Program-made: the position numbers and the translations under genes
Notes under the pieces: model-generated
The model's input: only the letters and a program-made list of their open reading frames with translations
The model's database searches: none
What the model was told of the DNA's origin: nothing
In this document: one piece after another, positions 1-64,000 of the stretch
Layout: every line of letters begins with the position of its first letter
Position numbering within the stretch: the stretch's first letter is position 1
Assembly: GCF_013408925.1 (NCBI RefSeq)
Contig: NZ_JACCAB010000001.1
Coordinates: forward strand, 1,240,001 to 1,304,000
Length of the DNA: 64,000 nt
Source of the DNA: Pedococcus badiiscoriae
Lineage (GTDB): Bacteria; Actinomycetota; Actinomycetes; Actinomycetales; Dermatophilaceae
Direction: 5' to 3'

Positions 1-1454
1 CCTTCGCGCATCCGGATCCAGGCGCACAGCTCCTCGCCGTACTTCTCGTCGGGCACCCCGATCACCTGCGCGTCGAGGATGTCCGGGTGGGTGTAGAGGA
101 ACTCCTCGATCTCGCGCGGGTAGACGTTCTCGCCGCCCCGGATGACCATGTCCTTGATCCGCCCGGTGATCTGGACGTAGCCGTCCTCGTCCATCACCGC
201 GATGTCACCGGTGTGCATCCAGCCGTCGACGAGCACCTCGTCGGTCTTGTCCGGCTGCTGCCAGTAGCCCAGCATCACCGAGTAGCCCTTGGTGCAGAAC
301 TCGCCCGCCTGACCGCGCGGCAGCGTCTCGCCCGAGACCGGGTCGACGACCTTGATCTCGAGGTGGGGCCCGACGCGGCCGACGGTGCCGACCTTCTGCT
401 CGAAGGTGTCGTCGGGGCGGTTCTGGGTGGAGACGGGCGACGTCTCGGTCATCCCGTAGGCGATCGTCATCTCCGTGATCCCCGTGTCGATGAGCTTGGT
501 CATCATCGTGGCAGGGCACGGCGATCCGGCCATGATCCCGGTCCGCACGGACGACAGGTCGTAGTTGTCGAAGTCCGGCAGCGACCACTCCGCGATGAAC
601 ATCGTGGGCACGCCGTAGAGCGAGGTGCACTTCTCGTCCGCGGTCGCCTTGAGGGTTGCGGCCGGGTCGAAACCGGGGGCGGGGATGATCATGGCCGCGC
701 CGTGGGTGGTGCAGGCCAGGTTGCCCATCACCATGCCGAAGCAGTGGTAGAACGGCACCGGAATGCAGACCCGGTCGGCCTCGGTGTAGCGGCAGAGCTC
801 GCCGACGAAGAAGCCGTTGTTGAGGATGTTGCGGTGCGACAGGGTGGCACCCTTGGGGAAGCCGGTCGTGCCCGACGTGTACTGGATGTTGATCGCGTCA
901 CCGGGCTTCAGGGCGGACTGGACCTGCGCCACCTGCTCTTCGCTGACCTCCTCAGCCCGCGCGAGGAGCTGGTCCCACGACTCCTGGCCGAAGACGAACG
1001 AGTCGCGCAGCTGGGGGCAGCTGCCGCGCACCTCGTCGAGCATGGCGACGTAGTCGCTGGTCTTGAACGACTCGGCGAGGAACACCGCCGAGATGCCGGC
1101 CTGCTTGAGGACGAACTCGAGCTCGTGGGTGCGGTAGCTCGGGTTGATGTTGACGAGGATGGCCCCGATCTTGGCCGTCGCGTACTGCACCACCGTCCAC
1201 TGCGCGCAGTTCGGTGCCCAGATGCCCACTCGCTCCCCGGTGGTCATGCCGGTGGCTAGCAGCGCCCGCGCGAGCCGGTCCACCTCGGCGGCGAACTCGG
1301 CATACGTCCAGCGGATCCCTTGGGCCACGTCCACCAGGGCCTCACGGTCCCCGAACCTGGACACGGTCGCGTCGAGGTTGTCGGGGATGGTCTGCTCGAG
1401 CAGCGGGGGTTCGGTCTCGCCCGCGGTGTGCGACAGCGTGGTCATGTCTGTCAT
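1..1454 (-). CDS. AMP-binding acyl-CoA synthetase (3' end beyond window)
   Basis: Activates a carboxylic (probably fatty) acid to an acyl-adenylate and then an acyl-CoA. The reading frame on the minus strand starts at ATG 1452-1454 ([13 protein letters not shown]) and runs off the left edge after about 484 residues, so roughly 60 C-terminal residues are missing. Visible family motifs: the P-loop-like [12 protein letters not shown], the YGMTETSP adenylate motif, and DGWMHTGD followed by the hinge region [16 protein letters not shown]. It resembles the medium/long-chain FadD-like group close to AcsF2/ACSF2 proteins; the exact acyl chain cannot be read from sequence. A second ATG nine bases downstream (1443-1445) is an alternative start. 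It is divergent from the ABC-F gene, with about 100 bases between. Confidence 0.93.
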
Positions 1455-1557
1455 CCCACCGCGCACACACCCATCCCACAACCCCGGACGCCGGTTCGCC
1501 TTCGAAACGAAACCCGGTGTCGACCGGGGCCAGGGTGCCGGTACCGTCCGTCGGGAC

Positions 1558-3195
1558 ATGAGCAGCACACTCCAGGCCACCAACCTCGCCGCCGGGCACG
1601 GCGCCCGGGCGCTCTTCGCCGGTCTCGACCTCATCGTGGGTCCCGGTGACGTCGTCGGCCTCGTCGGCGCCAACGGTGCCGGGAAGTCGACGCTGCTGCG
1701 GCTGCTCGCGGGTGAGCTGGAGCCGGAGGAGGGCTCGGTCACGCTGACCCCGGCGAGCGCGACGGTGGGGCACCTGCCCCAGGAACCGGAGCGCCGACCC
1801 GGCGAGACCGTGTCCGGTTTCATCGCGCGGCGCACCGGCGTGAGCCACGCCGAGGCGGCGATGAACGCCGCCGCCGAAGCGCTCGCCGACCCCACTCCCG
1901 GGGCCGACGACAGATATGCCGTGGCGCTGGAGACGTGGCTGGCGCTGGGTGGAGCGGACCTCGAGCAGCGCGCGGCCACCACAGCCGCCACCCTCGGCCT
2001 GGGAGTCGACCTCGAGATGCCGATGACCGCCCTGTCCGGCGGCCAGGCCGCGCGTGCCGGGCTGGCCGCCCTGCTGCTCTCGCGGTACGACGTGCTCCTG
2101 CTCGACGAGCCCACCAACGACCTCGACCTCGACGGACTCGAACGCCTGGAACAGTTCGTCGCGGGCCTGCGCAGCCCCGCAGTCATCATCAGCCACGACC
2201 GGGAGTTCCTGGCGCGCACCGTCACCAGGGTCGTCGAGCTCGACCTGGCCCAGCAGCAGGTGGGCGTCTACGAGGGCGGCTACGACAGCTACCTCGCCGA
2301 GCGCGAGGTCGCGCGACGACATGCCCGGGAGGAGTACGAGGAGTACGCCGACACTCGCGGCCGACTCGAGCAGCGGGCCGTCACCCAGCGCAACTGGATG
2401 GCGGTGGGCGTCCGCAACGCCCGTCGTAAGGCCACCGACAACGACAAGTTCATCCCGGCGTTCCGGGCGGAGTCGGCCGAGAAGCAGGCCGCCAAGGCCC
2501 GCCAGACCGAGCGGATGATCGAGCGTCTCGAGGTGGTCGAGGAGCCGCGCAAGGAATGGGAGCTGCGGATGACGATCGCCGCTGCGCCGCGGTCGGGGTC
2601 GGTCGTGGCGTCCGCCTCGCGCGCGGTGGTCCGCCGTGGCGACTTCACCCTCGGGCCCATCGACGTCCAGGTGGACTGGGCCGACCGGATCGTCGTCACC
2701 GGCGCCAACGGCTCGGGCAAGACGACGCTGCTGGGGATGCTGCTGGGCACCATCCCCGTCGTCGAGGGGACCGCGGGCCTGGGCTCGTCGGTCCGAGTCG
2801 GCGAGGTCGACCAGGCGCGTGGCCACTTCCTCGGGCCGCAGCCGCTGGCCCGGGCCTTCGCGGACGCCCTCCCGAGCTGGCCGGATGCGGATGTCCGCAC
2901 GCTGCTGGCCAAGTTCGGGCTGGGTGCCGAGCATGTGCACCGTCCCGCCGACTCGCTGTCACCGGGCGAGCGAACCCGCGCGGCACTGGCCCTGCTGCAG
3001 GCCCGCGAGGTCAACCTCCTGGTGCTCGACGAACCCACCAACCACCTCGACCTGCCCGCCATCGAGCAGCTCGAACAGGCCCTCGACTCGTTCGGGGGTA
3101 CGGTCCTGCTCGTCACCCACGACCGCCGCATGCTGGCCGACGTCCACGCCACCCGTCGCTGGCACGTCGAGGACGGACAGCTCCGCGAGCTCTGA
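1558..3195 (+). CDS. ABC-F family ATP-binding protein
   Basis: Soluble tandem ATPase of the ABC-F class; family members act on the ribosome (translation factors or antibiotic-resistance proteins), not in transport. 545 residues from ATG 1558 ([15 protein letters not shown]). Two nucleotide-binding domains are seen: Walker [12 protein letters not shown] and [11 protein letters not shown], signature [14 protein letters not shown] and [13 protein letters not shown], Walker [12 protein letters not shown] and [11 protein letters not shown], separated by a charged linker of about 80 residues (the P-site tRNA interaction motif region). No membrane segments. The frame is open further upstream, but the start chosen is the one at which family similarity begins. 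Whether it gives resistance or is housekeeping cannot be decided from sequence; the efflux modules further along are unrelated in position. Confidence 0.93.
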
Positions 3196-3225
3196 CCAGT
3201 CCGGCGGCCGAGCCTCGGCGCGGGG

Positions 3226-4053
3226 TCAGGACAGGAACAGGTCGGGCGCGAGGCCCTCGTCCTTGCCGGTCATGGAGTAGGCCGCGAAGTCGGCAACTCC
3301 CCGCGCGCGCAGGAGGTCCTCGTCGATCACCGTCTGGCCGTTGAGGCCCTGACCCTCGGTGGTGAGGATCTCCCAGGCTGCGTCGGCCACGATGTCGGGC
3401 TTGCGGCTCACCTTGATCATCTGGTCCCCGCCCGGCAGGTTGCCGATCGCGTCGGTCGCGACGAGCGTCGCCGGCCACAGGCATGTGGAGGTGACGCCCT
3501 TCTGGCCGAGCTCGTGGGCGAAGCCCAGCGCCGCCAGCGTCATCCCGTACTTCGCCATCGTGTATGCCGGGTGGCCGGCGAACCAGCGCGGGTCCAGGTT
3601 GATGGGTGGCGACAGGGTCAGGACCTTGGGGTCGGGTGAGGCCAGCAGGTGCGGCAGCGCCGCCCTGGTCAGCATGAAGGTGCCACGGACGTTGACGTCC
3701 TGCATGAGGTCGTAGCGCTTGGGGTCGAGGGTGGCAGTGGGGCTCAGGTTGAGCACGCTCGCGTTGTTGACGACGATGTCGATCCCGCCGAACGCCTCCG
3801 CGGTCCGGTCGACGGCAGCCGCGAGGGTCTCGTCGTCGCGCACGTCGCCGACCACGGCGAGCGCCTTGCCGCCAGCCGCCTCGATGGCCTCGGCCGCCGT
3901 GTGGATGGTGCCGACGAGTCGCGGGTCCGCCTTGTCCGTCTTGGCGATGAGGGTGATGTTCGCCCCGTCGCGGGCTGCCCGCACGGCGATGGCCAAGCCG
4001 ATGCCGCGGCTGCCGCCGGACATGATGATGGTCTTGCCGGAGAGCGTCGTCAT
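3226..4053 (-). CDS. short-chain dehydrogenase/reductase, HSDL2-like
   Basis: NAD(P)-dependent oxidoreductase of the SDR family, 275 residues. The N-terminal nucleotide-binding motif is SGGSRGIG, the NNAS motif follows, and the catalytic YTMAK (Tyr-x-x-x-Lys) is present. The stretch KADPRLVGTIHTAAEAIEAA is characteristic of the hydroxysteroid-dehydrogenase-like 2 subgroup, which often accompanies fatty-acid metabolism. Start ATG 4051-4053 (MTTLSGKTIIMSGG) was chosen because the Rossmann fold begins there; an upstream in-frame extension is GC-rich and unlike coding sequence. It converges with the ABC-F gene, with 30 bases between. The substrate is unknown. Confidence 0.92.
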   Translation of the reverse strand: MTTLSGKTIIMSGGSRGIGLAIAVRAARDGANITLIAKTDKADPRLVGTIHTAAEAIEAAGGKALAVVGDVRDDETLAAAVDRTAEAFGGIDIVVNNASVLNLSPTATLDPKRYDLMQDVNVRGTFMLTRAALPHLLASPDPKVLTLSPPINLDPRWFAGHPAYTMAKYGMTLAALGFAHELGQKGVTSTCLWPATLVATDAIGNLPGGDQMIKVSRKPDIVADAAWEILTTEGQGLNGQTVIDEDLLRARGVADFAAYSMTGKDEGLAPDLFLS

Positions 4054-4193
4054 GACTGCGAGCCTAGTTACCCATCGGTAGCCGACGGAACCTCGCAGCC
4101 CCGTGGCCCTCGTCACGCCGACCCAGCCCGCGCCAGCCCACGCCACCCCCCCGCCAGCGAAGTCGGCGGGGAAATCGGCAGCGAGGTCGGCGG

Positions 4194-5096
4194 CTAGCTC
4201 GTGATGTCCTTGCCCGCGAACCGCGCCCAGGCCGCCAGCCAGAAGACGAGGGCGTACCCGGCGGCGGTGAACAGGCCACGTCCGATCTCGCCACCGGCCA
4301 TCGGGTCACGCAGCAGGTCACCGAACGCCATCCAGTGGTCGACCAGGAGCCACGGGTGCAGCCAGCCCAGCTGCGGCACCGAGTCGAGGATCCACGACAC
4401 GATCGTGAAGACCATCAACGCGATCGCGGCCGCGATCGGCACCTCGGTCAGGGTCGAGATGAACAACCCGACTGCCGCGAGCCCGGCGAGGCCGGCGGCG
4501 AGGTAGAGCATGACCAGCACCACGCGCCATACCGCTGCCCCGAACCCGATCTGGCTGCCCGACAGGGTGGTCAGCGGACCGGTGCCGAACAACGCGATCC
4601 CGATCACGGCACCCGGCAGGGCCACGGCGGCGACGCCCCACACCGCGCCGATGCACAGCGACGCGAACTTCACCAGCAGCAGGCGGGTGCGGTTCACCGG
4701 GACCGTCAGCAGGTAGCGCAGGGTGCCGAGGTTGGCCTCGCCCGCGATCGCGTCGCCCGAGAGCATCGACATCGCCAGCGGCAGGAACATCACCACCTCG
4801 ACACTGAGGGCCGCCAGCGGGACGAACAGGCCGTTGGAGGTGATGGACGAGAGGAAGTCAGGCCCCTCGCCGTTACGCGGTGTCGACATCTTGACGGCGA
4901 TCGCCATCATGATGGGCACAGCGGCGAGGACGAGCAGACCCGCCTGGTTGCGCCTGCGGCCGGCGATGATGCGCAGCTCGGAGCGCAGCAGGCGCGTCGA
5001 CACCCGTCGGCCCCTCGGAAGGGCCCCCAGGCGACCTGCGGCGGGTCCGGAGCCGGTCAGCCCGGAGCCGGTGACTGGTGCCTCAGCCGCTGACAT
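4194..5096 (-). CDS. ABC transporter permease (ABC-2 type)
   Basis: Membrane half of an ATP-driven exporter, 300 residues with about six hydrophobic segments and a short cytoplasmic N-terminus. It has the ABC-2 (NatB/CcmB-like) arrangement rather than the importer EAA loop. Start ATG 5094-5096 (MSAAEAPVTGSG) overlaps the end of the ATPase gene by 14 bases, indicating translational coupling. It is the last gene of the LolA-like/ATPase/permease operon. The sequence after the stop (4158-4190) carries degenerate repeats of GTCGGCGG-type units. Substrate not identifiable. Confidence 0.9.
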   Translation of the reverse strand: MSAAEAPVTGSGLTGSGPAAGRLGALPRGRRVSTRLLRSELRIIAGRRRNQAGLLVLAAVPIMMAIAVKMSTPRNGEGPDFLSSITSNGLFVPLAALSVEVVMFLPLAMSMLSGDAIAGEANLGTLRYLLTVPVNRTRLLLVKFASLCIGAVWGVAAVALPGAVIGIALFGTGPLTTLSGSQIGFGAAVWRVVLVMLYLAAGLAGLAAVGLFISTLTEVPIAAAIALMVFTIVSWILDSVPQLGWLHPWLLVDHWMAFGDLLRDPMAGGEIGRGLFTAAGYALVFWLAAWARFAGKDITS

Positions 5097-6117
5097 CGAA
5101 ACCCTCCCCGGTGAGCGAGACGAACAGGTCCTCCAGGCTCGGTGAGCTCGCGGTGAAGGACCGCACCCCGACTCCCGCGCGGACCAGGGCGGCGACGATG
5201 GCCTCGGGTTCGAGCTCGCCGGGTATGCCGCGCACCTCACCCGCGTGGGTGGTGACCGACTGGACGCCGAGGGCGGTCAGCACTGCCGCCGCCTCCTGCG
5301 GCTGGGCGGTCACGAGATGCAGGGACACCGTGCCGCCGCCGCGGACCTCTGACGCGGTGCCCTGCGCGACCAGGCGCCCCTCGCGCATCACGCCGAGGTG
5401 GCTGCAGATCTGCTCCACCTCGGCGAGCAGGTGGCTGGAGACGAAGACGGTCGTGCCGTCGGAGGCCAGCGACCCGATGAGCGAGCGGACCTCACGGGTG
5501 CCCTGCGGGTCGAGCCCGTTGGTGGGCTCGTCGAGGACCAGCAGGTCCCGGGGTGCGAGGAGGGCCGCGGCGATGGCCAGTCGCTGGCGCATCCCGAGCG
5601 AGTAGGCGCGGTAGCGCTTGCCTGCCGCTGCGCTCAGCCCCACCCGTTCCAGGGCGGTGCCGATGCGAGCGCGCGTCGTACGCGGATCGGCGAGGACGTC
5701 GGCCGCGTCGAGTCGTTCGAGGTTGGCCTGGCCCGACAGGTAGGGATGGAAGGCCGGCCCCTCGACGAGCGACCCGACCCGGTGCAGTGCGACGGTGGCT
5801 TGTTGCGGGATGGCCATGCCCAGCAGGCTCCGGCTCCCCGAGGTGGGCTCGACCAGCCCCAGCAGCATCCGGATCGTCGTCGTCTTGCCCGAGCCGTTCG
5901 GGCCCAGGAAGCCGTAGACCGCGCCGTGGGGGACCCGCAGGTCGAGGTCGTCGACCGCGACCTGCGCACCGAACCGCTTGGTCAGCCCCTTGGTGGCGAT
6001 GGCGAGCCCGGTCTCTGGCAGCGCGCCCGGACCCGTGGTGGACGTCACGGGCCCGGGCGTCCGGGCTTCCTCGCCGGCGGGTCCCGCCTGCTCACCCGCC
6101 GCGGTGAGCTGGGTCAT
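5083..6117 (-). CDS. ABC transporter ATP-binding protein
   Basis: Energy-coupling subunit partnering the downstream permease. 344 residues: a Pro/Gly-rich N-terminal tail of about 38 residues, then Walker A GPNGSGKTT, Q-loop region, signature SLGMRQRLAIAAAL, Walker [16 protein letters not shown] and the H-loop SSHLL. This is the CcmA/DrrA-like group of export ATPases, and it has a C-terminal regulatory extension of roughly 90 residues. ATG 6115-6117 overlaps the TGA of the upstream LolA-like gene (ATGA), so the three genes form one operon. Confidence 0.93.
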   Translation of the reverse strand: MTQLTAAGEQAGPAGEEARTPGPVTSTTGPGALPETGLAIATKGLTKRFGAQVAVDDLDLRVPHGAVYGFLGPNGSGKTTTIRMLLGLVEPTSGSRSLLGMAIPQQATVALHRVGSLVEGPAFHPYLSGQANLERLDAADVLADPRTTRARIGTALERVGLSAAAGKRYRAYSLGMRQRLAIAAALLAPRDLLVLDEPTNGLDPQGTREVRSLIGSLASDGTTVFVSSHLLAEVEQICSHLGVMREGRLVAQGTASEVRGGGTVSLHLVTAQPQEAAAVLTALGVQSVTTHAGEVRGIPGELEPEAIVAALVRAGVGVRSFTASSPSLEDLFVSLTGEGFDVSG

Positions 6118-7310
6118 TTCGCGGCCAGCGCGGCATACACCCGCTCCGGGGCGACCGCGCCCACGGCGATCCGGCCGTCATCGGTGACCACCACGGTGAA
6201 GAGGGTGCCCTGGAGGACGCGGCCGGAGCCCCAGGCGCCGGACACCTTGGGCAGCAGACCGAGGACGCGCTGCAGCTGGCCGGCGAGGTCGCCGGACTGG
6301 CCGCGAGCTCCAGCAGCCGGAGCGCCCGCGGTCGGGGAGCTCGGCATGCGGGAGACCACGACTGCGCTCCAGCCGTTGCCGACCACCTTCGGCCGGGTGC
6401 CTGCCTGGGTCGACTTCTTCGCCCCCGGGGTGGCTGGGGTCGTGGGCTTGGCCTTGGTCGAACCCGTGTCACCGCCGAGGGGCGACTGGGTGACCTTGGT
6501 GCCGGGCGGGGCGTTGAAGGCGAACTGCCGCGCCGCGGGCTTGGCGAAGTCGACCTCGGTGAAGCCCACCTCGAAGACCGGGTTCGCCGTCTTGGTGGAG
6601 AACACCTGCACCCTCAGCGGCACGTGGTGCACGGCGTCGAGCGAGATCCGCACGGACGCGACCAGGCTGGCGGGGTCCTTGGGCTTCAGGATGAGGTCGT
6701 AGGCCTGCTGCCCCGCGACCACCGAAGCACCCGAGGTGGCGACACTGGTGGTGGGCTGGATGGCCGACAGGGCGAGCTGGGCGGCTTCCTGCGGTGTCTT
6801 GGGGAGCTGTTCCGGGCTGGGGTTCGTGGCCTTCGCACCCGCCTTGGTGCCCGCCTTGTCACCCGGCCTGCCGCTCTCGGCCGGCAGCAGGGTGTGGCTG
6901 GCCGTCTTGTCCTTGCTGGACCACACCCACAGGTCGCGCCCGTTGCGGATGACGTCGGACTCGCCGAGGCTGCCGACGAGGGCGAGCCGCTGCTGCTGCG
7001 GGCCGGCCAGCCACACCCGCCAGGTGTGGGTGCCGGAGACCAACGAGGTCAGCGAGGACGAACCACCCTGGCCCGACCTGCCGAAGCTGATGTCTGGGAG
7101 CCCGAGGTTCGCGGTCTGCACGACCGTGCCGGACAGACCCTTGAGGCTGGCTTGCTGCACGTCGACGAGCAGCTGCGCGGCCGATCGGGGCGGCAGGCTC
7201 GGGTCGGCGCTGGCGACGTGGTTGGCCGTGAGAGCGACAACACCGATGACGGCGACGGCGACGGACGGAGCTGCCCAACGGGCGGCCGGGTGATCAGTGA
7301 ACAGGCTCAT
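6114..7310 (-). CDS. LolA-like/MucB-like secreted lipoprotein-sorting domain protein
   Basis: 398-residue exported protein. The N-terminus MSLFTDHPAARWAAPSVAVA gives a signal/anchor helix (about residues 12-33), followed by a beta-rich domain of the outer-membrane lipoprotein carrier (LolA) superfamily. In actinobacteria this fold occurs in RsiW/RseB-like sensors and in lipid- or lipoprotein-binding partners of ABC exporters. A Lys/Pro/Ala-rich linker is seen near residues 190-215 and a second around 300. It is first gene of the operon with the ABC exporter (ATGA overlap), so it probably works with that exporter at the cell surface. It is divergent from the two-component pair, with 82 bases between that must hold both promoters. 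Confidence 0.82.
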   Translation of the reverse strand: MSLFTDHPAARWAAPSVAVAVIGVVALTANHVASADPSLPPRSAAQLLVDVQQASLKGLSGTVVQTANLGLPDISFGRSGQGGSSSLTSLVSGTHTWRVWLAGPQQQRLALVGSLGESDVIRNGRDLWVWSSKDKTASHTLLPAESGRPGDKAGTKAGAKATNPSPEQLPKTPQEAAQLALSAIQPTTSVATSGASVVAGQQAYDLILKPKDPASLVASVRISLDAVHHVPLRVQVFSTKTANPVFEVGFTEVDFAKPAARQFAFNAPPGTKVTQSPLGGDTGSTKAKPTTPATPGAKKSTQAGTRPKVVGNGWSAVVVSRMPSSPTAGAPAAGARGQSGDLAGQLQRVLGLLPKVSGAWGSGRVLQGTLFTVVVTDDGRIAVGAVAPERVYAALAAK

Positions 7311-7392
7311 GGGGCAATGGTGCCCCGCCGGACCTGTGAGCTTTCTAAGGGTTATGGGCTGAGGGCCGGGAGTCTCGTGCCACAGTGGCGGG

Positions 7393-8049
7393 GTGCGGGT
7401 GCTGGTGGTCGAGGACGAGCCCCGGATGGCCGCTGCCCTCGCGAAGGGCCTTGCGGCAGAAGGATTCGTGGTCGACACCGCTGCGGACGGACCCAGTGGC
7501 CTGGAGGCTGCCCGGTTCGGCGGGTACGACGCGGTGCTGCTCGACATCATGCTTCCCCGCATGTCGGGCTACACGGTGGTGCAGACGCTGCGCGCCGAGG
7601 AGAACTGGGTGCCGGTCATGCTGCTGTCGGCCAAGGACGGGGAGTACGACCAGGCGGACGGGCTCGACTACGGCGCCGACGACTACCTCACCAAGCCGTT
7701 CTCCTTCGTGGTCCTGCTCGCCCGGCTGCGTGCCCTGGTCCGCCGCGACCCCGTGCCGCGCGCGACGACGCTGGCCGCTGGGAGCCTGCAGCTCGACCCC
7801 GCCTCACGCCGGGTCGAGCTCGCCGGCGAGGTGGTCGCACTGTCGCGGCGGGAGTACCTCGTGCTCGAGCACCTGATGCGAGCGCACCCGACCGTGGCGA
7901 CCAAGGAGTCGCTGCTCGACAACGTGTGGGGATCCGCCGAGACGATCGACCCCAACGTGGTCGAGGTCTACATCGGCTACCTGCGGCGCAAGCTCGGTCG
8001 GGACCGCATCGAGACCGTGCGTGGCGTCGGGTACCGGTTGCGCTCATGA
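7393..8049 (+). CDS. OmpR-family response regulator
   Basis: DNA-binding response regulator, 218 residues, GTG start at 7393 (MRVLVVEDEPRM). Receiver domain with acidic pocket E7-D8, phospho-acceptor D51 (LLDIMLP), T/S switch (LLSAKD) and the KPF lysine; then an OmpR winged-helix DNA-binding domain ending GVGYRLRS. Its stop overlaps the kinase start (ATGA), so the pair is co-translated. It lies divergent to the LolA/ABC export operon, a likely target by position. Confidence 0.96.
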   Translation: MRVLVVEDEPRMAAALAKGLAAEGFVVDTAADGPSGLEAARFGGYDAVLLDIMLPRMSGYTVVQTLRAEENWVPVMLLSAKDGEYDQADGLDYGADDYLTKPFSFVVLLARLRALVRRDPVPRATTLAAGSLQLDPASRRVELAGEVVALSRREYLVLEHLMRAHPTVATKESLLDNVWGSAETIDPNVVEVYIGYLRRKLGRDRIETVRGVGYRLRS

Positions 8050-9428
8050 CCGGGTGGTTCGGTCGGCGCAGCCTGCGGTCGCGGCTCATGGTGGTGGGCC
8101 TGGCGGGGGTCGCGGGTGCCCTGCTCGTCGGAGGGATCGCCCTGTATGCCGCGATGGGCGCGGCGCTCGACCGGGCCACCACCGCGGAGGCGGCCTCGAG
8201 TGCCCATGACGTGGCGCTGCTCGTGGACGACGGACGCCTTCCCGAGCCGGTGCCGGTGAGCGGCGCCCAGCTGGTCCAGGTGCTCGATCCCGAGAACAGG
8301 GTGGTCGGCTCTTCGGTGACCGCCGACCGGTTGACCCCCCTCGTGGACCCGTCAGAGCGACGGCTGGTCTCGCGCGGTTCGGGGCTGCGGGTGCCGGGCT
8401 CGCGGGCGGGGCTCTCGGGTGAGCTCCAGGTGGCCGGCGTCGAGGCCGGCCCCGCCACGGCACGCGTGCTCGTCGTCGCGGCCGTGCCGACGGCAGACCT
8501 CGATACCAGCCGTCGGGTGCTCCGGACCCTCATGCTGGTCCTCCTGCCGCTCTTCCTCGCGCTGATCGGGGTCGTGGCCTGGCGGGTCATCGGGTCTGCC
8601 CTGCGTCCGGTGGAGTCCCTGCGTCAGGGCGCCCAGCGCATCGGCACCGCGGCCGACCCGACCGAGCGGCTCCCCGTGCCCGACACCGGGGACGAGGTGA
8701 GCGCGCTGGCGACCACGCTCAACGCCATGCTCGCCCGACTCGCGTCCGCGGGGGTCGTGCAGCGCAGCTTCGTGGCGGACGCCGCCCACGAGCTGCGCAG
8801 CCCACTGGCGAGCATGCGCACCCAGCTCGAGGTGGCGGCCCGCGTCGGCGAGGGCGGGCCGCTGCCGGACGAGCTGCTGCCTGAGGTGATCCGGCTCTCC
8901 GCCCTCGTCGACGACCTGCTGGTCCTCGCCCGCTCGGGCACCGACGGGACCCTCTCCGAGCCGACGGCCCAGTCGGTCGCCCAGCTCATGGTCGACACGG
9001 AGCGGCGTCACGCACTGGCGCGCGTCCCGGTCCGGGTGCGGCCGTCCGGTGGTCCTGCGGACGCGACGGTGGTGGCGCGACCCGACGACCTCACCAGGGC
9101 CGTTGGCAACCTGGTCGACAACGCCGTGCGCCACGCCGCCACCCGTGTGACCCTGTCCTGGGAGCAGCGTGGCAACGCCGTGTTGCTGGCCGTGACCGAT
9201 GACGGCCACGGCATCTCCGAAGCCGACCGCGAGCGCGTCTTCGACCGGTTCACCCGGCTGGACGAGGCCCGTGACCGGGACAGCGGTGGGAGCGGGCTCG
9301 GCCTCGCCATCACGCGAGAGCTGTTGCGGCGCAATGGTGCTCGCGTGTGGCTCGAGGACGCCGCGCCGGGGGTGCGCGCCGTCGTCGCCTTCGACCGGGC
9401 CGGCCCGGGACGATCAGCCGGAGGCTGA
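8046..9428 (+). CDS. sensor histidine kinase, HAMP type
   Basis: Membrane sensor kinase of the preceding regulator, 460 residues. Two transmembrane helices (about residues 14-36 and 160-182) flank an extracytoplasmic sensor region of about 120 residues; then HAMP, HisKA with H248 in AHELRSPLASM, and a HATPase domain with NLVDNAVRH (N-box), DDGHGI (G1) and GSGLGLAI (G2). The sensor domain has no recognisable ligand motif. Its last 15 bases overlap antisense with the end of the convergent MFS gene. Confidence 0.95.
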   Translation: MTGWFGRRSLRSRLMVVGLAGVAGALLVGGIALYAAMGAALDRATTAEAASSAHDVALLVDDGRLPEPVPVSGAQLVQVLDPENRVVGSSVTADRLTPLVDPSERRLVSRGSGLRVPGSRAGLSGELQVAGVEAGPATARVLVVAAVPTADLDTSRRVLRTLMLVLLPLFLALIGVVAWRVIGSALRPVESLRQGAQRIGTAADPTERLPVPDTGDEVSALATTLNAMLARLASAGVVQRSFVADAAHELRSPLASMRTQLEVAARVGEGGPLPDELLPEVIRLSALVDDLLVLARSGTDGTLSEPTAQSVAQLMVDTERRHALARVPVRVRPSGGPADATVVARPDDLTRAVGNLVDNAVRHAATRVTLSWEQRGNAVLLAVTDDGHGISEADRERVFDRFTRLDEARDRDSGGSGLGLAITRELLRRNGARVWLEDAAPGVRAVVAFDRAGPGRSAGG

Positions 9429-11078
9429 GCCCGCGGTCACCTCGGTCGCAGCCTCGGTGGTGGCGGTCGCGGCGGCGATCGAGACCGTGGTCCGCAGCGG
9501 CACCTCGCGGACGAACAGGACGGCCAGCAGGGCGACGACCGCGAAGCCCGCACTGATGAGGAAGATGTGGCCGGTCGCGTCGCCGTAGCCGGCTCGCACG
9601 ATGTCCGCGACCGGACCGGGCATGTGCCTGATGTCCAGGGTGCCGGTGCCTGAGCCCGACCGCGCAGCGGCGGCCGCCTTCGGCCCCAGGGCGGCCAGGC
9701 CGGTGACGATGCTGTCACGCACGTTGTTGGCCAGCACGGCGCCGAGCACGGAGACCCCGATGGCGCCACCGAGCGTGCGGAAGAACGCGATGGTCGCGGA
9801 CGCCGCCCCGATGTTGCTCACGTCGACGGAGTTCTGCACCGCCAGCACGAGGTTCTGCATCATGGCACCGATCCCGAAGCCCATGAACGCCATGGCGACA
9901 CCGATCTGCCACATCGGGGTGCGGTGGTCGATCTGGGCGAGCCAGGCGGTCCCCGCGACGAGGAACACGGCGCCCCCGACGATGATGCCCTTCCACCGTC
10001 CGGTGCGGCTGACCACCTGACCGCCCAGCGTGGACGAGAGGAGCAGCGCGCCCATCAGCGGGATGGTGAGCAGCCCGGCACGGGTCGGGCTGTAGTCCCG
10101 GGAGATCTGGAAGTACTGGGTGAGGAACGTCGTGCCACCGAACATCGCGACCCCGACGGCGGCACTGGCGACGACGACCAGCCCGGTGGTGACGTTCTTG
10201 AGCAGGCGGATCGGGATGATCGGCTCGACGGCGCGAAGCTCGACGACCACGGTCAGCGCCAGGGCGACGAGGGTGCCGCCGAGGTACCACAGGGTCTGGG
10301 CAGACCACCACGGGAAGTCGTTGCCGGCGAAGGTGACCCACAACAACGGGAGCGACGCGGTCACGGCGATCAGCGCGGCGCCGAGGTAGTCGATGCTGGG
10401 CGTGCGCCGGGGCGTCGTGATGTGCAGGGTCGCCTGGAGGACGAACAGGGCGATGATGGCCAGCGGGATGCAGACGTAGAAGGTCCAGCGCCAGCCCAGG
10501 CTGCTGTCGACGATGACGCCACCGAGCAGTGGTCCGCTGACCGTGGCGACGGCCATGACGGCGCCCATGTAGCCGGCATACCGCCCGCGCTGACGCGGGG
10601 CGATCATCGCGCCCATGATCGACTGGGTCAGGGCGGTCAGCCCGCCCATGCCGAGGCCCTGGACGACGCGGCAGGCAATGAGGAAGCCCACCGAGCGCGA
10701 CATCCCCGCGGCGATCGATCCGGCGACGAAGACCACCAGCGACAGCTGCACCAGCAGCTTCTTGCTGAACAGGTCGGACAGCTTGCCCCAGATGGGCGTG
10801 CTCACGGTGGTCGCGAGCAGGGATGCCGTGATCACCCAGGTGTACTGCCGCTGCGTGCCGTGCAGGTCACCGATGATCGTCGGCAGCGCGGTCGACACGA
10901 TGGTGCTGCTGAGCATGGCGGTGAAGAGGCCGGCGAGCAGCCCGGTCATCGCCTCGAGGATCTGCCGGTGCGACATCTCCTCCTGGCCGACGCCCGGCGC
11001 GGAGAACGACGTTGTCGCCTCGGGCGCGGGCAGACCCGCGGGCGTGGACACGTCGGGGGGAGAGGAAAGGGCTGACAT
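9414..11078 (-). CDS. MFS multidrug efflux transporter, DHA2 (EmrB/QacA) family
   Basis: Proton-driven drug exporter in the cytoplasmic membrane, 554 residues with about 14 hydrophobic helices. The N-terminal cytoplasmic tail (about 45 residues) precedes the motif-C/D1 region LSSTIVSTALPTIIGDL; the loop 2-3 motif WGKLSDLF and the RVVQGLGMGG segment are typical of the family. Start ATG 11076-11078 shares one base with the stop of the upstream MarR gene, so both are in one operon and the exporter should be derepressed when MarR binds ligand. Confidence 0.93.
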   Translation of the reverse strand: MSALSSPPDVSTPAGLPAPEATTSFSAPGVGQEEMSHRQILEAMTGLLAGLFTAMLSSTIVSTALPTIIGDLHGTQRQYTWVITASLLATTVSTPIWGKLSDLFSKKLLVQLSLVVFVAGSIAAGMSRSVGFLIACRVVQGLGMGGLTALTQSIMGAMIAPRQRGRYAGYMGAVMAVATVSGPLLGGVIVDSSLGWRWTFYVCIPLAIIALFVLQATLHITTPRRTPSIDYLGAALIAVTASLPLLWVTFAGNDFPWWSAQTLWYLGGTLVALALTVVVELRAVEPIIPIRLLKNVTTGLVVVASAAVGVAMFGGTTFLTQYFQISRDYSPTRAGLLTIPLMGALLLSSTLGGQVVSRTGRWKGIIVGGAVFLVAGTAWLAQIDHRTPMWQIGVAMAFMGFGIGAMMQNLVLAVQNSVDVSNIGAASATIAFFRTLGGAIGVSVLGAVLANNVRDSIVTGLAALGPKAAAAARSGSGTGTLDIRHMPGPVADIVRAGYGDATGHIFLISAGFAVVALLAVLFVREVPLRTTVSIAAATATTEAATEVTAGSASG

Positions 11079-11632
11079 CACAGGCTTTCGTGAACGGTGG
11101 TGTTGGTGGCGGTGGAGGGGGTGCTGGTCTGGGAGTCGACGAGGCTGGGTGCGAGCGGGGTATGCCGCGGTGGCGCCAGCCGCGCGCCGGCTCGCCGCAG
11201 TGACTGCTCGAGGGTGTGCAGCAACCCGGGGAGGCGTTCGACGTCGTCGTCGCTCAGCTCGGCGAGGGCGTCGCCGAGCAGGAGGGCGTACTGGTCGGTG
11301 ATGGCGTCCAGCTGGCTGTGTCCCTCGGGGGTCAGGCTGATGTGGCACGCGCGGGCGTCTGCCTCGTCGGGGTGGCGGACGACAAGACCGTCCTCCTCGA
11401 GGCGCGCCAGCGCCCGGCTGACGACCGAGGGCGCGACCCCGGTGACGACGGCCAGGTCGCCGGGCCGGTTCTCCGCCGGCTGGGTGGCGAGCGCCTTGAG
11501 GATGGCCAGCGGTGTGCCGGCGGTGCCGAGCTGGGCCTGGCGCTGGCGGGCGACCGAACGGCTGGCGCGGATCAGGCTGGACAGCGCGGAGAGGACGTCG
11601 GTGGTCGAGCGGGGGGTGGTGGTCGTGGTCAT
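11078..11632 (-). CDS. MarR-family transcriptional repressor
   Basis: 184-residue winged-helix regulator, first gene of the marR-MFS operon. The wHTH core is seen at LAVVTGVAPSVVSRALARLE with wing VVRHPDEADARACHISLT. An upstream in-frame start exists at 11662, but ATG 11630-11632 was chosen because AAAGGA lies at a good spacing before it. The C-terminal 30 residues are Ser/Thr-rich and unlike the usual family length (about 150). Two inverted repeats immediately upstream are its probable operators, implying autorepression. Confidence 0.92.
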   Translation of the reverse strand: MTTTTTPRSTTDVLSALSSLIRASRSVARQRQAQLGTAGTPLAILKALATQPAENRPGDLAVVTGVAPSVVSRALARLEEDGLVVRHPDEADARACHISLTPEGHSQLDAITDQYALLLGDALAELSDDDVERLPGLLHTLEQSLRRAGARLAPPRHTPLAPSLVDSQTSTPSTATNTTVHESL

Positions 11633-11643
11633 GGCGATCCTTT

Positions 11644-11689
11644 GGTTGCAGAACACAACCATAACTCCAGATAGTTGCTGAAAGCAACT
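11644..11689. promoter_or_regulatory. Two inverted repeats, probable MarR operators
   Basis: In the leader of the marR-MFS operon there are two dyads: GGTTG-(7)-CAACC at 11644-11660 and AGTTGCT-(3)-AGCAACT at 11673-11689. Both share a GTTG...CAAC core and their centres are 29 bases apart. The region is AT-rich compared with its surroundings and lies where the promoter should be. This arrangement fits a MarR dimer on each site. Confidence 0.7.
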
Positions 11690-11739
11690 TCTGCGGAGGC
11701 AGTATCCAGCTACCGCCCGGCGGCGGAGGGGGGCGCTGG

Positions 11740-12186
11740 TCAGGGCGCGGTGTCGTTCAGCAGCCGCAGCAGCCGGGCCAGGTCGGAGACGTCCTGCGCC
11801 TCCCAGCTGGCCAGCCGCTCGCGCAGCCGCTCGCGCCGACCCGACACCGAGCGCTCCAGGGCCTGCGCCCCGGCACTCGTCAGGCGCACCTGGCGAGCCC
11901 GGGCGTCGGCCGGGTCGGGGATGCGCTCGATGAGGCCCAGGTCCTCCAGCGTGGTGAGGTTCCGGCTGGTGGTCGACTTGTGCAGCCCGAGCAGCTCGGA
12001 GATGTCGCCACCCCGGGCGCCTCCCCCGGTGGCGGCCAGGTCACGGATGGCGACCAGCACGGCATACCCGGCGGAGTCGAGGTCGGGGTGCACGTCCGAG
12101 GCGGTGCGCTGCTGCGCACTGCGCGCCCGGCGCAGCAGCCTGCTGAGCTCGATCTCGAGGGCACCGAGGTCGGACGTGGGAGCCAT
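11740..12186 (-). CDS. MarR-family transcriptional regulator
   Basis: 148 residues, the normal length for the family. The wHTH is visible around GGDISELLGLHKSTTSRNLTTLEDLGLIER with the wing DPADARARQVRLT. Start ATG 12184-12186. It is a lone gene: the upstream neighbour is divergent (PadR) and the downstream one is the MarR/MFS leader 50 bases away on the same strand. No target can be assigned beyond the neighbouring efflux genes. Confidence 0.93.
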   Translation of the reverse strand: MAPTSDLGALEIELSRLLRRARSAQQRTASDVHPDLDSAGYAVLVAIRDLAATGGGARGGDISELLGLHKSTTSRNLTTLEDLGLIERIPDPADARARQVRLTSAGAQALERSVSGRRERLRERLASWEAQDVSDLARLLRLLNDTAP

Positions 12187-12272
12187 GCACGGAGCCTAGG
12201 GCAGCGACAGGTGGCAAGGCCGAGCACGGCGCGCAGGCCCGCGGCCCTTGACGGTGAGCGGGGAGCCGACCT

Positions 12273-12290
12273 ATATTCCGCGTGGAATAT
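12273..12290. promoter_or_regulatory. Perfect inverted repeat, probable PadR operator
   Basis: ATATTCC-(4)-GGAATAT, a perfect 7-bp dyad in an AT-rich patch 42 bases before the padR-MFS operon. PadR proteins bind dyads of this size overlapping their own promoter, so this is the likely autoregulatory site. Confidence 0.72.
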
Positions 12291-12332
12291 TTCACCCGGA
12301 ACGTTTAGTCGACCCCGTCCACCAGGATCGCG

Positions 12333-12899
12333 ATGCCTCTCTCCTCGCTGGCCATCTCGGCGCTCGCACTGCTCAACGAGCGTGCCATGCACCCCTACGA
12401 GATGTACCAGCTCCTGCTCGAGCGTCACGAGGACCGCATCGTCCGCGTCACCCCCGGCTCGCTCTACCGCACCGTCGAGCGACTCACCCAGGACGGCCTG
12501 GCCGAGGCGACCGGCACCGCCCGGGAGGGGAACCGGCCGGAGCGCACCACCTATGCGATCACCGCGCCCGGCCGGACCGCCCTGGTCGACCGGATCCGCG
12601 AGATCCTGCGCGAACCCGTCAACGAGTTCCCGACCTTCGCCCTCGCGCTGGCCGAGGCGCACAACGCTCCGGCCAGTGCCGTCTGCGCCGACCTGCGCGA
12701 CCACCTCAAGGTCATCGACGGTGAGCTCGCCGACATCGACTGCCTCGTGGCCAAGGCCCGGGCGCGAGACATCGACGAGGCGTACTGGGTCACGGCCGAC
12801 TACATCCGCCACATGACCGTGGCCCAGCAGGACTGGATCAACGGTTTCATCACCCGACTCGAGAAAGGCGACCTGTCATGGCCGCACCCGCAACCCTGA
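12333..12899 (+). CDS. PadR-family transcriptional regulator
   Basis: 188-residue regulator: N-terminal winged helix (LALLNERAMHPYEMYQLL, then PGSLYRTVERLTQDGL) and a C-terminal helical dimerisation domain of about 85 residues (PadR subfamily 2 type). ATG 12333 has AGGA upstream. It overlaps the MFS gene start by 22 bases, so the two are coupled. Family knowledge says such regulators repress the adjacent efflux pump and are released by the drug. Confidence 0.94.
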   Translation: MPLSSLAISALALLNERAMHPYEMYQLLLERHEDRIVRVTPGSLYRTVERLTQDGLAEATGTAREGNRPERTTYAITAPGRTALVDRIREILREPVNEFPTFALALAEAHNAPASAVCADLRDHLKVIDGELADIDCLVAKARARDIDEAYWVTADYIRHMTVAQQDWINGFITRLEKGDLSWPHPQP

Positions 12900-14353
12900 C
12901 GACCGACCTCCCCACTGGCTACCGCCCCTGGCCCGCCCTGTGGGCGATGGTGATCGGGTTCTTCATGATCCTGGTCGACTCCACGATCGTGTCCGTCGCG
13001 ACGCCCGCGATCATGCAGGGCCTGGGCGCCGACGTGAACTCGGTCATCTGGGTCACCTCCGCCTACCTCCTCGCGTATGCCGTGCCGTTGCTCATCACGG
13101 GCCGGCTCGGCGACCGCATCGGGCCGAAGTACGTGTACCTCAGCGGACTGGCCCTGTTCACCGTCGCCTCCCTGTGGTGCGGGTTCACCGGGTCGATCGA
13201 GATGCTGATCGTCGCCCGCATCGTCCAGGGCCTCGGCGCCTCGCTGATGACGCCACAGACGATGGCCGTCATCACCCGCACCTTCCCTGCAGCCTCCCGC
13301 GGTCAGGCGATGTCCCTGTGGGGCGCCACCGCGGGGGTGGCCATCCTCGTCGGCCCGCTCGTCGGCGGCCTGCTCGTCGACGGTCCCGGCTGGCAGTGGA
13401 TCTTCTTCATCAACGTCCCGGTCGGCATCGTCGCCTTCGCGCTCGCCGCCCGGCTCGTGCCCAGGCTGCAGACGCACAGCCACTCCTTCGACTGGGTCGG
13501 CGTGGGGCTCTCAGCGATCGGCATGTTCCTCATCGTGTTCGGGATCCAGGAGGGTGAGACCTACAGCTGGGGCACCATCACCGGGATCATCTCCGTGCCG
13601 CTCCTGATCGCCGCCGGCGTCCTCGTCTTCGGGCTGTTCGTCTACTGGCAGAGCAGGATCCGCACCGAGCCCCTCGTGCCGCTCGGCCTCTTCCGGGACC
13701 GCAACTTCTCGCTGTCCAACATCGCGATCACCTCGGTCGGCTTCGCCATCACGGCGATGGCGTTCCCGTTCATGCTCTACGCCCAGGTCGTGCGAGGGCT
13801 GACGCCGACGAAGTCGGCCCTGCTGCTCGTGCCGATGGCGGTGCTGGCCGGGGCCCTGTCCCCCGTCGCGGGCCGACTCATCGACCGCATGCACCCGCGG
13901 ACGATCACGGCGTTCGGGCTGGCTCTGTGCTCGCTCGCGCTCTTCCTGCTGAGCGCGGTGACGACCACGGGCAGCCCGACGTGGCTGCTGCTCGTCCCGA
14001 TGGGGCTCATGGGGATTGCGAACGCCTTCATGTGGGCTCCCCTGGCCGCCACGGCGACGCGCAACCTGCCGATGTCGTCGGCGGGCGCGGGGTCCGGCAT
14101 CTACAACACGACCCGTCAGATCGGCGCGGTCCTCGGCAGCGCGGCGATCGCCGCCCTCATCGAGGCCAGGCTGACGGCCAACCTGCCCGGGGTGCCGCAG
14201 AACATGTCGCGGCACACCGCCGGGGTGAAGCTGCCTCCGCAGCTCGCCGACGGGTTCGCGAGCGCCATGTCGCAGTCCCTGCTGATGCCGGCGGGCGTGT
14301 TGCTCCTCGGGGTGGTTGCCGCACTGGCGTTCACGAAGCCGACGCACGCCTGA
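12878..14353 (+). CDS. MFS efflux transporter, DHA2 family
   Basis: 491 residues with about 14 transmembrane helices. Family signatures: VDSTIVSVATPAIMQGL in the first helix (motif D1), GRLGDRIGPK (motif A), RIVQGLGASLMTPQ (motif B-like) and WGATAGVAILVGPLVGG (motif C, antiporter signature). ATG 12878 lies inside the end of the PadR gene. Substrate unknown; the regulator pairing argues for a xenobiotic or secondary metabolite. Confidence 0.95.
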   Translation: MAAPATLTTDLPTGYRPWPALWAMVIGFFMILVDSTIVSVATPAIMQGLGADVNSVIWVTSAYLLAYAVPLLITGRLGDRIGPKYVYLSGLALFTVASLWCGFTGSIEMLIVARIVQGLGASLMTPQTMAVITRTFPAASRGQAMSLWGATAGVAILVGPLVGGLLVDGPGWQWIFFINVPVGIVAFALAARLVPRLQTHSHSFDWVGVGLSAIGMFLIVFGIQEGETYSWGTITGIISVPLLIAAGVLVFGLFVYWQSRIRTEPLVPLGLFRDRNFSLSNIAITSVGFAITAMAFPFMLYAQVVRGLTPTKSALLLVPMAVLAGALSPVAGRLIDRMHPRTITAFGLALCSLALFLLSAVTTTGSPTWLLLVPMGLMGIANAFMWAPLAATATRNLPMSSAGAGSGIYNTTRQIGAVLGSAAIAALIEARLTANLPGVPQNMSRHTAGVKLPPQLADGFASAMSQSLLMPAGVLLLGVVAALAFTKPTHA

Positions 14354-14358
14354 CCGCG

Positions 14359-14979
14359 GTGGCGCCCGGGCAGAGACTGCGCTTCACGGGCGCCATCGCC
14401 GGGGTCGGCTCCACCAGCGGCGTGCGCCTGGTCGTGGGCCGGTGGCTCGAGTCACCCCTCGGCGAGTTCGCCGACGTCATGGTCGAGGACGGGGCGGGCC
14501 ATCGCACCCTGCTCGCACCGAATGAGGCCGTGGCACGGTTCGTCACCGGGACGTACGCGTTCGACGAGGTCTGCCTGACCCCGGTGTCGGTGACCGTGAC
14601 CGACGCGGGCTGGGACGTGCGGGCCGGCGACCACGTCGCGGCATACCTGGGGTTGGGCAGGCGCATGCCGCTCGGCTGGCTGCTGCGCGGGGTGCCGCCC
14701 AGGGTGGCGACGAGCACCACCTGGGCTGCGCTGGTCGATCCCGTGGCCCGGGTCGCGTTGCGTGGGGTGCGGACCCGAGGGGTGGCTGTGGAGGGGCGAC
14801 GCGAGTGGTACGGAGCCACTGACCGGCACGCCGTGACGTCCCTGACCGGGTCGTGGCGCGGCTCTGCGCTGGGGGACCTGGCTGCGGTCGACCCGCCGTG
14901 TCGCTTCGGCTTCAGCTCCACCCCGACGCGCCCGGGCGTGACCTCCGTCGTGACGACGGTCGAAGTGCTGGGAGACTGA
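14359..14979 (+). CDS. conserved hypothetical protein
   Basis: About 206 residues from the first in-frame start, GTG 14359, six bases after the MFS stop. I do not recognise a family. It has no signal peptide or transmembrane helix and looks beta-rich: VRLVVGRWLESPLGEFADVM, then repeated short strands. An aromatic/Arg-rich patch is seen near GRREWYGATDRH. It sits between the MFS gene and the aminotransferase (4 bases before its GTG), so it may be co-transcribed with either. Base composition matches its neighbours. Confidence 0.72.
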   Translation: MAPGQRLRFTGAIAGVGSTSGVRLVVGRWLESPLGEFADVMVEDGAGHRTLLAPNEAVARFVTGTYAFDEVCLTPVSVTVTDAGWDVRAGDHVAAYLGLGRRMPLGWLLRGVPPRVATSTTWAALVDPVARVALRGVRTRGVAVEGRREWYGATDRHAVTSLTGSWRGSALGDLAAVDPPCRFGFSSTPTRPGVTSVVTTVEVLGD

Positions 14980-14983
14980 ACGC

Positions 14984-16213
14984 GTGCGCCGTATCACGCA
15001 GTCCCGCAAGCTCCACCAGGTCCGCTATGACGTCCGCGGTCCGATCCTCGTCGAGGCCCAGAAGCTCGAGGCCGAGGGACACAAGATCCTCAAGCTGAAC
15101 ATCGGCAACCCGCAGCCGTTCGGTTTCGAGGCACCCCAGGCGATCTTGCAGGACATGGTCCACCACCTGCCCAACTCGCAGGGCTACAGCGACTCGCGCG
15201 GCATCTACTCCGCCCGCACCGCCGTGGCGCACTACTACCAGTCCCGGGGGCTGACCGACACGCACGTCGACGACGTCTACATCGGCAACGGCGTCTCGGA
15301 ACTCATCTCGATGGTGCTCACGGCCTTCGTCGACGAGGGCAACGAGATCCTCGTGCCCGCGCCCGACTACCCCCTGTGGACCGGGGCCGTGACGCTGGCC
15401 GGCGGCACCCCGGTCCACTACCGCTGCGACGAGTCGAACGGCTGGAACCCGGATCTGGCCGACATCGAGTCCAAGATCACCGAGAACACCCACGCTCTGG
15501 TCGTCATCAACCCCAACAACCCCACGGGTGCGGTCTACAGCGACGAGATCGTGCGCGGCATGGCCGACATCGCGCGGCGTCACAACCTGGTCCTGATGTC
15601 CGACGAGATCTACGAGAAGATCCTGTTCGCCGACGAGGTCCACCAGCCGGTCCACCACCACACGGCGACCTTCGCCGGCGACGACGTGCTCTGCCTGACG
15701 TTCAGCGGGCTGTCCAAGGCCTACCGGGTCTGCGGCTACCGGGCGGGCTGGGTGATGGTCTCCGGGCCGAAGGAGCTCGCGACCGACTTCCTCGAGGGGC
15801 TGACGCTGCTGGCCAACATGCGGATGTGCGCCAACGTCCCCGGGCAGCACGCGATCCAGACAGCACTCGGCGGCTACCAGTCGATCGAGGAGTACATCCA
15901 CCCCGGTGGCCGCTTCTACGAGCAGAGCAAGACTGCCTGGCGGCTGCTCAACGAGATCCCAGGCGTGAGCTGCGTCGAGCCGCACGGAGCGCTGTACTGC
16001 TTCCCGCGCCTGGATCCCGACGTCTACGCCATCGAGGACGACCAGGCGTTCGTCATCGACCTGTTGCGCAGCAAGAAGATCCTGGTCACACACGGCACCG
16101 GCTTCAACTGGTTCGAGCCCGACCACTTCCGTCTCGTCACGCTGCCCGACGTCGAGGTCCTCACCGAGGCGATCGGTCGGATCGCGGACTTCCTGGAGAC
16201 CCTGCGCGCCTGA
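14984..16213 (+). CDS. alaA: AlaA-like PLP-dependent aminotransferase (class I/II)
   Basis: 409-residue fold-type I aminotransferase, closest in look to glutamate-pyruvate aminotransferase AlaA, which makes alanine from pyruvate and glutamate in the cytosol. Features: SQGYSDSRGIYSARTAVAHY (substrate-arm region), the NPNNPTGAVYS motif, SDEIYEKILF (Asp contacting the PLP ring nitrogen and Tyr), the PLP lysine in FSGLSKAYRVCGYRAGW, and a C-terminal Arg in HFRLVTLPD. GTG start at 14984 (MRRITQSRKLHQVRYDVRG). Its stop overlaps the first crcB start (TGATG). Confidence 0.9.
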   Translation: MRRITQSRKLHQVRYDVRGPILVEAQKLEAEGHKILKLNIGNPQPFGFEAPQAILQDMVHHLPNSQGYSDSRGIYSARTAVAHYYQSRGLTDTHVDDVYIGNGVSELISMVLTAFVDEGNEILVPAPDYPLWTGAVTLAGGTPVHYRCDESNGWNPDLADIESKITENTHALVVINPNNPTGAVYSDEIVRGMADIARRHNLVLMSDEIYEKILFADEVHQPVHHHTATFAGDDVLCLTFSGLSKAYRVCGYRAGWVMVSGPKELATDFLEGLTLLANMRMCANVPGQHAIQTALGGYQSIEEYIHPGGRFYEQSKTAWRLLNEIPGVSCVEPHGALYCFPRLDPDVYAIEDDQAFVIDLLRSKKILVTHGTGFNWFEPDHFRLVTLPDVEVLTEAIGRIADFLETLRA

Positions 16214-16623
16214 TGCGGATCGTGCGGGCGGGTGACGCTGGGCTGCTCGGGGCCGTCGCCGCGGGCGGCGTGCTGGGGTCCGTCGGCAGGTATGCCGTGG
16301 GGCTGGCGCTGCCGCACGACACCGGCGCCTTCGCGTGGTCGACCTTCCTCGTCAACGTCACGGGTTCGCTCGGGATGGGCGTGCTGGTGGTCTGGGTGCT
16401 GTCCATGACGTCGCCGCACCCGTGGCTGCGACCGTTCCTCGGCGTGGGGGTGCTGGGCGGCTGGACGACCTTCTCGTCGTTCGCCCTGGACTTCCACGCG
16501 ATGGTGCAGGCGGGACACGGACTGCTCGCCGCGGCATACCTGGTGGGATCTCTGATGGCCGGTCTCGTGGCGGTGGGACTGGGCATCAGCCTCGGTGAAC
16601 GGCTCTTCGGGCGGCGGCCATGA
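16213..16623 (+). CDS. crcB: CrcB/FluC fluoride channel subunit (first paralogue)
   Basis: 136-residue, four-helix membrane protein of the Fluc fluoride channel family. Conserved segments: GGVLGSVGRYAVG, FLVNVTGSLGMGVL (the Asn of helix 2) and GGWTTFSSFALD (the phenylalanine box and central Na+ site turn). Fluc channels are antiparallel dimers; actinobacteria usually encode two different subunits in tandem, as here. ATG 16213 overlaps the aminotransferase stop; the end overlaps the next crcB by ATGA. No fluoride riboswitch is visible because the genes are embedded in an operon. Confidence 0.94.
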   Translation: MRIVRAGDAGLLGAVAAGGVLGSVGRYAVGLALPHDTGAFAWSTFLVNVTGSLGMGVLVVWVLSMTSPHPWLRPFLGVGVLGGWTTFSSFALDFHAMVQAGHGLLAAAYLVGSLMAGLVAVGLGISLGERLFGRRP

Positions 16624-16979
16624 ACGCCTCCAGTGCGCTGCTGGTGGTGGTGGGAGCCGCGGTCGGTGCGCCACTGCGGTTCGTCGTCGACCGGTGGGCG
16701 CGCGAGCACACCCGGGCCGGGACCATCCTCGGCACGCTGGTCGTCAACGTGGCCGGCTCCCTGGTGCTCGGGCTCGTGGCCGGGCTGCGCGACGCGCCGG
16801 ACTGGGTGCTGCCGCTCGTGGGGATCGGGTTCTGCGGAGCCCTGACGACGTTCTCCACGCTGGCCTTCGAGACGTGGGTGTTCTTCGAGGAACGGGCGTG
16901 GCGGGCGTTCGCGGCGAACCTGGCCCTCACCTTCGGTCTGGGCCTGCCCGCCGTCTGGCTCGGCTTCCTCCTCGGTTGA
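16620..16979 (+). CDS. crcB: CrcB/FluC fluoride channel subunit (second paralogue)
   Basis: 119 residues, four helices. Conserved GAAVGAPLRFVVDRW, LGTLVVNVAGSLVLG (helix-2 Asn) and GFCGALTTFSTLAFET (Phe box). Start ATG 16620 overlaps the stop of the first paralogue by four bases. The two sequences differ strongly, as expected for heterodimer halves with opposed topology (opposite Arg/Lys distribution in loops). Exports fluoride passively and so protects enolase and pyrophosphatase. Confidence 0.94.
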   Translation: MNASSALLVVVGAAVGAPLRFVVDRWAREHTRAGTILGTLVVNVAGSLVLGLVAGLRDAPDWVLPLVGIGFCGALTTFSTLAFETWVFFEERAWRAFAANLALTFGLGLPAVWLGFLLG

Positions 16980-16992
16980 CACAATCGGTGGC

Positions 16993-17445
16993 ATGACCAC
17001 CTGGCAGCTGACGGTCGACTGCTCCGACTCGTCGCGTCTCATCGAGTTCTGGTGCGCGGCGCTGGGGTACGTCCCCGAGCCTGCGCCCGACGGCTGGGAG
17101 TCCTGGCTCGAGTACTGGCGGGGCGGCGGCATCCGGGACGAGGACCTCGTGGGGGCGGAGGCGGGCAGCGGGGCGATCATCGACCCCGAGGGCCTGCGGC
17201 CGCGCATCTGGTTCCAGGAGGTGCCGGAGCCCAAGGTCGGCAAGAACCGGCTCCACCTCGACCTTCGGCACACGCCGGGGCGGGACGCGATGCCGTATGC
17301 AGCGCGGCGGGCAAGCGTCGACGCGGAGGTCGCGCGGTTGGTCGCCCTCGGCGCGACGGTGGCCTACGTCAACGCACCCGAGGGCGCCGACTACTACGCC
17401 CAGACCCTGCGCGACCCGGAGGGGAACGAGTTCTGCGTCGTGTGA
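16993..17445 (+). CDS. VOC-superfamily glyoxalase-like domain protein
   Basis: 150-residue single-domain protein of the vicinal-oxygen-chelate fold. Two beta-alpha-beta-beta-beta halves are evident: TWQLTVDCSDSSRLIEFWCAAL at the N-terminus, RLHLDLR in the middle, and a C-terminal RDPEGNEFCVV that ends in the typical metal-ligand position. The 'RPRIWFQEVPEPKVGKNRLH' stretch is typical of actinobacterial glyoxalase-like proteins of unknown substrate. ATG 16993, 13 bases after crcB. Confidence 0.86.
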   Translation: MTTWQLTVDCSDSSRLIEFWCAALGYVPEPAPDGWESWLEYWRGGGIRDEDLVGAEAGSGAIIDPEGLRPRIWFQEVPEPKVGKNRLHLDLRHTPGRDAMPYAARRASVDAEVARLVALGATVAYVNAPEGADYYAQTLRDPEGNEFCVV

Positions 17446-17464
17446 TCGGCGTCGTGTGATCGGG
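17437..17464 (+). repeat. 14-bp tandem duplication spanning the VOC stop codon
   Basis: GTCGTGTGATCGG plus one base is present twice head to tail (17437-17450 and 17451-17464), each copy carrying TGA. The period is not a multiple of three. See the finding on stop-codon repeats. Confidence 0.85.
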
Positions 17465-17488
17465 CGCGTCGCGACGTACGCTCAGTCC

Positions 17489-17674
17489 GTGAACCGTCGC
17501 GTCTCAGTCGTCATCGGTGTCGTGCTCGTCCTCGTCGGCATCCTCTGGACGCTCCAGGGTCTCGACATCCTCGGCGGGAGCGGGATGAGCGGTGTCCGCC
17601 TCTGGGCGGTCATCGGACCGTTCGTGGCCCTCATCGGCGTCATCGTCGCCCTGGGTGCCCGCCGCCGACGCTGA
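17489..17674 (+). CDS. small membrane protein, two helices
   Basis: 61 residues from GTG 17489 (MNRRVSVVIGVVLVLVG). Two hydrophobic helices (about residues 5-23 and 36-55) are joined by a short Gly/Ser loop and it ends ARRRR, giving inside termini. Similar short proteins are common and uncharacterised in actinobacteria. Free-standing 44 bases after the VOC gene; function unknown. Confidence 0.7.
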   Translation: MNRRVSVVIGVVLVLVGILWTLQGLDILGGSGMSGVRLWAVIGPFVALIGVIVALGARRRR

Positions 17675-17759
17675 AGCGGCGGTTGGAACGCAGGAACGAG
17701 GCGTGACACCTTCTGCCGGATGAGCGTACGTGTCCAGGTTGCCGCGGGCAGGAAGACGG

Positions 17760-18869
17760 TCACCCGGGCGTCGCCGGTGCGAGCGGCGCGGGTGCCGTGT
17801 CGTCCGCGGGCTTGCGATCCGGGCTGGTGTGTTGGTCTGGCGTTCGAGCTGGCCGGCTGGACAGTCGCCGTCGGAGTCCCAAGGCGGGTCGCTCGACGCA
17901 GGCCCACGATGCCCACGCGACCGGGACTGCTACGGCGAGGCTGAGCAGGGTGTACTTGGCCCAGCCGAAGTGGGAGGCACCCGCGAGGTAGAGGGTGGTC
18001 TCGACCGGCCAGCCGTAGATGTAGAGCCCGTAGGACAGGTCTCGCTTATTTCCGATCCGGGTGGGCAGGGCGGCGCCGCTGGCGAGGGCGAGGTAGGCGA
18101 CAGGCAGCGCGGCGAGCTGATCGGTGGCGCTCATCAGGCCGATCGCTGTGACTGCAGCCAGAGACAGGATGGCCAGTGTGCCCCGGACCCTGATCCGGTC
18201 CCGGAGCGCCCAGATCAGCGAACCGGCGGTGAAGAAGCCGAGAAGGTGCAGTAGATCCAAGAGCTTCGTGCCACCCAAGGCTCCCGACCATGCGAGCAGC
18301 AGATTCACGACGGTCAGCGCTGCGAGGGTGCCTCCGGTGACCAGCGCGACCCGACGTCTGACGCGCCGCGCGCTCAAAGCGACCCCCGCGATCACGTAAC
18401 AGCACATCTCGTGCGTGAGGGTCCACAGGGGCGCGTTCCACGCCTCCGGCCGTGCCGCGCGGCCGATGGCTTCGCCGAAGGTCCACTGCACCGGAGTCGC
18501 AAGGTTCACGAGCACGAACCTGGACGCAGCGGCGGGATCGAAGCGGCTGCCGGTGAACATGGCCGCCGCGGGGGAAAAGACCACGGCCACGGCGACGAGC
18601 GACAGCCAATATCCGGGGTAGATCCGCAGGATCCGGGATATCGCGAACTGCTGCCACGACAACCGGTCCCGCGAGGCGCAGATGAGATACCCCGAGATAG
18701 CGAAGAAGCCCGCCACCGCCCACGCGCCGAGCCCTCGGCCGCCGATGACAGGGTCCGGACCGAACCCCCCGACCGGGCGAGTGTGCGACAGGACCACTAG
18801 GACGGCAAGCAGCAGCCGCACCGCGTTCAACGCGTTGTCGCGCCCGTGCAGGCCCTCCCCCAAAGTCAT
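17760..18869 (-). CDS. acyltransferase family 3 (OafA/YrhL-like) membrane protein
   Basis: 369 residues, about ten hydrophobic helices. The acyltransferase-3 hallmarks are present: N-terminal NALNAVRLLLAVLVVLSHTRP with the catalytic-type His, GFFAISGYLI, and the RILRIYPGYW (R-x-x-R/Y-P) motif. Such enzymes acetylate or acylate cell-surface glycans or lipids. The Pro/Thr/Asp-rich tail (last 40 residues) is predicted cytoplasmic. The gene is slightly lower in GC and uses more rare codons than neighbours, and it lies downstream of tRNA-Arg, so horizontal gain is possible (inference). Confidence 0.9.
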   Translation of the reverse strand: MTLGEGLHGRDNALNAVRLLLAVLVVLSHTRPVGGFGPDPVIGGRGLGAWAVAGFFAISGYLICASRDRLSWQQFAISRILRIYPGYWLSLVAVAVVFSPAAAMFTGSRFDPAAASRFVLVNLATPVQWTFGEAIGRAARPEAWNAPLWTLTHEMCCYVIAGVALSARRVRRRVALVTGGTLAALTVVNLLLAWSGALGGTKLLDLLHLLGFFTAGSLIWALRDRIRVRGTLAILSLAAVTAIGLMSATDQLAALPVAYLALASGAALPTRIGNKRDLSYGLYIYGWPVETTLYLAGASHFGWAKYTLLSLAVAVPVAWASWACVERPALGLRRRLSSRPARTPDQHTSPDRKPADDTAPAPLAPATPG

Positions 18870-18897
18870 CGCGCAAACCTACCGAGCGGCGGCGGGC

Positions 18898-18937
18898 GCT
18901 CAGCCAATCACGGCGAAGTCCGGCCGATTGGCTGAGC
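18898..18937. promoter_or_regulatory. 12-bp inverted repeat upstream of the acyltransferase
   Basis: GCTCAGCCAATC at 18898-18909 pairs perfectly with GATTGGCTGAGC at 18926-18937 (16-base loop). It lies 29 bases before the acyltransferase start, in its expected promoter. It could be an operator or a leader hairpin; nothing decides between them. The rest of 18938-19079 shows nothing recognisable. Confidence 0.5.
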
Positions 18938-19079
18938 CGCGAACACACCAGGTGACCGTGCTGCGGAGACATTCGCCAAGGAGATGAAGGACGAGTCCCA
19001 ACACCGTTGAGAGGCGAATGAGGTCCAGTGTCAGCAAATCGGTGAGCAAGAGGTCCCGAAAGCGGCCTCCGGCAGAGCA

Positions 19080-19113
19080 ACAGCCCCGGCCGTGTGGATC
19101 GGCGCGGGGCTGT
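19080..19113 (-). terminator. possible terminator of tRNA-Arg
   Basis: 9-bp GC-rich stem (ACAGCCCCG 19080-19088 with CGGGGCTGT 19105-19113), 16-base loop, about 30 bases downstream of the tRNA on the minus strand. Only a weak T-rich tail (TTGCTCT) follows, so the call is tentative. Confidence 0.45.
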
Positions 19114-19142
19114 GACCTGCTGGTTTCTGTCTCAACACAGAG

Positions 19143-19215
19143 TGCGCCCGAAGGGATTCGAACCCCTAACCTTCTGATCCGTAGTCAGATGCTCTATCCG
19201 TTGAGCTACGGGCGC
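19143..19215 (-). tRNA. tRNA-Arg (anticodon ACG)
   Basis: 73 bases on the minus strand. Acceptor GCGCCCG/CGGGCGC with discriminator A, D-arm TAGCTCAACGGATAGAGC, anticodon stem TCTGA/TCAGA with loop CTACGGA, T-arm GGGTTCGAATCCC. CCA is not encoded. Decodes CGN arginine codons after A34 deamination to inosine. Confidence 0.97.
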
Positions 19216-19697
19216 AGATGCTGCCCTGAGGTTCCTTGTGGGATCGCCCAGAGCAACGACGGGCAAGACTACCGGGTCACCCCCGAGTGGGCGAAATCCG
19301 TTGGCGGGCGTCCGCGCAAGGGCCCCCGCCGCACCGACCAGCTCAGTGGCCAAGAGACTATGCCGTGCCCCAGGTGGTGGGGCACGGCATAGCCTCCAGA
19401 GCTGCTTCTCCCTCGGCCGCTCCCGGCGCGGATTCGCAAGAAATCACCCGGGATTCGGCCGCCTTCTTGCAGCGTCTGCAAGAAGGCGGCAAAGGCGGTC
19501 GACCTACCCGTCGGTTGTGAGGCTTTTCACGAGCGATCTACGACCCACGCGGTATCTACTGGCGCGTAGCCGGGCGTACCGTGACCAGATCAGAAGCGTT
19601 CACCATGTGGACACGGCGTCGTCGGACCCGGGTCGGTGGACGCATCACCTCATTGATCCGGGGGGCACACACCCGGGCGAAAGGGACGGCCGATCAC
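19216..19697. other. 482-bp intergenic region with two strong stem-loops
   Basis: Lies between divergent tRNA-Arg and pckG and contains no convincing gene. Two long perfect hairpins stand out: 14-bp stem 19358-19371/19379-19392 (loop 7), whose arms contain GGCACGGCATAG, and 14-bp stem 19458-19471/19477-19490 (loop 5) with arms GCCGCCTTCTTGCA. Neither has a T tract and neither neighbour reads into them. The right end holds the pckG promoter; AGGGA precedes its ATG. Confidence 0.6.
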
Positions 19698-21533
19698 ATG
19701 ACGACCGAGGCGACGCACACCGACCAGCGGGCCGGCGGCACGACGCACGCCGGCCTGCAGGCATGGGTCGACGAGGTGGCAGCGATGACCACCCCCGACC
19801 ACATCGAGTGGGTCACCGGCTCCGACGCCGAGTGGACCCGCCTCACCGACAAGCTCGTCGAGGCCGGCACCTTCGTGCGCCTCAACGAGGAGAAGAAGCC
19901 GAACAGCTTCTACGCCGCCTCCGACCCGACCGACGTCGCCCGGGTCGAGGACCGCACCTACATCTGCTCCGTCGACGAGAAGGACGCCGGGCCCACCAAC
20001 AACTGGATGGACCCGAACGAGATGAAGGACCTCATGCGCGGGCTCTATGCCGGCTGCATGAAGGGCCGCACGATGTACGTCATCCCGTTCGTCATGGGCC
20101 ACGTCGAGGCCGAGAACCCCATGTTCGGCGTCGAGATCACCGACTCCGAGTACGTCGTGGTCTCGATGCGCGTGATGGCCCGCTGCGGCGTCAACGTCCT
20201 GCGCCGGATCGAGGAGCTGGGTGAGAACGCCAAGTACGTCCCGGCACTGCACTCGGTGGGCGCCCCCCTCGAGCCCGGCCAGAAGGACGTCAAGTGGCCG
20301 TGCAACCCCGAGAAGTACATCGTCCAGTTCCCCGAGGAGCGGATGATCTGGTCGTTCGGCTCCGGCTACGGCGGCAACGCCCTGCTGGGCAAGAAGTGCT
20401 ACTCGCTGCGCATCGCCAGCGCGATGGCCCGCGACGAGGGCTGGCTCGCCGAGCACATGCTCATCCTCAAGCTCATCTCACCCGAGCAGCAGGTCTACTA
20501 CATCGCCGCGGCCTTCCCGAGCGCGTGCGGCAAGACCAACCTGGCCATGCTGGCGCCGACCATCCCGGGCTGGAAGGTCGAGACGCTCGGCGACGACATC
20601 GCCTGGATGCGCTTCGGCAAGGACGGCCGGCTGTATGCCGTGAACCCCGAGTTCGGCTTCTTCGGCGTCGCGCCCGGCACCAACGAGCACACCAATCCCA
20701 ACGCCATGAAGACCATCAACAAGGGCAACTCGGTCTTCACCAACGTCGCGCTCACCGACGACCGCGACATCTGGTGGGAGGGCCTGGAGAACACGCCGGC
20801 CCACGCCACCAGCTGGAAGGGACTGGACTGGACGCCCGACTCCGCTGAGCTCTCGAGCCACGCCAACAGCCGCTACTGCACCCCGATCGAGCAGTGCGAC
20901 ATCCTCGCCGACGAGTACTACGACCCCCAGGGCGTGCCGATCTCGGCGATCTTCTTCGGTGGCCGCCGCAAGACGACCGTGCCACTGGTGACGGAGTCGC
21001 GTGACTGGACCCACGGCACCTTCATGGGCGCCACCCTCTCCTCGGAGACCACCGCCGCCGCGACCGGCGCGGTCGGCGTCGTCCGCCGCGACCCGATGGC
21101 GATGCTGCCGTTCATCGGCTACAACGCGGGCGACTACTTCCAGCACTGGATCAACATGGGCAAGGACGCCGACGCGTCCAAGCTGCCGAAGATCTTCTAC
21201 GTCAACTGGTTCCGTCGGGACGACGACGGCGGCTTCCTGTGGCCCGGGTTCGGCGAGAACAGCCGAGTGCTCAAGTGGGCCATCGAGCGCATCGAGGGCA
21301 AGGCTGCCGCCGTCGAGACCCCGATCGGCCACGTGCCGACCCCGGAGTCGCTCGACACCGATGGCCTCGACATGAGCGATGCCGACATCGCGGCGGCGCT
21401 CAAGGTCGACCCCGAGGAGTGGAAGGCCGAGATCCCGCAGATCGAGGAGTGGTTTGCCAAGTTCGGCGAGAACCTCCCGACCGAGCTCCAGATCGAGCTC
21501 GATGGCCTCAAGGCCCGCCTCGGCCTCGAGTGA
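19698..21533 (+). CDS. pckG: phosphoenolpyruvate carboxykinase (GTP)
   Basis: Converts oxaloacetate and GTP to phosphoenolpyruvate, CO2 and GDP; the gluconeogenic/anaplerotic entry point in the cytosol. 611 residues, normal length for the GTP-dependent family. The P-loop [13 protein letters not shown] carries the reactive Cys near residue 277; GDDIAWMRF (metal/kinase-2 motif), [17 protein letters not shown] and [13 protein letters not shown] are family signatures. ATG 19698 was chosen because of AGGGA 11 bases upstream and because the family N-terminus ([15 protein letters not shown]) begins just after; the open frame upstream is not conserved. Confidence 0.98.
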
Positions 21534-21570
21534 GAACACCTGCTTTGCCGTGAACGCGGCATTCGTCAAA

Positions 21571-21599
21571 GGGCCCGGAACCAAGACGGTTCCGGGCCC
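21571..21599. terminator. terminator between pckG and the DinB-like gene
   Basis: Perfect 12-bp stem GGGCCCGGAACC/GGTTCCGGGCCC with a 5-base loop, preceded by AAA and followed by CT-rich sequence. Placed between convergent genes, so probably bidirectional. Confidence 0.75.
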
Positions 21600-21662
21600 C
21601 TCGCGTGCCTGGTGGCGACTCGTCCCGCGGTCCCCCAGCTCGGCTCGGGTCGTCGGCGTCGG

Positions 21663-22262
21663 TCAGCGGCCGGGCCACGTCCATGCACCCGACACGGGCT
21701 GCCAGCCAGGCGGCGGGTCCTCACCGACCCGGCCGTCGACGGCCTCGCGCAGCAGGTCGGCCTGACCCGTGTGACGGCCGTATTCCTCGACCATGTCGAG
21801 CACCAGCCGACGCACGTTCGCGTGGTTGCCCTCGGCGTCGGACACGTGCGCCGGCTGGTCCAGACCGCCGCCATCAAGGAACACCGCAAGACTGGCGCGC
21901 GACCTGGCGACCGCAGCGTCGTAGAGCGCAAAGAGCCGCGCGGGCGCGTCCCCGGCTGCGGACTCGAACTCCCAGTCGTCGCTCTCATCCCAGCCGTTGT
22001 CGTCCCAGACCGGTTCCATGGGTGCCCCGGAAAGCTTCACGCTGAACTTGTGGTCCTCGTTCGCTGCGAGGTGCTTGAGCAGGCCGCCGAGCGTCAGGCT
22101 GGACGCGCCGATCCGCGTGGCGAGGCCGTCGGCGTCGAGGCCGTCGACCTTGTAGCGGAAGGTGGCACGCAGCCGTTCGAGCGCCCCGAGCACGGCGCCC
22201 TCCTCGGTGCCTGCCAGGGGCGGCTCCCACGGAGTCTGGGCGGTGGTCTCGGTGATTGCCAT
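21663..22262 (-). CDS. DinB/DUF664-family protein
   Basis: 199-residue four-helix-bundle protein of the DinB-like superfamily, whose actinobacterial members are often mycothiol- or bacillithiol-dependent enzymes. Candidate metal-ligand histidines: LLKHLAANEDHKF near residue 65 and EEYGRHTGQADLLRE near residue 167, the normal spacing for the metal site. Start ATG 22260-22262. It is divergent from the large unknown protein and convergent with pckG. The reaction cannot be named. Confidence 0.85.
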   Translation of the reverse strand: MAITETTAQTPWEPPLAGTEEGAVLGALERLRATFRYKVDGLDADGLATRIGASSLTLGGLLKHLAANEDHKFSVKLSGAPMEPVWDDNGWDESDDWEFESAAGDAPARLFALYDAAVARSRASLAVFLDGGGLDQPAHVSDAEGNHANVRRLVLDMVEEYGRHTGQADLLREAVDGRVGEDPPPGWQPVSGAWTWPGR

Positions 22263-22366
22263 GCGTGCACGCTAGGACTGGGGCCGGACGTTCCGCCACC
22301 GCAGGCCGCTCACGGGTCGCCCTACTCGGGCGAAGGGCCACGGCGACGACGCGGCATACTCGGCGC

Positions 22367-23857
22367 ATGGCTCACAGCGGAGTGGTCTTTCCGGAGGTCG
22401 ACGGCAAGCGGAGCACCTCGGCGCTCGGCCGGGCTGTCGTCGCCGACGCGCTGCGCGGGGTCGACCCGGTGGGGGCCCGGGCGGCGGAGCGCGAGACCAA
22501 CTGGCGCCAGGGGTACCTGACCCACTTCAAGCGCCTCGTCGAGGCGGGACTGCTGCGTGACGGCGAGGCCGCGGTCGATGTCGCGCAGGCCGGGCTGGCC
22601 TCGCTGCACGCTCGGATGCGGGCCACGACTCCCCACGGCGAGGTGCCGCTCGCCGAGGCCTTCGCGGCGCCCGCCGGCCCCCCCGGCGACACCCCCGCCG
22701 GCACCCCCCTCGGCACGGCCACGGTGCGTGGCAGCGGCGAACGCGCGGCCGAGCTGAGCCTGCCCCTGCACGGCGACCGGCTGCGCGGCGACGCGCTGCG
22801 CAGGCAGCTCGACGACTGGACCACCCGCGGCATCATCGAACCCTCCGCCGCGGAGGCGGTCCGGACCGTCCTGGCCAACCCGGACTGGCTCGACCTGCGC
22901 GACCAGCGGGTCGTCGTGCTCGGGGCGGGGGCGGAGATGGGTCCCTTGCGGTCGATCCTTTCGTGGGGCGGGGAGGTCATCGGGGTCGACCTGCCGCGCG
23001 CCGACATCTGGAAGCGGGTGCTCGACGTGGCGGCGTCGTCGGCCGGGGCCCTGCACATGCCGGTGGCGGCCGACGCACCGTGGTCCGCACACGACCTCGC
23101 CACCCACGCTGGTGCCGACCTGCTGCACGGGCTCCCGGCCATCGCCGACTGGCTCACGGAGCTGGACGGACCCCTCGTGCTCGGCAACTACGTCTATGCC
23201 GACGGCGCCACCAACGTCCGGGTCTCCATGGCCGTCGACGTCCTCAGCACCGAGCTGATGAGGCGCCGCGCCGACGTCGCCCTGGCCTTCCTCGCCACCC
23301 CGACGGACGTCTTCGCCGTGCCCGGTGACGCCGTCGAGCACTCCACCCGCACCTACCGCGGACCTTCCACGCCCATGCGACTTGTCCGCCCGGCGCTGCG
23401 GACCATGAGCGGCGGACGGCTGCTGCGACGCAACTACGCCCCAGGCACCGACCCCGGTCTCAACGACAGCCTCGTTCCCCAACAGGGGCCGAACTACGCT
23501 CTGGCCAAACGACTCCAGCGCTGGCGAGCCACCGTTGCCCGTCGCGACGGCCGGACCGTGTCCCTCAACGTCGCACCCCCCACCCGCACCCGTTCGGTGG
23601 TGAAGAACCGCGCCCTGGCCAGCGCGTATGCCGGTGCACACCGGTTCGGGATCGAGGTGTTCGAACCCGCCACGAGCAACACGCTCATGGCAGCCCTCCT
23701 CGTCCACGACCTGCGGACCGCGCCGCACGCGCCGACCACCCCGTGGCGCGAGGAGGCCGCCGGCGCCGTCCACGGCGGTCTGTGGCGCACACCCTACGAG
23801 CCGCGCAGCGCCCTCGGGATCGCCGTGGTGCTCGGCCTCGGCTCAGCCAGGACCTGA
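22367..23857 (+). CDS. uncharacterised protein with Rossmann-like segment
   Basis: 496 residues from ATG 22367 (MAHSGVVFPEVDGKRSTSAL). No named family comes to mind. Around residues 185-210 there is a clear nucleotide-binding-like strand-turn-helix (DQRVVVLGAGAEMGPLRSIL then GGEVIGVDLPR), as in NAD- or SAM-binding folds. A Pro/Gly-rich linker is seen near residue 105-125. There is no signal peptide and no clear transmembrane helix. It is a stand-alone gene. The C-terminal part is Arg-rich. Codon use is typical of the window, so it is a resident gene rather than a recent arrival. Confidence 0.75.
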   Translation: MAHSGVVFPEVDGKRSTSALGRAVVADALRGVDPVGARAAERETNWRQGYLTHFKRLVEAGLLRDGEAAVDVAQAGLASLHARMRATTPHGEVPLAEAFAAPAGPPGDTPAGTPLGTATVRGSGERAAELSLPLHGDRLRGDALRRQLDDWTTRGIIEPSAAEAVRTVLANPDWLDLRDQRVVVLGAGAEMGPLRSILSWGGEVIGVDLPRADIWKRVLDVAASSAGALHMPVAADAPWSAHDLATHAGADLLHGLPAIADWLTELDGPLVLGNYVYADGATNVRVSMAVDVLSTELMRRRADVALAFLATPTDVFAVPGDAVEHSTRTYRGPSTPMRLVRPALRTMSGGRLLRRNYAPGTDPGLNDSLVPQQGPNYALAKRLQRWRATVARRDGRTVSLNVAPPTRTRSVVKNRALASAYAGAHRFGIEVFEPATSNTLMAALLVHDLRTAPHAPTTPWREEAAGAVHGGLWRTPYEPRSALGIAVVLGLGSART

Positions 23858-24261
23858 GGTCACTGACGTCCTCGGAGGTCGCATCGCCCGCTGCGAGGCG
23901 AGCGGCCGGACCGAACCGCACACCGGGATGGCGCTGAAGTCCTTGCGCTGCAATGCTTTTCGGCCACTCGAGTGACGGACCAGCGTGAGGTGGATCATGG
24001 CGCGCTCACCTTCGGGCCGGCCGGAGCCTGGGAATCTGGCCTTGCGTCCGCTCCAGGTGGGGCGGGTTGAGCGCGGGCGCGGTCGCCGGAGCGGCAGCTG
24101 CCCCCGTGGGTGGGATCGTCATCGGGGTCTCCGAACGTCGGTGCGTGAGGTGGTCGACTCCGAGAGTTCGCCCCTGGGCTGTGGCGGTCCTGTGCCTCGG
24201 ATATCGGATGCCTGAGCCTCGTGACCAGCCGAACCCCTGAGGGACAGACAGGCGCCACCGC
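23858..24261. other. Intergenic region before the second two-component system
   Basis: About 400 bases without a convincing gene. The only coding-like feature is a 38-codon Pro/Ala-rich frame on the minus strand (24006-24122) with GGAG at a workable spacing; I do not call it a gene. The right end leads into the CACAG repeat array. Confidence 0.5.
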
Positions 24262-24288
24262 CACAGTGGGTTCACAGGATCCGCACAG
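24262..24288 (+). promoter_or_regulatory. Three CACAG direct repeats, 11-bp period
   Basis: CACAG occurs at 24262, 24273 and 24284, exactly 11 bases apart (one helical turn), 45-70 bases before the response-regulator start. OmpR-class regulators bind such direct repeats. The same spaced boxes recur at 26580/26591 before the glycosyltransferase gene, which argues for autoregulation plus control of that target. Confidence 0.72.
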
Positions 24289-24332
24289 CCGTTGCGCGGG
24301 CACCGCACATGGTCCCGGTGTTTCCTTGAGGC

Positions 24333-25067
24333 ATGAACTCGCAGCAGTCCGCCTCGGCCAAGCTCCAGCGCCTCGACGGCTCGCCCGTCCGTGTGCTCGT
24401 CGTGGACGACGAGCACAACCTGACCGAGCTCCTGAGGATGGCCCTGCGCTACGAGGGCTGGGAGGTCCGCACCGCGGCCACCGGAGTCGCGGCCGTCCGG
24501 GCGGCCCGTGAGTTCCAGCCCGACGCGGTTGCCCTCGACATGATGCTGCCGGACTTCGACGGCCTGGAGGTCCTGCGTCGGATGCGTGGCGACAACCCCA
24601 ACGTGCCGGTGCTCTTCCTCACGGCCAAGGACGCCGTCGAGGACCGGGTGGCCGGGCTGACCGCCGGTGGCGACGACTACGTCACCAAGCCGTTCAGCCT
24701 CGAGGAGGTGGTCGCCCGCCTGCGTGCCCTGATGCGCCGTACAGCCGTCGTCACCGATGACTCCGCCTCAGTGCTGGCCGTCGGCGACCTCACCATGGAC
24801 GAGGACAGCCACGAGGTGATGCGGGCGGGCGAGCAGATCAACCTCACGGCAACGGAGTTCGAGCTGCTGAGGTACCTCATGCGCAACCCGAAGCGCGTGC
24901 TGTCCAAGGCCCAGATCCTCGACCGGGTCTGGAACTACGACTTCGGTGGCCAGGCCAACGTGGTCGAGCTCTACATCTCCTACCTGCGCAAGAAGGTCGA
25001 CGCCGGTCGCGAGCCGATGATCCACACGATGCGCGGCGTCGGATACGTCCTCAAGCCCGCGGCATGA
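24333..25067 (+). CDS. OmpR-family response regulator (TrcR-like)
   Basis: 244 residues. A 16-residue N-terminal tail precedes the receiver (VRVLVVDDEHN; phospho-acceptor D69 in LDMMLPDFDG; KPF lysine) and a C-terminal winged helix (NLTATEFELLRYLMRNPKRVLSK, ending GVGYVLKPAA). It resembles mycobacterial TrcR. Its stop overlaps the kinase ATG (ATGA). Three CACAG boxes lie in its promoter. Confidence 0.95.
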   Translation: MNSQQSASAKLQRLDGSPVRVLVVDDEHNLTELLRMALRYEGWEVRTAATGVAAVRAAREFQPDAVALDMMLPDFDGLEVLRRMRGDNPNVPVLFLTAKDAVEDRVAGLTAGGDDYVTKPFSLEEVVARLRALMRRTAVVTDDSASVLAVGDLTMDEDSHEVMRAGEQINLTATEFELLRYLMRNPKRVLSKAQILDRVWNYDFGGQANVVELYISYLRKKVDAGREPMIHTMRGVGYVLKPAA

Positions 25068-26530
25068 GGCCCACCCCTGCCGTCGGTGCCACGCGGTCGT
25101 ACCTCAACCCGGCAACCTGGACGCTCAGCAGGAAGCTGATCGCGACGGTGGTCGGGCTGTTCCTCGCCATCACGGTGGTCACGTCCACCCTGACCGTGGT
25201 GCTGCTGCACAACTTCCTCGTCAGCCGCCTCGACCAGGACCTCCAGTCCACCCTCGTCCGGGCCGGCGGGCCGCGCATCAACGACGGCACGGACCACGGG
25301 CCCGGCGGCGCGGGCGGGCCGATCCCCGGTGGAGGTGCCCAGTCCCTCGTCCTGGTGGTCCGCGACGGCGTCGTCATCGTCAACCGGGTCGAGCACGACG
25401 AGACCACGGGCACGCTCACCGCTGGGCAGATCGGCTCGCTGCAGACCGCGGGAGTCGGCACGAGCCCGAAGACGGTCGAGATCGCCGGGCTCGGCGCCTA
25501 CCGCGTGGCGTCGGCGCGCGAGGCCGACGGCGACACGGTCATCTCAGGGCTCCCGACGGGCGGGGTCACCGAGACCATCAGCACGGTGATCACACTGATG
25601 GTCGGTGGCGCCCTCGTCGGTTTCGTCCTCGTGACAGTAGGCGGACTGTGGCTCGTGCGCCGCAACCTCGCCCCACTGCAACGGGTCGCGCACACGGCGA
25701 CCCAGGTCTCCAACCTCAAGCTCGACTCCGGCGACGTCGCCCTAGCCGAACGCATCCCGGCCACTGACACCGACCCCCGCACGGAGGTGGGACAGGTCGG
25801 CCTGGCGATCAACAACATGCTCGACAACGTCGAGGGCGCGCTCCAGTCCCGCCACGAGAGTGAGCAGCGGGTGCGCCAGTTCGTCGCCGACGCCTCGCAC
25901 GAGCTGCGGACGCCGCTGGCGTCCATCCGCGGGTATGCCGAGCTGTCCCGTCGCGAGCGCGAACCGGTGCCCGCGTCGGTCACCCATGCGCTGTCGCGGG
26001 TCGAGTCCGAGGCGCTGCGGATGCAGGGACTCGTGGAGGACCTGCTGCTGCTGGCCCGGCTCGACGCGGGTCGGCCGCTCGACCGCGAACCAGTCGACCT
26101 GTCGCTGCTCGCGATGGACGCGGTCAGTGATGCCCACGCCGCATCACCCGACCACCACTGGGAGCTGGACCTGCCCGACGAGCCGGTCGAAGTGACCGGG
26201 GACCACGCCCGCCTGCACCAGGTCGTGGCCAACCTGCTCGCGAACGCCCGGACCCACACGCCCGCAGGCACGAAGGTCGTCACGTCGGTGAGGCCCGATG
26301 GGCCGTGGATCCGCGTCAGCGTCACCGACGACGGACCGGGCGTGCCCGAGTCGTTGCAGCGCACCGTGTTCAACCGGTTCACCCGCGGCGATGACTCGCG
26401 CAACCGGGCCGCCGGCTCCACCGGTCTCGGCCTGTCGATCGTCGACGCCGTGGCCAAGTCGCACGGGGGCAATGTCGAGCTCTCCTCGACTCCCGGCGAC
26501 ACGACGTTCACCGTCCTCCTCCCCGCCTGA
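25064..26530 (+). CDS. sensor histidine kinase (TrcS-like)
   Basis: 488 residues. Helix 1 about residues 25-47, an extracytoplasmic domain of about 125 residues with a Gly/Pro-rich loop, helix 2 about 178-200, HAMP, then HisKA with H279 in SHELRTPLASIRGYAELSRRE and a HATPase domain (NLLANARTH, DDGPGVP, STGLGLSIV). Co-translated with the regulator. Followed by two surface glycosyltransferases that carry the same upstream repeats. Confidence 0.95.
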   Translation: MRPTPAVGATRSYLNPATWTLSRKLIATVVGLFLAITVVTSTLTVVLLHNFLVSRLDQDLQSTLVRAGGPRINDGTDHGPGGAGGPIPGGGAQSLVLVVRDGVVIVNRVEHDETTGTLTAGQIGSLQTAGVGTSPKTVEIAGLGAYRVASAREADGDTVISGLPTGGVTETISTVITLMVGGALVGFVLVTVGGLWLVRRNLAPLQRVAHTATQVSNLKLDSGDVALAERIPATDTDPRTEVGQVGLAINNMLDNVEGALQSRHESEQRVRQFVADASHELRTPLASIRGYAELSRREREPVPASVTHALSRVESEALRMQGLVEDLLLLARLDAGRPLDREPVDLSLLAMDAVSDAHAASPDHHWELDLPDEPVEVTGDHARLHQVVANLLANARTHTPAGTKVVTSVRPDGPWIRVSVTDDGPGVPESLQRTVFNRFTRGDDSRNRAAGSTGLGLSIVDAVAKSHGGNVELSSTPGDTTFTVLLPA

Positions 26531-26579
26531 CCCGCCGCCCCGAGGGGTTGCGCGGCTCATCAGCAGGCCTCATGAGTGA

Positions 26580-26595
26580 CACAGGGACCGCACAG
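26580..26595 (+). promoter_or_regulatory. Two CACAG direct repeats, 11-bp period
   Basis: CACAG at 26580 and 26591, 23-38 bases before the glycosyltransferase start. The intervening six bases (GGACCG) resemble those of the 24273/24284 pair (GATCCG). Probably the binding site of the TrcR-like regulator encoded just upstream. Confidence 0.68.
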
Positions 26596-26617
26596 GGCCG
26601 GACCGGACGGTAAGGGC

Positions 26618-28702
26618 ATGGACTCGATGACCTTCCACCGCGACGCCACCGGCGAGCCCGTGCTGGCCCCACCTCCCACGACTCCCGCGCAGGCCGGCCA
26701 CGCGCCGCCGGCGCCCAGCCGGATCCATCGCCTGTGGCGTGGCGCGGAAGGCGACCCGACGTGGGCCCGTCCCGCACTGCTCGGCCTGCTCCTGGCCACG
26801 GCCCTCTTCTACTTCGCCAACCTGACCTCTAGCGGCTACGCGAACTCCTTCTACTCCGCGGCTGCCCAGGCCGGCAGCGCCAGCTGGAAGGCCTTCTTCT
26901 ACGGCTCCTCGGACGCCGGCAACTCGATCACGGTCGACAAGCCGCCGGCCTCCCTGTGGGCGATGGCCCTGTCGGTGCGGCTCTTCGGGCTGAGCTCGTT
27001 CAGCATCCTCATGCCCGAGGTGCTGATGGGTGTGGCCACCGTCGGCGTCGTCCACGGCACCGTGAAGCGCCACTTCGGTGCCGCAGCCGGCCTCATCGCC
27101 GGCGCTGTGATGGCGCTGACCCCGGTGGCCGTGCTGATGTTCCGGTTCAACAACCCGGACGCACTGCTGGTGCTGCTCATGGCCCTCGCGGCCTGGGCCA
27201 CGATCAAGTCCATCGAGCAGGGCTCGGCCAGGTGGTTCGCCATCGTCGGCGTCCTCCTCGGCCTCGGCTTCCTCACCAAGGCGCTCCAGGTCCTGCTCGT
27301 CGTGCCAGCCCTCGGCCTCGCCTACGTCCTGTTCGCGAACACGACCCTGCGCAGGCGGATCACCGGTGCGATCCTCGGAGCCGGCGCCATGGTCCTCTCA
27401 GCGGGCTGGTGGGTCGCGATCGTCGAGCTGGTCCCGGCCAGCATGCGCCCCTACATCGGCGGCTCGCAGGACAACTCGTTCCTGTCGGTCACCTTCGGCT
27501 ACAACGGTCTCGGCCGGATCAGCGGCAACGAGACGGGCTCCGTCGGTGGCGGCAACGGCTGGGGCGCCACGGGACTCGGGCGCATGTTCAGCACCAGCAT
27601 CGGCGGCCAGATCTCCTGGCTCATCCCCTCGGCGCTCATCCTGCTCGCGGTCGGCCTGTTCCTTCGCGGCCGGGCGCCCCGCACCGACGGCCGCCGCGCG
27701 GCATACGTCGTCTGGGGTGGCTGGCTCCTCGTCACGATGGTGACGTTCTCACTGATGGCCGGCATCTTCCACGAGTACTACACCGTCGCCCTGGCCCCTG
27801 CCATCGCTGCCCTGGTCGGCATGGGCGCGGCAGAGGCCTGGGAGCATCGCGCGAAGGCCGTCGGCTCGGTCACGCTCTCGGCCGCCACGGCTGTCGCCGC
27901 TGCATGGTCCTTCGTCCTGCTCTCGCGGACCGACTGGCAGAACTGGCTGCGCGTCGGCGTCCTCGTCCTCGGGCTCGCGAGCGCCCTGCTGCTGCTCGCC
28001 ATCACCCAGCTGCACCGGCGCTTCGTGCCGGCCGTCATCGCCAGCGCCCTCGTGGCGGTGCTCGCCGGTCCCGCGGCCTACAGCGTCCAGACCGTCAGCA
28101 CGGGCCACACCGGCTCGATCGTGAACGCTGGGCCGGCCATCGCGGGCGGCGGCCCCGGCCGTGGCGGTATGCCGGGTGGGCCCCGCGGCGCGATGGGCGC
28201 ACCTCCCCAGCAGGGCACCGCCGGCGGCCCGGGTGCCACCCGCGGTGCTGGTGGGATCGGCGGCCTGCTCAACGCCTCCACTCCCAGCACCGAGGTCGTC
28301 TCCGCCCTGTCGGCCGATGCGTCGAGCTATCGATGGGTGGCCGCGGCGATCGGCTCGCAGAACGCGGCGGGCCTGCAGCTCGGGACCGGGCTCCCCGTGA
28401 TGGCCATCGGCGGCTTCAACGGCAGCGACCCCAGCCCGACACTGGCCCAGTTCCAGCAGTACGTCGCGGACGGCGACGTCCACTACTTCGTCGCCAGCGG
28501 GAACGGCGACGGGCCCGGCGGCGGACGCGGCGGAGGCCTGGGCGGGGGCCCGGGCGGCTCGGGAACGGGCGCGCAGATCTCGCAGTGGGTGGCGGCCACC
28601 TTCAGCCAGGTCACGATCGGCGGATCGACGTTCTACGACCTGACCCGGCCGCGCTCGTCCGGCACGGCCACCTCGGGCTCCGCCACGACCCAGAGCACCT
28701 GA
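26618..28702 (+). CDS. ArnT/PMT-like glycosyltransferase family 39 membrane protein
   Basis: 694-residue polytopic enzyme that should use a polyprenyl-phosphate sugar as donor at the outer face of the membrane. The first extracytoplasmic loop has the expected acidic/lysine motif (ITVDKPPASLW), followed by about 11-12 helices, and SGNETGSVGGGNGW is a family-typical loop. The C-terminal third (from about residue 510) is a soluble domain with two very Gly/Pro-rich stretches (GGGPGRGGMPGGPRGAMG and a later one). Two starts are possible: ATG 26618 and ATG 26627 (AAGGG is 10 bases before the second). A GTG at 26576 would place the CACAG boxes inside the gene, so I disfavour it. Confidence 0.9.
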   Translation: MDSMTFHRDATGEPVLAPPPTTPAQAGHAPPAPSRIHRLWRGAEGDPTWARPALLGLLLATALFYFANLTSSGYANSFYSAAAQAGSASWKAFFYGSSDAGNSITVDKPPASLWAMALSVRLFGLSSFSILMPEVLMGVATVGVVHGTVKRHFGAAAGLIAGAVMALTPVAVLMFRFNNPDALLVLLMALAAWATIKSIEQGSARWFAIVGVLLGLGFLTKALQVLLVVPALGLAYVLFANTTLRRRITGAILGAGAMVLSAGWWVAIVELVPASMRPYIGGSQDNSFLSVTFGYNGLGRISGNETGSVGGGNGWGATGLGRMFSTSIGGQISWLIPSALILLAVGLFLRGRAPRTDGRRAAYVVWGGWLLVTMVTFSLMAGIFHEYYTVALAPAIAALVGMGAAEAWEHRAKAVGSVTLSAATAVAAAWSFVLLSRTDWQNWLRVGVLVLGLASALLLLAITQLHRRFVPAVIASALVAVLAGPAAYSVQTVSTGHTGSIVNAGPAIAGGGPGRGGMPGGPRGAMGAPPQQGTAGGPGATRGAGGIGGLLNASTPSTEVVSALSADASSYRWVAAAIGSQNAAGLQLGTGLPVMAIGGFNGSDPSPTLAQFQQYVADGDVHYFVASGNGDGPGGGRGGGLGGGPGGSGTGAQISQWVAATFSQVTIGGSTFYDLTRPRSSGTATSGSATTQST

Positions 28703-28713
28703 GGAACGCCGCG

Positions 28714-29994
28714 ATGACCACCCCCGTCCTCGACATCGTCATCCCTGTGCACAACGAGCAGCACACGCTCGCGGCCAGTGTCCGCCGCCTGCACCACCAC
28801 CTGGTCCAGAGCTTCCCCTATCCCTTCCGGATCACCGTGGCCGACAACACCAGCCCCGACGCGACGGCGGTCGTCGCGTCGGGGCTGGTGGCAGAGCTGC
28901 CGGGAGTCGCACTCGTGCAGCTGCCCCAGAAGGGCCGGGGCCGGGCCCTCAAGCAGGTGTGGGCGGGCTCGGACGCGCCGATCCTTGCCTACATGGACGT
29001 CGACCTCTCCACGGACCTCGACGCCCTGTGGCCGCTCGTGGCGCCCCTCATGTCAGGCCACTCGGACGTGGCCATCGGCTCCCGCCTGGCCAGGGGTGCC
29101 CGGGTCGTGCGCGGCCCCCGACGGGAGGTCATCTCGCGGTGCTACAACCTGCTCCTGCGTGGCGCGCTCGGGGCTCGTTTCACGGACGCACAGTGCGGCT
29201 TCAAGGCGATCCGGGCCGATGTCGCCGCCGAGCTGCTGCCGATGGTCGAGGACCCCGCGTGGTTCTTCGACACCGAGCTGCTGGTCCTGGCCCAGCGGGC
29301 CGGCCTGCGGATCCACGAGGTGCCCGTCGACTGGTTCGACGACCCCGACTCCCGGGTCGACGTGGTCGCGACGGCGTGGGACGACCTTCGGGGAGTCGTC
29401 AGGGTCCGGCGCGGCCTCGCGTCCGGTCGGCTCCCCGTCGCCGAGGTCGCGGCCCGCATCCGTCGACACAGGCCGGGCGCGCTGGGCGCGTGGCACCAGC
29501 TTACGAGGTTCGCCGCCGTCGGGATGGCCTCCACGGTCGTGCACCTCGGCCTGTTCGCCGCGCTCGTTGCCGGCGCGGGGTCGGTCCAGGCAGCCAACCT
29601 CGTGGCGCTGCTCGTCGCGACCGTCGTCAACACGGCCCTTAACCGGCGGTGGACCTTCGGCGTCAGCGGGGCCGGAGCCCTGCGGTCACAGACGCAGGGC
29701 CTGGTGGTCTTCGGCATCACCTGGCTGCTGACCGGGGGGGCGCTGGGCCTGCTGCACACAGCGGTGGCCAGCCCGTCGACCGCGGTCGCCACCCTGGTCG
29801 TCGGCGCTGCGACGGCCGTGTCCACGACCGTACGGTTCGTCGCGATGCGTTCCTGGATCTTTCGCCGCAAGCCCGCCCAGGAAGCGGATCAGTACTCGGT
29901 GACGATGAACGCGCCGCCGTCGTCTTCGAACACCACGACCCCCGTCCAGTCGAACCCGTCCACCGAGCCGTGGCAGACAGTGACCAGCCCCTGA
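28714..29994 (+). CDS. fused glycosyltransferase family 2 and GtrA-like protein
   Basis: 426 residues. An N-terminal GT2 (DPMS/DPG-synthase-like) catalytic domain, residues 1-240, has LDIVIPVHNEQ, ADNTSPD and MDVDLSTD (DXD-type), with QCGFKAIRADVA and the lipid-facing region after it. A C-terminal four-helix GtrA domain (about 265-385; ends RFVAMRSWIF) follows. It probably makes or flips polyprenyl-phosphate sugar donor for the preceding GT39 enzyme. GAGGAA lies eight bases before ATG 28714, so it is in the same operon. The last 38 residues are low-complexity and lie antisense to the end of the next gene; the stop is only reached at 29992-29994. Confidence 0.9.
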   Translation: MTTPVLDIVIPVHNEQHTLAASVRRLHHHLVQSFPYPFRITVADNTSPDATAVVASGLVAELPGVALVQLPQKGRGRALKQVWAGSDAPILAYMDVDLSTDLDALWPLVAPLMSGHSDVAIGSRLARGARVVRGPRREVISRCYNLLLRGALGARFTDAQCGFKAIRADVAAELLPMVEDPAWFFDTELLVLAQRAGLRIHEVPVDWFDDPDSRVDVVATAWDDLRGVVRVRRGLASGRLPVAEVAARIRRHRPGALGAWHQLTRFAAVGMASTVVHLGLFAALVAGAGSVQAANLVALLVATVVNTALNRRWTFGVSGAGALRSQTQGLVVFGITWLLTGGALGLLHTAVASPSTAVATLVVGAATAVSTTVRFVAMRSWIFRRKPAQEADQYSVTMNAPPSSSNTTTPVQSNPSTEPWQTVTSP

Positions 29995-30209
29995 CCGACC
30001 TTCGAGTCGGCCGGGCACTCGAGCCTGTCGACGCTGCTGCCCGCGTTCTCGAGCGTCGAGGTGAGGGTGTCCTGCAGGACGACGGCGGACACCGACTGGG
30101 CCAGCGGGTGCACGGCCCCCTTGAGGGCACCGCCGCCACCTGACATCGACATCGACATCGCGATGAACCCTCCCATCGCCAGGACGCCCAGGGCCAAGCC
30201 GCTCATCAC
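29889..30209 (-). CDS. DUF4190/DUF4333-like membrane-anchored protein, 5' end lost
   Basis: The minus-strand frame encodes a Pro-rich N-part, one or two hydrophobic helices (CNGLAIAAIVMSGLALG...) and a soluble C-terminal domain with two conserved cysteines (RLECPADSKVGQG and VTVCHGSVDGF), the DUF4333 pattern. Only GTG 30209 or ATG 30206, inside the helix, can start it; coding-like, GC3-rich sequence continues upstream to about 30360 without any ATG, GTG or TTG before the tRNA-Ser terminator is reached. So either a short form (about 106 residues) is made or the gene has lost its 5' end. The last 106 bases overlap the GT2-GtrA gene antisense. Confidence 0.55.
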   Translation of the reverse strand: MMSGLALGVLAMGGFIAMSMSMSGGGGALKGAVHPLAQSVSAVVLQDTLTSTLENAGSSVDRLECPADSKVGQGLVTVCHGSVDGFDWTGVVVFEDDGGAFIVTEY

Positions 30210-30435
30210 GATCGCCGCGATGGCCAGTCCGTTGCACCGCTTGGGCGCGGGCGCGAAACCCTGGTACTGACTCGGCGGCGGCGCCGAAGCGGCATAGCCG
30301 GTCTGCTGGACCGGCGCCCCAGCCCAAGCCGGACCGAACGGTCCGGTATGCGCCCGCTCGGCTCCCCGTGCGACGGCTGCCCCGCGGGCGAGGAAAGCTG
30401 CGCGTGCGATGAAAGCCAGAGGGAGGCGGAGGGAG

Positions 30436-30502
30436 CCGTCGCTGGCGCCGGGGCTCGTTCCTCGCCCCGCCGCCAGCTCCTCCCAAATCCCGCGCGTTCG
30501 AT
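30436..30502 (-). repeat. tRNA-trailing conserved element, copy A
   Basis: Read on the minus strand: AACGCGC, GGGATTTGGGAGGAG, then a hairpin GGGGC-(GAGGAACGA)-GCCCC (30450-30468), an outer GCTGGCG/CGCCAGC pairing and CGACGG. The order and sequence match copies at 42044-42087 and 63675-63738, each just downstream of a tRNA gene. Confidence 0.75.
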
Positions 30503-30549
30503 AAAACGAGAAGGACCCGACGAAAAGCGTGTCGGGTCCTTCTCGTTTT
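30503..30549 (-). terminator. rho-independent terminator of tRNA-Ser(GCT)
   Basis: 19-bp perfect stem (30503-30521 with 30531-30549), loop of nine bases, and a TTTT end on the minus strand, three bases after the tRNA. The loop (ACGCTTTTC on the minus strand) and stem base match the terminator of tRNA-Gly at 63626-63674. Confidence 0.93.
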
Positions 30550-30552
30550 TGG

Positions 30553-30642
30553 CGGAGGCGGAGGGATTTGAACCCTCGATGGGCGATAAACCCAAACCGC
30601 ATTAGCAGTGCGGCGCCATAGACCGGACTAGGCGACGCCTCC
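30553..30642 (-). tRNA. tRNA-Ser (anticodon GCT)
   Basis: 90 bases, class II with a long variable arm. Acceptor GGAGGCG/CGCCTCC with discriminator G, anticodon stem CCGCA/TGCGG with loop CTGCTAA, T-arm GGGTTCAAATCCC. CCA is not encoded. Reads AGC/AGU codons. Confidence 0.97.
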
Positions 30643-30725
30643 ACGCCCGGCGGCTGTCGCAGCCGAGCCCGCACAGGGTATCCGCACCCCAGCGACAGGA
30701 GCAAAATCGCCCCCTGTCGCCGACC

Positions 30726-32321
30726 TCAGCTGCAGATGTCCTGCGCCGCGGTGCGGGCCTTCACGGTCGGGGTGGAACCCGACGTGGCGGGCGCGGTGAT
30801 GCTCTCCGTCGGCAGCGGCTTGGTCCCGAGGCGGTTCGGGATCTCGACCGCCTTCGGCGAGCCCACGCCCATGCTCAGCTCGATGGTCGAGCCCAGCTGG
30901 GCGTCCTGGCGCATCTCGGCGCCCGGGTAGACGGCGGCGACCGTGCGCGCCGCCTCCTTCATGGTGGGGCCGTAGCGGACCACGACGCCATCAGTCGGCG
31001 AGCCCGTACCGGTGAGGTACGACGCGATCGTGAAGCCTTGCACCTGGAGCTCGGCGGCGGCCTGCTTGGCCAGACCGGGCACCCCGGAGTTGTTGGTGAC
31101 CCGCACCTTGATGTCGGCGGGGCTCACGGTCAGGGCCGGCGCTGTGGTCGGCGACGCGGTGGGCGTGCTCGCCTTCTTCGGCACCTTCGTGCCCGGAAGG
31201 GGCTTGTCCTGCCGGATGGCCTTCCAGATGGTGTCGGCCGCAGGGGTCCACTGGACCCGGTTGGGGTCCGCGGGGTAGGTCTCGGTCGGGAGCTTCACGA
31301 ACCGGATCTGGTCGGTGCCGATCCGGGCCACGCTTCCGGCGATGTCCTTCATCTGGCCGATGTCCAGGCCCTTGTCCGTGGTCATCGCCGAAGTCGTGGC
31401 GTTGAGGAAGCCGAAGAGCTTGTCGGGCCGCAGCAGCAGGGACGACTTCGTGGCTTCCTGGATCACCGAGGAGAGGAAGGCCTGCTGGCGGTCGATGCGC
31501 CCGAGGTCAGAGCCGTCGCCGATGTTGTGGCGCAACCGGACGTAGGCGAGGGCGTTCCGGCCGTCCACCCTGCTCCGACCCGCGGGGAGGTCGAGGTGGC
31601 TCTGTCGGTCCTTGACGGGCTGGGGCAGGCAGACGGTGACCCCGCCGAGGGCGTTGACCATGTCCTGGAACCCGCGGAAGTCGATCACGATGAAGTGGTC
31701 GATATAGATGCCGGTCAGTCCCTCGAACGTGCGGATGGTGCACGCCGGTCCGCCCAGGGTGAAGTTCTGGTTCCACTGTCGGGTGACGCCGTTCTGCACG
31801 CTGTCGTTCTTGTTCTTGCAGTCGCGCGGGGCCTTCGTCATCGAGTCGCGGGGGATCGAGACGACGATCGCCGACTGGCGGTCCGCCGACAGGTGCACGA
31901 TGAGGTTGGTGTCGGAGCGGCTGCCTGCCATGCCGTACTCCGTCTGCCCCTTGCCGAGGTTGGTCCCCTCCCGGCTGTCCGAACCCATCACGAAGATGTT
32001 CATCGGGGCCAGGTTGGTCTGCGCGTCCTTGGTGGCTTCCTTGGTCGGGCGAACGCCCAGCGCCCCGCTGATGTCGAGCCTTCTGATGTTGCCGTTGAGC
32101 TTCACGTAGGCCGCGACGCCGAGGACCAGGGCCACGACCAGCACGCCGGCCATGGCGAACGCGGTCCGGCGCAGCCACGGGTGGCGACGCGTCGTGCCGC
32201 CGTGGCGGTCGGACCGACTGTGCGACGTCGCGGTGTTCTGCTGGCTGCCGTCCCCCGCGGCACCAGGGCCCGGGTCGGACACATTGTGGTCCGGCGCGGA
32301 GCCGTTGGTGGGCTCGCTCAC
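30726..32321 (-). CDS. LytR-CpsA-Psr (LCP) family cell-wall ligase
   Basis: 531 residues. Cytoplasmic Ser/Asn-rich N-terminus (about 55 residues), one transmembrane helix (about 57-78), the LCP phosphotransferase domain (MNIFVMGSDSREG, DTNLIVHLSADRQSAIVVSIPRD with the catalytic Arg, and the conserved Arg-rich YVRLRHNIGDGSDLGRIDRQQ), and a C-terminal LytR_C domain after a Pro/Thr linker. LCP enzymes attach glycopolymers to peptidoglycan outside the membrane. GTG 32319-32321 is chosen because GAGAGG lies five bases before it. It is divergent from the penicillin-binding-protein gene, so the two cell-wall genes share an intergenic region. Confidence 0.93.
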   Translation of the reverse strand: MSEPTNGSAPDHNVSDPGPGAAGDGSQQNTATSHSRSDRHGGTTRRHPWLRRTAFAMAGVLVVALVLGVAAYVKLNGNIRRLDISGALGVRPTKEATKDAQTNLAPMNIFVMGSDSREGTNLGKGQTEYGMAGSRSDTNLIVHLSADRQSAIVVSIPRDSMTKAPRDCKNKNDSVQNGVTRQWNQNFTLGGPACTIRTFEGLTGIYIDHFIVIDFRGFQDMVNALGGVTVCLPQPVKDRQSHLDLPAGRSRVDGRNALAYVRLRHNIGDGSDLGRIDRQQAFLSSVIQEATKSSLLLRPDKLFGFLNATTSAMTTDKGLDIGQMKDIAGSVARIGTDQIRFVKLPTETYPADPNRVQWTPAADTIWKAIRQDKPLPGTKVPKKASTPTASPTTAPALTVSPADIKVRVTNNSGVPGLAKQAAAELQVQGFTIASYLTGTGSPTDGVVVRYGPTMKEAARTVAAVYPGAEMRQDAQLGSTIELSMGVGSPKAVEIPNRLGTKPLPTESITAPATSGSTPTVKARTAAQDICS

Positions 32322-32510
32322 GTGTACCTCTCTGATGAAGAAGAGCCACGCGTGCAGTGGCTCGGGCGACGAATCGCCTCCGTGAGTGTACGGGCGCATC
32401 CTGAACGCTCCCTAAGATGCGCCTCCGCACTCCCGACGCCGCAGGCAGCGCCGAGGTTGGCTCCAGCCCGGTTCCGGAGTGGTCCCCGGTGGGCGCGAGG
32501 GGCGCGAGGG

Positions 32511-32542
32511 GTGGCCCGAGGTGGGCCCGAGGTGGGCCCGAG
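32511..32542. repeat. Three 11-bp tandem repeats upstream of the PBP gene
   Basis: GTGGGCCCGAG-type units in three head-to-tail copies (the first one base shorter), preceded by GGGCGCGAG duplicates. They lie 47 bases before the PBP gene in the shared promoter region of LCP and PBP. Possibly regulator contacts, possibly just slippage. Confidence 0.6.
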
Positions 32543-32588
32543 GAGACAAATGGGACGAAGCACGGCCGGAGTGGGGTTGGATGGTGGC

Positions 32589-34517
32589 ATGACCAAACGC
32601 GCAGTCGTCGGGGGAGTCGCGGTCGCCACACTGGTCGTCGCGGCAGCCGTCGCAGGGTGGTTGTGGTGGCGGCACGCCGAGCACGAGAAGACGCTGGACA
32701 CCGCGGCCCGGGCAGAGGTGGCGGCGTTCGCGACGTCGTGGTCCGGACGCTCGTTCACCAAGCCCGGCGTCCTGTTCACGGGTGCCACCAGCGACGCGGT
32801 CCAGGCGGACTTCGTCAAGGCCACGGCGGGTCTGGGCTCCGGACCCGTCAAGGTCACGGCGGGCGGGCTGCAGCGCGCGGGTGACCGGGCGACCGCTACC
32901 GCGCACGTCGCGTGGACCCTGGCCGGGGGCGTCGTCTGGTCCTATGACGTGCCGGTGACTGCCCAGCGTGCCGCGGGCTCGGACACCCGGTGGTCGATCA
33001 CGCTCCCCCAGGGCCACTCCTTGTGGCATCCCGCGCTCAAGTCCGGCGCCACCCTGACCGCCACCCGCACCTGGGGCAACCGAGGCACTCTCCTCGACCG
33101 TGACGGTGCCGCCCTCACCCCGATGGGCAAGGTCTACCCGGTGCAGATCGACCCGGGCCGAGCCACCGCGGCCACCGTGGCCCAGCTCGAGAAGATCGTC
33201 AACGAACCTGCCGGCTCCCTCGTGGCCAAGCTCACCGCGGCGACCAAGGCGGGCAGCAAGGCGACGATTCCCGTCATCACCTACCGGCAGGCCGACTTCG
33301 ACGCACACAAGGCCGCACTCGACGGGCTCAAGGGAGTGATCTACCCGGTCCGCGAACAGCCCCTGGCCAAGTCCCGCACCTTCGCCCAGCCGTTGCTCGG
33401 GTCGTTCGGCGCGGTCAGCGCCGAGCTCATCACCAAGAGCAAGGGCAGGTATGCCGCGGGCGACTACGCCGGGATCAGCGGGCTCCAGGGGCAGTACGAC
33501 GCGATCCTCGGCGGCACCGCCGGCGTCAAGGTCACCTCCAGCGCCGCGCCGGGCACCCCGCTGTTCTCGAAGGACCCGGTCGCGGGCAAGGACGTGTCGA
33601 CGACGATGTCGCCGCGGGTCCAGGACGCGGCGGAGAGCGCCCTGGCGGCCACCGGCTCGGTGCCGTCCGCCCTCGTGGCCGTGGACGTCAAGACCGGTGA
33701 CGTGCTTGCCTCGGCGAACTCGCCGGAGCTCGGCTTCGACCGGGCGATGACCGGCCACTACCCCCCGGGGTCGGCGTTCAAGATCGCGACGACCTATGCG
33801 CTGCTGACTGCCGGCAAGGTGACCCCGACCACGTCGGTCTCCTGCCCGAAGTCGTTCGTGGTCGACGGCCGGACCTACAAGAACTACGAGGGGGAGTCGC
33901 TCGGCACCCCCGACTTCACCACCGACTTCGCCCACTCCTGCAACACCGCGTTCGTGCAGCTCTCGACCAGGCTCGGGGACAGCGACCTGACGAAGGCGGC
34001 CGCCGCGCTGGGGCTGACCGGATGGGCCAAGACCCTCGGCGTCGCGAACGCCTTCGACGCCGACGTCCCCGTCAACAACGGCAAGACCGACAAGGCGGCG
34101 GCCGCGATCGGGCAGGGTCGCAACGTCACGTCCCCGCTGGCCCTGGCCGTGCTGGCGGCCAATGTCGCTCGAGGCTCGACCATCTCACCGGAGCTGGTCA
34201 CCCAGCCCGCGCCGCCGGGGGTGGACCGCACTCCGAAGCCGTTGGACGCCACGGTCGTCGGCCAGCTGCAGACGCTCATGGGTGAGGTGGTCAACCAGGG
34301 CACCGCCACGGTGCTCAAGGGCACGCCCGGTGGCACGGTCCGGGGCAAGACGGGCACTGCGGAGTTCGGCTCGACGAACCCGCCCCAGACGCACGCCTGG
34401 TTCGTCGGCTACCAGGGCGGGATGGCCTTCGCGGTCCTGGTGGAGACCGGCAAGAGCGGTGGCACCGTCGCCGCCCCCATCGCCAGGGCCTTCCTCACCA
34501 CGCTCGCCCGGGGCTGA
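32589..34517 (+). CDS. penicillin-binding protein 2-like transpeptidase (class B)
   Basis: Cross-links peptidoglycan outside the membrane. 642 residues: signal-anchor helix (about 5-26), an NTF2-like MecA_N domain (about 32-140), a dimerisation region, then the transpeptidase domain with S395-x-x-K398 (PGSAFKIAT), S450-C451-N452 (HSCNTAF) and K587-T-G (GKTGTAEFG). All catalytic motifs are intact. ATG 32589 is used; GTG/TTG codons a few residues upstream are alternatives. Ends before a strong terminator. Confidence 0.94.
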   Translation: MTKRAVVGGVAVATLVVAAAVAGWLWWRHAEHEKTLDTAARAEVAAFATSWSGRSFTKPGVLFTGATSDAVQADFVKATAGLGSGPVKVTAGGLQRAGDRATATAHVAWTLAGGVVWSYDVPVTAQRAAGSDTRWSITLPQGHSLWHPALKSGATLTATRTWGNRGTLLDRDGAALTPMGKVYPVQIDPGRATAATVAQLEKIVNEPAGSLVAKLTAATKAGSKATIPVITYRQADFDAHKAALDGLKGVIYPVREQPLAKSRTFAQPLLGSFGAVSAELITKSKGRYAAGDYAGISGLQGQYDAILGGTAGVKVTSSAAPGTPLFSKDPVAGKDVSTTMSPRVQDAAESALAATGSVPSALVAVDVKTGDVLASANSPELGFDRAMTGHYPPGSAFKIATTYALLTAGKVTPTTSVSCPKSFVVDGRTYKNYEGESLGTPDFTTDFAHSCNTAFVQLSTRLGDSDLTKAAAALGLTGWAKTLGVANAFDADVPVNNGKTDKAAAAIGQGRNVTSPLALAVLAANVARGSTISPELVTQPAPPGVDRTPKPLDATVVGQLQTLMGEVVNQGTATVLKGTPGGTVRGKTGTAEFGSTNPPQTHAWFVGYQGGMAFAVLVETGKSGGTVAAPIARAFLTTLARG

Positions 34518-34590
34518 GTCCCCGCCGACGGCGCCCCGGGAAACCCCGGCGAGTCGTCGGCATACCGAGGGCGCCGGCGACCCTGACGCA

Positions 34591-34624
34591 ACGAGGCCCC
34601 CACCGCACGCGGTGGGGGCCTCGT
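34591..34624. terminator. bidirectional terminator between PBP and cold-shock genes
   Basis: 15-bp stem ACGAGGCCCCCACCG/CGGTGGGGGCCTCGT with a 4-base loop, between convergent genes. Confidence 0.85.
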
Positions 34625-34654
34625 CAGAAGACTGTTGGTTGAGCAGTCCTCGGG

Positions 34655-34858
34655 TCAGATCGGGCGAACGGCGTCAGCCTGGGGGCCCTTGGGCCCCTGG
34701 GTGACCTCGAACTCCACGCGCTGCGCCTCGTCCAGCGAGCGGTAGCCCGAGGAGTCGATCGCCGAGTAGTGGACGAACACGTCCGGGCCGCCGCCGTCCT
34801 GGGCGATGAAGCCGAAGCCCTTCTCAGCGTTGAACCACTTAACGGTTCCCTGTGCCAT
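34655..34858 (-). CDS. cspA: cold-shock protein (CspA family)
   Basis: 67-residue single cold-shock domain, an RNA chaperone: [16 protein letters not shown] (RNP1) and DVFVHYSAI (RNP2). ATG 34856-34858 (MAQGTVKWF). A 170-200-base AT-richer leader with AAAGAAAGAG before the start is typical of cspA mRNAs, whose 5' leader senses temperature. Confidence 0.96.
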
Positions 34859-35144
34859 GGGGTAACTCTTTCTTTTGTAGCCATTGGGAGTCCGCACTTT
34901 GCGAAGCCCCAGGCTGCCGTACACACCCCCACCGACGAGACATGCCCGTCCTCAGATGAGCTGCCTTCGTTAGAAAGCAAATGCCCGACCTGATGGTGCT
35001 AGGACGGGCACTTCATCGACCTTGCGAGGAACTGCTTGATGCAACCGTGAGAAACGCTAGCACGCAGGATGCGATCCGTGGAGGTCGAGATGTTCAAACT
35101 TTCGGTATGCCGTAGGGACGTGTTGGGCCCCTGTGCGGGGACCC
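34859..35144 (-). promoter_or_regulatory. cspA leader and promoter region
   Basis: 286 bases without a gene, clearly lower in GC than the surroundings, upstream of cspA on the minus strand. It holds the expected long structured leader. Beyond about 35050 it is the downstream flank of folP2. No riboswitch class is recognised. Confidence 0.55.
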
Positions 35145-36062
35145 TCAGGTGCCCCGCACAGCGTGTACCGGAGCACGGTCGCCCCGGATGACGGCCACCA
35201 TGTCGACAACGCGTCGGGTGGCCCGCACGTCGTGGGCGCGGAACACCGTGGCGCCGAGCCAGGCCGCAACCGCCGTCGCCGCGAGCGTGCCCTCGAGCCG
35301 GTCGTCGGCGTCGAGTCCCAAGGACTCCCCGACGAAGTCCTTGCGGGAGAGCGCCTGCAGGATCGGGAACCCCAGGGCCGCCACGTCCGCGGTGTGCCGC
35401 AGCACCTCGAGGGAGTGCATCGTGGTCTTGCCGAAGTCCAGGGTCGGGTCGACCAGGATGCGGTCCGCGGGTATGCCGGCCTCCTGGGCCGCGCGGGCAC
35501 CGTTGGCCAGGGTGACGAGCACGTCGCGGACGACGTCCAGCGGGTCAGGTCCGTAGCTGACCTTGACCGGGTCGGTGCGCGGCGGCAGACCGCCGGTGTG
35601 GGAGCAGACCACGGCAGCCCCGATGCGGGCGGCGACGTGGACGAGGTCGGGGTCGTGGCCGGCCCAGGTGTCATTGACGAGGTCGAGGCCGTGGCGCCCG
35701 GCCTCCGCCGCCACCTCCGAGCGCCAGGTGTCGAGGCTCAGGGCGAGGTCGGGGTAGCTCGCCCGGGCGTGCGCCAGGAACGGGATGACACGCTCCATCT
35801 CCTCCTGCGGCCCGACGACCTCCCCCTGCTGCCCCGCGCGGACGCCACCGATGTCGACGATGTCGGCCCCGGCGGACACCGCTTCATCCAGCGCCCGCTT
35901 GGCCGAGTCGAGATCGGCGTGACGGTTGCCTGCGAAGAAGGAGTCGCTGGTGCGGTTGATGATTCCCATCACCGCCGGGCTGGACGCGTCGAAGGTGCGA
36001 CCGCGCAGCCGCAACGGGGGCGTGCGTGGCAGGTCGAGGGGGTGCGGCTCCGGGAGGCTCAC
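35145..36062 (-). CDS. folP2: FolP2-type dihydropteroate synthase homologue
   Basis: 305-residue TIM-barrel protein of the pterin-binding family. The first loop reads MGIINRTSDSFFAGN rather than the canonical N-V-T-P-D-S-F of FolP1. Other family blocks: AGADIVDIGG, LSLDTWRSEVA, LVNDTWAG, SHTGG, LVDPTLDFGKTT and the C-terminal GATVFRAHDVRATR. It corresponds to the second mycobacterial homologue (Rv1207), which is reported not to replace true dihydropteroate synthase, so its pterin chemistry is uncertain. Start ATG 36060-36062. Confidence 0.86.
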   Translation of the reverse strand: MSLPEPHPLDLPRTPPLRLRGRTFDASSPAVMGIINRTSDSFFAGNRHADLDSAKRALDEAVSAGADIVDIGGVRAGQQGEVVGPQEEMERVIPFLAHARASYPDLALSLDTWRSEVAAEAGRHGLDLVNDTWAGHDPDLVHVAARIGAAVVCSHTGGLPPRTDPVKVSYGPDPLDVVRDVLVTLANGARAAQEAGIPADRILVDPTLDFGKTTMHSLEVLRHTADVAALGFPILQALSRKDFVGESLGLDADDRLEGTLAATAVAAWLGATVFRAHDVRATRRVVDMVAVIRGDRAPVHAVRGT

Positions 36063-36103
36063 GCAGTCATCCTCGCATCGGCCGGCCCCGCGTCATGCGG
36101 ACC

Positions 36104-37471
36104 CTAGGAGTCGAAGCCGAGACCGGCGCGGTCGAGGGTCCGCAGCCACAGGTTCCGTCGACCCTCGTGCCGATCGGCACTGGCCAGCGACCAGCGGGTG
36201 AGCTGGATCCCGGTGTAGGCCAGGGGTTCCGGCGGGAACGGCAGCGGCTTCTCGCGGACCATCCGGAGCCGGGTGCGTTCGGTGTGCCGGCCGCCGAGCA
36301 GGTCGAGCATCACCTGCGCGCCGAAGCGGGTGGCTCCCACGCCGAGACCGGTGAAGCCGGCCGCATAGGCCACACGGCCGCGATGGGCCGTGCCGTAGAA
36401 GGCACAGAACCGCGTGCACGTGTCGATCGCGCCACCCCACTGGTGGCTGAACCGCAGGCCCTCGAGCTGGGGGAAGGTGTCGAAGAAGTGTCCGGCCAGC
36501 CGGTCGAACGTCGCCGGTCGCTGGTCCAGGCTGGGCGCGAGGCGCCGCCCGTAGTGGTAGATCGCGTCGTAGCCGCCCCAGAGGATCCGGTTGTCGGCCG
36601 ACAACCGGTAGTAGTGGAACTGGTTGGCCAGGTCACCCACCCCCGCGCGACTGGCCCAGCCCAGCGAGTCGAGCTGGTCCTGGGTGAGCGGTTCTGTCAT
36701 CAGCGCGTAGTCGTAGACAGGGACCGTGTGCAGCCGGGTGCGCCGGACCAGCGACGGAAAGGCGTTGGTGCCCAGGGCGACTCGGCCGGCTCGGATGACG
36801 GCCCCGTCAGCCGTCGTCACGTCGACGCCCGAGCCCGCGGTCGACAGTCCTGCGACCCGCACTCCCTCGGCGATGCGCACGCCCAGCGACTCGGCGGCCC
36901 GAGCCAGCCCCCAGGCGAGCCGCGCCGGGTCGACCATCGCCGTCTCGTCGGGCTCGTGGACCCCCGCCAGGTAGGTGGGCGAGTCGAGGTGGGCCCGGAC
37001 CGCGTCGCGGTCGAGGAACTCCCCCGGCTCCTGCGCCAGCCACTCCACCTGGTGCGGCTGGGTGGCCACGGTGAGGGAGCCCGAGCGCCGGAAGTCGCAG
37101 TCGATGTCGTGCTCGCGCACGGTCGCCTCGATCGCGTCGAGGTTCTCGCGCCCGAGGCGGCGCAGCACGGCATACTCCTGCGGCCAGCGCGCCATCCCGT
37201 TGGGTTCGCCGTGGGTCAGGCTCGCCGCGCAGAAGCCGCCGTTGCGCCCCGAGGCGGCCCACCCCACCGAACCCGCCTCGAGCACCAGGACGTCCCGTGA
37301 GGGGTCGGCCTGCTTGGCGAGCAGCGCGGTCCACAGGCCGGAGTACCCGGCGCCGACCACCACGAGGTCCGCGGACCGCGCGCCCCCCAGCCCGGGGCGA
37401 CCTTCTGGCCGGTCGGGTCGGTCCAGCCAGAAGACCGACGGCTTGGCGTCGGCGAGCGCGGGATGGCCCAC
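36104..37471 (-). CDS. FAD-dependent amine oxidoreductase (PuuB/DAO-like)
   Basis: 455 residues. The Rossmann FAD motif is VVVGAGYSGLWTALLAKQ, followed by a LVLEAGSVGWAASGRNGGF loop typical of gamma-glutamylputrescine oxidase and related DAO-family enzymes. C-terminal GFTGLGVGATRFGA contacts the flavin. GTG 37469-37471 gives the family N-terminus (GHPALADAKPSVFWLD). It lies six bases after the aminotransferase gene in the mmsA operon, so it likely oxidises an amine whose aldehyde or keto product is handled by the other two enzymes. Confidence 0.88.
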   Translation of the reverse strand: MGHPALADAKPSVFWLDRPDRPEGRPGLGGARSADLVVVGAGYSGLWTALLAKQADPSRDVLVLEAGSVGWAASGRNGGFCAASLTHGEPNGMARWPQEYAVLRRLGRENLDAIEATVREHDIDCDFRRSGSLTVATQPHQVEWLAQEPGEFLDRDAVRAHLDSPTYLAGVHEPDETAMVDPARLAWGLARAAESLGVRIAEGVRVAGLSTAGSGVDVTTADGAVIRAGRVALGTNAFPSLVRRTRLHTVPVYDYALMTEPLTQDQLDSLGWASRAGVGDLANQFHYYRLSADNRILWGGYDAIYHYGRRLAPSLDQRPATFDRLAGHFFDTFPQLEGLRFSHQWGGAIDTCTRFCAFYGTAHRGRVAYAAGFTGLGVGATRFGAQVMLDLLGGRHTERTRLRMVREKPLPFPPEPLAYTGIQLTRWSLASADRHEGRRNLWLRTLDRAGLGFDS

Positions 37472-37476
37472 CGGTG

Positions 37477-38847
37477 TCAGGCGTCGGCGCCGGTGTAGAA
37501 GCCGTCGGCGACGTCGAGCGCCTCGTCGAGGATCGCCAGCCCCTCGCGCACCTCGTCGGCCGAGGTGGTGCAGGGCGGCACGACGTGGGTGCGGTTGAAG
37601 TGGATGAACGGCCAGAGCCCGCGCTGCTTGCAGGCTGCGGCGAAGTCGTTCATCGGGGCGGCATCGGCGCCGGCGGCGTTGAACGGCACCAACGGCTCGC
37701 GGGTATGCCGGTCGCGCACCAGCTCGAGCGCCCAGAAGACCCCCAGCCCGCGCACCTCGCCCACGCTCGGGTGGCGGTCGGCCAGGTCGCGCAGACCCGG
37801 CCCGATGACGTCCTCGCCGAGGTCGCGGGCGTGCTCGACGATGCCCTCCTCCTTGAAGATGTTGATGGAGGCGACGGCCGAGGCGCACGCGAGCGGGTGA
37901 CCCGAGTAGGTCAGGCCGCCCGGGAACGGCCGCTGGTCGAAGGTCGCCGCGATCCGCTCGGAGATGATGACGCCGCCCAGCGGGACGTAGCCGCTGTTGA
38001 CCCCCTTCGCGAAGGTGATGAGGTCGGGGGCGACACCCCAGTGGTCGACGGCGAACCACTCACCGCACCGGCCGAACCCCGCCATCACCTCGTCGGCGAT
38101 CATGACGATGCCGAACTCGTCGCAGAGGTCGCGCACCCCCTGCAGGTAGCCCGGCGGCGGGACGAGGACCCCGTTGGTGCCGACCACCGTCTCGAGGATG
38201 ATCGCGGCGATCGTGGCGGGCCCCTCGACCATGACCAGGTCGCGCAGGTGCTGCAGTGCGCGGACACCCTCCTCCTGCTCGGTCTCGGCGTGGAAGGCCG
38301 AGCGGTAGGGGTAGGGACCCCAGTAGCGCACGATGCCCGGCATACCGGGCTCCGATGCCCAGCGGCGCGGGTCGCCGGTCATCGCGATGGCTCCCGCAGT
38401 GGCCCCGTGGTAGCTGCGGTAGGCGGCCATCACCTTGTGGCGCCCGGTGTGCAGGCGAGCCATGCGCAGGGCGTTCTCGCTGGCCTCGGCTCCGCCGTTG
38501 GTGAAGAACACCTTGGTGAGGTCACCGGGGGCCAGCTCGGTGATCAGCCGGGCCGCTTCAGAGCGCGCGTCGTTGGCGAAGGCCGGGCTGATCGTCGTCA
38601 GGCGACCTGCCTGTTCCTGGATCGCGGCGACGAGCTTCGGGTGCTGGTAGCCGATGTTGACGTTGACCAGCTGGCTGGAGAAGTCCAGGTATCGCTTGCC
38701 GGAGTAGTCCGTGAAGTAGGACCCGAGTGCGTCCGCGATCGGCAACGGGTCGATGAGTCCCTGGGCAGACCACGAGTGGAAGACGTGCGCGCGGTCGTCG
38801 CGGCGCACCTGCTCCTCGGTGGCGCCGGTCACGCCGTCGAGGCCCAT
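37477..38847 (-). CDS. class III PLP-dependent aminotransferase
   Basis: 456 residues, omega-aminotransferase fold. FFTNGGAEASENALRMAR (PLP phosphate site), YHGATAGA, IADEVMAGFGRCG (Asp contacting PLP nitrogen) and the Schiff-base lysine in ITFAKGVNSGYVPLGG are present. It resembles taurine-pyruvate or beta-alanine/GABA-type enzymes; MmsA next door argues for an amine giving a malonic or methylmalonic semialdehyde (inference). ATG 38845-38847 shares a base with the mmsA stop. Confidence 0.92.
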   Translation of the reverse strand: MGLDGVTGATEEQVRRDDRAHVFHSWSAQGLIDPLPIADALGSYFTDYSGKRYLDFSSQLVNVNIGYQHPKLVAAIQEQAGRLTTISPAFANDARSEAARLITELAPGDLTKVFFTNGGAEASENALRMARLHTGRHKVMAAYRSYHGATAGAIAMTGDPRRWASEPGMPGIVRYWGPYPYRSAFHAETEQEEGVRALQHLRDLVMVEGPATIAAIILETVVGTNGVLVPPPGYLQGVRDLCDEFGIVMIADEVMAGFGRCGEWFAVDHWGVAPDLITFAKGVNSGYVPLGGVIISERIAATFDQRPFPGGLTYSGHPLACASAVASINIFKEEGIVEHARDLGEDVIGPGLRDLADRHPSVGEVRGLGVFWALELVRDRHTREPLVPFNAAGADAAPMNDFAAACKQRGLWPFIHFNRTHVVPPCTTSADEVREGLAILDEALDVADGFYTGADA

Positions 38848-40337
38848 CAGCGGGTCCTCGGGAAGCCGAGGTCGACCGACGAGGTGGCCGGATCGGGCCA
38901 GCGCTGGGTGACCACCTTGCCGCGGGTGTAGAAGCTCACGCCCTCGGGTCCGTACATGTGGGTGTCGCCGAAGAGCGAGTCCTTCCAGCCGCCGAAGGAG
39001 TAGTAGGCGACGGGGACCGGGATGGGCACGTTGATCCCGACCATGCCGACTTCGACGTCGTACTGGAACTGGCGGGCGACCCCACCGTCGCGGGTGAAGA
39101 TCGCCGTGCCGTTGGCGTACTGGTTGGCGTTGATCAGGGCGATCCCCTCCTCGTAGGTGTCGACCCGGACGACCGACAGCACCGGGCCGAAGATCTCGTC
39201 GGTGTACACGGTCATCTCGGGGGTCACGTGGTCGAGCAACGTCGTGCCGAGGAAGAAGCCCTCGGCCGGGAGCTCCCCGGTGCGGCCGTCGACGACGACC
39301 GCGGCCCCCGCCGCCTCCCCGGCGTCGACGTAGCCGGCGACCTTGTCCCGGTGCTCGGCCGTGATGAGCGGGCCTATGTCGGTGTCGGGGTCGGCGCCGT
39401 CGCCGACGGTGAGCTTGGGCAGCCGGGCCGCGATGGCGTCGACGAGCGGCTGGGCCACGTCTCCGACCGCGACCGCCACGGACAGGGCCATGCAGCGCTC
39501 CCCCGCCGCGCCGTAGGCGGCCGAGACCACGGCGTCAGCCGCCATGTCGATGTCGGCGTCCGGGAGCACGAGGGCGTGGTTCTTGGCGCCGCCGAGCGCC
39601 TGGACGCGCTTGCCGTTCGCGGTGCCCCGCTCGTAGATGTACTTGGCGATCGGGGTCGACCCGACGAAGCTGACGGCGGCGATGCCGGGGTGGTCGAGGA
39701 TCGCGTCGACCGCCACCTTGTCACCGTGCACGACGCTGAAGACGCCGTCAGGCAGACCGGCTTCCTGCCACAGGCGGGCGAGGAAGAGCGATGCGGAGGG
39801 GTCCTTCTCGCTGGGCTTGAGGATGAACGCGTTGCCACAGGCGATGGCGTTGGCGCACATCCACAGCGGCACCATCGCCGGGAAGTTGAAGGGCGTGATG
39901 CCGGCGACCACGCCGAGCGGCTGGCGGATGTTGTAGACGTCCACCCCCGTCGAGACCTGCTCGCTGAAGCCACCCTTGAGCAGGTTCGGGACGCCGGTGG
40001 CGAACTCGACGTTCTCCAGGCCGCGGGCGATCTCACCAGCGGCGTCGGAGAGCACCTTGCCGTGCTCTGCCGTGATGATGGCGGCGAGCTCCGGCGAGCG
40101 GGTGTGCAGCAGCTCCCGGAAGGCGAAGAGCACCGCGGCCCGTTGCGACAACGACGAGTGCCGCCACTCCTGCGCCGCCGCGGACGCGCTGGCCACCGCG
40201 GCATCCAGCTCCTCGACCGAGGCGAGGTCGACCTCGGCGGTCACCCGACCGGTGGCGGGGTTGTGCACGGGTGCGGAACGTCCCGACGTGCCCTCGCGCG
40301 GGCGACCGTCGATCCAGTGGGAGATGCGCGTCGTCAT
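38847..40337 (-). CDS. mmsA: CoA-acylating methylmalonate-semialdehyde dehydrogenase
   Basis: Oxidises malonic or methylmalonic semialdehyde with NAD and CoA to acetyl- or propionyl-CoA. 496 residues, normal length. ISHWIDGR at the start, NFPAMVPLWM, FVGSTPIAKYIYERG, QALGGAKNH, the catalytic Cys in AAGERCMALS, and the CoA-type ending VPIPVPVAYYSFGGWKDS that is specific to MmsA (not other ALDHs). First gene of a three-gene operon, divergent from a MocR regulator. Confidence 0.95.
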   Translation of the reverse strand: MTTRISHWIDGRPREGTSGRSAPVHNPATGRVTAEVDLASVEELDAAVASASAAAQEWRHSSLSQRAAVLFAFRELLHTRSPELAAIITAEHGKVLSDAAGEIARGLENVEFATGVPNLLKGGFSEQVSTGVDVYNIRQPLGVVAGITPFNFPAMVPLWMCANAIACGNAFILKPSEKDPSASLFLARLWQEAGLPDGVFSVVHGDKVAVDAILDHPGIAAVSFVGSTPIAKYIYERGTANGKRVQALGGAKNHALVLPDADIDMAADAVVSAAYGAAGERCMALSVAVAVGDVAQPLVDAIAARLPKLTVGDGADPDTDIGPLITAEHRDKVAGYVDAGEAAGAAVVVDGRTGELPAEGFFLGTTLLDHVTPEMTVYTDEIFGPVLSVVRVDTYEEGIALINANQYANGTAIFTRDGGVARQFQYDVEVGMVGINVPIPVPVAYYSFGGWKDSLFGDTHMYGPEGVSFYTRGKVVTQRWPDPATSSVDLGFPRTR

Positions 40338-40343
40338 GCCCAC

Positions 40344-40390
40344 ACCATACGATCCACCCACTGGTAACACAATATTGTTATTGCTATGGT
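40344..40390. promoter_or_regulatory. AT-rich divergent control region with nested dyads
   Basis: Between mmsA and the MocR gene (59 bases in all). ACCATA (40344-40349) is mirrored by TATGGT (40385-40390), and TAACA-(6)-TGTTA (40365-40380) lies between, around CAATATTG. The only AT-rich stretch for kilobases. Likely holds both promoters and the MocR operator. Confidence 0.62.
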
Positions 40391-40396
40391 ACAAAG

Positions 40397-41758
40397 ATGT
40401 CCGCCACTCTCTCGGCCCTGGAGCAGCGCCTCGACCAGCCCACCGCGAAGGGGCTGGCCCACGCAGTCTCCGCCGCGATCCGCGACGGCGTGCTGTCCGC
40501 TGGAGACCGGCTGCCTCCCATTCGCACGGTGGCGGCACAGCTGGCACTGTCCCCCACCACGGTCAGCGCCGCCTGGGGGCTGTTGGCGCGCTCGGGCGCG
40601 GTGAGCACCGACGGCCGGCGCGGCACGACCGTCCTCGACCAGCGCGGGCCGAGCGGGGGCAGGTACCGGCAGGCGCTGCGCCACGAGTCGGACTTCACCG
40701 TCGACCTGTCCACCGGCGTGCCCGACCCGCGCCTGCTTCCCTCCCTCGGACCGGTCCTCGCGCAGCTCACCTCCAGCCCGACCGGCAGCTACCTGGACGA
40801 CCCCGTCCTGCCCGAGCTCGCCGCGGTGCTGCGTGCCGACTGGCCGTGCGCCGCGACCGACCTCGCCGTCGTGGATGGCGCCATGGACGCCATGGACCTC
40901 ATCGTGCGCACCTCGTTGCGCTACGGCGACCGCGTCGTGGTCGAGGACCCGGGGTTCCCGCCGCTGGTCGACCTCCTCGAGTCCGTGGGCGTGCAGCTCG
41001 TCGGCGTGCACCTGGACGCGGAGGGGCTCGTACTCGCCGGGCTGGAGGCCGCCCTCGCCGAACCGGTCGCTGCCATCTTCCTCCAGCCCCGGGCCCAGAA
41101 CCCGGTGGGGGTCACGATGACCGCGACCCGCGCCAAGGCGATCGCCGACCTGCTCGAGGGGTCCGAAACCCTTGTGGTGGAAGACGATTCGGCTGCCGGC
41201 CTGTCCGCGGCCGACCTCGCCAGCATCGGCCGGTGGAGGCCTGGCCACACGGCATACATCCGGTCGTTCTCGAAGTCGCACGGACCCGACCTGCGGCTCG
41301 CGGCACTCAGCGCGCCGCCGGCACTGCACCGGGCCATCACGGCCCGGCGCGAGCTCGGTCAGGGGTGGTCGAGCCGGTTGCTGCAACAGGTGCTGCTGGG
41401 CCTGCTCACCAGCCCTGCGGCCCAGGACGAGGTCGCAGCGGCGACCGCGACGTATGCCGCGCGCCGCGCCCACGTGGTCGACGCGTTGGCTCGACGAGGC
41501 ATCGAGGTGCCGGGGTCGGAGGGCATCAACATCTGGGTGCCGGTGCACGACGAGACCGCGGCCGTCGTGCGGTTGGCCAGCCAGGGAATCGGTGTCGCGC
41601 CTGGTGCGCCCTTCCGGCTCGGGGCCCCGGACGGCGCGCCGGAGGGCGGCGGGCACCTGCGGGTGACGGTCGGGGCAGCAGGCGACGACCTCGACGGGCT
41701 GGCGCAGGCGCTGGCGGACGCAGCGCTCGCCGGGGGTCGGCCGGCGCGGGCCCGCTGA
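40397..41758 (+). CDS. MocR/GabR-type regulator (GntR HTH fused to aminotransferase domain)
   Basis: 453 residues. An N-terminal GntR winged helix (AAIRDGVLSAGDRLPPIRTVAAQLALSPTTV, residues about 25-60) is joined to a fold-type I aminotransferase domain (ADWPCAATDLAVVDGAMDAMD; FLQPRAQNPVGVTM; VVEDDSAAG; PLP lysine in RSFSKSHGPDLR). Such regulators sense PLP-bound amines and usually activate the divergent catabolic genes, here mmsA-aminotransferase-oxidase. ATG 40397 chosen; another frame start upstream would break the control region. Confidence 0.93.
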   Translation: MSATLSALEQRLDQPTAKGLAHAVSAAIRDGVLSAGDRLPPIRTVAAQLALSPTTVSAAWGLLARSGAVSTDGRRGTTVLDQRGPSGGRYRQALRHESDFTVDLSTGVPDPRLLPSLGPVLAQLTSSPTGSYLDDPVLPELAAVLRADWPCAATDLAVVDGAMDAMDLIVRTSLRYGDRVVVEDPGFPPLVDLLESVGVQLVGVHLDAEGLVLAGLEAALAEPVAAIFLQPRAQNPVGVTMTATRAKAIADLLEGSETLVVEDDSAAGLSAADLASIGRWRPGHTAYIRSFSKSHGPDLRLAALSAPPALHRAITARRELGQGWSSRLLQQVLLGLLTSPAAQDEVAAATATYAARRAHVVDALARRGIEVPGSEGINIWVPVHDETAAVVRLASQGIGVAPGAPFRLGAPDGAPEGGGHLRVTVGAAGDDLDGLAQALADAALAGGRPARAR

Positions 41759-42043
41759 GTGTGGCATCGCTGCCCGTGGACGGCGCGAAGGCCGGGCTGC
41801 AGGGTTGCCCGGCCTCCGGCCCGCCGCCCGAAAGCGGACGCCTCTTTCCCCCGACCACAAACGCTAATGGTCGGTCCTACTCTTCAGGATCGTTCAATTC
41901 GCGTATGACTGCACCCGGAGTGATGAGGTCGCGATCCAATTTTTCTAGATTTTCACGGCAATTGGGACCCGTCGCCGGGGAGCGACCGGCCTGCGCCCGG
42001 GCGTGTCGCGGGGTCGGAACCCCGCACGCGGAGGGCGTGGGAA
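41759..42043. other. Flank of tRNA-Ser(TGA) with AT-rich gene remnant
   Basis: No complete gene. 41860-41970 is strikingly AT-rich for this genome. On the minus strand 41877-41965 an open frame ends ...LITPGAVIRELNDPEE then TAG, with charged, protein-like composition and low-GC codons; it looks like the 3' end of a foreign gene whose start is missing. A perfect 7-bp hairpin GCGGGGT/ACCCCGC lies at 42008-42025. Confidence 0.45.
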
Positions 42044-42087
42044 CCGTCGCGGCTCGTTCCTCGCCGCTCCTCCCGAATCCCGCATGC
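42044..42087 (-). repeat. tRNA-trailing conserved element, copy B
   Basis: Minus strand: GCGGGATTCGGGAGGAG, then the hairpin GCGGC-(GAGGAACGA)-GCCGC (42049-42067) and CGACGG. Same loop as copy A with a different but paired stem. Starts nine bases after tRNA-Ser(TGA). Confidence 0.75.
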
Positions 42088-42095
42088 TCAATGTG

Positions 42096-42181
42096 CGGAG
42101 GGCGTGGGATTCGAACCCACGATGGGTGTAACCCATAGCGGTTTTCAAGACCGCCGCACTAGGCCACTATGCGAGCCCTCC
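42096..42181 (-). tRNA. tRNA-Ser (anticodon TGA)
   Basis: 86 bases, class II. Acceptor GGAGGGC/GCCCTCC with discriminator G, anticodon stem GCGGT/ACCGC with loop CTTGAAA, long variable arm, T-arm GGGTTCGAATCCC. CCA not encoded. Reads UCN codons, mainly UCA/UCG. Confidence 0.97.
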
Positions 42182-42326
42182 TTGGCCCCACGGCATACCC
42201 GCGAGGCCAGAGGACACGGTATCGCCCGTCACCGGCTGCCAGCGTCCGACCACTCCGCCGTCGACTGGGCAGGCCGCTGACCAGCGGATTTGTTAGGGTC
42301 GAACGAACCGACCAAAGGAGCGAACC

Positions 42327-42659
42327 ATGGCAAAGCTCACCTTCCTCGCCGGTCTCGCTGCGGGCTACGTGCTCGGGGCCAAGGCCGGTCAGAAGCGTTA
42401 CCAGCAGATCAAGACCCAGACCGACCGCATCTGGGGCAGTGCACCGGTCCAGGCCCGGGTCGACACGGTCAAGCAGGTCGTCAAGGACCAGGCGCCCTTG
42501 GTGGCGGCCAGGCTCGGTGATGTCGCGAAGACCGCCGGCGCCAGCGCCAAGGAGCGGCTCACCGGTGAGCAGCTCCCCGAGACCCTGCACCGCGGGACCG
42601 ATGGACGGCTGCACGCCGACACCACCGGTTTCGGACCCGGGCCGGGCAAGCTGCCCTGA
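42327..42659 (+). CDS. YtxH-like small protein
   Basis: 110 residues. The N-terminal hydrophobic glycine-rich helix (MAKLTFLAGLAAGYVLGAKA) followed by an amphipathic charged region is the YtxH-domain pattern of stress-associated proteins. AAAGGAG is at ideal spacing before ATG 42327. Stand-alone gene; function unknown. Confidence 0.85.
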   Translation: MAKLTFLAGLAAGYVLGAKAGQKRYQQIKTQTDRIWGSAPVQARVDTVKQVVKDQAPLVAARLGDVAKTAGASAKERLTGEQLPETLHRGTDGRLHADTTGFGPGPGKLP

Positions 42660-42718
42660 CCTCGAGGTAGACCGCCCGGGCTCACGGCCACGGGTACACC
42701 GGAAGCGCGCACAGCGGA

Positions 42719-42755
42719 AGCGGCACGGCATACGGAGTCTGTATGCCGTGCCGCT
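42719..42755 (+). terminator. strong hairpin after the YtxH-like gene
   Basis: Perfect 15-bp stem AGCGGCACGGCATAC/GTATGCCGTGCCGCT with a 7-base loop, 60 bases after the stop. No T tract follows (CCTGTGTT). Both arms carry the over-represented GGCATAC/GTATGCC heptamer, and the core GGCACGGCATA is shared with the 19358 hairpin. Confidence 0.7.
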
Positions 42756-43204
42756 CCTGTGTTGCTGGACTCAACGGCGTCGCCGAGGAGGCCCGGCTGG
42801 GCGCGTGCTGGGTACCCCCGACCAGCACCTTCCACAACCTGACCTACCCGGCGACGCGCCCCGAAGGGCGGGATGGCAGCACGCCCCCACGAACTGCCGC
42901 CCGGCCCGCTGGCACCCCTGTGACCAGCGGTCCTTCATCGCCCGGACCCGTCGCCCCCTGCGACAGGTCCTGCACGACATGTGGCGTCCTCTCCGTTGTG
43001 TCCTCCTCGGTCCCCCGACCAGGTCTGACACTGGACAAGAGCGGGCAGGGCGGGCCCTGATACATCGCCGGTGAGGAAAACTTCCGACGAGTTCGCGACG
43101 GCCGTCCGGTATCACCCGGCCGGTCAGGTTCTCCTGTCAGATGAGGCATTCCCTCACTACGCTGAACACCGCACGCCGTGGTCGGCACGACCTCAGGAGA
43201 TCCG
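42756..43204. other. Upstream region of the subtilase/sigma/CHAT operon
   Basis: 449 bases with no convincing gene on either strand. The right end should contain the operon promoter; an inverted repeat TGAGG-(5)-CCTCA is at 43142-43156, and AGGAG precedes the ATG at 43205. No match to a known promoter class is claimed. Confidence 0.55.
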
Positions 43205-44887
43205 ATGGCCGCATCAGCCCCCCCGCCGTCCTCGGGGCCGGGACCCGCACCCTGGGTCGCGATCCCCCGCTCGGCGGCGCGACGCCTCGACGTGCGCGTG
43301 CTCGATCCCGCCAAGGCGGTGCGGCTCGACGGTGACGACGCCCTCGCCCCCACCCTGTATGCCGGCAACCAGCTCCTCGTGCGGGGCCTCGCGACGCGGT
43401 CGGCGCAGGGCCCCATCAGCGCGCTCACGGCCATCGCCGAGCGGCTGGGCTACTCCGTCCAGGCCCACCGCGACGAGCGCTTCGAGGCCTTGGTCGAGCA
43501 GAACGAGCTCGGCGAGGTGGTCGACCTGGCCGTGTCGACGACCGTGCGGTTCCGGCCCTTGCCGGATCGTCCCGTCGTGGCTCCCGATGCCTGGCTGATC
43601 CTGCAGACCCTGCGGGCGCAGGACCCGGAGTCGGCGAAGGCCGTGAGCCTCAGCCACATCGTGACTGCGTCGGGCTACGGGTCCGGCGTGGGCTACGGCT
43701 CGGGTGTCGGGTACGGCTCCGGCGTGGGCTACGGCTCCGGTGTCGGCTACGGCTCCGGCGTGGGCTATGGATCCGGCGTGGGCTACGGCTCGGGCGTGGG
43801 TGACGAAGACGTGCAGATGCCCGGTGGCGGGCCCTCGCCCCGCTGCCCGGTGGCCTGGGCAGGAGCTGCGCCCCGGGGCGTGGTCCGGGGCGAGAAGCAC
43901 GAGGGGGGCGGCGGCGGCGACCGGGACTCCGACGACGCCGCGGCACCGGTGGTGGCGCTGCTCGACACCGGACTCGGGGAGCACCCCTGGTTCACCGACG
44001 GCATCATCCGCGACGTGACCGTCGACGGCATACCGATCGGCTTGCGGTTCAACCCTGACGACGACCCGGAGCTGTCCGGCTGCACGCTCGACCGGGTCAA
44101 CGGGCTGCTCGACCCGTTGGCGGGTCACGGCACCTTCATCGCAGGAGTGGTGCGCCAGCACTGCCCGCAGGCCACGCTGCTGGTCGTCCCGGTCATGTTC
44201 GGCGACGGCGTCACCGACGAGGCTTACCTCGTCGAGACCCTCGGACTGCTCTACGTCCGCCAGCTGCTCGCCCTCTCCGACCGCGACAAGGGACCGGCGA
44301 TCGACGTCCTGTCGCTCTCGCTGGGCTACTACCACGAGACGCCCGGCGCGTTCGATGACGAGCCTGCATTCTTCGGCATCCTGCGGGCACTGGCCGGCAC
44401 CGGCGTGGCCGTGGTGGCCGCGGCAGGGAATGGCGGCACCAACCACGAGTTCTACCCTGCGGCCTTCGCTGTCTCGGAAGGGTTCGAGGTGCCCCTGGCG
44501 AGTGTGGGCACCTACAACCCGGACGGGCGCACGGTGTCGGTCTACTCCAACACCGGACACTGGGTACGGGCCTACCGCTGCGGGACCGCGGTCGTCAGCA
44601 CGATGCCAGTCACCTTCAACGGCAGCCTGCGGCCGGTCCTGCACCAGCCGGCCGGCGCGGACCCGGCCCGCGGGTCGTGCGACCCCGACGACTTCTCGAG
44701 CGGCTTCGCCCTCTGGAGTGGCACCTCGTTCGCGGCGCCGGCGTATGCCGGTGACCTCGCCTCACACCTGCACCGGGAGTGCTGGGCCGAGGTCCGGGGC
44801 CTCACGGTCCGGGGCGCGGAGCTCGCCAAGGCCCGCGTCGACGCACTGGCCAAGGCTGTCGCCCGGCTCGACGAGGACGAGCGGTGA
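43205..44887 (+). CDS. S8-family subtilisin-like serine protease, cytosolic
   Basis: 560 residues, no signal peptide. An N-terminal alpha/beta region (residues 1-155), a tandem repeat of seven GYGSGV hexapeptides (about 157-198), a Gly/Asp-rich linker, then the peptidase: D254 (ALLDTGLGEHPW), H308 (GHGTFIAGVV), the oxyanion Asn in AAAGNGGTNH, and S508 (SGTSFAAPAYAGDLA). All catalytic residues are present. AGGAG is seven bases before ATG 43205; GTG 43178 is a weaker alternative. The stop overlaps the sigma-factor start. It is first gene of a four-gene operon with a sigma factor and a TPR-CHAT protease, which suggests regulated intracellular proteolysis rather than secretion. Confidence 0.93.
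   Translation: MAASAPPPSSGPGPAPWVAIPRSAARRLDVRVLDPAKAVRLDGDDALAPTLYAGNQLLVRGLATRSAQGPISALTAIAERLGYSVQAHRDERFEALVEQNELGEVVDLAVSTTVRFRPLPDRPVVAPDAWLILQTLRAQDPESAKAVSLSHIVTASGYGSGVGYGSGVGYGSGVGYGSGVGYGSGVGYGSGVGYGSGVGDEDVQMPGGGPSPRCPVAWAGAAPRGVVRGEKHEGGGGGDRDSDDAAAPVVALLDTGLGEHPWFTDGIIRDVTVDGIPIGLRFNPDDDPELSGCTLDRVNGLLDPLAGHGTFIAGVVRQHCPQATLLVVPVMFGDGVTDEAYLVETLGLLYVRQLLALSDRDKGPAIDVLSLSLGYYHETPGAFDDEPAFFGILRALAGTGVAVVAAAGNGGTNHEFYPAAFAVSEGFEVPLASVGTYNPDGRTVSVYSNTGHWVRAYRCGTAVVSTMPVTFNGSLRPVLHQPAGADPARGSCDPDDFSSGFALWSGTSFAAPAYAGDLASHLHRECWAEVRGLTVRGAELAKARVDALAKAVARLDEDER
43673..43798 (+). repeat. 7 x 18-bp tandem repeat inside the subtilase gene
   Basis: Seven in-frame copies of an 18-bp unit encoding GYGSGV. 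Codons vary mainly at third positions, so the protein repeat is maintained while DNA identity has drifted, which argues it is used and not a fresh slippage product. Confidence 0.95.
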
Positions 44888-45480
44888 TGCAGGCCGAGGG
44901 CGGCACCCGCAGCCTCGCCGAGCTCGCAGCCCGTGCCTTCGCCGACTACCGGGACGGGCGCCCCGAGGCGATGTCACAGCTGGTGGACAGCACCACCACG
45001 CTGCTGTGGCACACCGCCCGGGCGCAGGGGCTCAGCGGCCCGCAGGCCGAGGACGTCGTGCAGAACACCTGGCTGTCGCTGGTCCAGCACGCGTCGGGGA
45101 TCGCGGATCCGCAAGGTGTGCTGAAGTGGCTGCTCACCACCACCCGGCGCGAGGCCTGGGCCGTGTCGCGGCGGTCTCGGCGCGAGGACGTGCGAGACGA
45201 CATGGGCGACGCGATGCCCGATGTCGCCCCGACCTCGGACGAGCCGGCCGCAGTCGTCGTGCGCAGCCAGGAGCAGAGGTTGCTGTGGCGTCACTTCAAG
45301 GACCTGCCCGAGCGGTGCCAGCAGCTCCTGCGGGTGATCGCCCTCGCTGACCGGCCCGACTACGCGCAGGTCGCCGAGGCGCTCGGCATGCCCGTCGGCA
45401 GCATCGGACCCACCCGCGGGCGCTGCCTGGCCAAGCTCCGAAGTGCCCTGATCGGCGACCCCGGGTGGGCGACGTCGTGA
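44887..45480 (+). CDS. ECF-like RNA polymerase sigma factor
   Basis: 197 residues. Sigma region 2 spans about 35-105 (RAQGLSGPQAEDVVQNTWLSL, the core-binding/-10 melting region; then LLTTTRREAWAVSRRSRRE). Region 4 is about 135-185 (LPERCQQLLRVIALADRPDY, AQVAEALGMPVGSIGPTRGR, the -35-binding HTH). No region 1.1 or 3. ATG 44887 shares a base with the protease stop; GTG 44884 is an alternative. No separate zinc-finger anti-sigma gene is adjacent; the next small protein is the only candidate partner. Confidence 0.92.
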   Translation: MQAEGGTRSLAELAARAFADYRDGRPEAMSQLVDSTTTLLWHTARAQGLSGPQAEDVVQNTWLSLVQHASGIADPQGVLKWLLTTTRREAWAVSRRSRREDVRDDMGDAMPDVAPTSDEPAAVVVRSQEQRLLWRHFKDLPERCQQLLRVIALADRPDYAQVAEALGMPVGSIGPTRGRCLAKLRSALIGDPGWATS

Positions 45481-45977
45481 GCGCCGACGGCGACTGGGAG
45501 GCCGCGGCCCTCGGCGAGATCGACGACCAGGACCTCAGGGCGCTCGCGATGCTCCGGACCGTCCTGCAGGCCAGCGACCCGGTGCCGAGCGGCCTGGCCG
45601 AGCGTGCGAAGTTCGCGATGTCGGTGGCTGCCCTAGAGGCGGAGGTCGCGGAGATCACGACGACGACCGCCGAGCTCGCCGGAGTGCGTTCCACGCAGTA
45701 CGACCGCGCCGGCACGATCACCTTCTCCAGCGACCAGCTCAGCGCGATGATCACCATCGAGATGCTGGAGGGCGGCGGAGCGCGGCTGAGCGGCTGGGTC
45801 ACCACCGGGCCCACTCACGTCGAGCTGCGCGAGCGGTCCCGCACCCAGGAGACCACCACCGACGACGCCGGCCGGTTCGCCTTCGCCTCCGTCGAACGCG
45901 GACTGGTCCACCTCGTCCTGCGCCGCCTCGACGAGCCGCAGGGCCGGCCGGTCATCACTCCCGCCATCGAGATCTGA
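45477..45977 (+). CDS. small helical + beta-sandwich protein of the CHAT operon
   Basis: 166 residues from GTG 45477, which overlaps the sigma stop (GTGA); GTG 45465 is an alternative. Two parts are seen: an acidic helical N-terminus (about 1-60: DWEAAALGEIDDQDLRALAM, then AERAKFAMSVAALEAEVAEI) and a beta-rich C-terminus resembling a carboxypeptidase-regulatory/Ig-like fold (LSGWVTTGPTHVELRERS, TTTDDAGRFAFASVERGLVHL). No signal peptide, transmembrane helix or zinc motif. By position it could be an anti-sigma or the substrate linking protease and sigma factor; this is inference only. Confidence 0.8.
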   Translation: MSADGDWEAAALGEIDDQDLRALAMLRTVLQASDPVPSGLAERAKFAMSVAALEAEVAEITTTTAELAGVRSTQYDRAGTITFSSDQLSAMITIEMLEGGGARLSGWVTTGPTHVELRERSRTQETTTDDAGRFAFASVERGLVHLVLRRLDEPQGRPVITPAIEI

Positions 45978-46018
45978 GGTACGACATCGAGGTTGCTGAC
46001 CACCAGGTCGCCGAGCTC

Positions 46019-48589
46019 TTGGCCCGAGCGCGGAACCTCAACGAGATCGGCAGGTTCCGCGAGGCCGAGCGCGACCTTCGGCGCGCCCTCGTGCTTGCTG
46101 ACGGCCTGGACGGCGAGGAACGCGTCGCCACGCGCGCGCGGCTGCTCATCACGCTCGCCTGGCCGACCCTGGCGCTGCACGGCCTGGACCAGGCCCTCGC
46201 CATGCTCGCCGAGTCGCGCGAGCAGAGCGACTCGCCGCGGCTGCGCGCGCTGAGCTGGATCCAGGAGGCGGTCGTGCACGTCTCCTGCCAGGACTGGCGG
46301 GCGGCTCTCGATGCCCTGAACAGGCTCGGCGACACCGACGGGCTCCTGGTGCCCAGTGAGGAGGTCGCGGCCCGCATCAACGCGGGACTCGCCCACCTCT
46401 CCCTGCTGGAGCTCGCGCCCGCTCGCGCCGAGCTCCTCTCCGCGCTCGAGATCTGTGTCGCCAATGGGCTCGTGGAGAAGGAGTTCAAGGTCAGGCACAA
46501 CCTGGGCTGCCTCGAGTACTACGCCGGCCGGCTCCCCGAAGCAATCCGCCTCATGCGCGAGGCCGACGAGATGGACGTGCAGGTGGGCCGGGTCAGGGCC
46601 CAGCACGACCTCGCGCTGGTCCTGCTGGAGGCGGGGTTGCTCGACCAGGCGCGCGAGACGCTGACGCGGGCGCTCGACGAGGCCCGGCACGACGGCCACC
46701 GCCTCGAGGAGGCCGACCTCCGCCTGGACCTCGCGACGACGGCCCTGCTGCGCGACGAGCTCTCGACAGCGCGGCAGCACCTCGACGCCGCGGTGGCCGC
46801 GTTCCGCGCACGAGGGGCGGGCGAGCGTCAGCGGAGCGCCGCACTGCTGCGCGCATGGGTGGCCGTGACGGAGGGGGTCGTGCCGCGCGGGTTGGACCGC
46901 ACCCTCGCACCCTGGCTGGGCGTCGACCGACCGGTCACCCCCGACGAGCGGCTCGCGGCGCGGGTGCACGTCGAGTCCCTGTTGCTGCGGGGCCGCGTCG
47001 CCGAGGCCGGGTATGCCGTGCAGAGGCTGCGGGGCAGGGCACGCCAGGGCTTCGCCGCCGACATGCATGATCGACTGCTCGTTGCGAAAGTCGCTGCGGC
47101 ACAGGGCAACAGCTCCGGCTCTCGCAGAGCAGTGCGCTCGGCCATGCACCGGCTGACCCAGCGACAGGCCCCCAGCCAGAGCGTCGAGATCCGGTCGGCC
47201 CTCGCTCTGCACGGGCGAAGGATCGCGGACTTCGACGTGAACGACGCGCTCGCGAGCGGGTCACCCGTGCGGGTCTTCGAGGCGGTCGAGCGATGGCGCG
47301 CGGTGTCGCACCGCCTGCCGCTGTTGTCCGGCCCCCAGGACGGGCGCTCGGCCGAGCTGGTCGCCGAGCTGCGCCAGGCCCGTCGTGAAGGTGCCGCGCC
47401 CGGCGAGGAGGGGGCCAGGCACCGTGCTCGCGCCACCGAGCTCGAGTGGGAGGTGAGCCGCCTGGACTGGTCGCGGGCCGAGGACGACGGGGGCGCGACA
47501 GCCGGGGGCGCGACAGGCGGCGGCACGACAGGCGGCGGCACGACACGCGTGGCGCCGGTCGGGCATGCCGCGGCGCGGGACCTGCTCGGGTCCCGCGGCG
47601 AGCAGGGCCTGGTGTGGGTCGCGCAGGACGGTGAGGAGTACCTCCTGGTCGTGACCCCCAGGCGGACCCGGCTGCACCACGTGGGCTCGGCGTCAGAGGT
47701 CGCGGCGCTGGCCGACCGCCTCGCGCGCGACCTGCACGCGCACGCCTTCGCCGGCACGAACCCGGCCCTGGAGGCAGCCGTGGGCCGGGCCGTGGCTGGT
47801 TCGGTGGCCGCGCTCGACGCGAGGCTCTTCGCCGACGTGCAGCTGGCCGACGGACCTGTCGTCGTGGTCCCCGGGCGCACCCTGATGGCGGTGCCGTGGG
47901 GGATGCTGCCCACCCTCGCGGGTCGCCCGGTCACCATCGCCCCCTCGGTGACTCGGTGGGCCGTGCCGCTGCTGGCCACCGAGGTCGATCCGCCTGGCCG
48001 GCTCAAGGTCACCACCCTGACGGGGCCGCGACTGGAGCGGGCGGCCGCCGAGGCCGAGGCGGTGGCCCGCGTGTGGGAAGGGGTCGGCGCCCTGTCGAAC
48101 CGCCAGGAGGCCGCAACGGCGGAGGCCGTCAGGGACGCGCTGGCCCGCGACGGCGTGGTCCACGTGGCCGCGCACGGCACCCACGAGCGGCAGAGCCCGT
48201 GGTTCTCGTCACTGCACATGGCCGACGGGCCGGTCTTCGCGCACGAGCTCCGGCGCCGGGCGACGGCCCGCCACGTCGTGCTCTCCGCCTGTGACGTGGG
48301 ACGGCTCGACCCCCGCCCCGGCGACGAGCCGCTCGGGCTGACGGCCGCCCTGATGGCCTTGGGCGTGCGCAGCATCGTCGCGCCGGTGGCCCCGGTCTCT
48401 GATGCTGTGGCAGCCGACGCGATGGTGGCCTACCACCGGCGTCTGGCCCGCGGCGACTCCGCGTCGCAGGCCCTGGCCGCGACCCTCGCCGAGCATCCGG
48501 GTGCCGGCGCGTTCTGCCTCTACGGCACGGACTGGCGCCCGGAGACCTCTCAGATCCAGAGGGCGGGGTCCTTGAACATCGCCTCGTAG
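46019..48589 (+). CDS. TPR-CHAT caspase-like protease
   Basis: At least 856 residues. Residues 1 to about 330 are helical tetratricopeptide-type repeats (for example [20 protein letters not shown]); a coiled linker with a Gly/Thr-rich spacer (GGATGGGTTGGGTT) at about 497-510 follows; the C-terminal CHAT domain (about 515-850) has H719 in [15 protein letters not shown] and C758 in [13 protein letters not shown], the expected His-Cys dyad. TTG 46019 is the first standard start; the frame is open further back and CTG 45974, overlapping the previous stop as CTGA, would match the overlaps at the two earlier junctions and add [19 protein letters not shown]. The end overlaps cysE antisense by 40 bases. 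Confidence 0.92.
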
Positions 48590-49149
48590 GGGTCCTCGTG
48601 TCCCTGGGGGAACCGGATCGTGGCGGGGATCCCCGTCGCGATCGCACCCGCGGGGACGTCCTTGACCACGACGGAGTTCGCGCCGATCTGCACGTCGTCA
48701 CCGATGTAGACGGGGCCGAGGATGCGAGCGCCGGCACCGATGGTGATCCGCGACCCCAGGGTGGGGTGGCGCTTCACCTTCTGCAGCGACCGGCCGCCCA
48801 GGGTGACGCCGTGGTAGAGCATGACGTCGTCCCCGACCTCGGCGGTCTCGCCGATGACGACACCCATCCCGTGGTCGATGAAGAACCGGTGGCCGATCAC
48901 TGCACCCGGATGGATCTCGACACCGGTCACCGAGCGGACGAGGGTCATCACGACGCGAGCCACCGGCTTCGCCAGGCCACCACGCAACCAGAGGCGATGG
49001 GCGAACCGGTACGCCCAGATCGCATGCAGGCCGGGCGAGTTCAGGGCGACGTCCACCCGCGACGTCGCGGCCGGGTCGCGCGCGATCGCGGCGTCGAGGT
49101 CGTCGACGACACGGCTGCGCGCGCGCCGGGCATACAGTGCGAGGGTCAC
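48550..49149 (-). CDS. cysE: serine O-acetyltransferase
   Basis: Acetylates L-serine with acetyl-CoA to O-acetylserine for cysteine synthesis. 199 residues: an N-terminal helical segment ([13 protein letters not shown]), then a left-handed beta-helix of hexapeptide repeats with the catalytic His region [20 protein letters not shown] and HGVTLGG; ends ...DPALWI, where the C-terminal Ile is the residue that docks into CysK. GTG start 49147-49149. Downstream of cysK in the same direction, forming the expected cysK-cysE pair. Confidence 0.96.
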
Positions 49150-49176
49150 GGAGGAAGCGCCACCTAGGGTCGGGTC

Positions 49177-49241
49177 GGTCAGTCGAGCAGGTCAGTCGGG
49201 CAGGTCAGTCGAGCAGGTCAGTCGGGAAGGTCAGTCGAGGA
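49177..49241. repeat. 5 x 13-bp tandem repeat spanning the cysK stop codon
   Basis: Five head-to-tail units of GGTCAGTCGAGCA type (G/A alternating at position 10). On the coding strand each contains CGACTGACC, copying the cysK end (Leu-Asp-stop). Period 13 puts a TGA in all three frames between cysK and cysE. Confidence 0.9.
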
Positions 49242-50157
49242 GGTCGGAGAAGAGGATCGTCGACAGGTAGCGCTCACCGAACGACGGGATGATGACGACG
49301 ATGGTCTTGCCGGCGTTCTCCGGGCGCCGGGCGACCTGGTCGGCCGCCGCGAGCGCTGCGCCCGAGGAGATCCCGACGAGCAGGCCCTCCTCCTTGGCGG
49401 CACGCTTGGCCCACTCGACCGCCGTCTCGGCGTTGATGTCGATGACCTCGTCGTAGATCGTGCGGTCCAGGATCTCGGGCACGAAGTTGGCACCCAGGCC
49501 CTGGATCTTGTGCGGGCCCGGCTCGCCACCGTTGAGGATCGGCGACTCGGCCGGCTCCACGGCGACCATCTGGACGCCCGGCTTGCGGTCCTTGAGGACC
49601 TGGCCGACCCCGGTGATCGTGCCACCGGTGCCGATCCCCGCCACGACGATGTCGACCGCGCCGTCGGTGTCCTTCCAGATCTCCTCGGCCGTCGTCCGGC
49701 GGTGGATCTCCGGGTTGGCCTCGTTGGCGAACTGCCTCGCGAGGATCCCGCCACGCTCGGCCGCGATCTCCTCGGACTTCGCCACCGCGCCCTTCATGCC
49801 CAGCGCGCCCTCGGTGAGGACCAGCTCGGCGCCATAGGCACGCAGCAGCGCGCGGCGCTCCTTGCTCATCGTCTCGGGCATGGTGAGGACCACGTTGTAG
49901 CCGCGCGCCGCGCCCACCATGGCGAGCGCGATCCCCGTGTTGCCCGAAGTGGCCTCGACGATGGTGCCGCCGGGCTTGAGCTCACCCGCCGCCTCGGCCG
50001 CATCGATGATCGAGACCCCGATGCGGTCCTTGACGGACGAGGCGGGGTTGTAGAACTCGAGCTTCGCGGCGACGGTGGCCTCGCTGTCGATCAACCGGTT
50101 GATCCGCACGAGGGGCGTGTTGCCGATGAGCTGGGTGACGTCGTCATAGATGGGCAT
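49231..50157 (-). CDS. cysK: cysteine synthase A (O-acetylserine sulfhydrylase)
   Basis: PLP enzyme joining O-acetylserine and sulfide to cysteine. 308 residues. The Schiff-base lysine is in [11 protein letters not shown], the substrate loop is EATSGNTGI, the PLP-phosphate loop is [12 protein letters not shown], and SSGAALAA follows. ATG 50155-50157 has AAGGAAG upstream; longer in-frame extensions run into the promoter. An inverted repeat at 50255 lies in the promoter region. Confidence 0.97.
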
Positions 50158-50254
50158 GCGGGCTTCCTTGCGTCGTCGTATGCCGCGTGCCTGCCGTGCG
50201 CGCGGACGTGGGCGTTCGTCCTGTTCAGCGAACCAGACGTTATGTGTATTCCAA

Positions 50255-50273
50255 CAGATCGTTATGCGATCTG
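50255..50273. promoter_or_regulatory. Inverted repeat upstream of cysK
   Basis: CAGATCG-(5)-CGATCTG, perfect 7-bp dyad about 100 bases before cysK in an AT-richer patch. Probable regulator site for cysteine synthesis; the regulator is not in the window. Confidence 0.6.
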
Positions 50274-50350
50274 GCAACGCGCGTTCAGGCTGCGGGCGTC
50301 GTGAACTGGTCACACGGCATACGACGCGCATTTGAGCCTGCTCACAATGG

Positions 50351-50368
50351 GGTAAGCAGGCGCTTACC
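50351..50368. promoter_or_regulatory. Inverted repeat upstream of the Fe-S reductase
   Basis: GGTAAGC-(4)-GCTTACC, perfect dyad 20 bases before the start, likely overlapping the -10/+1 region. Shape typical of TetR-type operators; a repressor binding here would block transcription. Confidence 0.65.
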
Positions 50369-50387
50369 GGACAGTAGAGTGACGGCC

Positions 50388-52685
50388 ATGTCTGCGCTCC
50401 AGATCGTCGCGCTCGTCGTCTGCGGGGTGGTCACCCTGGTGGCCGTCGCGTTGTTCGCCCGGGTGGTCCGGCACTTCCTGTCCGTCTTCCGCCTGGGGCA
50501 GCCCGACGGCGCCCGCACGAATGACAAGGGCGCGCGGACGGTGACGTTGCTGCGCGAGTTCCTGGGGCACACCCGGATGTCGCGGCTGCCGGTCGTCGCG
50601 GTGGCGCACTGGTTCACGATGATCAGCTTCGGGGTGCTGTTCTTCACGCTGGTCAACGCGTTCGGGCAGCTGGTCAAGCCTGACTTCGCGCTCCCGCTGA
50701 TCGGGCACTTCTTCCCGTACGAGTGGGTGACGGAGTTCTTCGCGTGGACCGGCCTGGTCGGCATCGTCACGCTGATGGCGATCCGGCAGAAGAACCACCC
50801 GCGCTCGGCGGCCGGTGAGGGTGGCCGCCGGTCGCGGTTCTTCGGGTCGACGTTCTGGCAGGCCTACTACGTCGAGCTGACCATCCTCGGCGTGACGATC
50901 TGCATCATCACCCTGCGCGGGCTCGAGTACGCGCTGGAGGCCAAGGGCGGCACCACGGGCACGACGGCCGTCGGTCACGCGAACGCGCTGCACTACCCGC
51001 TGACCGGGTGGCTCGGCGGGCTGTTCCACGGCGCCTCGGTGGGCACCCTGGAGAACGTCGTCGTCGTCGTGGCGGCGGTCAAGATCCTCATCTCGTTCGC
51101 CTGGATGATCACCATCTCGCTGCAGCCCACCATGGGCGTGGCGTGGCACCGCTTCCTGGCGTTCTTCAACATCTTCCTCAAGCGCCACGCTGACGGCCGC
51201 ACCTCCCTCGGGGCTCTGCAGCCGATGGTGGTGGGCGGTCAGCCGGTGGACTTCGAGAACATCGAGGACCTCGACGAGGACGCCGCGCTCGGAGTCGGCA
51301 AGGTCGAGGACTTCACCTGGAAGGGCCTGCTGGACTTCACGACCTGCACCGAGTGCGGTCGCTGCCAGTCCCAGTGCCCCGCCTGGAACACCGAGAAGCC
51401 GCTGTCGCCCAAGCTGCTCGTGATGGCGATGCGCGACCACGCGCACGCGAAGGCCCCCTGGCTGCTCGCCACCGAGGACACCCGGGATTCGCTCGGCGAA
51501 GGCGCCGCCGCGCTGGCCGAGGCGCCGCTCATCGGCGACACCGGCTACGACATCACCAACCCGCTCGCGGCATACAACCCGCACGGTCCTGACGCCGTCA
51601 TCGACCAGGATGTGCTGTGGTCGTGCACCACCTGTGGCGCGTGCGTGGAGCAGTGCCCGGTCGACATCGAGCACGTCGACGCGATCGTCGACATGCGCCG
51701 CTACCAGGTGCTGATCGAGTCGGCGTTCCCGAACGAGCTCGGTGGCCTGTTCAAGAACCTCGAGAACAAGGGCAACCCGTGGGGCATGGCCGCCCGCGCC
51801 CGCCTCGACTGGGCCAAGGACCTGCCGTTCCCGGTGAAGATCCTCGGTCAGGACGTCGAGTCCGCCGACGAGGTGGACTACCTGTTCTGGGTCGGCTGCG
51901 CCGGCGCGTACGAGGACCGCGCCAAGAAGACCACCCGCGCCGTGGCCGAGCTGCTCGACCAGGCCGGGGTCAGCTTCGCGATCCTCGGCGACGGCGAGTC
52001 CTGCACCGGTGACTCCGCCCGCCGGGCCGGCAACGAGTTCCTCTTCCAGATGCTCGCGCAGCAGAACGTCGAGACCCTCAACGAGGCCGGCGCCACCAAG
52101 ATCGTGGTCACCTGCGCGCACTGCTTCAACACCATCAAGAACGAGTACCCCCAGCTCGGCGGCAAGTACGAGGTCGTCCACCACACCCAGCTGCTCAACC
52201 GCCTCGTGCGCGAGAAGAAGCTGGTCCCGGTCGCGCGCCCGGCCGACGTGCCCGGCAAGTCCTCCACCAAGGACGTCGCCTCCACCGCCGCCACGGTCAC
52301 CTACCACGACCCCTGCTACCTCGGCCGCCACAACGGTGTCTACGCGCCACCCCGCGAGCTGATCGGCGCCCTGCCCGGCGTCGAGCTCAAGGAGATGGAG
52401 CGCACCAAGGAGAAGTCGTTCTGCTGCGGCGCCGGTGGTGCCCGCATGTGGATGGAGGAGAAGCTCGGCACGCGGATCAACACCAACCGCACCGAAGAGG
52501 CCATCGACACCGGCGCCGAACGGATCGCGATCGGCTGCCCGTTCTGCCGGGTGATGATGTCCGACGGCCTCACCGCAGCCCAGTCCGAGGGCAAGGGCGA
52601 GGACGTCGAGGTCGTCGACGTCGCCCAGATGCTCCTCGCCGCCGTCAAGCGCCGCGACGACGTCGAGCCCGCCCCCGTTTCCTGA
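50388..52685 (+). CDS. membrane-bound Fe-S heterodisulfide-reductase-like protein
   Basis: 765 residues. Five or so N-terminal transmembrane helices (NarI-like cytochrome b region, with His-containing helices, residues 1-260), then two [4Fe-4S] ferredoxin-type motifs ([12 protein letters not shown] and [12 protein letters not shown]), and two CCG (DUF3483/HdrD) domains: [16 protein letters not shown] and [21 protein letters not shown]. This is the layout of actinobacterial FadF-like/HdrDE fusion proteins that link acyl-CoA dehydrogenase or quinone pools to electron transfer. ATG 50388 chosen because the operator lies immediately upstream. Confidence 0.93.
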
Positions 52686-52738
52686 CCGCCCCCGCTTCCT
52701 GACCGCCCCCGCTTCCTGACCGCCCCCGCTACTTGACC
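52671..52738 (+). repeat. 4 x 17-bp tandem repeat spanning the stop codon
   Basis: Four units of GCCCCCGCTTCCTGACC type, the first containing the gene's own TGA; a fifth partial copy follows. Period 17 places TGA in all three frames. Confidence 0.9.
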
Positions 52739-52752
52739 GCCCCCGGTACCTA

Positions 52753-52832
52753 ACCTCTGCTAGCAGAGGTCGGTCGGCTCAGCAGAGGGTGCAGCCTGCG
52801 CTGAGTCAGGCACCCTCTGCTAGCAGAGGGTG
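52753..52832. other. Paired perfect palindromes between convergent genes
   Basis: An 18-bp perfect palindrome (52753-52770) and a 22-bp one (52811-52832), both centred on GCTAGC with flanks CCTCT/AGAGG, plus a half-site GCAGAGGGTG at 52782. Neighbouring genes converge here, so bidirectional termination is likely, but the dyads have no loop and no T tract and look like protein sites. Confidence 0.6.
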
Positions 52833-52903
52833 CGACAGGGGCCGCGGGGCACGTATGCCGCGTGGTCTGCCGGGGCTGTCGGGCGGGTATGCCGCGGGTC
52901 GGG

Positions 52904-53674
52904 TCAGCGGGGGGCGTCGGCTCGGCTGACGGCCGCCTCGTCCAGCGCCCTCGCGACGTCGACGGTCGGTGCCGCACCCCCTCGCGAGGCGGGCCACCAC
53001 CAGGCGCTCGCCGGGTCGTGCGGCGGCTGGGCGTAGCCCGTCACCAGCTCGTCGACCATGTCGGCCAGCCGGTCGTGCAACCGCGCCGTGAGCTCCTCCG
53101 CGGTCTCGCCGTCGAAGGGGGTGAGCGGCTCGCCGACGACCACGTCGACTGCCGTGCCGCGACGCAGCGAGTAGCGACCGTCGACGGTGAGGATGCGGTG
53201 GATGCCCCAGTGCGCCACCGGCACCAGCGGCGCCCCCGTCGCCAGGGCGAGGTAAGCCGCGCCGCGCCGGAAGTCCGCGCGCTCCTTCACCATGAACGCC
53301 CGCCCGATCGTCGCCTCGGGGTACACCCCCACGACCTCACCGGCACACAGTGCCTGCCATGCCTGCCTCGCCGCGAGCTCCCCGTGCGCGCGGTCGACGG
53401 GCAGGTGCCGCATCGCCCGCATCAACGGTCCGGACAGCCGCGACCGGAAGACTGACTCCTTGGCCATGAACCGCACGAGCCGGCCACGCTGGACACCGAC
53501 CAGGCCGACGAACATGAAGTCGAGGAAGCTGCTGTGGTTCGCTGCCACGACCACGGGCCCCTGCGCGGGGAGCCGGTCCGCTCCGGACACGGTGATCCGC
53601 ACGCCGAGCGCACGGAACAACCCACGACAGAGCCCGATCACGAGGCGGTAGGTGAGGTCGGGCACGCAGGGCAT
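52904..53674 (-). CDS. 1-acyl-sn-glycerol-3-phosphate acyltransferase-like protein (PlsC family)
   Basis: 256-residue membrane-associated acyltransferase. The catalytic NHSSFLD (H-x4-D) and the EATIGRAFM (E-G/A-T region) are present, after a hydrophobic N-terminus. It makes phosphatidate from lysophosphatidate, or a related acylation. ATG 53672-53674. The TGA-ended tail is Ala/Arg-rich. Confidence 0.9.
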   Translation of the reverse strand: MPCVPDLTYRLVIGLCRGLFRALGVRITVSGADRLPAQGPVVVAANHSSFLDFMFVGLVGVQRGRLVRFMAKESVFRSRLSGPLMRAMRHLPVDRAHGELAARQAWQALCAGEVVGVYPEATIGRAFMVKERADFRRGAAYLALATGAPLVPVAHWGIHRILTVDGRYSLRRGTAVDVVVGEPLTPFDGETAEELTARLHDRLADMVDELVTGYAQPPHDPASAWWWPASRGGAAPTVDVARALDEAAVSRADAPR

Positions 53675-53701
53675 TCGGAGCCGCTCCCGGCGCCGGCTTG
53701 C

Positions 53702-56134
53702 TTAGGCGATCTCGACCATCAGGGCGGCCAGCTTGGCCCGCGAGGCGATCTCGAGCTTGCGGAAGATGTGGGACAGGTGCGCGTCGACCGTGCGCGGTGA
53801 GACGAACAGCTGCTCGGCGATCTGCCGGCTGGTCAGTCCCTCGGCCACCAGCTCGGCGACCCCGCGCTCGGCCTTGGTCAGGACGTTCAGCGGTGAGGAC
53901 GACGCCTCGGTCGGGGCCTCGCCGGCAAACAGACCCGTCACTGCGGCGACCCCCTGCGCGCTGAACTGCCCGTGCTCGAGCCACCCGGCGGGACAGTCGC
54001 GAATCGCCCCCGCGGCATACGCGACTCCGGGACGGTCGCGTCCCACGGCGCGGCGGCTGACGCGCAGCGCTGCCGCTGCCCCCGCCACCGCCCGGTATGC
54101 CGGGTTGCCTGACTCCGCGGCGATGGCGGCCAAGCCGTCGAGCGCGTCCGCGGCCCGCAACGGCATCGGGACCTCTGTCGCGCGCCGCAGCACGGACAGG
54201 TAGGACGCCTGCGCCTGGGCGGGCTCACCCAGGGACATCAGGGCGTCAGCCACCAGCAGCCTCGCCTCCACCGCGTCACGCCCCAGCCGGCTGCTGTCGG
54301 CCAGCACCACGATGTCGGCCGCCCGACCGGCAGCCCGGCTGACGTCGCCGGCCGACAACAGCTCGCGGGCATCCTGGAGCTGGACGATCAGGCGGACGGC
54401 CCACGGCAGGGACTCGGCGTCGACGGCGATGCCCCGCGTGCCCGACACCATGCGGTGCACCGTGTCGGCGAGCAGCGCGATGCGGTCCTCGCGGATCTCC
54501 TCGGCCTGGGTGCGGGCGAAGAGTGCCAACGAGGCGGCCTCGACCAACCGGCCCTGCTCGTAGGCGATCTTGGCCTGCAGGGTGCGGGCGGACAGTGCGA
54601 TCCACAGCTCATCCGGAGGGGGCGCGTCCACGATGGCGGCCGCCAGCCTCTCGGCTTCGGCGAAGTCACCGGCCGAGACGCAGACATCCATCAGGGTCCG
54701 CCGGACCTGGCGGATGACGTAGGGGTCGCCGCCACCCAGCGCAAGGGTCCGCTCGACATCGGCGCGGGCGGCGGCCAGGTCCCCGGCATCGAGGTGCATC
54801 TCGGCCCGGATGGCGGCAGTGCGGGCCAGCTCGACGTCACGCATCGGCCCCTCCAGCGCGCTGGCGTGCTCTTCGGACCGGTCGAGCAGGCGCAGCCCTT
54901 CGTAGGTGCCACGCACCTCGGATGCACAGATGCCCGCTCGACGTGCCAGCTGCGAGCCGATGATGGGCGGCCCGTCCCCGCTGGCGAGCGCAGCGTCCAT
55001 CATCTCCAGGGCTTCGCGGGCGCGCATGGCGGCTGACAGGGAGGGGAAGGCCCGGTTGGCGATGGCGTAGCCGCGTGGTCGCGTGGCGTCGACCGCGCAC
55101 GCCTGCCTGACCGCGGCATCGACGAGGCTCAGCTGGCTGAGGAAGGCAGCATCGGCTGATCCCTCGTTGACGGCCTGCGGGACGACCAGGTCGGCCCAGG
55201 CCAGCAGCCCGGCCAGGGACTCCTCGGCATCGTCCGTGTGCTGCGCGAGGGAGCGCCCGACCTCCCTGATCGGCGGCAGCATGTCGAACGTCCCATCGGG
55301 GTTCACCTCGACGAGGCTGCGCCGAGCCAGGGCTGACGCGAGCTGGACGGCTTGGGGACGGCTGACGCCGCAGACGTCGGCGAGGACGTCGAGCCCGAGC
55401 GGGCGCCCGACCACCGCAAGGCGCCGGAAGCACTGCTGCTGTGCCGGGTCGAGCAGGTCGTAGGACCGGCGCACCGCCTCCTCGAGGGTGCCCGTCGGCG
55501 AGACGTCGCTGACCCCGATGAGCGCGATCTGGACGGCGAGCTGCTCCACCAGGGACGGCAGGCCCCCGCTGGCCCGCAGCACCCGGCGCAGGATGTCGTG
55601 ATGCTTGTCGAGGTCCACGGAGTGCCCGCCCGCGGCGGCGATGCGGGCCAGCAGCAGCTCGAGGGCGGGACCTTCGAGCGGGCCGCGCGGCGAGGGGACG
55701 GGCAGTGGCGGCAGCTTCAGGACCTGTTCGTGGGGGCGTCCTGCCACGGTGGTCGCGGTGCACAGGAGGCGGAAGTCCTCGGCGTCCTCGACGAGGTCGT
55801 TGAGGACGCCGCCCAGCCCATCGATGGCGTCCACCCCGTCGAGCACCAGCAACAGGTCGCGGCCGTCAAGGGCGCGCCGCAGGGCCAACGTGGGCGAGTC
55901 ACCCGGGGCGACCTCGGCATCGAGGGCGTCGAGGCAGGCAGTCACCAGGGACTCGGTTGTCGAGTGCCGGTGGCCGGGCACCCAGGCCACGCTGGGCGCA
56001 GCGCTGGCGATGTGCCGTGCCACGAGCGTCTTCCCGCACCCCGGAGCCCCGGTCAGGGTGACCCACCGAGCGCTGCTGAGCAGGAGCCGGAGGCGATCGA
56101 GGACGTCGTCGCGACCCACGCACGGAGTCAGCAT
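53702..56134 (-). CDS. LuxR-family (LAL-type) ATP-binding transcriptional regulator
   Basis: 810 residues. AAA/STAND-type NTPase at the N-terminus (Walker A GAPGCGKT, residues 29-36; Walker B LLLVLDGVDAIDG), a helical, TPR-rich middle (about 300-720), and a C-terminal LuxR HTH (LTKAERGVAELVAEGLTSRQ, then VSPRTVDAHLSHIFRKL). These large regulators act as ligand-gated activators. Stands alone between the PlsC gene and the osmoprotectant operon; an inverted repeat ATCGGTG-(4)-CACCGAT is 33 bases upstream. Confidence 0.93.
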   Translation of the reverse strand: MLTPCVGRDDVLDRLRLLLSSARWVTLTGAPGCGKTLVARHIASAAPSVAWVPGHRHSTTESLVTACLDALDAEVAPGDSPTLALRRALDGRDLLLVLDGVDAIDGLGGVLNDLVEDAEDFRLLCTATTVAGRPHEQVLKLPPLPVPSPRGPLEGPALELLLARIAAAGGHSVDLDKHHDILRRVLRASGGLPSLVEQLAVQIALIGVSDVSPTGTLEEAVRRSYDLLDPAQQQCFRRLAVVGRPLGLDVLADVCGVSRPQAVQLASALARRSLVEVNPDGTFDMLPPIREVGRSLAQHTDDAEESLAGLLAWADLVVPQAVNEGSADAAFLSQLSLVDAAVRQACAVDATRPRGYAIANRAFPSLSAAMRAREALEMMDAALASGDGPPIIGSQLARRAGICASEVRGTYEGLRLLDRSEEHASALEGPMRDVELARTAAIRAEMHLDAGDLAAARADVERTLALGGGDPYVIRQVRRTLMDVCVSAGDFAEAERLAAAIVDAPPPDELWIALSARTLQAKIAYEQGRLVEAASLALFARTQAEEIREDRIALLADTVHRMVSGTRGIAVDAESLPWAVRLIVQLQDARELLSAGDVSRAAGRAADIVVLADSSRLGRDAVEARLLVADALMSLGEPAQAQASYLSVLRRATEVPMPLRAADALDGLAAIAAESGNPAYRAVAGAAAALRVSRRAVGRDRPGVAYAAGAIRDCPAGWLEHGQFSAQGVAAVTGLFAGEAPTEASSSPLNVLTKAERGVAELVAEGLTSRQIAEQLFVSPRTVDAHLSHIFRKLEIASRAKLAALMVEIA

Positions 56135-56166
56135 CCGGACAGGCTATCGAAAACGCGCTGCCCAAT

Positions 56167-56184
56167 ATCGGTGGTTTCACCGAT
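56167..56184. promoter_or_regulatory. Inverted repeat upstream of the LuxR-type gene
   Basis: ATCGGTG-(4)-CACCGAT, perfect 7-bp arms, 33 bases before the gene on its promoter side. Possible auto-control site. Confidence 0.55.
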
Positions 56185-56311
56185 GCCGGACGCCACCGCG
56201 TCGGGCACTCTGGTGCACACGGAGATCACTGGATCCGATGTTGCGGGAAGTGCGGAGGGGCGCCTCCCGATGCAGCGGAGCTGGGATGGGCGGACCGGGG
56301 GGTCACGCCGA

Positions 56312-56352
56312 AAGGCCGGGTGTGGGTTCCGGAGGAAACCACACCCGGCCTT
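56312..56352 (-). terminator. terminator of the osmoprotectant operon
   Basis: 14-bp stem AAGGCCGGGTGTGG/CCACACCCGGCCTT with an internally paired loop; a TTT follows on the minus strand, 50 bases after the operon end. Confidence 0.8.
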
Positions 56353-56401
56353 CAACGTGTCCGGGTCCTGCAGGCCTCAGCGAAGGCCTTTCTGAGTCTG
56401 C

Positions 56402-57322
56402 TCAGCCGAGGCTGTTCTTGCTCAGGAACTCCTTGGCCACGGCGTCAGGGTCTTTCTTGTCCACGACGACCTCCTTGAGCAGGGCCGCCAGGGTCGCCGT
56501 GTCGAGCTTCGCCGACACCGCGTTGAGGGCACCCTCGATAGTCGGGTTGCTCTTGCTCTTGGTGATGAGCGGCACGACGTTCTGCGCGGCATACATGCTC
56601 TTGGGGTCCTCGAGCGCCACGAGGTTGTTGGCCGCGATGCTCGGGTCGGTGGTGAAGAGGTCACCGGCGTCGATCTGGCCGTTCTTGAGGGCGGCCAGGG
56701 TGAGCGGGCCACCGGCGTCGAGCGGACGGAAGGTCTTGAAGTCCAGGCCGTAGATCGCCTTGAAGCCGGGCAGGCCGGTCATCCGGGTCTTCCACTCGGG
56801 CGGCCCACCCACGGTGAGCTGGGCGGACTTGCCCTTGAGGTCCGCGATGGACTTGACGCCGAGGGAGTCCGCCTTGGACTTCTTCATCACCAAGGCGTCC
56901 TTGTCCTCCGCGGCCGACTTGTTCAGGACGATGAGCGTGGGCGGCAGGGCCGCCTTGAGCTCGGCGTAGACGCCCTCGCTGTCGGTGGCCTTGGCGTTCT
57001 TGTTGAAGTACTGGCTGAGCACGCCGGTGTACTCGGGGATCAGGTCGATCGACCCGTCCTTGAGGGCCGGGATGTAGGCCTCGCGAGCGCCGATGTTGAG
57101 CTTCTTGTCGACAGTGATGCCTTTGGCCTTGAGTGCGCCGGCGTAGATCTCGGCCAGCAGCGCGCTCTCGGGGAAATCGGCCGAGCCGACCGTGATCGTG
57201 CCTGCGGCCGAGCTGGAGCTGCCGCCGCCCTTGGCGAGCGGGTCGCTGGAGTTGCCGCACGCGGCGGTGGCCATCAGAGCCGCCGCTGTGGCGATCGTCA
57301 GGGTGATCTTGCTGATCTTCAC
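56402..57322 (-). CDS. glycine betaine/osmoprotectant-binding lipoprotein (OpuBC/ProX-like)
   Basis: 306 residues. GTG 57320-57322 has AGGAG seven bases before it. Lipoprotein signal with lipobox ending TAAC (cleavage before Cys near residue 22), then an SBP domain of the OpuAC/QAT class (TVGSADFPESALLAEIYAGA; IPEYTGVLSQYFN; FKTFRPLDAGGPLT). Captures betaine, choline or a similar quaternary amine outside the membrane for the ABC importer encoded upstream. Confidence 0.93.
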   Translation of the reverse strand: MKISKITLTIATAAALMATAACGNSSDPLAKGGGSSSSAAGTITVGSADFPESALLAEIYAGALKAKGITVDKKLNIGAREAYIPALKDGSIDLIPEYTGVLSQYFNKNAKATDSEGVYAELKAALPPTLIVLNKSAAEDKDALVMKKSKADSLGVKSIADLKGKSAQLTVGGPPEWKTRMTGLPGFKAIYGLDFKTFRPLDAGGPLTLAALKNGQIDAGDLFTTDPSIAANNLVALEDPKSMYAAQNVVPLITKSKSNPTIEGALNAVSAKLDTATLAALLKEVVVDKKDPDAVAKEFLSKNSLG

Positions 57323-57342
57323 GAAACCGCTCCTACCGTTGG

Positions 57343-58125
57343 TCAACTGGGCTGGGAATCCACCGTACGCTGCGCGACCGGAATCTCTACATCAAGGGGG
57401 GTATTTGATCGCTGGGTGGACAGCGCCGACGCCGATCGCCCGCTGGACCGGCCGGTCAGACCCGGCGACACGGCATACCGCTGCACGACGGCGAGCAGTG
57501 CGTCGACGACGAGGGCCAGGACCGCGACCACGATCGCTCCGGACACCATCTGCTCGTACTGGAGGATCTTCTGGCCGTCGATGAGGAAGCGACCGAGACC
57601 ACCCGCACCGGTGATGGCGGCCAGCGTCGTGGTGGCGATGACCTGCAGCGTGGCGGAGCGGAACCCCGAGAAGATCAGGGGCAGGGCGTTCGGCACCTCG
57701 ACCTTGCGAAGGACCTGCATGCCAGTCATGCCCATCCCCTTGGCGGCGTCGCGTGCCGCCGGGTCGACTCCCTCGACCCCCGCGTAGGCGCCGGCCATGA
57801 GGGGTGGGATCGCCAGCACGATGAGCACGATGAACACCGGCACGAGGAAGGCGTTGTCGCCGCTGATCTTCGGGAACAGCCAGAGCACCATGAGGTAGAG
57901 CAGGCCCAGGCTGGGGATCGCCCGCGCGGCACCGGCCAGGTTGACGACGAACAGACGGCCACGGCCGGTGTGCCCGATCGCCAGCCCCAGCGGGATCGCG
58001 ATCAGGGCCGCGACCGCCAGGGCCAGGGCGGAGTACCACAGATGCTCGAAGATCCGAGTCGGTATGCCGTCGGAGCCGGACCAGTGCGACGGGTCGGTGA
58101 GCCAGGCGAACGTCTTGTTGATCAT
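57343..58125 (-). CDS. osmoprotectant ABC transporter permease (second)
   Basis: 260 residues, about six transmembrane helices with the BPD_transp_1 EAA-type loop (GMGMTGMQVLRKVEVPNALPLIFSG). ATG 58123-58125 overlaps the end of the first permease by ATGA. The C-terminal 40 residues form a Ser/Arg-rich cytoplasmic tail. Confidence 0.93.
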   Translation of the reverse strand: MINKTFAWLTDPSHWSGSDGIPTRIFEHLWYSALALAVAALIAIPLGLAIGHTGRGRLFVVNLAGAARAIPSLGLLYLMVLWLFPKISGDNAFLVPVFIVLIVLAIPPLMAGAYAGVEGVDPAARDAAKGMGMTGMQVLRKVEVPNALPLIFSGFRSATLQVIATTTLAAITGAGGLGRFLIDGQKILQYEQMVSGAIVVAVLALVVDALLAVVQRYAVSPGLTGRSSGRSASALSTQRSNTPLDVEIPVAQRTVDSQPS

Positions 58126-58769
58126 GCGCGTGCCCCCGTGGCCCGGACCCAGGGAGTGGCCAGCCGGGTGATGAGCAGGATCACGGCGTCGAAGAGGAGG
58201 GCCAGGACCACGCAGGCCACGATGCCGACGAAGAGCGGGTCGTAGAAGTCGCGGTCGAAGCCGTCGCTGAAGAACAGGCCGAGCTGGTTGACCCCGATGA
58301 TCGTGCCGACGCTGACGATGCTGACGTTGCTCACCGCAGCGACCCGCAGGCCGGCGGAGATCACGGGGACCGCGAGCGGCAGCTCGATGGCGAAGAACCG
58401 CCTGACGCGGGTGTAGCCCATCGCCGTCGCGGCCTGCTGGACGTGGTCGGGCACCGAGCCGAGCGCGTCGGCGACGGTGCGCACCAGCAGGGCCACGGTG
58501 TAGAGGGTCATCGCGACGACGACGTTGATCGGGTCGAGCGCCCTCGTGCCCAGGATGACGGGGAGGATGACGAACAGGGCCAGGCTGGGGATCGTGTAGA
58601 GCAGGCCGAAACCAGCGGTGAACGGCGCATAGAGGCGCGGGTAGCGCCGCGCGAGCCACCCCAGCGGCAGGGCCAGCAGCAGACCGATGACGAGCGGGAC
58701 GCCCGCGAGGTAGCTGTGCTGGAGCGCCCGGCTCCAGACAACGTCGAGGTGGTCGAGGAACCAGGTCAT
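58122..58769 (-). CDS. osmoprotectant ABC transporter permease (first)
   Basis: 215 residues with five to six helices and the EAA loop (AMGYTRVRRFFAIELPLAVPVISAG). Overlaps both neighbours by ATGA, so the four genes form one operon: ATPase, permease, permease, binding protein. Confidence 0.93.
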   Translation of the reverse strand: MTWFLDHLDVVWSRALQHSYLAGVPLVIGLLLALPLGWLARRYPRLYAPFTAGFGLLYTIPSLALFVILPVILGTRALDPINVVVAMTLYTVALLVRTVADALGSVPDHVQQAATAMGYTRVRRFFAIELPLAVPVISAGLRVAAVSNVSIVSVGTIIGVNQLGLFFSDGFDRDFYDPLFVGIVACVVLALLFDAVILLITRLATPWVRATGARA

Positions 58770-59884
58770 GGCACGGGCGTCCCGGGCGCCTCCGGGTGCG
58801 CCAGCTCGGGCCGCTCGGTCTCCTCGATGGCGGTCAGCACCTCGTGGGCGCGGACCGTGCCGACGAGCGAGCCGCTGTCGTCGACGATCACCCCGCGACG
58901 GCTCGGGCTGGAGAGGGCGGAGTCGAGCGCGGCGCGCAGCGGGCCGCTCGCCTTGGCGACGGTGCCACCGCGGTGCAGCATCTCGGTGCGGATCTGCCCC
59001 TTGATGCGCGCTGGCTCCACCCAGCCCAACGGGTGGTTGTGCTCGTCGACGACGAGGAGCCAGTCGGCGTCCACCCCGTCGGCGCTCTCCCCCATCGCGA
59101 CGGTGCGTTCGGGAGCGAGCGGCAGCTGCGGGGTGGCCTGGAAGGAGAGCGCACGGTAGCCGCGGTCGCGGCCCACGAAGTCCGCCACGAAGTCGTCGAC
59201 GGGGTGGGAGAGCAGGTATGCCGGTGCGGCGATCTGGGCGAGGTGCCCGCCGACCTTGAGCACCGCCACCTGGTCACCGAGCTTGATCGCCTCGTCGATG
59301 TCGTGGGTGACGAAGATGATGGTCTTGCCGAGGTCGCCCTGCAGCCGCAGGAACTCGTCCTGGAGCTGCTCGCGGACCACGGGGTCCACCGCGCTGAAGG
59401 GCTCGTCCATGAGCATGACGGGCGGGTCGGCCGCGAGGGCGCGCGCGACCCCGACGCGTTGCTGCTGGCCGCCGGAGAGCTGTGCGGGGTAGCGCTTGGC
59501 GAACGCCGGATCGAGGCCGACGCGCTCGAGGAGCTCCATCGAACGCTTCTTGGTCTCGGTCTTGTCCATCCCCAGCAGTCGCGGGACGGTGGAGACGTTG
59601 TCGAGCACGGTGCGGTGCGGGAACAGGCCTGCGTGCTGGATGACGTACCCGATGCCGCGACGCAGGTCGGACTCCTTCATCCGCCCCGTGTCCTGGCCAT
59701 CCAGCGTGATGGTGCCCGAGGTCGGTCGGATCATCCGGTTGATCATCCGCAGTGACGTCGTCTTGCCGCATCCGGACGGGCCCACCAGCACGGTGATCTT
59801 GCCGCTGGGTGCCTCGAAACTGAGGTGGTCGACGGCGACCGTGCCGTCAGGAAACTGCTTCGTGACACCGTCGAAGACGATCAT
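58766..59884 (-). CDS. osmoprotectant ABC transporter ATPase with CBS domain (OpuCA/ProV-like)
   Basis: 372 residues. ABC domain: Walker A GPSGCGKTT, signature LSGGQQQRVGVARAL, Walker B MLMDEPFSAVDP and the switch FVTHDIDEA. After about residue 240 there is a CBS-type regulatory part (WLLVVDEHNHPLGWV; GVIVDDSGSLVGTV), which in this family senses ionic strength or nucleotides. ATG 59882-59884 is used, as the ABC domain begins there. Confidence 0.95.
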   Translation of the reverse strand: MIVFDGVTKQFPDGTVAVDHLSFEAPSGKITVLVGPSGCGKTTSLRMINRMIRPTSGTITLDGQDTGRMKESDLRRGIGYVIQHAGLFPHRTVLDNVSTVPRLLGMDKTETKKRSMELLERVGLDPAFAKRYPAQLSGGQQQRVGVARALAADPPVMLMDEPFSAVDPVVREQLQDEFLRLQGDLGKTIIFVTHDIDEAIKLGDQVAVLKVGGHLAQIAAPAYLLSHPVDDFVADFVGRDRGYRALSFQATPQLPLAPERTVAMGESADGVDADWLLVVDEHNHPLGWVEPARIKGQIRTEMLHRGGTVAKASGPLRAALDSALSSPSRRGVIVDDSGSLVGTVRAHEVLTAIEETERPELAHPEAPGTPVP

Positions 59885-59977
59885 GTCGATCAACCTAACC
59901 CAGCGCACCGACAGACGCGATCACCTTCGCGCCCCCGGTTGACCTGCGACGGCGCCGGGAGCGCGATACTGACCGGC

Positions 59978-61435
59978 GTGACGCAACCGGTGCACCTCGA
60001 CGGCCACAGCCTCGACCTCGACGCCCTGGAGCGCGCTGCCCGAGGAGCCCTTGCGTCGATCGACCCTGCGGCCATGGAGACGGCACGGCGCTCCCATCGC
60101 ACCGCGGCGCAGGTGAGCTCGCGTCGGGCGGTCTACGGGCGCACCACCGGAGTGGGGGCAGCGCGCGACGAGAGCACGGACTCCAAGGTCGAACACGGGC
60201 TGCGGCTGTTGCGCTCGCACGCGGCGGGCTGGGGTGAGGTGATGCCGTCGAGCGTCGTCAGGGCGGCGCTGGCCGTGCGCGCCAACCAGCTGCTCGCGGG
60301 TGGGTCGGGCGCCAGTCCTGTTCTGGCGCAGGCGCTCGCCGACCTCGTGGGCGCGCCGGAAGGCGAGCTGCCGGTGGTGCACCGCTACGGGTCGCTCGGG
60401 ACCGGTGACCTCACCGCGCTCGCCGAGGTCGGGCTCGCGCTCATCGGCGAGCGAGAACGGTCCGGCGGCGCGCGCCGCACCGACCTGCAGCTGACCTCGG
60501 CCGACGCCCTGCCGCTCATGTCGTCCAACGCGTTCGCCATCGCCGAGACGGGCCTGCACGCGGCGTCGCTGCACGCCCTGGCGCGAGCGGCCGACACGGT
60601 GTGCGCGCTGAGCTTCGTTGCCCTGCAAGGCAATCCGGAGGCAGTGAGCGAGACCGCTGCCGCAGCAACCCCGTTCCGTGGCGCCGGCGAGGTGATCCGG
60701 GTGCTTCGCGAGCTGTTGGTCGACCAGCCCGGGACGCCGGCACACCTCCAGGACTTCTTCGGCCTGCGCACCTGGCCACAGGTCCACGGACCGGTCCTCG
60801 ACACGATCCTCGACCTGAAGGCCGTCGTGGAGACGACCGCCAACACCGCCTCGGAGAACCCGCTCTTCACGGGCTCGGACGACGTCGCCGAGGTGACGCA
60901 CCACGGAGGCTTCCACGCGGCATACCTGGTGCTGGCGGTGGACAGGACGCTGCTGGCGCTCACCCGATCGGCACAGGCCGTGCAGTCGCGCATCAGCCAC
61001 ACCCTCACGGACTCGGACAGCGGGCTGCCGCTGTTCCTGTCGGACTCGACGATGGGCTCGTCGGGGGTCCTCATCGCGGAATACGTTGCGGCGTCGGCGT
61101 TGTCGACGATCCGCGGGGTGGCGTCGACACCGTCGAGCGTGCAGACGGCTGGGGTGTCGGCAGGCATCGAGGACGATGCGAGCTTCGCAGGTCAGGCGGC
61201 GCTGCGGCTGGGCGAGGCGACCGCGGCCTACCGACGGATGCTGGCCGTCGAGCTCGTGTGCACGGTGCGGGCGCTGCGGATGCGCGGTGTCGTGCCGGTC
61301 GGCGAGCTGGGCGACGCCTTCGCGCGGTGCGCGAGCCTGCCCGCCGGGGTCGAGGACCGTGACCTCTCACCCGAGCTCGCCACCGCCGAGCGCATCGTGG
61401 AGCGGTATGCCGTGTCGACGCCGGAGGAGCGCTAG
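59978..61435 (+). CDS. aromatic amino acid ammonia-lyase homologue with altered MIO site
   Basis: 485 residues from GTG 59978, the length and fold of histidine/phenylalanine ammonia-lyases: YGRTTGVGAARD near the start, ALQGNPEAVSETA, ENPLF, and the long helical C-half. The active-site loop reads GSLGTGDLTAL (S139-L-G-T-G-D144) where the family has GSVGASGDLAPL: one residue is missing and the Ser of the self-cyclising Ala-Ser-Gly triad is absent. So the MIO cofactor may not form and the reaction is uncertain. Divergent from the osmoprotectant operon (about 90 bases). Confidence 0.85.
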   Translation: MTQPVHLDGHSLDLDALERAARGALASIDPAAMETARRSHRTAAQVSSRRAVYGRTTGVGAARDESTDSKVEHGLRLLRSHAAGWGEVMPSSVVRAALAVRANQLLAGGSGASPVLAQALADLVGAPEGELPVVHRYGSLGTGDLTALAEVGLALIGERERSGGARRTDLQLTSADALPLMSSNAFAIAETGLHAASLHALARAADTVCALSFVALQGNPEAVSETAAAATPFRGAGEVIRVLRELLVDQPGTPAHLQDFFGLRTWPQVHGPVLDTILDLKAVVETTANTASENPLFTGSDDVAEVTHHGGFHAAYLVLAVDRTLLALTRSAQAVQSRISHTLTDSDSGLPLFLSDSTMGSSGVLIAEYVAASALSTIRGVASTPSSVQTAGVSAGIEDDASFAGQAALRLGEATAAYRRMLAVELVCTVRALRMRGVVPVGELGDAFARCASLPAGVEDRDLSPELATAERIVERYAVSTPEER

Positions 61436-61436
61436 A

Positions 61437-61474
61437 GCCTCGGTCAGCAGAAGTGGCCTCGGTCAGGAGACGCG
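61437..61474. repeat. 19-bp imperfect direct repeat spanning a stop codon
   Basis: GCCTCGGTCAG at 61437 and 61456 (11 of the 19-base period identical). The second copy contains the TGA of the minus-strand hydrolase gene, the first repeats it one frame away. Confidence 0.7.
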
Positions 61475-62041
61475 GTCCAGGAAGACGAGCACGCGTTCGG
61501 TGAGCAGCCGCGCGGCATCGGGGTCGTAGGAGCTCAGGCTGTTGTCGGCGAAGAGGTGCTGCTCGCCGGGGTAGACGAACAGCTCGGCGTCCGGCGCCTC
61601 GGCCACCAGCGCACGGGCGGCGTCGATGTCGCCCTCGCCGGCGAAGTAGGGATCAGCGTCCTTGCCGTGCACCTGCACCGGCACCCCGGCGGGCCAGCCG
61701 TCCCCGAACTCCGACGGCGGCACGCAGGACTCCATGAGCAGGGCACCTCTGGCGCCCGGCCGGGTCTGGGCCAGCAGCTGGGCCGGCATCACGCCGAGGG
61801 AGAACCCCGCGTAGACCAGGGCCTCGGGCAAGGCCTCGCCGGCCTCCTTGCCCCGCTCGAGGATCGCGCCGAAGCCGGCCTGCCTGACGTACGCCATGCC
61901 CTCGTCGATCGTGTCGAAGGTGTGCCCGTCGAGCAGATCGGGAGTGTGCACCGTGTGGCCGGCCGCGCGGAGCGTGTCCGCGAAGTCCAGCACTCCGGCA
62001 GTCAGTCCCTGGACGTGGTGGAACAGGACGACCTCAGCCAT
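61463..62041 (-). CDS. dienelactone hydrolase family protein
   Basis: 192-residue alpha/beta hydrolase of the DLH group. The nucleophile elbow is GFSLG (serine where plant/bacterial DLHs often have Cys); Asp and His follow (HGKDADPYF and GEQHLFADNS). ATG 62039-62041 (MAEVVLFHHVQGLTAG). Substrate unknown. 33 bases after the next hydrolase on the same strand. Confidence 0.9.
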   Translation of the reverse strand: MAEVVLFHHVQGLTAGVLDFADTLRAAGHTVHTPDLLDGHTFDTIDEGMAYVRQAGFGAILERGKEAGEALPEALVYAGFSLGVMPAQLLAQTRPGARGALLMESCVPPSEFGDGWPAGVPVQVHGKDADPYFAGEGDIDAARALVAEAPDAELFVYPGEQHLFADNSLSSYDPDAARLLTERVLVFLDRVS

Positions 62042-62074
62042 GGCGGATCCTCTCTCGATGTGCGGGTCCGGCCA

Positions 62075-62734
62075 TCATGGCGCGGGGGTCCGACAGGACT
62101 GCTCCTCGACCTCACACCGTGCCAGCAGGTGGGTGGCCAAGAAGTCCGCCGACTCGCGGTGCCACCGCGCCGCCTGGCGCAGCATGGCGTGGCTCTCACC
62201 CTTGACCGCGTCGTACCGGACGTCGGCGCCCAGCGCCCCCATCGCGGTCGCCAGCGCCCGGGAGGCGCGGGGCGAGGTCATCCTGTCCAGGGTGCCGTGC
62301 ATGAACAGCACGTGCAGGCCACGGTGCCAGCGGGGCCGGTCCTGGCGTTCGACCCATGGAGCGAGCGCGGCGATGGCGTCGATGCGCTCGTCGTCGGCGA
62401 GGTGCAGCGCCACGCGGCCGCCCATCGAGTGCCCGAGCAGCCCGATCGGCACGCCGGGGTGCCTCGCGGCGATCTGTTCGAGAGCGAGGCGGGTGTCGGC
62501 GACCGGACTGGCCGCCTCGCCGTTCCAACCGCGCACGGCATATCGGATGGAGGCGACCGCGATGGCACCTCCGCCTGCCTCCGCGACGGCACGGGCGAAC
62601 GGGGCCATCCGCACGACGGCTCCCTGCCAGGGGCGGACCGGACGCCTGCTGCGCGACTTGCCGCCGTGCAGGATCAGCACGACGGCGCGCGGCTGGTCGA
62701 CCTCGGTGGGCCAGAGCAGTCGGGGGGCAGGCAC
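62075..62734 (-). CDS. alpha/beta hydrolase
   Basis: 219 residues. Oxyanion motif LHGGKS, nucleophile elbow GHSMGG, acid and His regions HGTLDRMTSP and GESHAML. GTG 62732-62734 is preceded by GAGGAG at five bases. Same strand as the dienelactone hydrolase; possibly co-transcribed. Substrate unknown. Confidence 0.88.
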   Translation of the reverse strand: MPAPRLLWPTEVDQPRAVVLILHGGKSRSRRPVRPWQGAVVRMAPFARAVAEAGGGAIAVASIRYAVRGWNGEAASPVADTRLALEQIAARHPGVPIGLLGHSMGGRVALHLADDERIDAIAALAPWVERQDRPRWHRGLHVLFMHGTLDRMTSPRASRALATAMGALGADVRYDAVKGESHAMLRQAARWHRESADFLATHLLARCEVEEQSCRTPAP

Positions 62735-62770
62735 GGGTTCTCCTCACGGGTGGGGCAGTCGCAGTATTTC

Positions 62771-62810
62771 GTAGCCGACGCCGAGGCGGATTCCCACACT
62801 CGTCGGCTAC
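62771..62810 (-). terminator. possible terminator of dcd
   Basis: 10-bp perfect stem GTAGCCGACG/CGTCGGCTAC with a 20-base loop, 54 bases after dcd on the minus strand; followed by AAATA rather than a T run. Confidence 0.45.
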
Positions 62811-62863
62811 TGCCACAGCGTGCGCCGGCACGGCCCCGACACGGCCCCGCGGCCGTAGCAGAC

Positions 62864-63439
62864 TCAGACGTCGGTGACGTGGAAGTTCTTGAACGAGCGG
62901 CTGGCCGTCGGGCCACGCTGACCCTGGTAGTGGGAGCCGTACTTCGTTGAGCCGTAAGGGTTCTCGACCGGGCTTGACAGGCGGAAGAAGCAGAGCTGGC
63001 CGATCTTCATGCCCGGCCACAGCTTGATCGGGAGGGTCGCGACGTTGCTCAGCTCGAGCGTGACGTGACCGGTGAAACCGGGGTCGACGAAGCCGGCCGT
63101 CGCGTGGGTCAGCAGGCCGAGGCGGCCGAGGCTCGACTTGCCCTCGACCCGGGCGGCGACGTCGTCGGGGAGGGTGACCGTCTCGTAGATGGAGCCCAGC
63201 ACGAACTCGCCGGGGTGCAGGATGAACGGCTCGCCCGGGTCGACCTCGACGAGGCGGGTGAGGTCGGGCTGGTCCTCGGCCGGGTCGATGAACGGGTACT
63301 TGTGGTTGTCGAACAACCGGAAGTAGCGGTCGAGCCGCACATCCACGCTCGACGGCTGGACCATGTCGGGGTCCCAGGGCTCGAGGACGACTCGCCCGTT
63401 GTCGATCTCGGCCTTGATGTCACGGTCGCTGAGCAGCAC
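62864..63439 (-). CDS. dcd: dCTP deaminase (bifunctional dCTP deaminase/dUTPase type)
   Basis: Converts dCTP towards dUMP for thymidylate synthesis; 191 residues. [11 protein letters not shown], the catalytic [25 protein letters not shown] block with the active Glu/Ser/Arg, [11 protein letters not shown] and the ordering C-terminus [14 protein letters not shown] are as in the mycobacterial bifunctional enzyme. GTG 63437-63439 ([12 protein letters not shown]). Confidence 0.96.
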
Positions 63440-63553
63440 GGAGAGAGACTAACGCGAGGGGTATGCCGGAGGCCGTCAGTCTCGCGCGCGCCTTCGGTTA
63501 GACTTCCTGCCGCACCGCCCGTGGGCGGTGTTCACGTCGCTCCGGCGACGTGC

Positions 63554-63624
63554 GCCGGTGTAGCTCAATGGTAGAGCGCCAGCTTCCCAAGCTGGACACG
63601 CGAGTTCGATTCTCGTCACCGGCT
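63554..63624 (+). tRNA. tRNA-Gly (anticodon CCC)
   Basis: 71 bases. Acceptor GCCGGTG/CACCGGC with discriminator T, D-arm GCTCAATGGTAGAGC, anticodon stem CCAGC/GCTGG with loop TTCCCAA, T-arm GCGAGTTCGATTCTCGT. CCA not encoded. Reads GGG codons. Confidence 0.96.
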
Positions 63625-63625
63625 C

Positions 63626-63674
63626 AAACGAGTAATGACCCCGACACGCCTTTCGTCGGGGTCGTTACTCGTTT
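63626..63674 (+). terminator. rho-independent terminator of tRNA-Gly
   Basis: 20-bp stem with one G-U pair (63626-63645 with 63655-63674), 9-base loop ACGCCTTTC and TTT end. Same loop type and stem base as the tRNA-Ser(GCT) terminator but a different mid-stem. Confidence 0.93.
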
Positions 63675-63738
63675 ATGGAACGCGCCGAGAATCGGGAGGA
63701 GGCAGGGAGCGAGGCACGAGCGACCGCGTTGCCGACGG
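63675..63738 (+). repeat. tRNA-trailing conserved element, copy C
   Basis: ATGGAACGCGC, GAATCGGGAGGAG, GCGAGGCACGAGC and CGACGG in the same order as copies A and B. The inner stem is only two pairs here, with a looser outer GGCA/TGCC pairing. Confidence 0.65.
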
Positions 63739-63743
63739 CTCTG

Positions 63744-63759
63744 GTCACCGGCTCAAACG
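63744..63759 (+). repeat. Duplicate of the tRNA-Gly 3' end
   Basis: GTCACCGGCTCAAACG repeats exactly the tRNA 3' end and first trailer bases (63615-63630), 129 bases downstream. Looks like an attachment-site repeat or the remnant of a second tRNA copy. Confidence 0.6.
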
Positions 63760-63787
63760 CGCGGGCGGGCGAGGCCCGCGGTGACTG

Positions 63788-64000
63788 TCACTCGCGATAC
63801 GAACTCACGGTTCGCAACCCCTTCGGCCGCCGGAACCACGCGCCGACCAAGGTCGAAACAATTCCGCCTGCGAACCCGACCCAGACCGCAGGCCAGCCCG
63901 CCAGCTGATCACTCGACAGTCGACACCAGAACGTAGCCGGCTCCAGTAAGGAGGCCAATGACGACCGAGACGGCCGCGATCAACCACAAAGGCGTCCGCC
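63788..64000 (-). pseudogene. degenerate small membrane-protein gene (continues past window)
   Basis: On the minus strand two adjacent frames together encode two hydrophobic helices: one ends at TGA 63909-63911 (PLWLIAAVSVVIGLLTGAGY), the other, one base shifted, continues to TGA 63788-63790 (WPAVWVGFAGGIVSTLVGAW, then RRPKGL). Either a frameshifted gene or two tiny overlapping ones. GC is lower than in the rest of the window and the place, next to a tRNA, suits a mobile-element remnant. Confidence 0.4.

Follow-up and report, generated by a model that had tools for sequence, protein, structure and literature searches.

ECF54 sigma factors, a group defined by Huang 2015 and Casas-Pastor 2021 as cited in PMC8999054, adjoin genes for subtilase, CHAT and 'carboxypeptidase' proteins, and the available part of PMC8999054 proposes that they are controlled by proteases acting without an anti-sigma factor. 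SFT86700.1 is an example member of this group. In Streptomyces, IF3 represses the non-canonical start of sigR, according to the accessible text of PMC5472188. Here, we followed up a first-pass annotation of a 64,000-nucleotide stretch of a Pedococcus badiiscoriae genome (the window), in which a four-gene operon had been interpreted as a candidate protease-gated transcription switch. This interpretation was partly supported. The cassette is a conserved four-gene set of actinobacteria that is partly known already, and by its gene neighbourhood it most likely represents a sigma-factor switch of the ECF54 kind.

Gene content and conservation of the cassette

All four genes were found on the + strand in the annotated order, with the TGATG and GTGA junctions as described. 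They comprise a subtilase (S8) gene at 43205..44887 (560 aa; PF00082, E 4.9e-14), an ECF sigma factor gene at 44887..45480 (197 aa), a small protein gene (SML) at 45477..45977 (166 aa), and a TPR-CHAT gene at 45986..48589 (867 aa from the proposed ATC (AUC) start at 45986-45988; PF12770, E 1.2e-26). The assignment of an ECF-like sigma factor was borne out by scores over the cut-offs of TIGR02937 (58.5 vs 42.9 bits) and Sigma70_r2 (26.8 vs 24). The conserved subtilase and CHAT neighbours, by which ECF54 can be recognised from the available text of PMC8999054, were both present.

Conservation of the gene order across actinobacteria, a check that the annotation had asked for, was examined in 126 loci collected via SML, after one false match (L054) had been removed. 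The window's exact order, subtilase-sigma-SML-CHAT, was present in 85 of them, and the shared order is therefore considered to exceed chance; 14 loci had the order sigma-SML-subtilase-CHAT, and 27 had others. A sigma gene lay alongside SML in all 126 loci, a linkage seen from the SML side only, and the nearest possible SML start was at most 14 nt from the sigma stop in 122. CHAT and subtilase genes were nearby in 112 and 106 loci, respectively, while 12 sigma-SML pairs, some at contig ends, were without subtilase or CHAT nearby. Comparison of the loci thus shows the predicted sigma and SML genes as an overlapping or abutting pair, which subtilase and TPR-CHAT genes accompany with active sites that appear intact.

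The annotated D254/H308/S508 triad of the subtilase was present, and D, H, the oxyanion N (N409) and S were invariant in all 101 aligned subtilases. Seven tandem GYGSGV repeats (43673..43800, + strand) lie between its N-terminal and catalytic parts; repeats of this type, in 6-9 copies, occurred in five of the first 39 relatives inspected. The His/Cys dyad of the CHAT domain was likewise found, but its numbering had to be revised: H719/C758, counted from TTG 46019, become H730/C769 from the ATC. Of 104 aligned sequences, 92 had both residues and the other 12 were gapped at that point. Having TPR repeats and a CHAT domain with this dyad, the protein is a predicted peptidase. Against the PDB, the CHAT sequence alone matched no chain at E 0.01, and its profile matched TPR proteins only. 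The highest 19-residue hydropathy peaks (1.83 at 389 in the subtilase and 1.74 at 787 in CHAT) fall inside the catalytic domains; we therefore read the operon proteins, from hydropathy only, as soluble. A comparison of the operon proteins with PADLOC defence-system profiles gave weak matches only (subtilase, E 8.7e-5; BovA, E 1.5e-4).

SML agrees with its earlier description as a 166-residue helical plus beta-sandwich protein, having N-terminal helices with a DPVP motif followed by an FN3/Ig-like beta sandwich. Its CarboxypepD_reg match (E 0.01, 16.6 bits) was below the cut-off of 32.3. No anti-sigma family was among the matches listed in searches of Pfam, NCBIfam and the PDB, and no anti-sigma structure was among those listed in fold searches, for which the query was mostly the beta sandwich. 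SML and its profile also had no Csx30 chain among their matches, the fold search running mainly over the beta sandwich. One locus (L183), considered as a natural sigma-SML fusion, was rejected, as a frame change deprives its sigma gene of the C-terminal region. We regard SML as a candidate sigma regulator that may bind the sigma factor in the manner of an anti-sigma factor.

Start codon of the TPR-CHAT gene

The annotation had placed the TPR-CHAT start at a CTGA junction. We rejected this start because the CTG is not conserved whereas the ATC is: in eight same-genus loci, the former codon read CTG twice, CTA five times and CCG once, and an ATC 8 nt past the stop (15 nt in one) was kept in all eight. 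In the window, a Shine-Dalgarno-like GAGG (45976..45979, + strand) lies 6 nt ahead of the ATC and overlaps the SML stop, so that a ribosome site lies upstream of a conserved start position bearing no ATG, GTG or TTG. Among 79 loci (78 from Dermatophilaceae and L045 from another family), TPR-CHAT was best read from ATC in 44, which span 16 genera by hand-assigned labels and consist of 30 loci passing the ribosome-site rule and 14 with a weaker site, partly picked by eye. An in-frame stop rules out any upstream canonical start in 21 of the 44. The ATC start was not shown by the other 35 loci, 20 of which had a possible canonical start. An SML-CHAT fusion via frameshift or read-through was also rejected, because relative frames vary between loci and the in-frame stop of those 21 ATC loci lies at or after the SML stop. 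The infC gene of this genome likewise reads as ATC-started. AUC is thus the probable translation start of TPR-CHAT in the genus of the window and in many related ones, and gene callers restricted to ATG, GTG and TTG would misplace the start of this gene.

Promoter-like element and candidate target genes

A promoter-like element, GTATCA-N16-CTCCT, at 43109..43135 (+ strand) points at the operon and is proposed to be a sigma-dependent autoregulatory promoter. A second copy, GTATCA-N16-CTCTT, at 43037..43063 (- strand) points leftward, without a convincing gene downstream here. The form GTATCA-N16-CTCYK has three matches in the whole genome, one of them at 43109-43135, and one-mismatch near-consensus sites in this genome were no commoner than the control (16 vs 24). 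The loose form, GTATC[AT]-N16-CTC, was found ahead of 72 of 119 operons vs 0 of 2380 shuffles, and was absent from 47 of the 119 loci; L051, a Dermatophilaceae locus without it, was counted among the others in this tally. The exact element follows the front of the operon, preceding the subtilase where this is the first gene in 43 of the 119 loci and the sigma gene where that comes first in 9. In 186 Dermatophilaceae genomes, the stricter element co-occurred with SML (73 of 105 genomes with SML and 7 of 81 without; Fisher p 4e-18), the numbers of sites being 214 and 10, respectively, and 39 and 35 for a reversed-pattern control. Removal of sites tagged with the operon subtilase left 97 further sites, a few of which may adjoin operons or be background; in 47 of them a gene started on the CTCCT side, 30-65 nt downstream, and in 8 on the other side. 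A reading of the element as AGGAG -> GATAC was abandoned for the opposite direction after these gene-start side counts and the shuffle test. When sigma residues were compared against the element's T/A base, the six A-type loci were set apart by 15 columns; we make no claim of co-variation because five of the six belong to one genus.

Away from the operon, the element shortly precedes genes including those for CHAT, papain and M6 proteases, patatins and one phospholipase C, as called with a simple GC-position heuristic; Pfam scans covered 30 target proteins, a non-random choice guided by recurrence or position. The only targets visible in the present genome are the operon itself and one small cysteine-rich ORF. 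Comparison across genomes with the system shows the putative promoter sequence GTATCA-N16-CTCYT upstream of both the operon and scattered genes, and we infer that the sigma factor recognises it. Part of the target list is lytic, which suggests a role in conflict or programmed death. Neither the AUC start of TPR-CHAT nor the promoter-like element had a published description among the literature matches listed, which covered journal articles, chiefly open-access ones.

Proposed mechanism and alternative explanations

We favour, with slightly better than even confidence, a cytoplasmic, CRISPR-independent, protease-gated sigma switch of the ECF54 kind that drives itself and has an AUC-started trigger protease. 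SML would hold the sigma factor inactive; the TPR part would sense a signal and activate CHAT, which would cut SML, alone or together with the subtilase, and free the sigma factor. The latter would read the element and so drive its own operon and a small gene set including proteases and phospholipases. The AUC start, which IF3 could discriminate against as at infC and sigR, may keep the trigger protease scarce and so prevent accidental firing. More tentatively, and at less than an even chance, the cassette may be a CRISPR-independent counterpart of Craspase, in which an IF3-checked, AUC-started caspase-like protease fires the sigma factor and with it a death or defence regulon, one protease releasing the transcription of many other lytic enzymes.

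Two alternatives concern the sequence features themselves. TPR-CHAT could start downstream at a canonical codon, the ATC being an internal Ile codon: a TTG is present at 46019 in the window, and 11 of the 14 weaker-site ATC loci have an ATG or GTG that lies 19 codons downstream of the predicted start. We consider this highly improbable, since 16 of the 44 ATC loci have no ATG, GTG or TTG for at least 30 codons (one for 123), synonymous changes account for 14 of 133 changed codon pairs ahead of the ATC but for 188 of 370 beyond it, and initiation at TTG 46019 would truncate the first TPR helix (model residues 6-20). The element, for its part, could be an operator for an unlinked regulator, as its frequent occurrence in inverted pairs about 30-75 nt apart and its position just before a possible housekeeping promoter would suggest. 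The promoter-like spacing of its two parts, its preferred direction relative to gene starts and its association, genome by genome, with SML and hence with the sigma gene make an operator unlikely.

The other alternatives concern the roles of the proteases. As the target genes include proteases, those of the operon could be output rather than trigger: SML alone would sense and free the sigma factor, which would make all the proteases and phospholipases. The separate CHAT, papain, M6 and patatin genes bearing the same element fit this explanation, as do the 12 sigma-SML pairs lacking either protease gene nearby. It nevertheless seems somewhat unlikely, given that linkage to sigma-SML is much tighter for the CHAT and subtilase of the operon than for the scattered targets, and that a throttled start codon would suit a trigger better than an effector. 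Quite unlikely is the possibility that the proteases destroy the sigma factor itself with no anti-sigma factor involved, which the available text of PMC8999054 states for ECF54; against it, a small protein gene overlaps or abuts the sigma gene in the loci examined, themselves found via SML, and the 'carboxypeptidase' of ECF54 may correspond to the CarboxypepD_reg-like sandwich of SML, matched below the cut-off, which is not a peptidase domain.

Comparison with known systems

The switch that we favour resembles Streptomyces sigR (GTC start) and infC (ATC start), as presented in the accessible text of PMC5472188, in having a non-canonical start after a ribosome site within a sigma circuit. In contrast to sigR, the rare codon of the cassette is on the protease gene, where IF3 control is proposed; its retention over 16 genera would add a protease gene to infC and sigR as cases of IF3-gated translation. 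With ECF54 the cassette shares its actinobacterial origin, an ECF sigma gene near subtilase and CHAT genes, and proposed proteolytic control. The genetic context of ECF54 is known, but the available text of PMC8999054 is silent on any SML regulator, AUC start, promoter or target genes and gives no switch logic; with a candidate binding sequence and a target list, the role of ECF54 becomes directly testable. DdvA (8rw5, 8rot) is a transmembrane anti-sigma factor, whereas the CHAT protein of the cassette looks soluble and keeps its dyad.

Craspase, of type III-E systems, combines the TPR-CHAT protein Csx29 with Csx30 and CASP-sigma. The cassette differs in having an extra subtilase, in having no known RNA guide, and in its SML of 166 residues, which has no sequence match to Csx30 (565 residues). 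In line with the CRISPR independence proposed earlier, a profile search of this genome found no Cas1 (PF01867, E <= 0.001), the control matching in 9 of 14. If the proposed switch is true, it would provide a widespread CRISPR-free relative for CRISPR-linked protease-sigma modules.

Conservation of the operon

All four genes described in the first-pass annotation were found at window positions 43205..48589 (+). The subtilase (Peptidase_S8), the ECF sigma factor, and the CHAT protein with TPR_12 repeats scored above cut-off in Pfam and NCBIfam, and the 166-residue small protein (SML) gave matches only below threshold. By Pfam models, the window's genome encodes one CHAT protein and no Cas1. SML was searched in 58 relatives' genomes including the window's own (25 positive), 394 genomes of the class (118 positive), and 186 genomes of the family (105 positive). 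Neighbourhoods were fetched around the matches, giving 126 loci including the window after one false match was removed.

A sigma gene was present in all 126 SML-found loci; in 122 of them, the closest possible SML start was no more than 14 nt from the sigma stop. The window's gene order, sought across these actinobacterial genomes, recurred in 85 of the 126, followed by sigma-SML-subtilase-CHAT (14), sigma-SML alone (12, some at contig ends), sigma-SML-CHAT (7, some cut off upstream), and remaining arrangements (8). The subtilase triad and oxyanion Asn were unchanged in 101 of 101 sequences, and the CHAT His and Cys were found in 92 of 104, the remaining 12 having gaps at those positions. Two closely related loci come from Pedococcus bigeumensis and Phycicoccus sp. 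Soil802. Two sigma-SML pairs (L048 and L050) had neither a subtilase nor a CHAT gene within the fetched 16.5 kb. The L183 locus of one genome is a broken copy, in which a sigma gene without its C-terminal region continues in frame into SML.

Probable non-canonical start of the CHAT gene

The CHAT gene very probably starts at AUC (window 45986-45988) and not at the CTG guessed earlier. In 79 loci with CHAT directly after SML (78 from the family), in-frame ATG, GTG, or TTG was sought over the same test span around the homologous start of every gene. A canonical start was found for sigma in 79/79, SML in 77/79, and CHAT in only 21/79; the subtilase value (61/73) is probably less reliable owing to its variable N-terminus. 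ATC occupied the CHAT start position in 44 of the 79 loci, spanning 16 genera, and the preceding ribosome site was clear in 30 and weaker in 14. In 21 of these 44, the CHAT frame is open only from the SML stop onward, with no canonical codon ahead of ATC; the first canonical codon lies at least 15 codons beyond the predicted start in 36 and at least 30 in 16. Among eight same-genus loci, codon pairs ahead of ATC (8 codons) comprised 91 identical, 14 synonymous, and 119 residue-changing pairs, and those past it (27 codons) 386, 188, and 182, respectively. Because the start position was defined by the ATC, that codon itself is no evidence in this comparison. In a structure model of CHAT (mean pLDDT 87), the first TPR helix comprises residues 6-20, numbered from ATC.

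The 35 non-ATC loci included 20 with a possible canonical CHAT start and 15 with none; seven of the latter, all from one genus (g18: L036, L109-L111, L113, L114, and L118), have ACG, another non-canonical codon, after a ribosome site, apparently as the CHAT start. At L047, from another family of the order and arranged sigma-SML-subtilase-CHAT, the CHAT ATC follows GAGGAGG, with no ATG, GTG, or TTG nearby.

In the window's genome, infC also reads as an ATC start after AGGAG, despite an in-frame GTG nine codons upstream. Among the literature matches listed for such starts, one actinobacterial paper was judged relevant; it describes ATC as the start of Streptomyces infC and GTC as that of sigR, which is repressed by IF3 (PMC5472188). 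IF3 may limit CHAT.

A promoter-like element and its targets

The element GTATCA-N16-CTCCT lies at window 43109..43135 (+), pointing at the operon, with a second, leftward copy, GTATCA-N16-CTCTT, at 43037..43063 (-). GTATC-N18-TCCT, obtained from upstream dyads, occurred in 38 of 71 loci, compared with at most 5 in shuffles. Read on the opposite strand, the same element (AGGAG-N17/18-GATAC) had 83 occurrences in the 1.15 Mb of locus sequence (shuffle mean, 1.8), nearly always immediately ahead of the gene that comes first, be it subtilase or sigma. The looser GTATC[AT]-N16-CTC preceded 72 of 119 operons (57/78 in the family and 15/41 elsewhere) and 0 of 2380 shuffles; among the 47 operons lacking it are L203-L205, which have a divergent CHAT gene. 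The element is likely a promoter recognised by the operon's sigma factor.

Immediately past the element, TGTCAG-N17-TACGCT (window 43134-43163) could be a housekeeping promoter; a strict sigma-70 scan returned no promoter there. An inverted repeat (37 nt, 92%) lies upstream of the operon at about 42720-42755, and comparable repeats occur in L029-L031, which are close relatives.

The exact AGGAG-N16-TGATAC was present in 73 of 105 family genomes with SML (214 sites; reversed control, 39) and in 7 of 81 without SML (10 sites; control, 35). Of 97 further distinct sites in the fetched loci, 47 are followed at 30-65 nt by a gene start on the CTCCT side, against 8 on the other. The window's genome has three GTATCA-N16-CTCYK sites (control, 0), two of them at the operon; the third (G000:C1:3123050-3123314; L305, L227) lies 49 nt ahead of a 62-codon cysteine- and histidine-rich ORF, a candidate second target. 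With one mismatch allowed in AGGAG-N16-TGATAC, this genome had 16 sites versus 24 in the control; therefore, only near-exact sites carry weight.

Homologous targets recur across genera, including patatin (L238 and L272), a vWA-like protein (L265, L298, L300, and L342), and an uncharacterised family (L263, L311, L313, and L340). Of 30 chosen target proteins scanned with Pfam, 20 had no match above cut-off and 10 did: patatin and CHAT (2 each), and zinc phospholipase C, papain, M6 peptidase, TrkA-N, integrin-type vWA, and BTAD (1 each). Both CHAT targets match SAVED-CHAT in PADLOC (E 1.2e-15 and 1.1e-13). At L237, beside the operon of G460, a second, divergent copy of the element lies 51 nt ahead of a gene with weak, below-cut-off similarity to trypsin.

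Comparison with known systems

By sequence comparison, the four-gene module, its active sites, the element, its targets, and the start codon appear established. The protease-sigma module proposed in the first-pass annotation is real, but partly known already: PMC8999054 reports carboxypeptidase, subtilase, and CHAT domain proteins conserved near ECF54 sigma factors, which may be under proteolytic control without an anti-sigma factor, so the gene association is not new. We suspect that this 'carboxypeptidase' is the SML beta sandwich, which is no enzyme. Within reach of our literature search, the CHAT start codon and the promoter-target link are new.

The proposed mechanism is built by analogy on Craspase, in which, according to PMC10028731, Csx30 holds CASP-sigma, Csx29 cleaves Csx30, and CASP-sigma has sites at its own locus. 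Correspondingly, SML would inhibit the sigma factor, a role that we consider somewhat probable, and CHAT would cut SML, the chances that a protease of the operon does so being about even.
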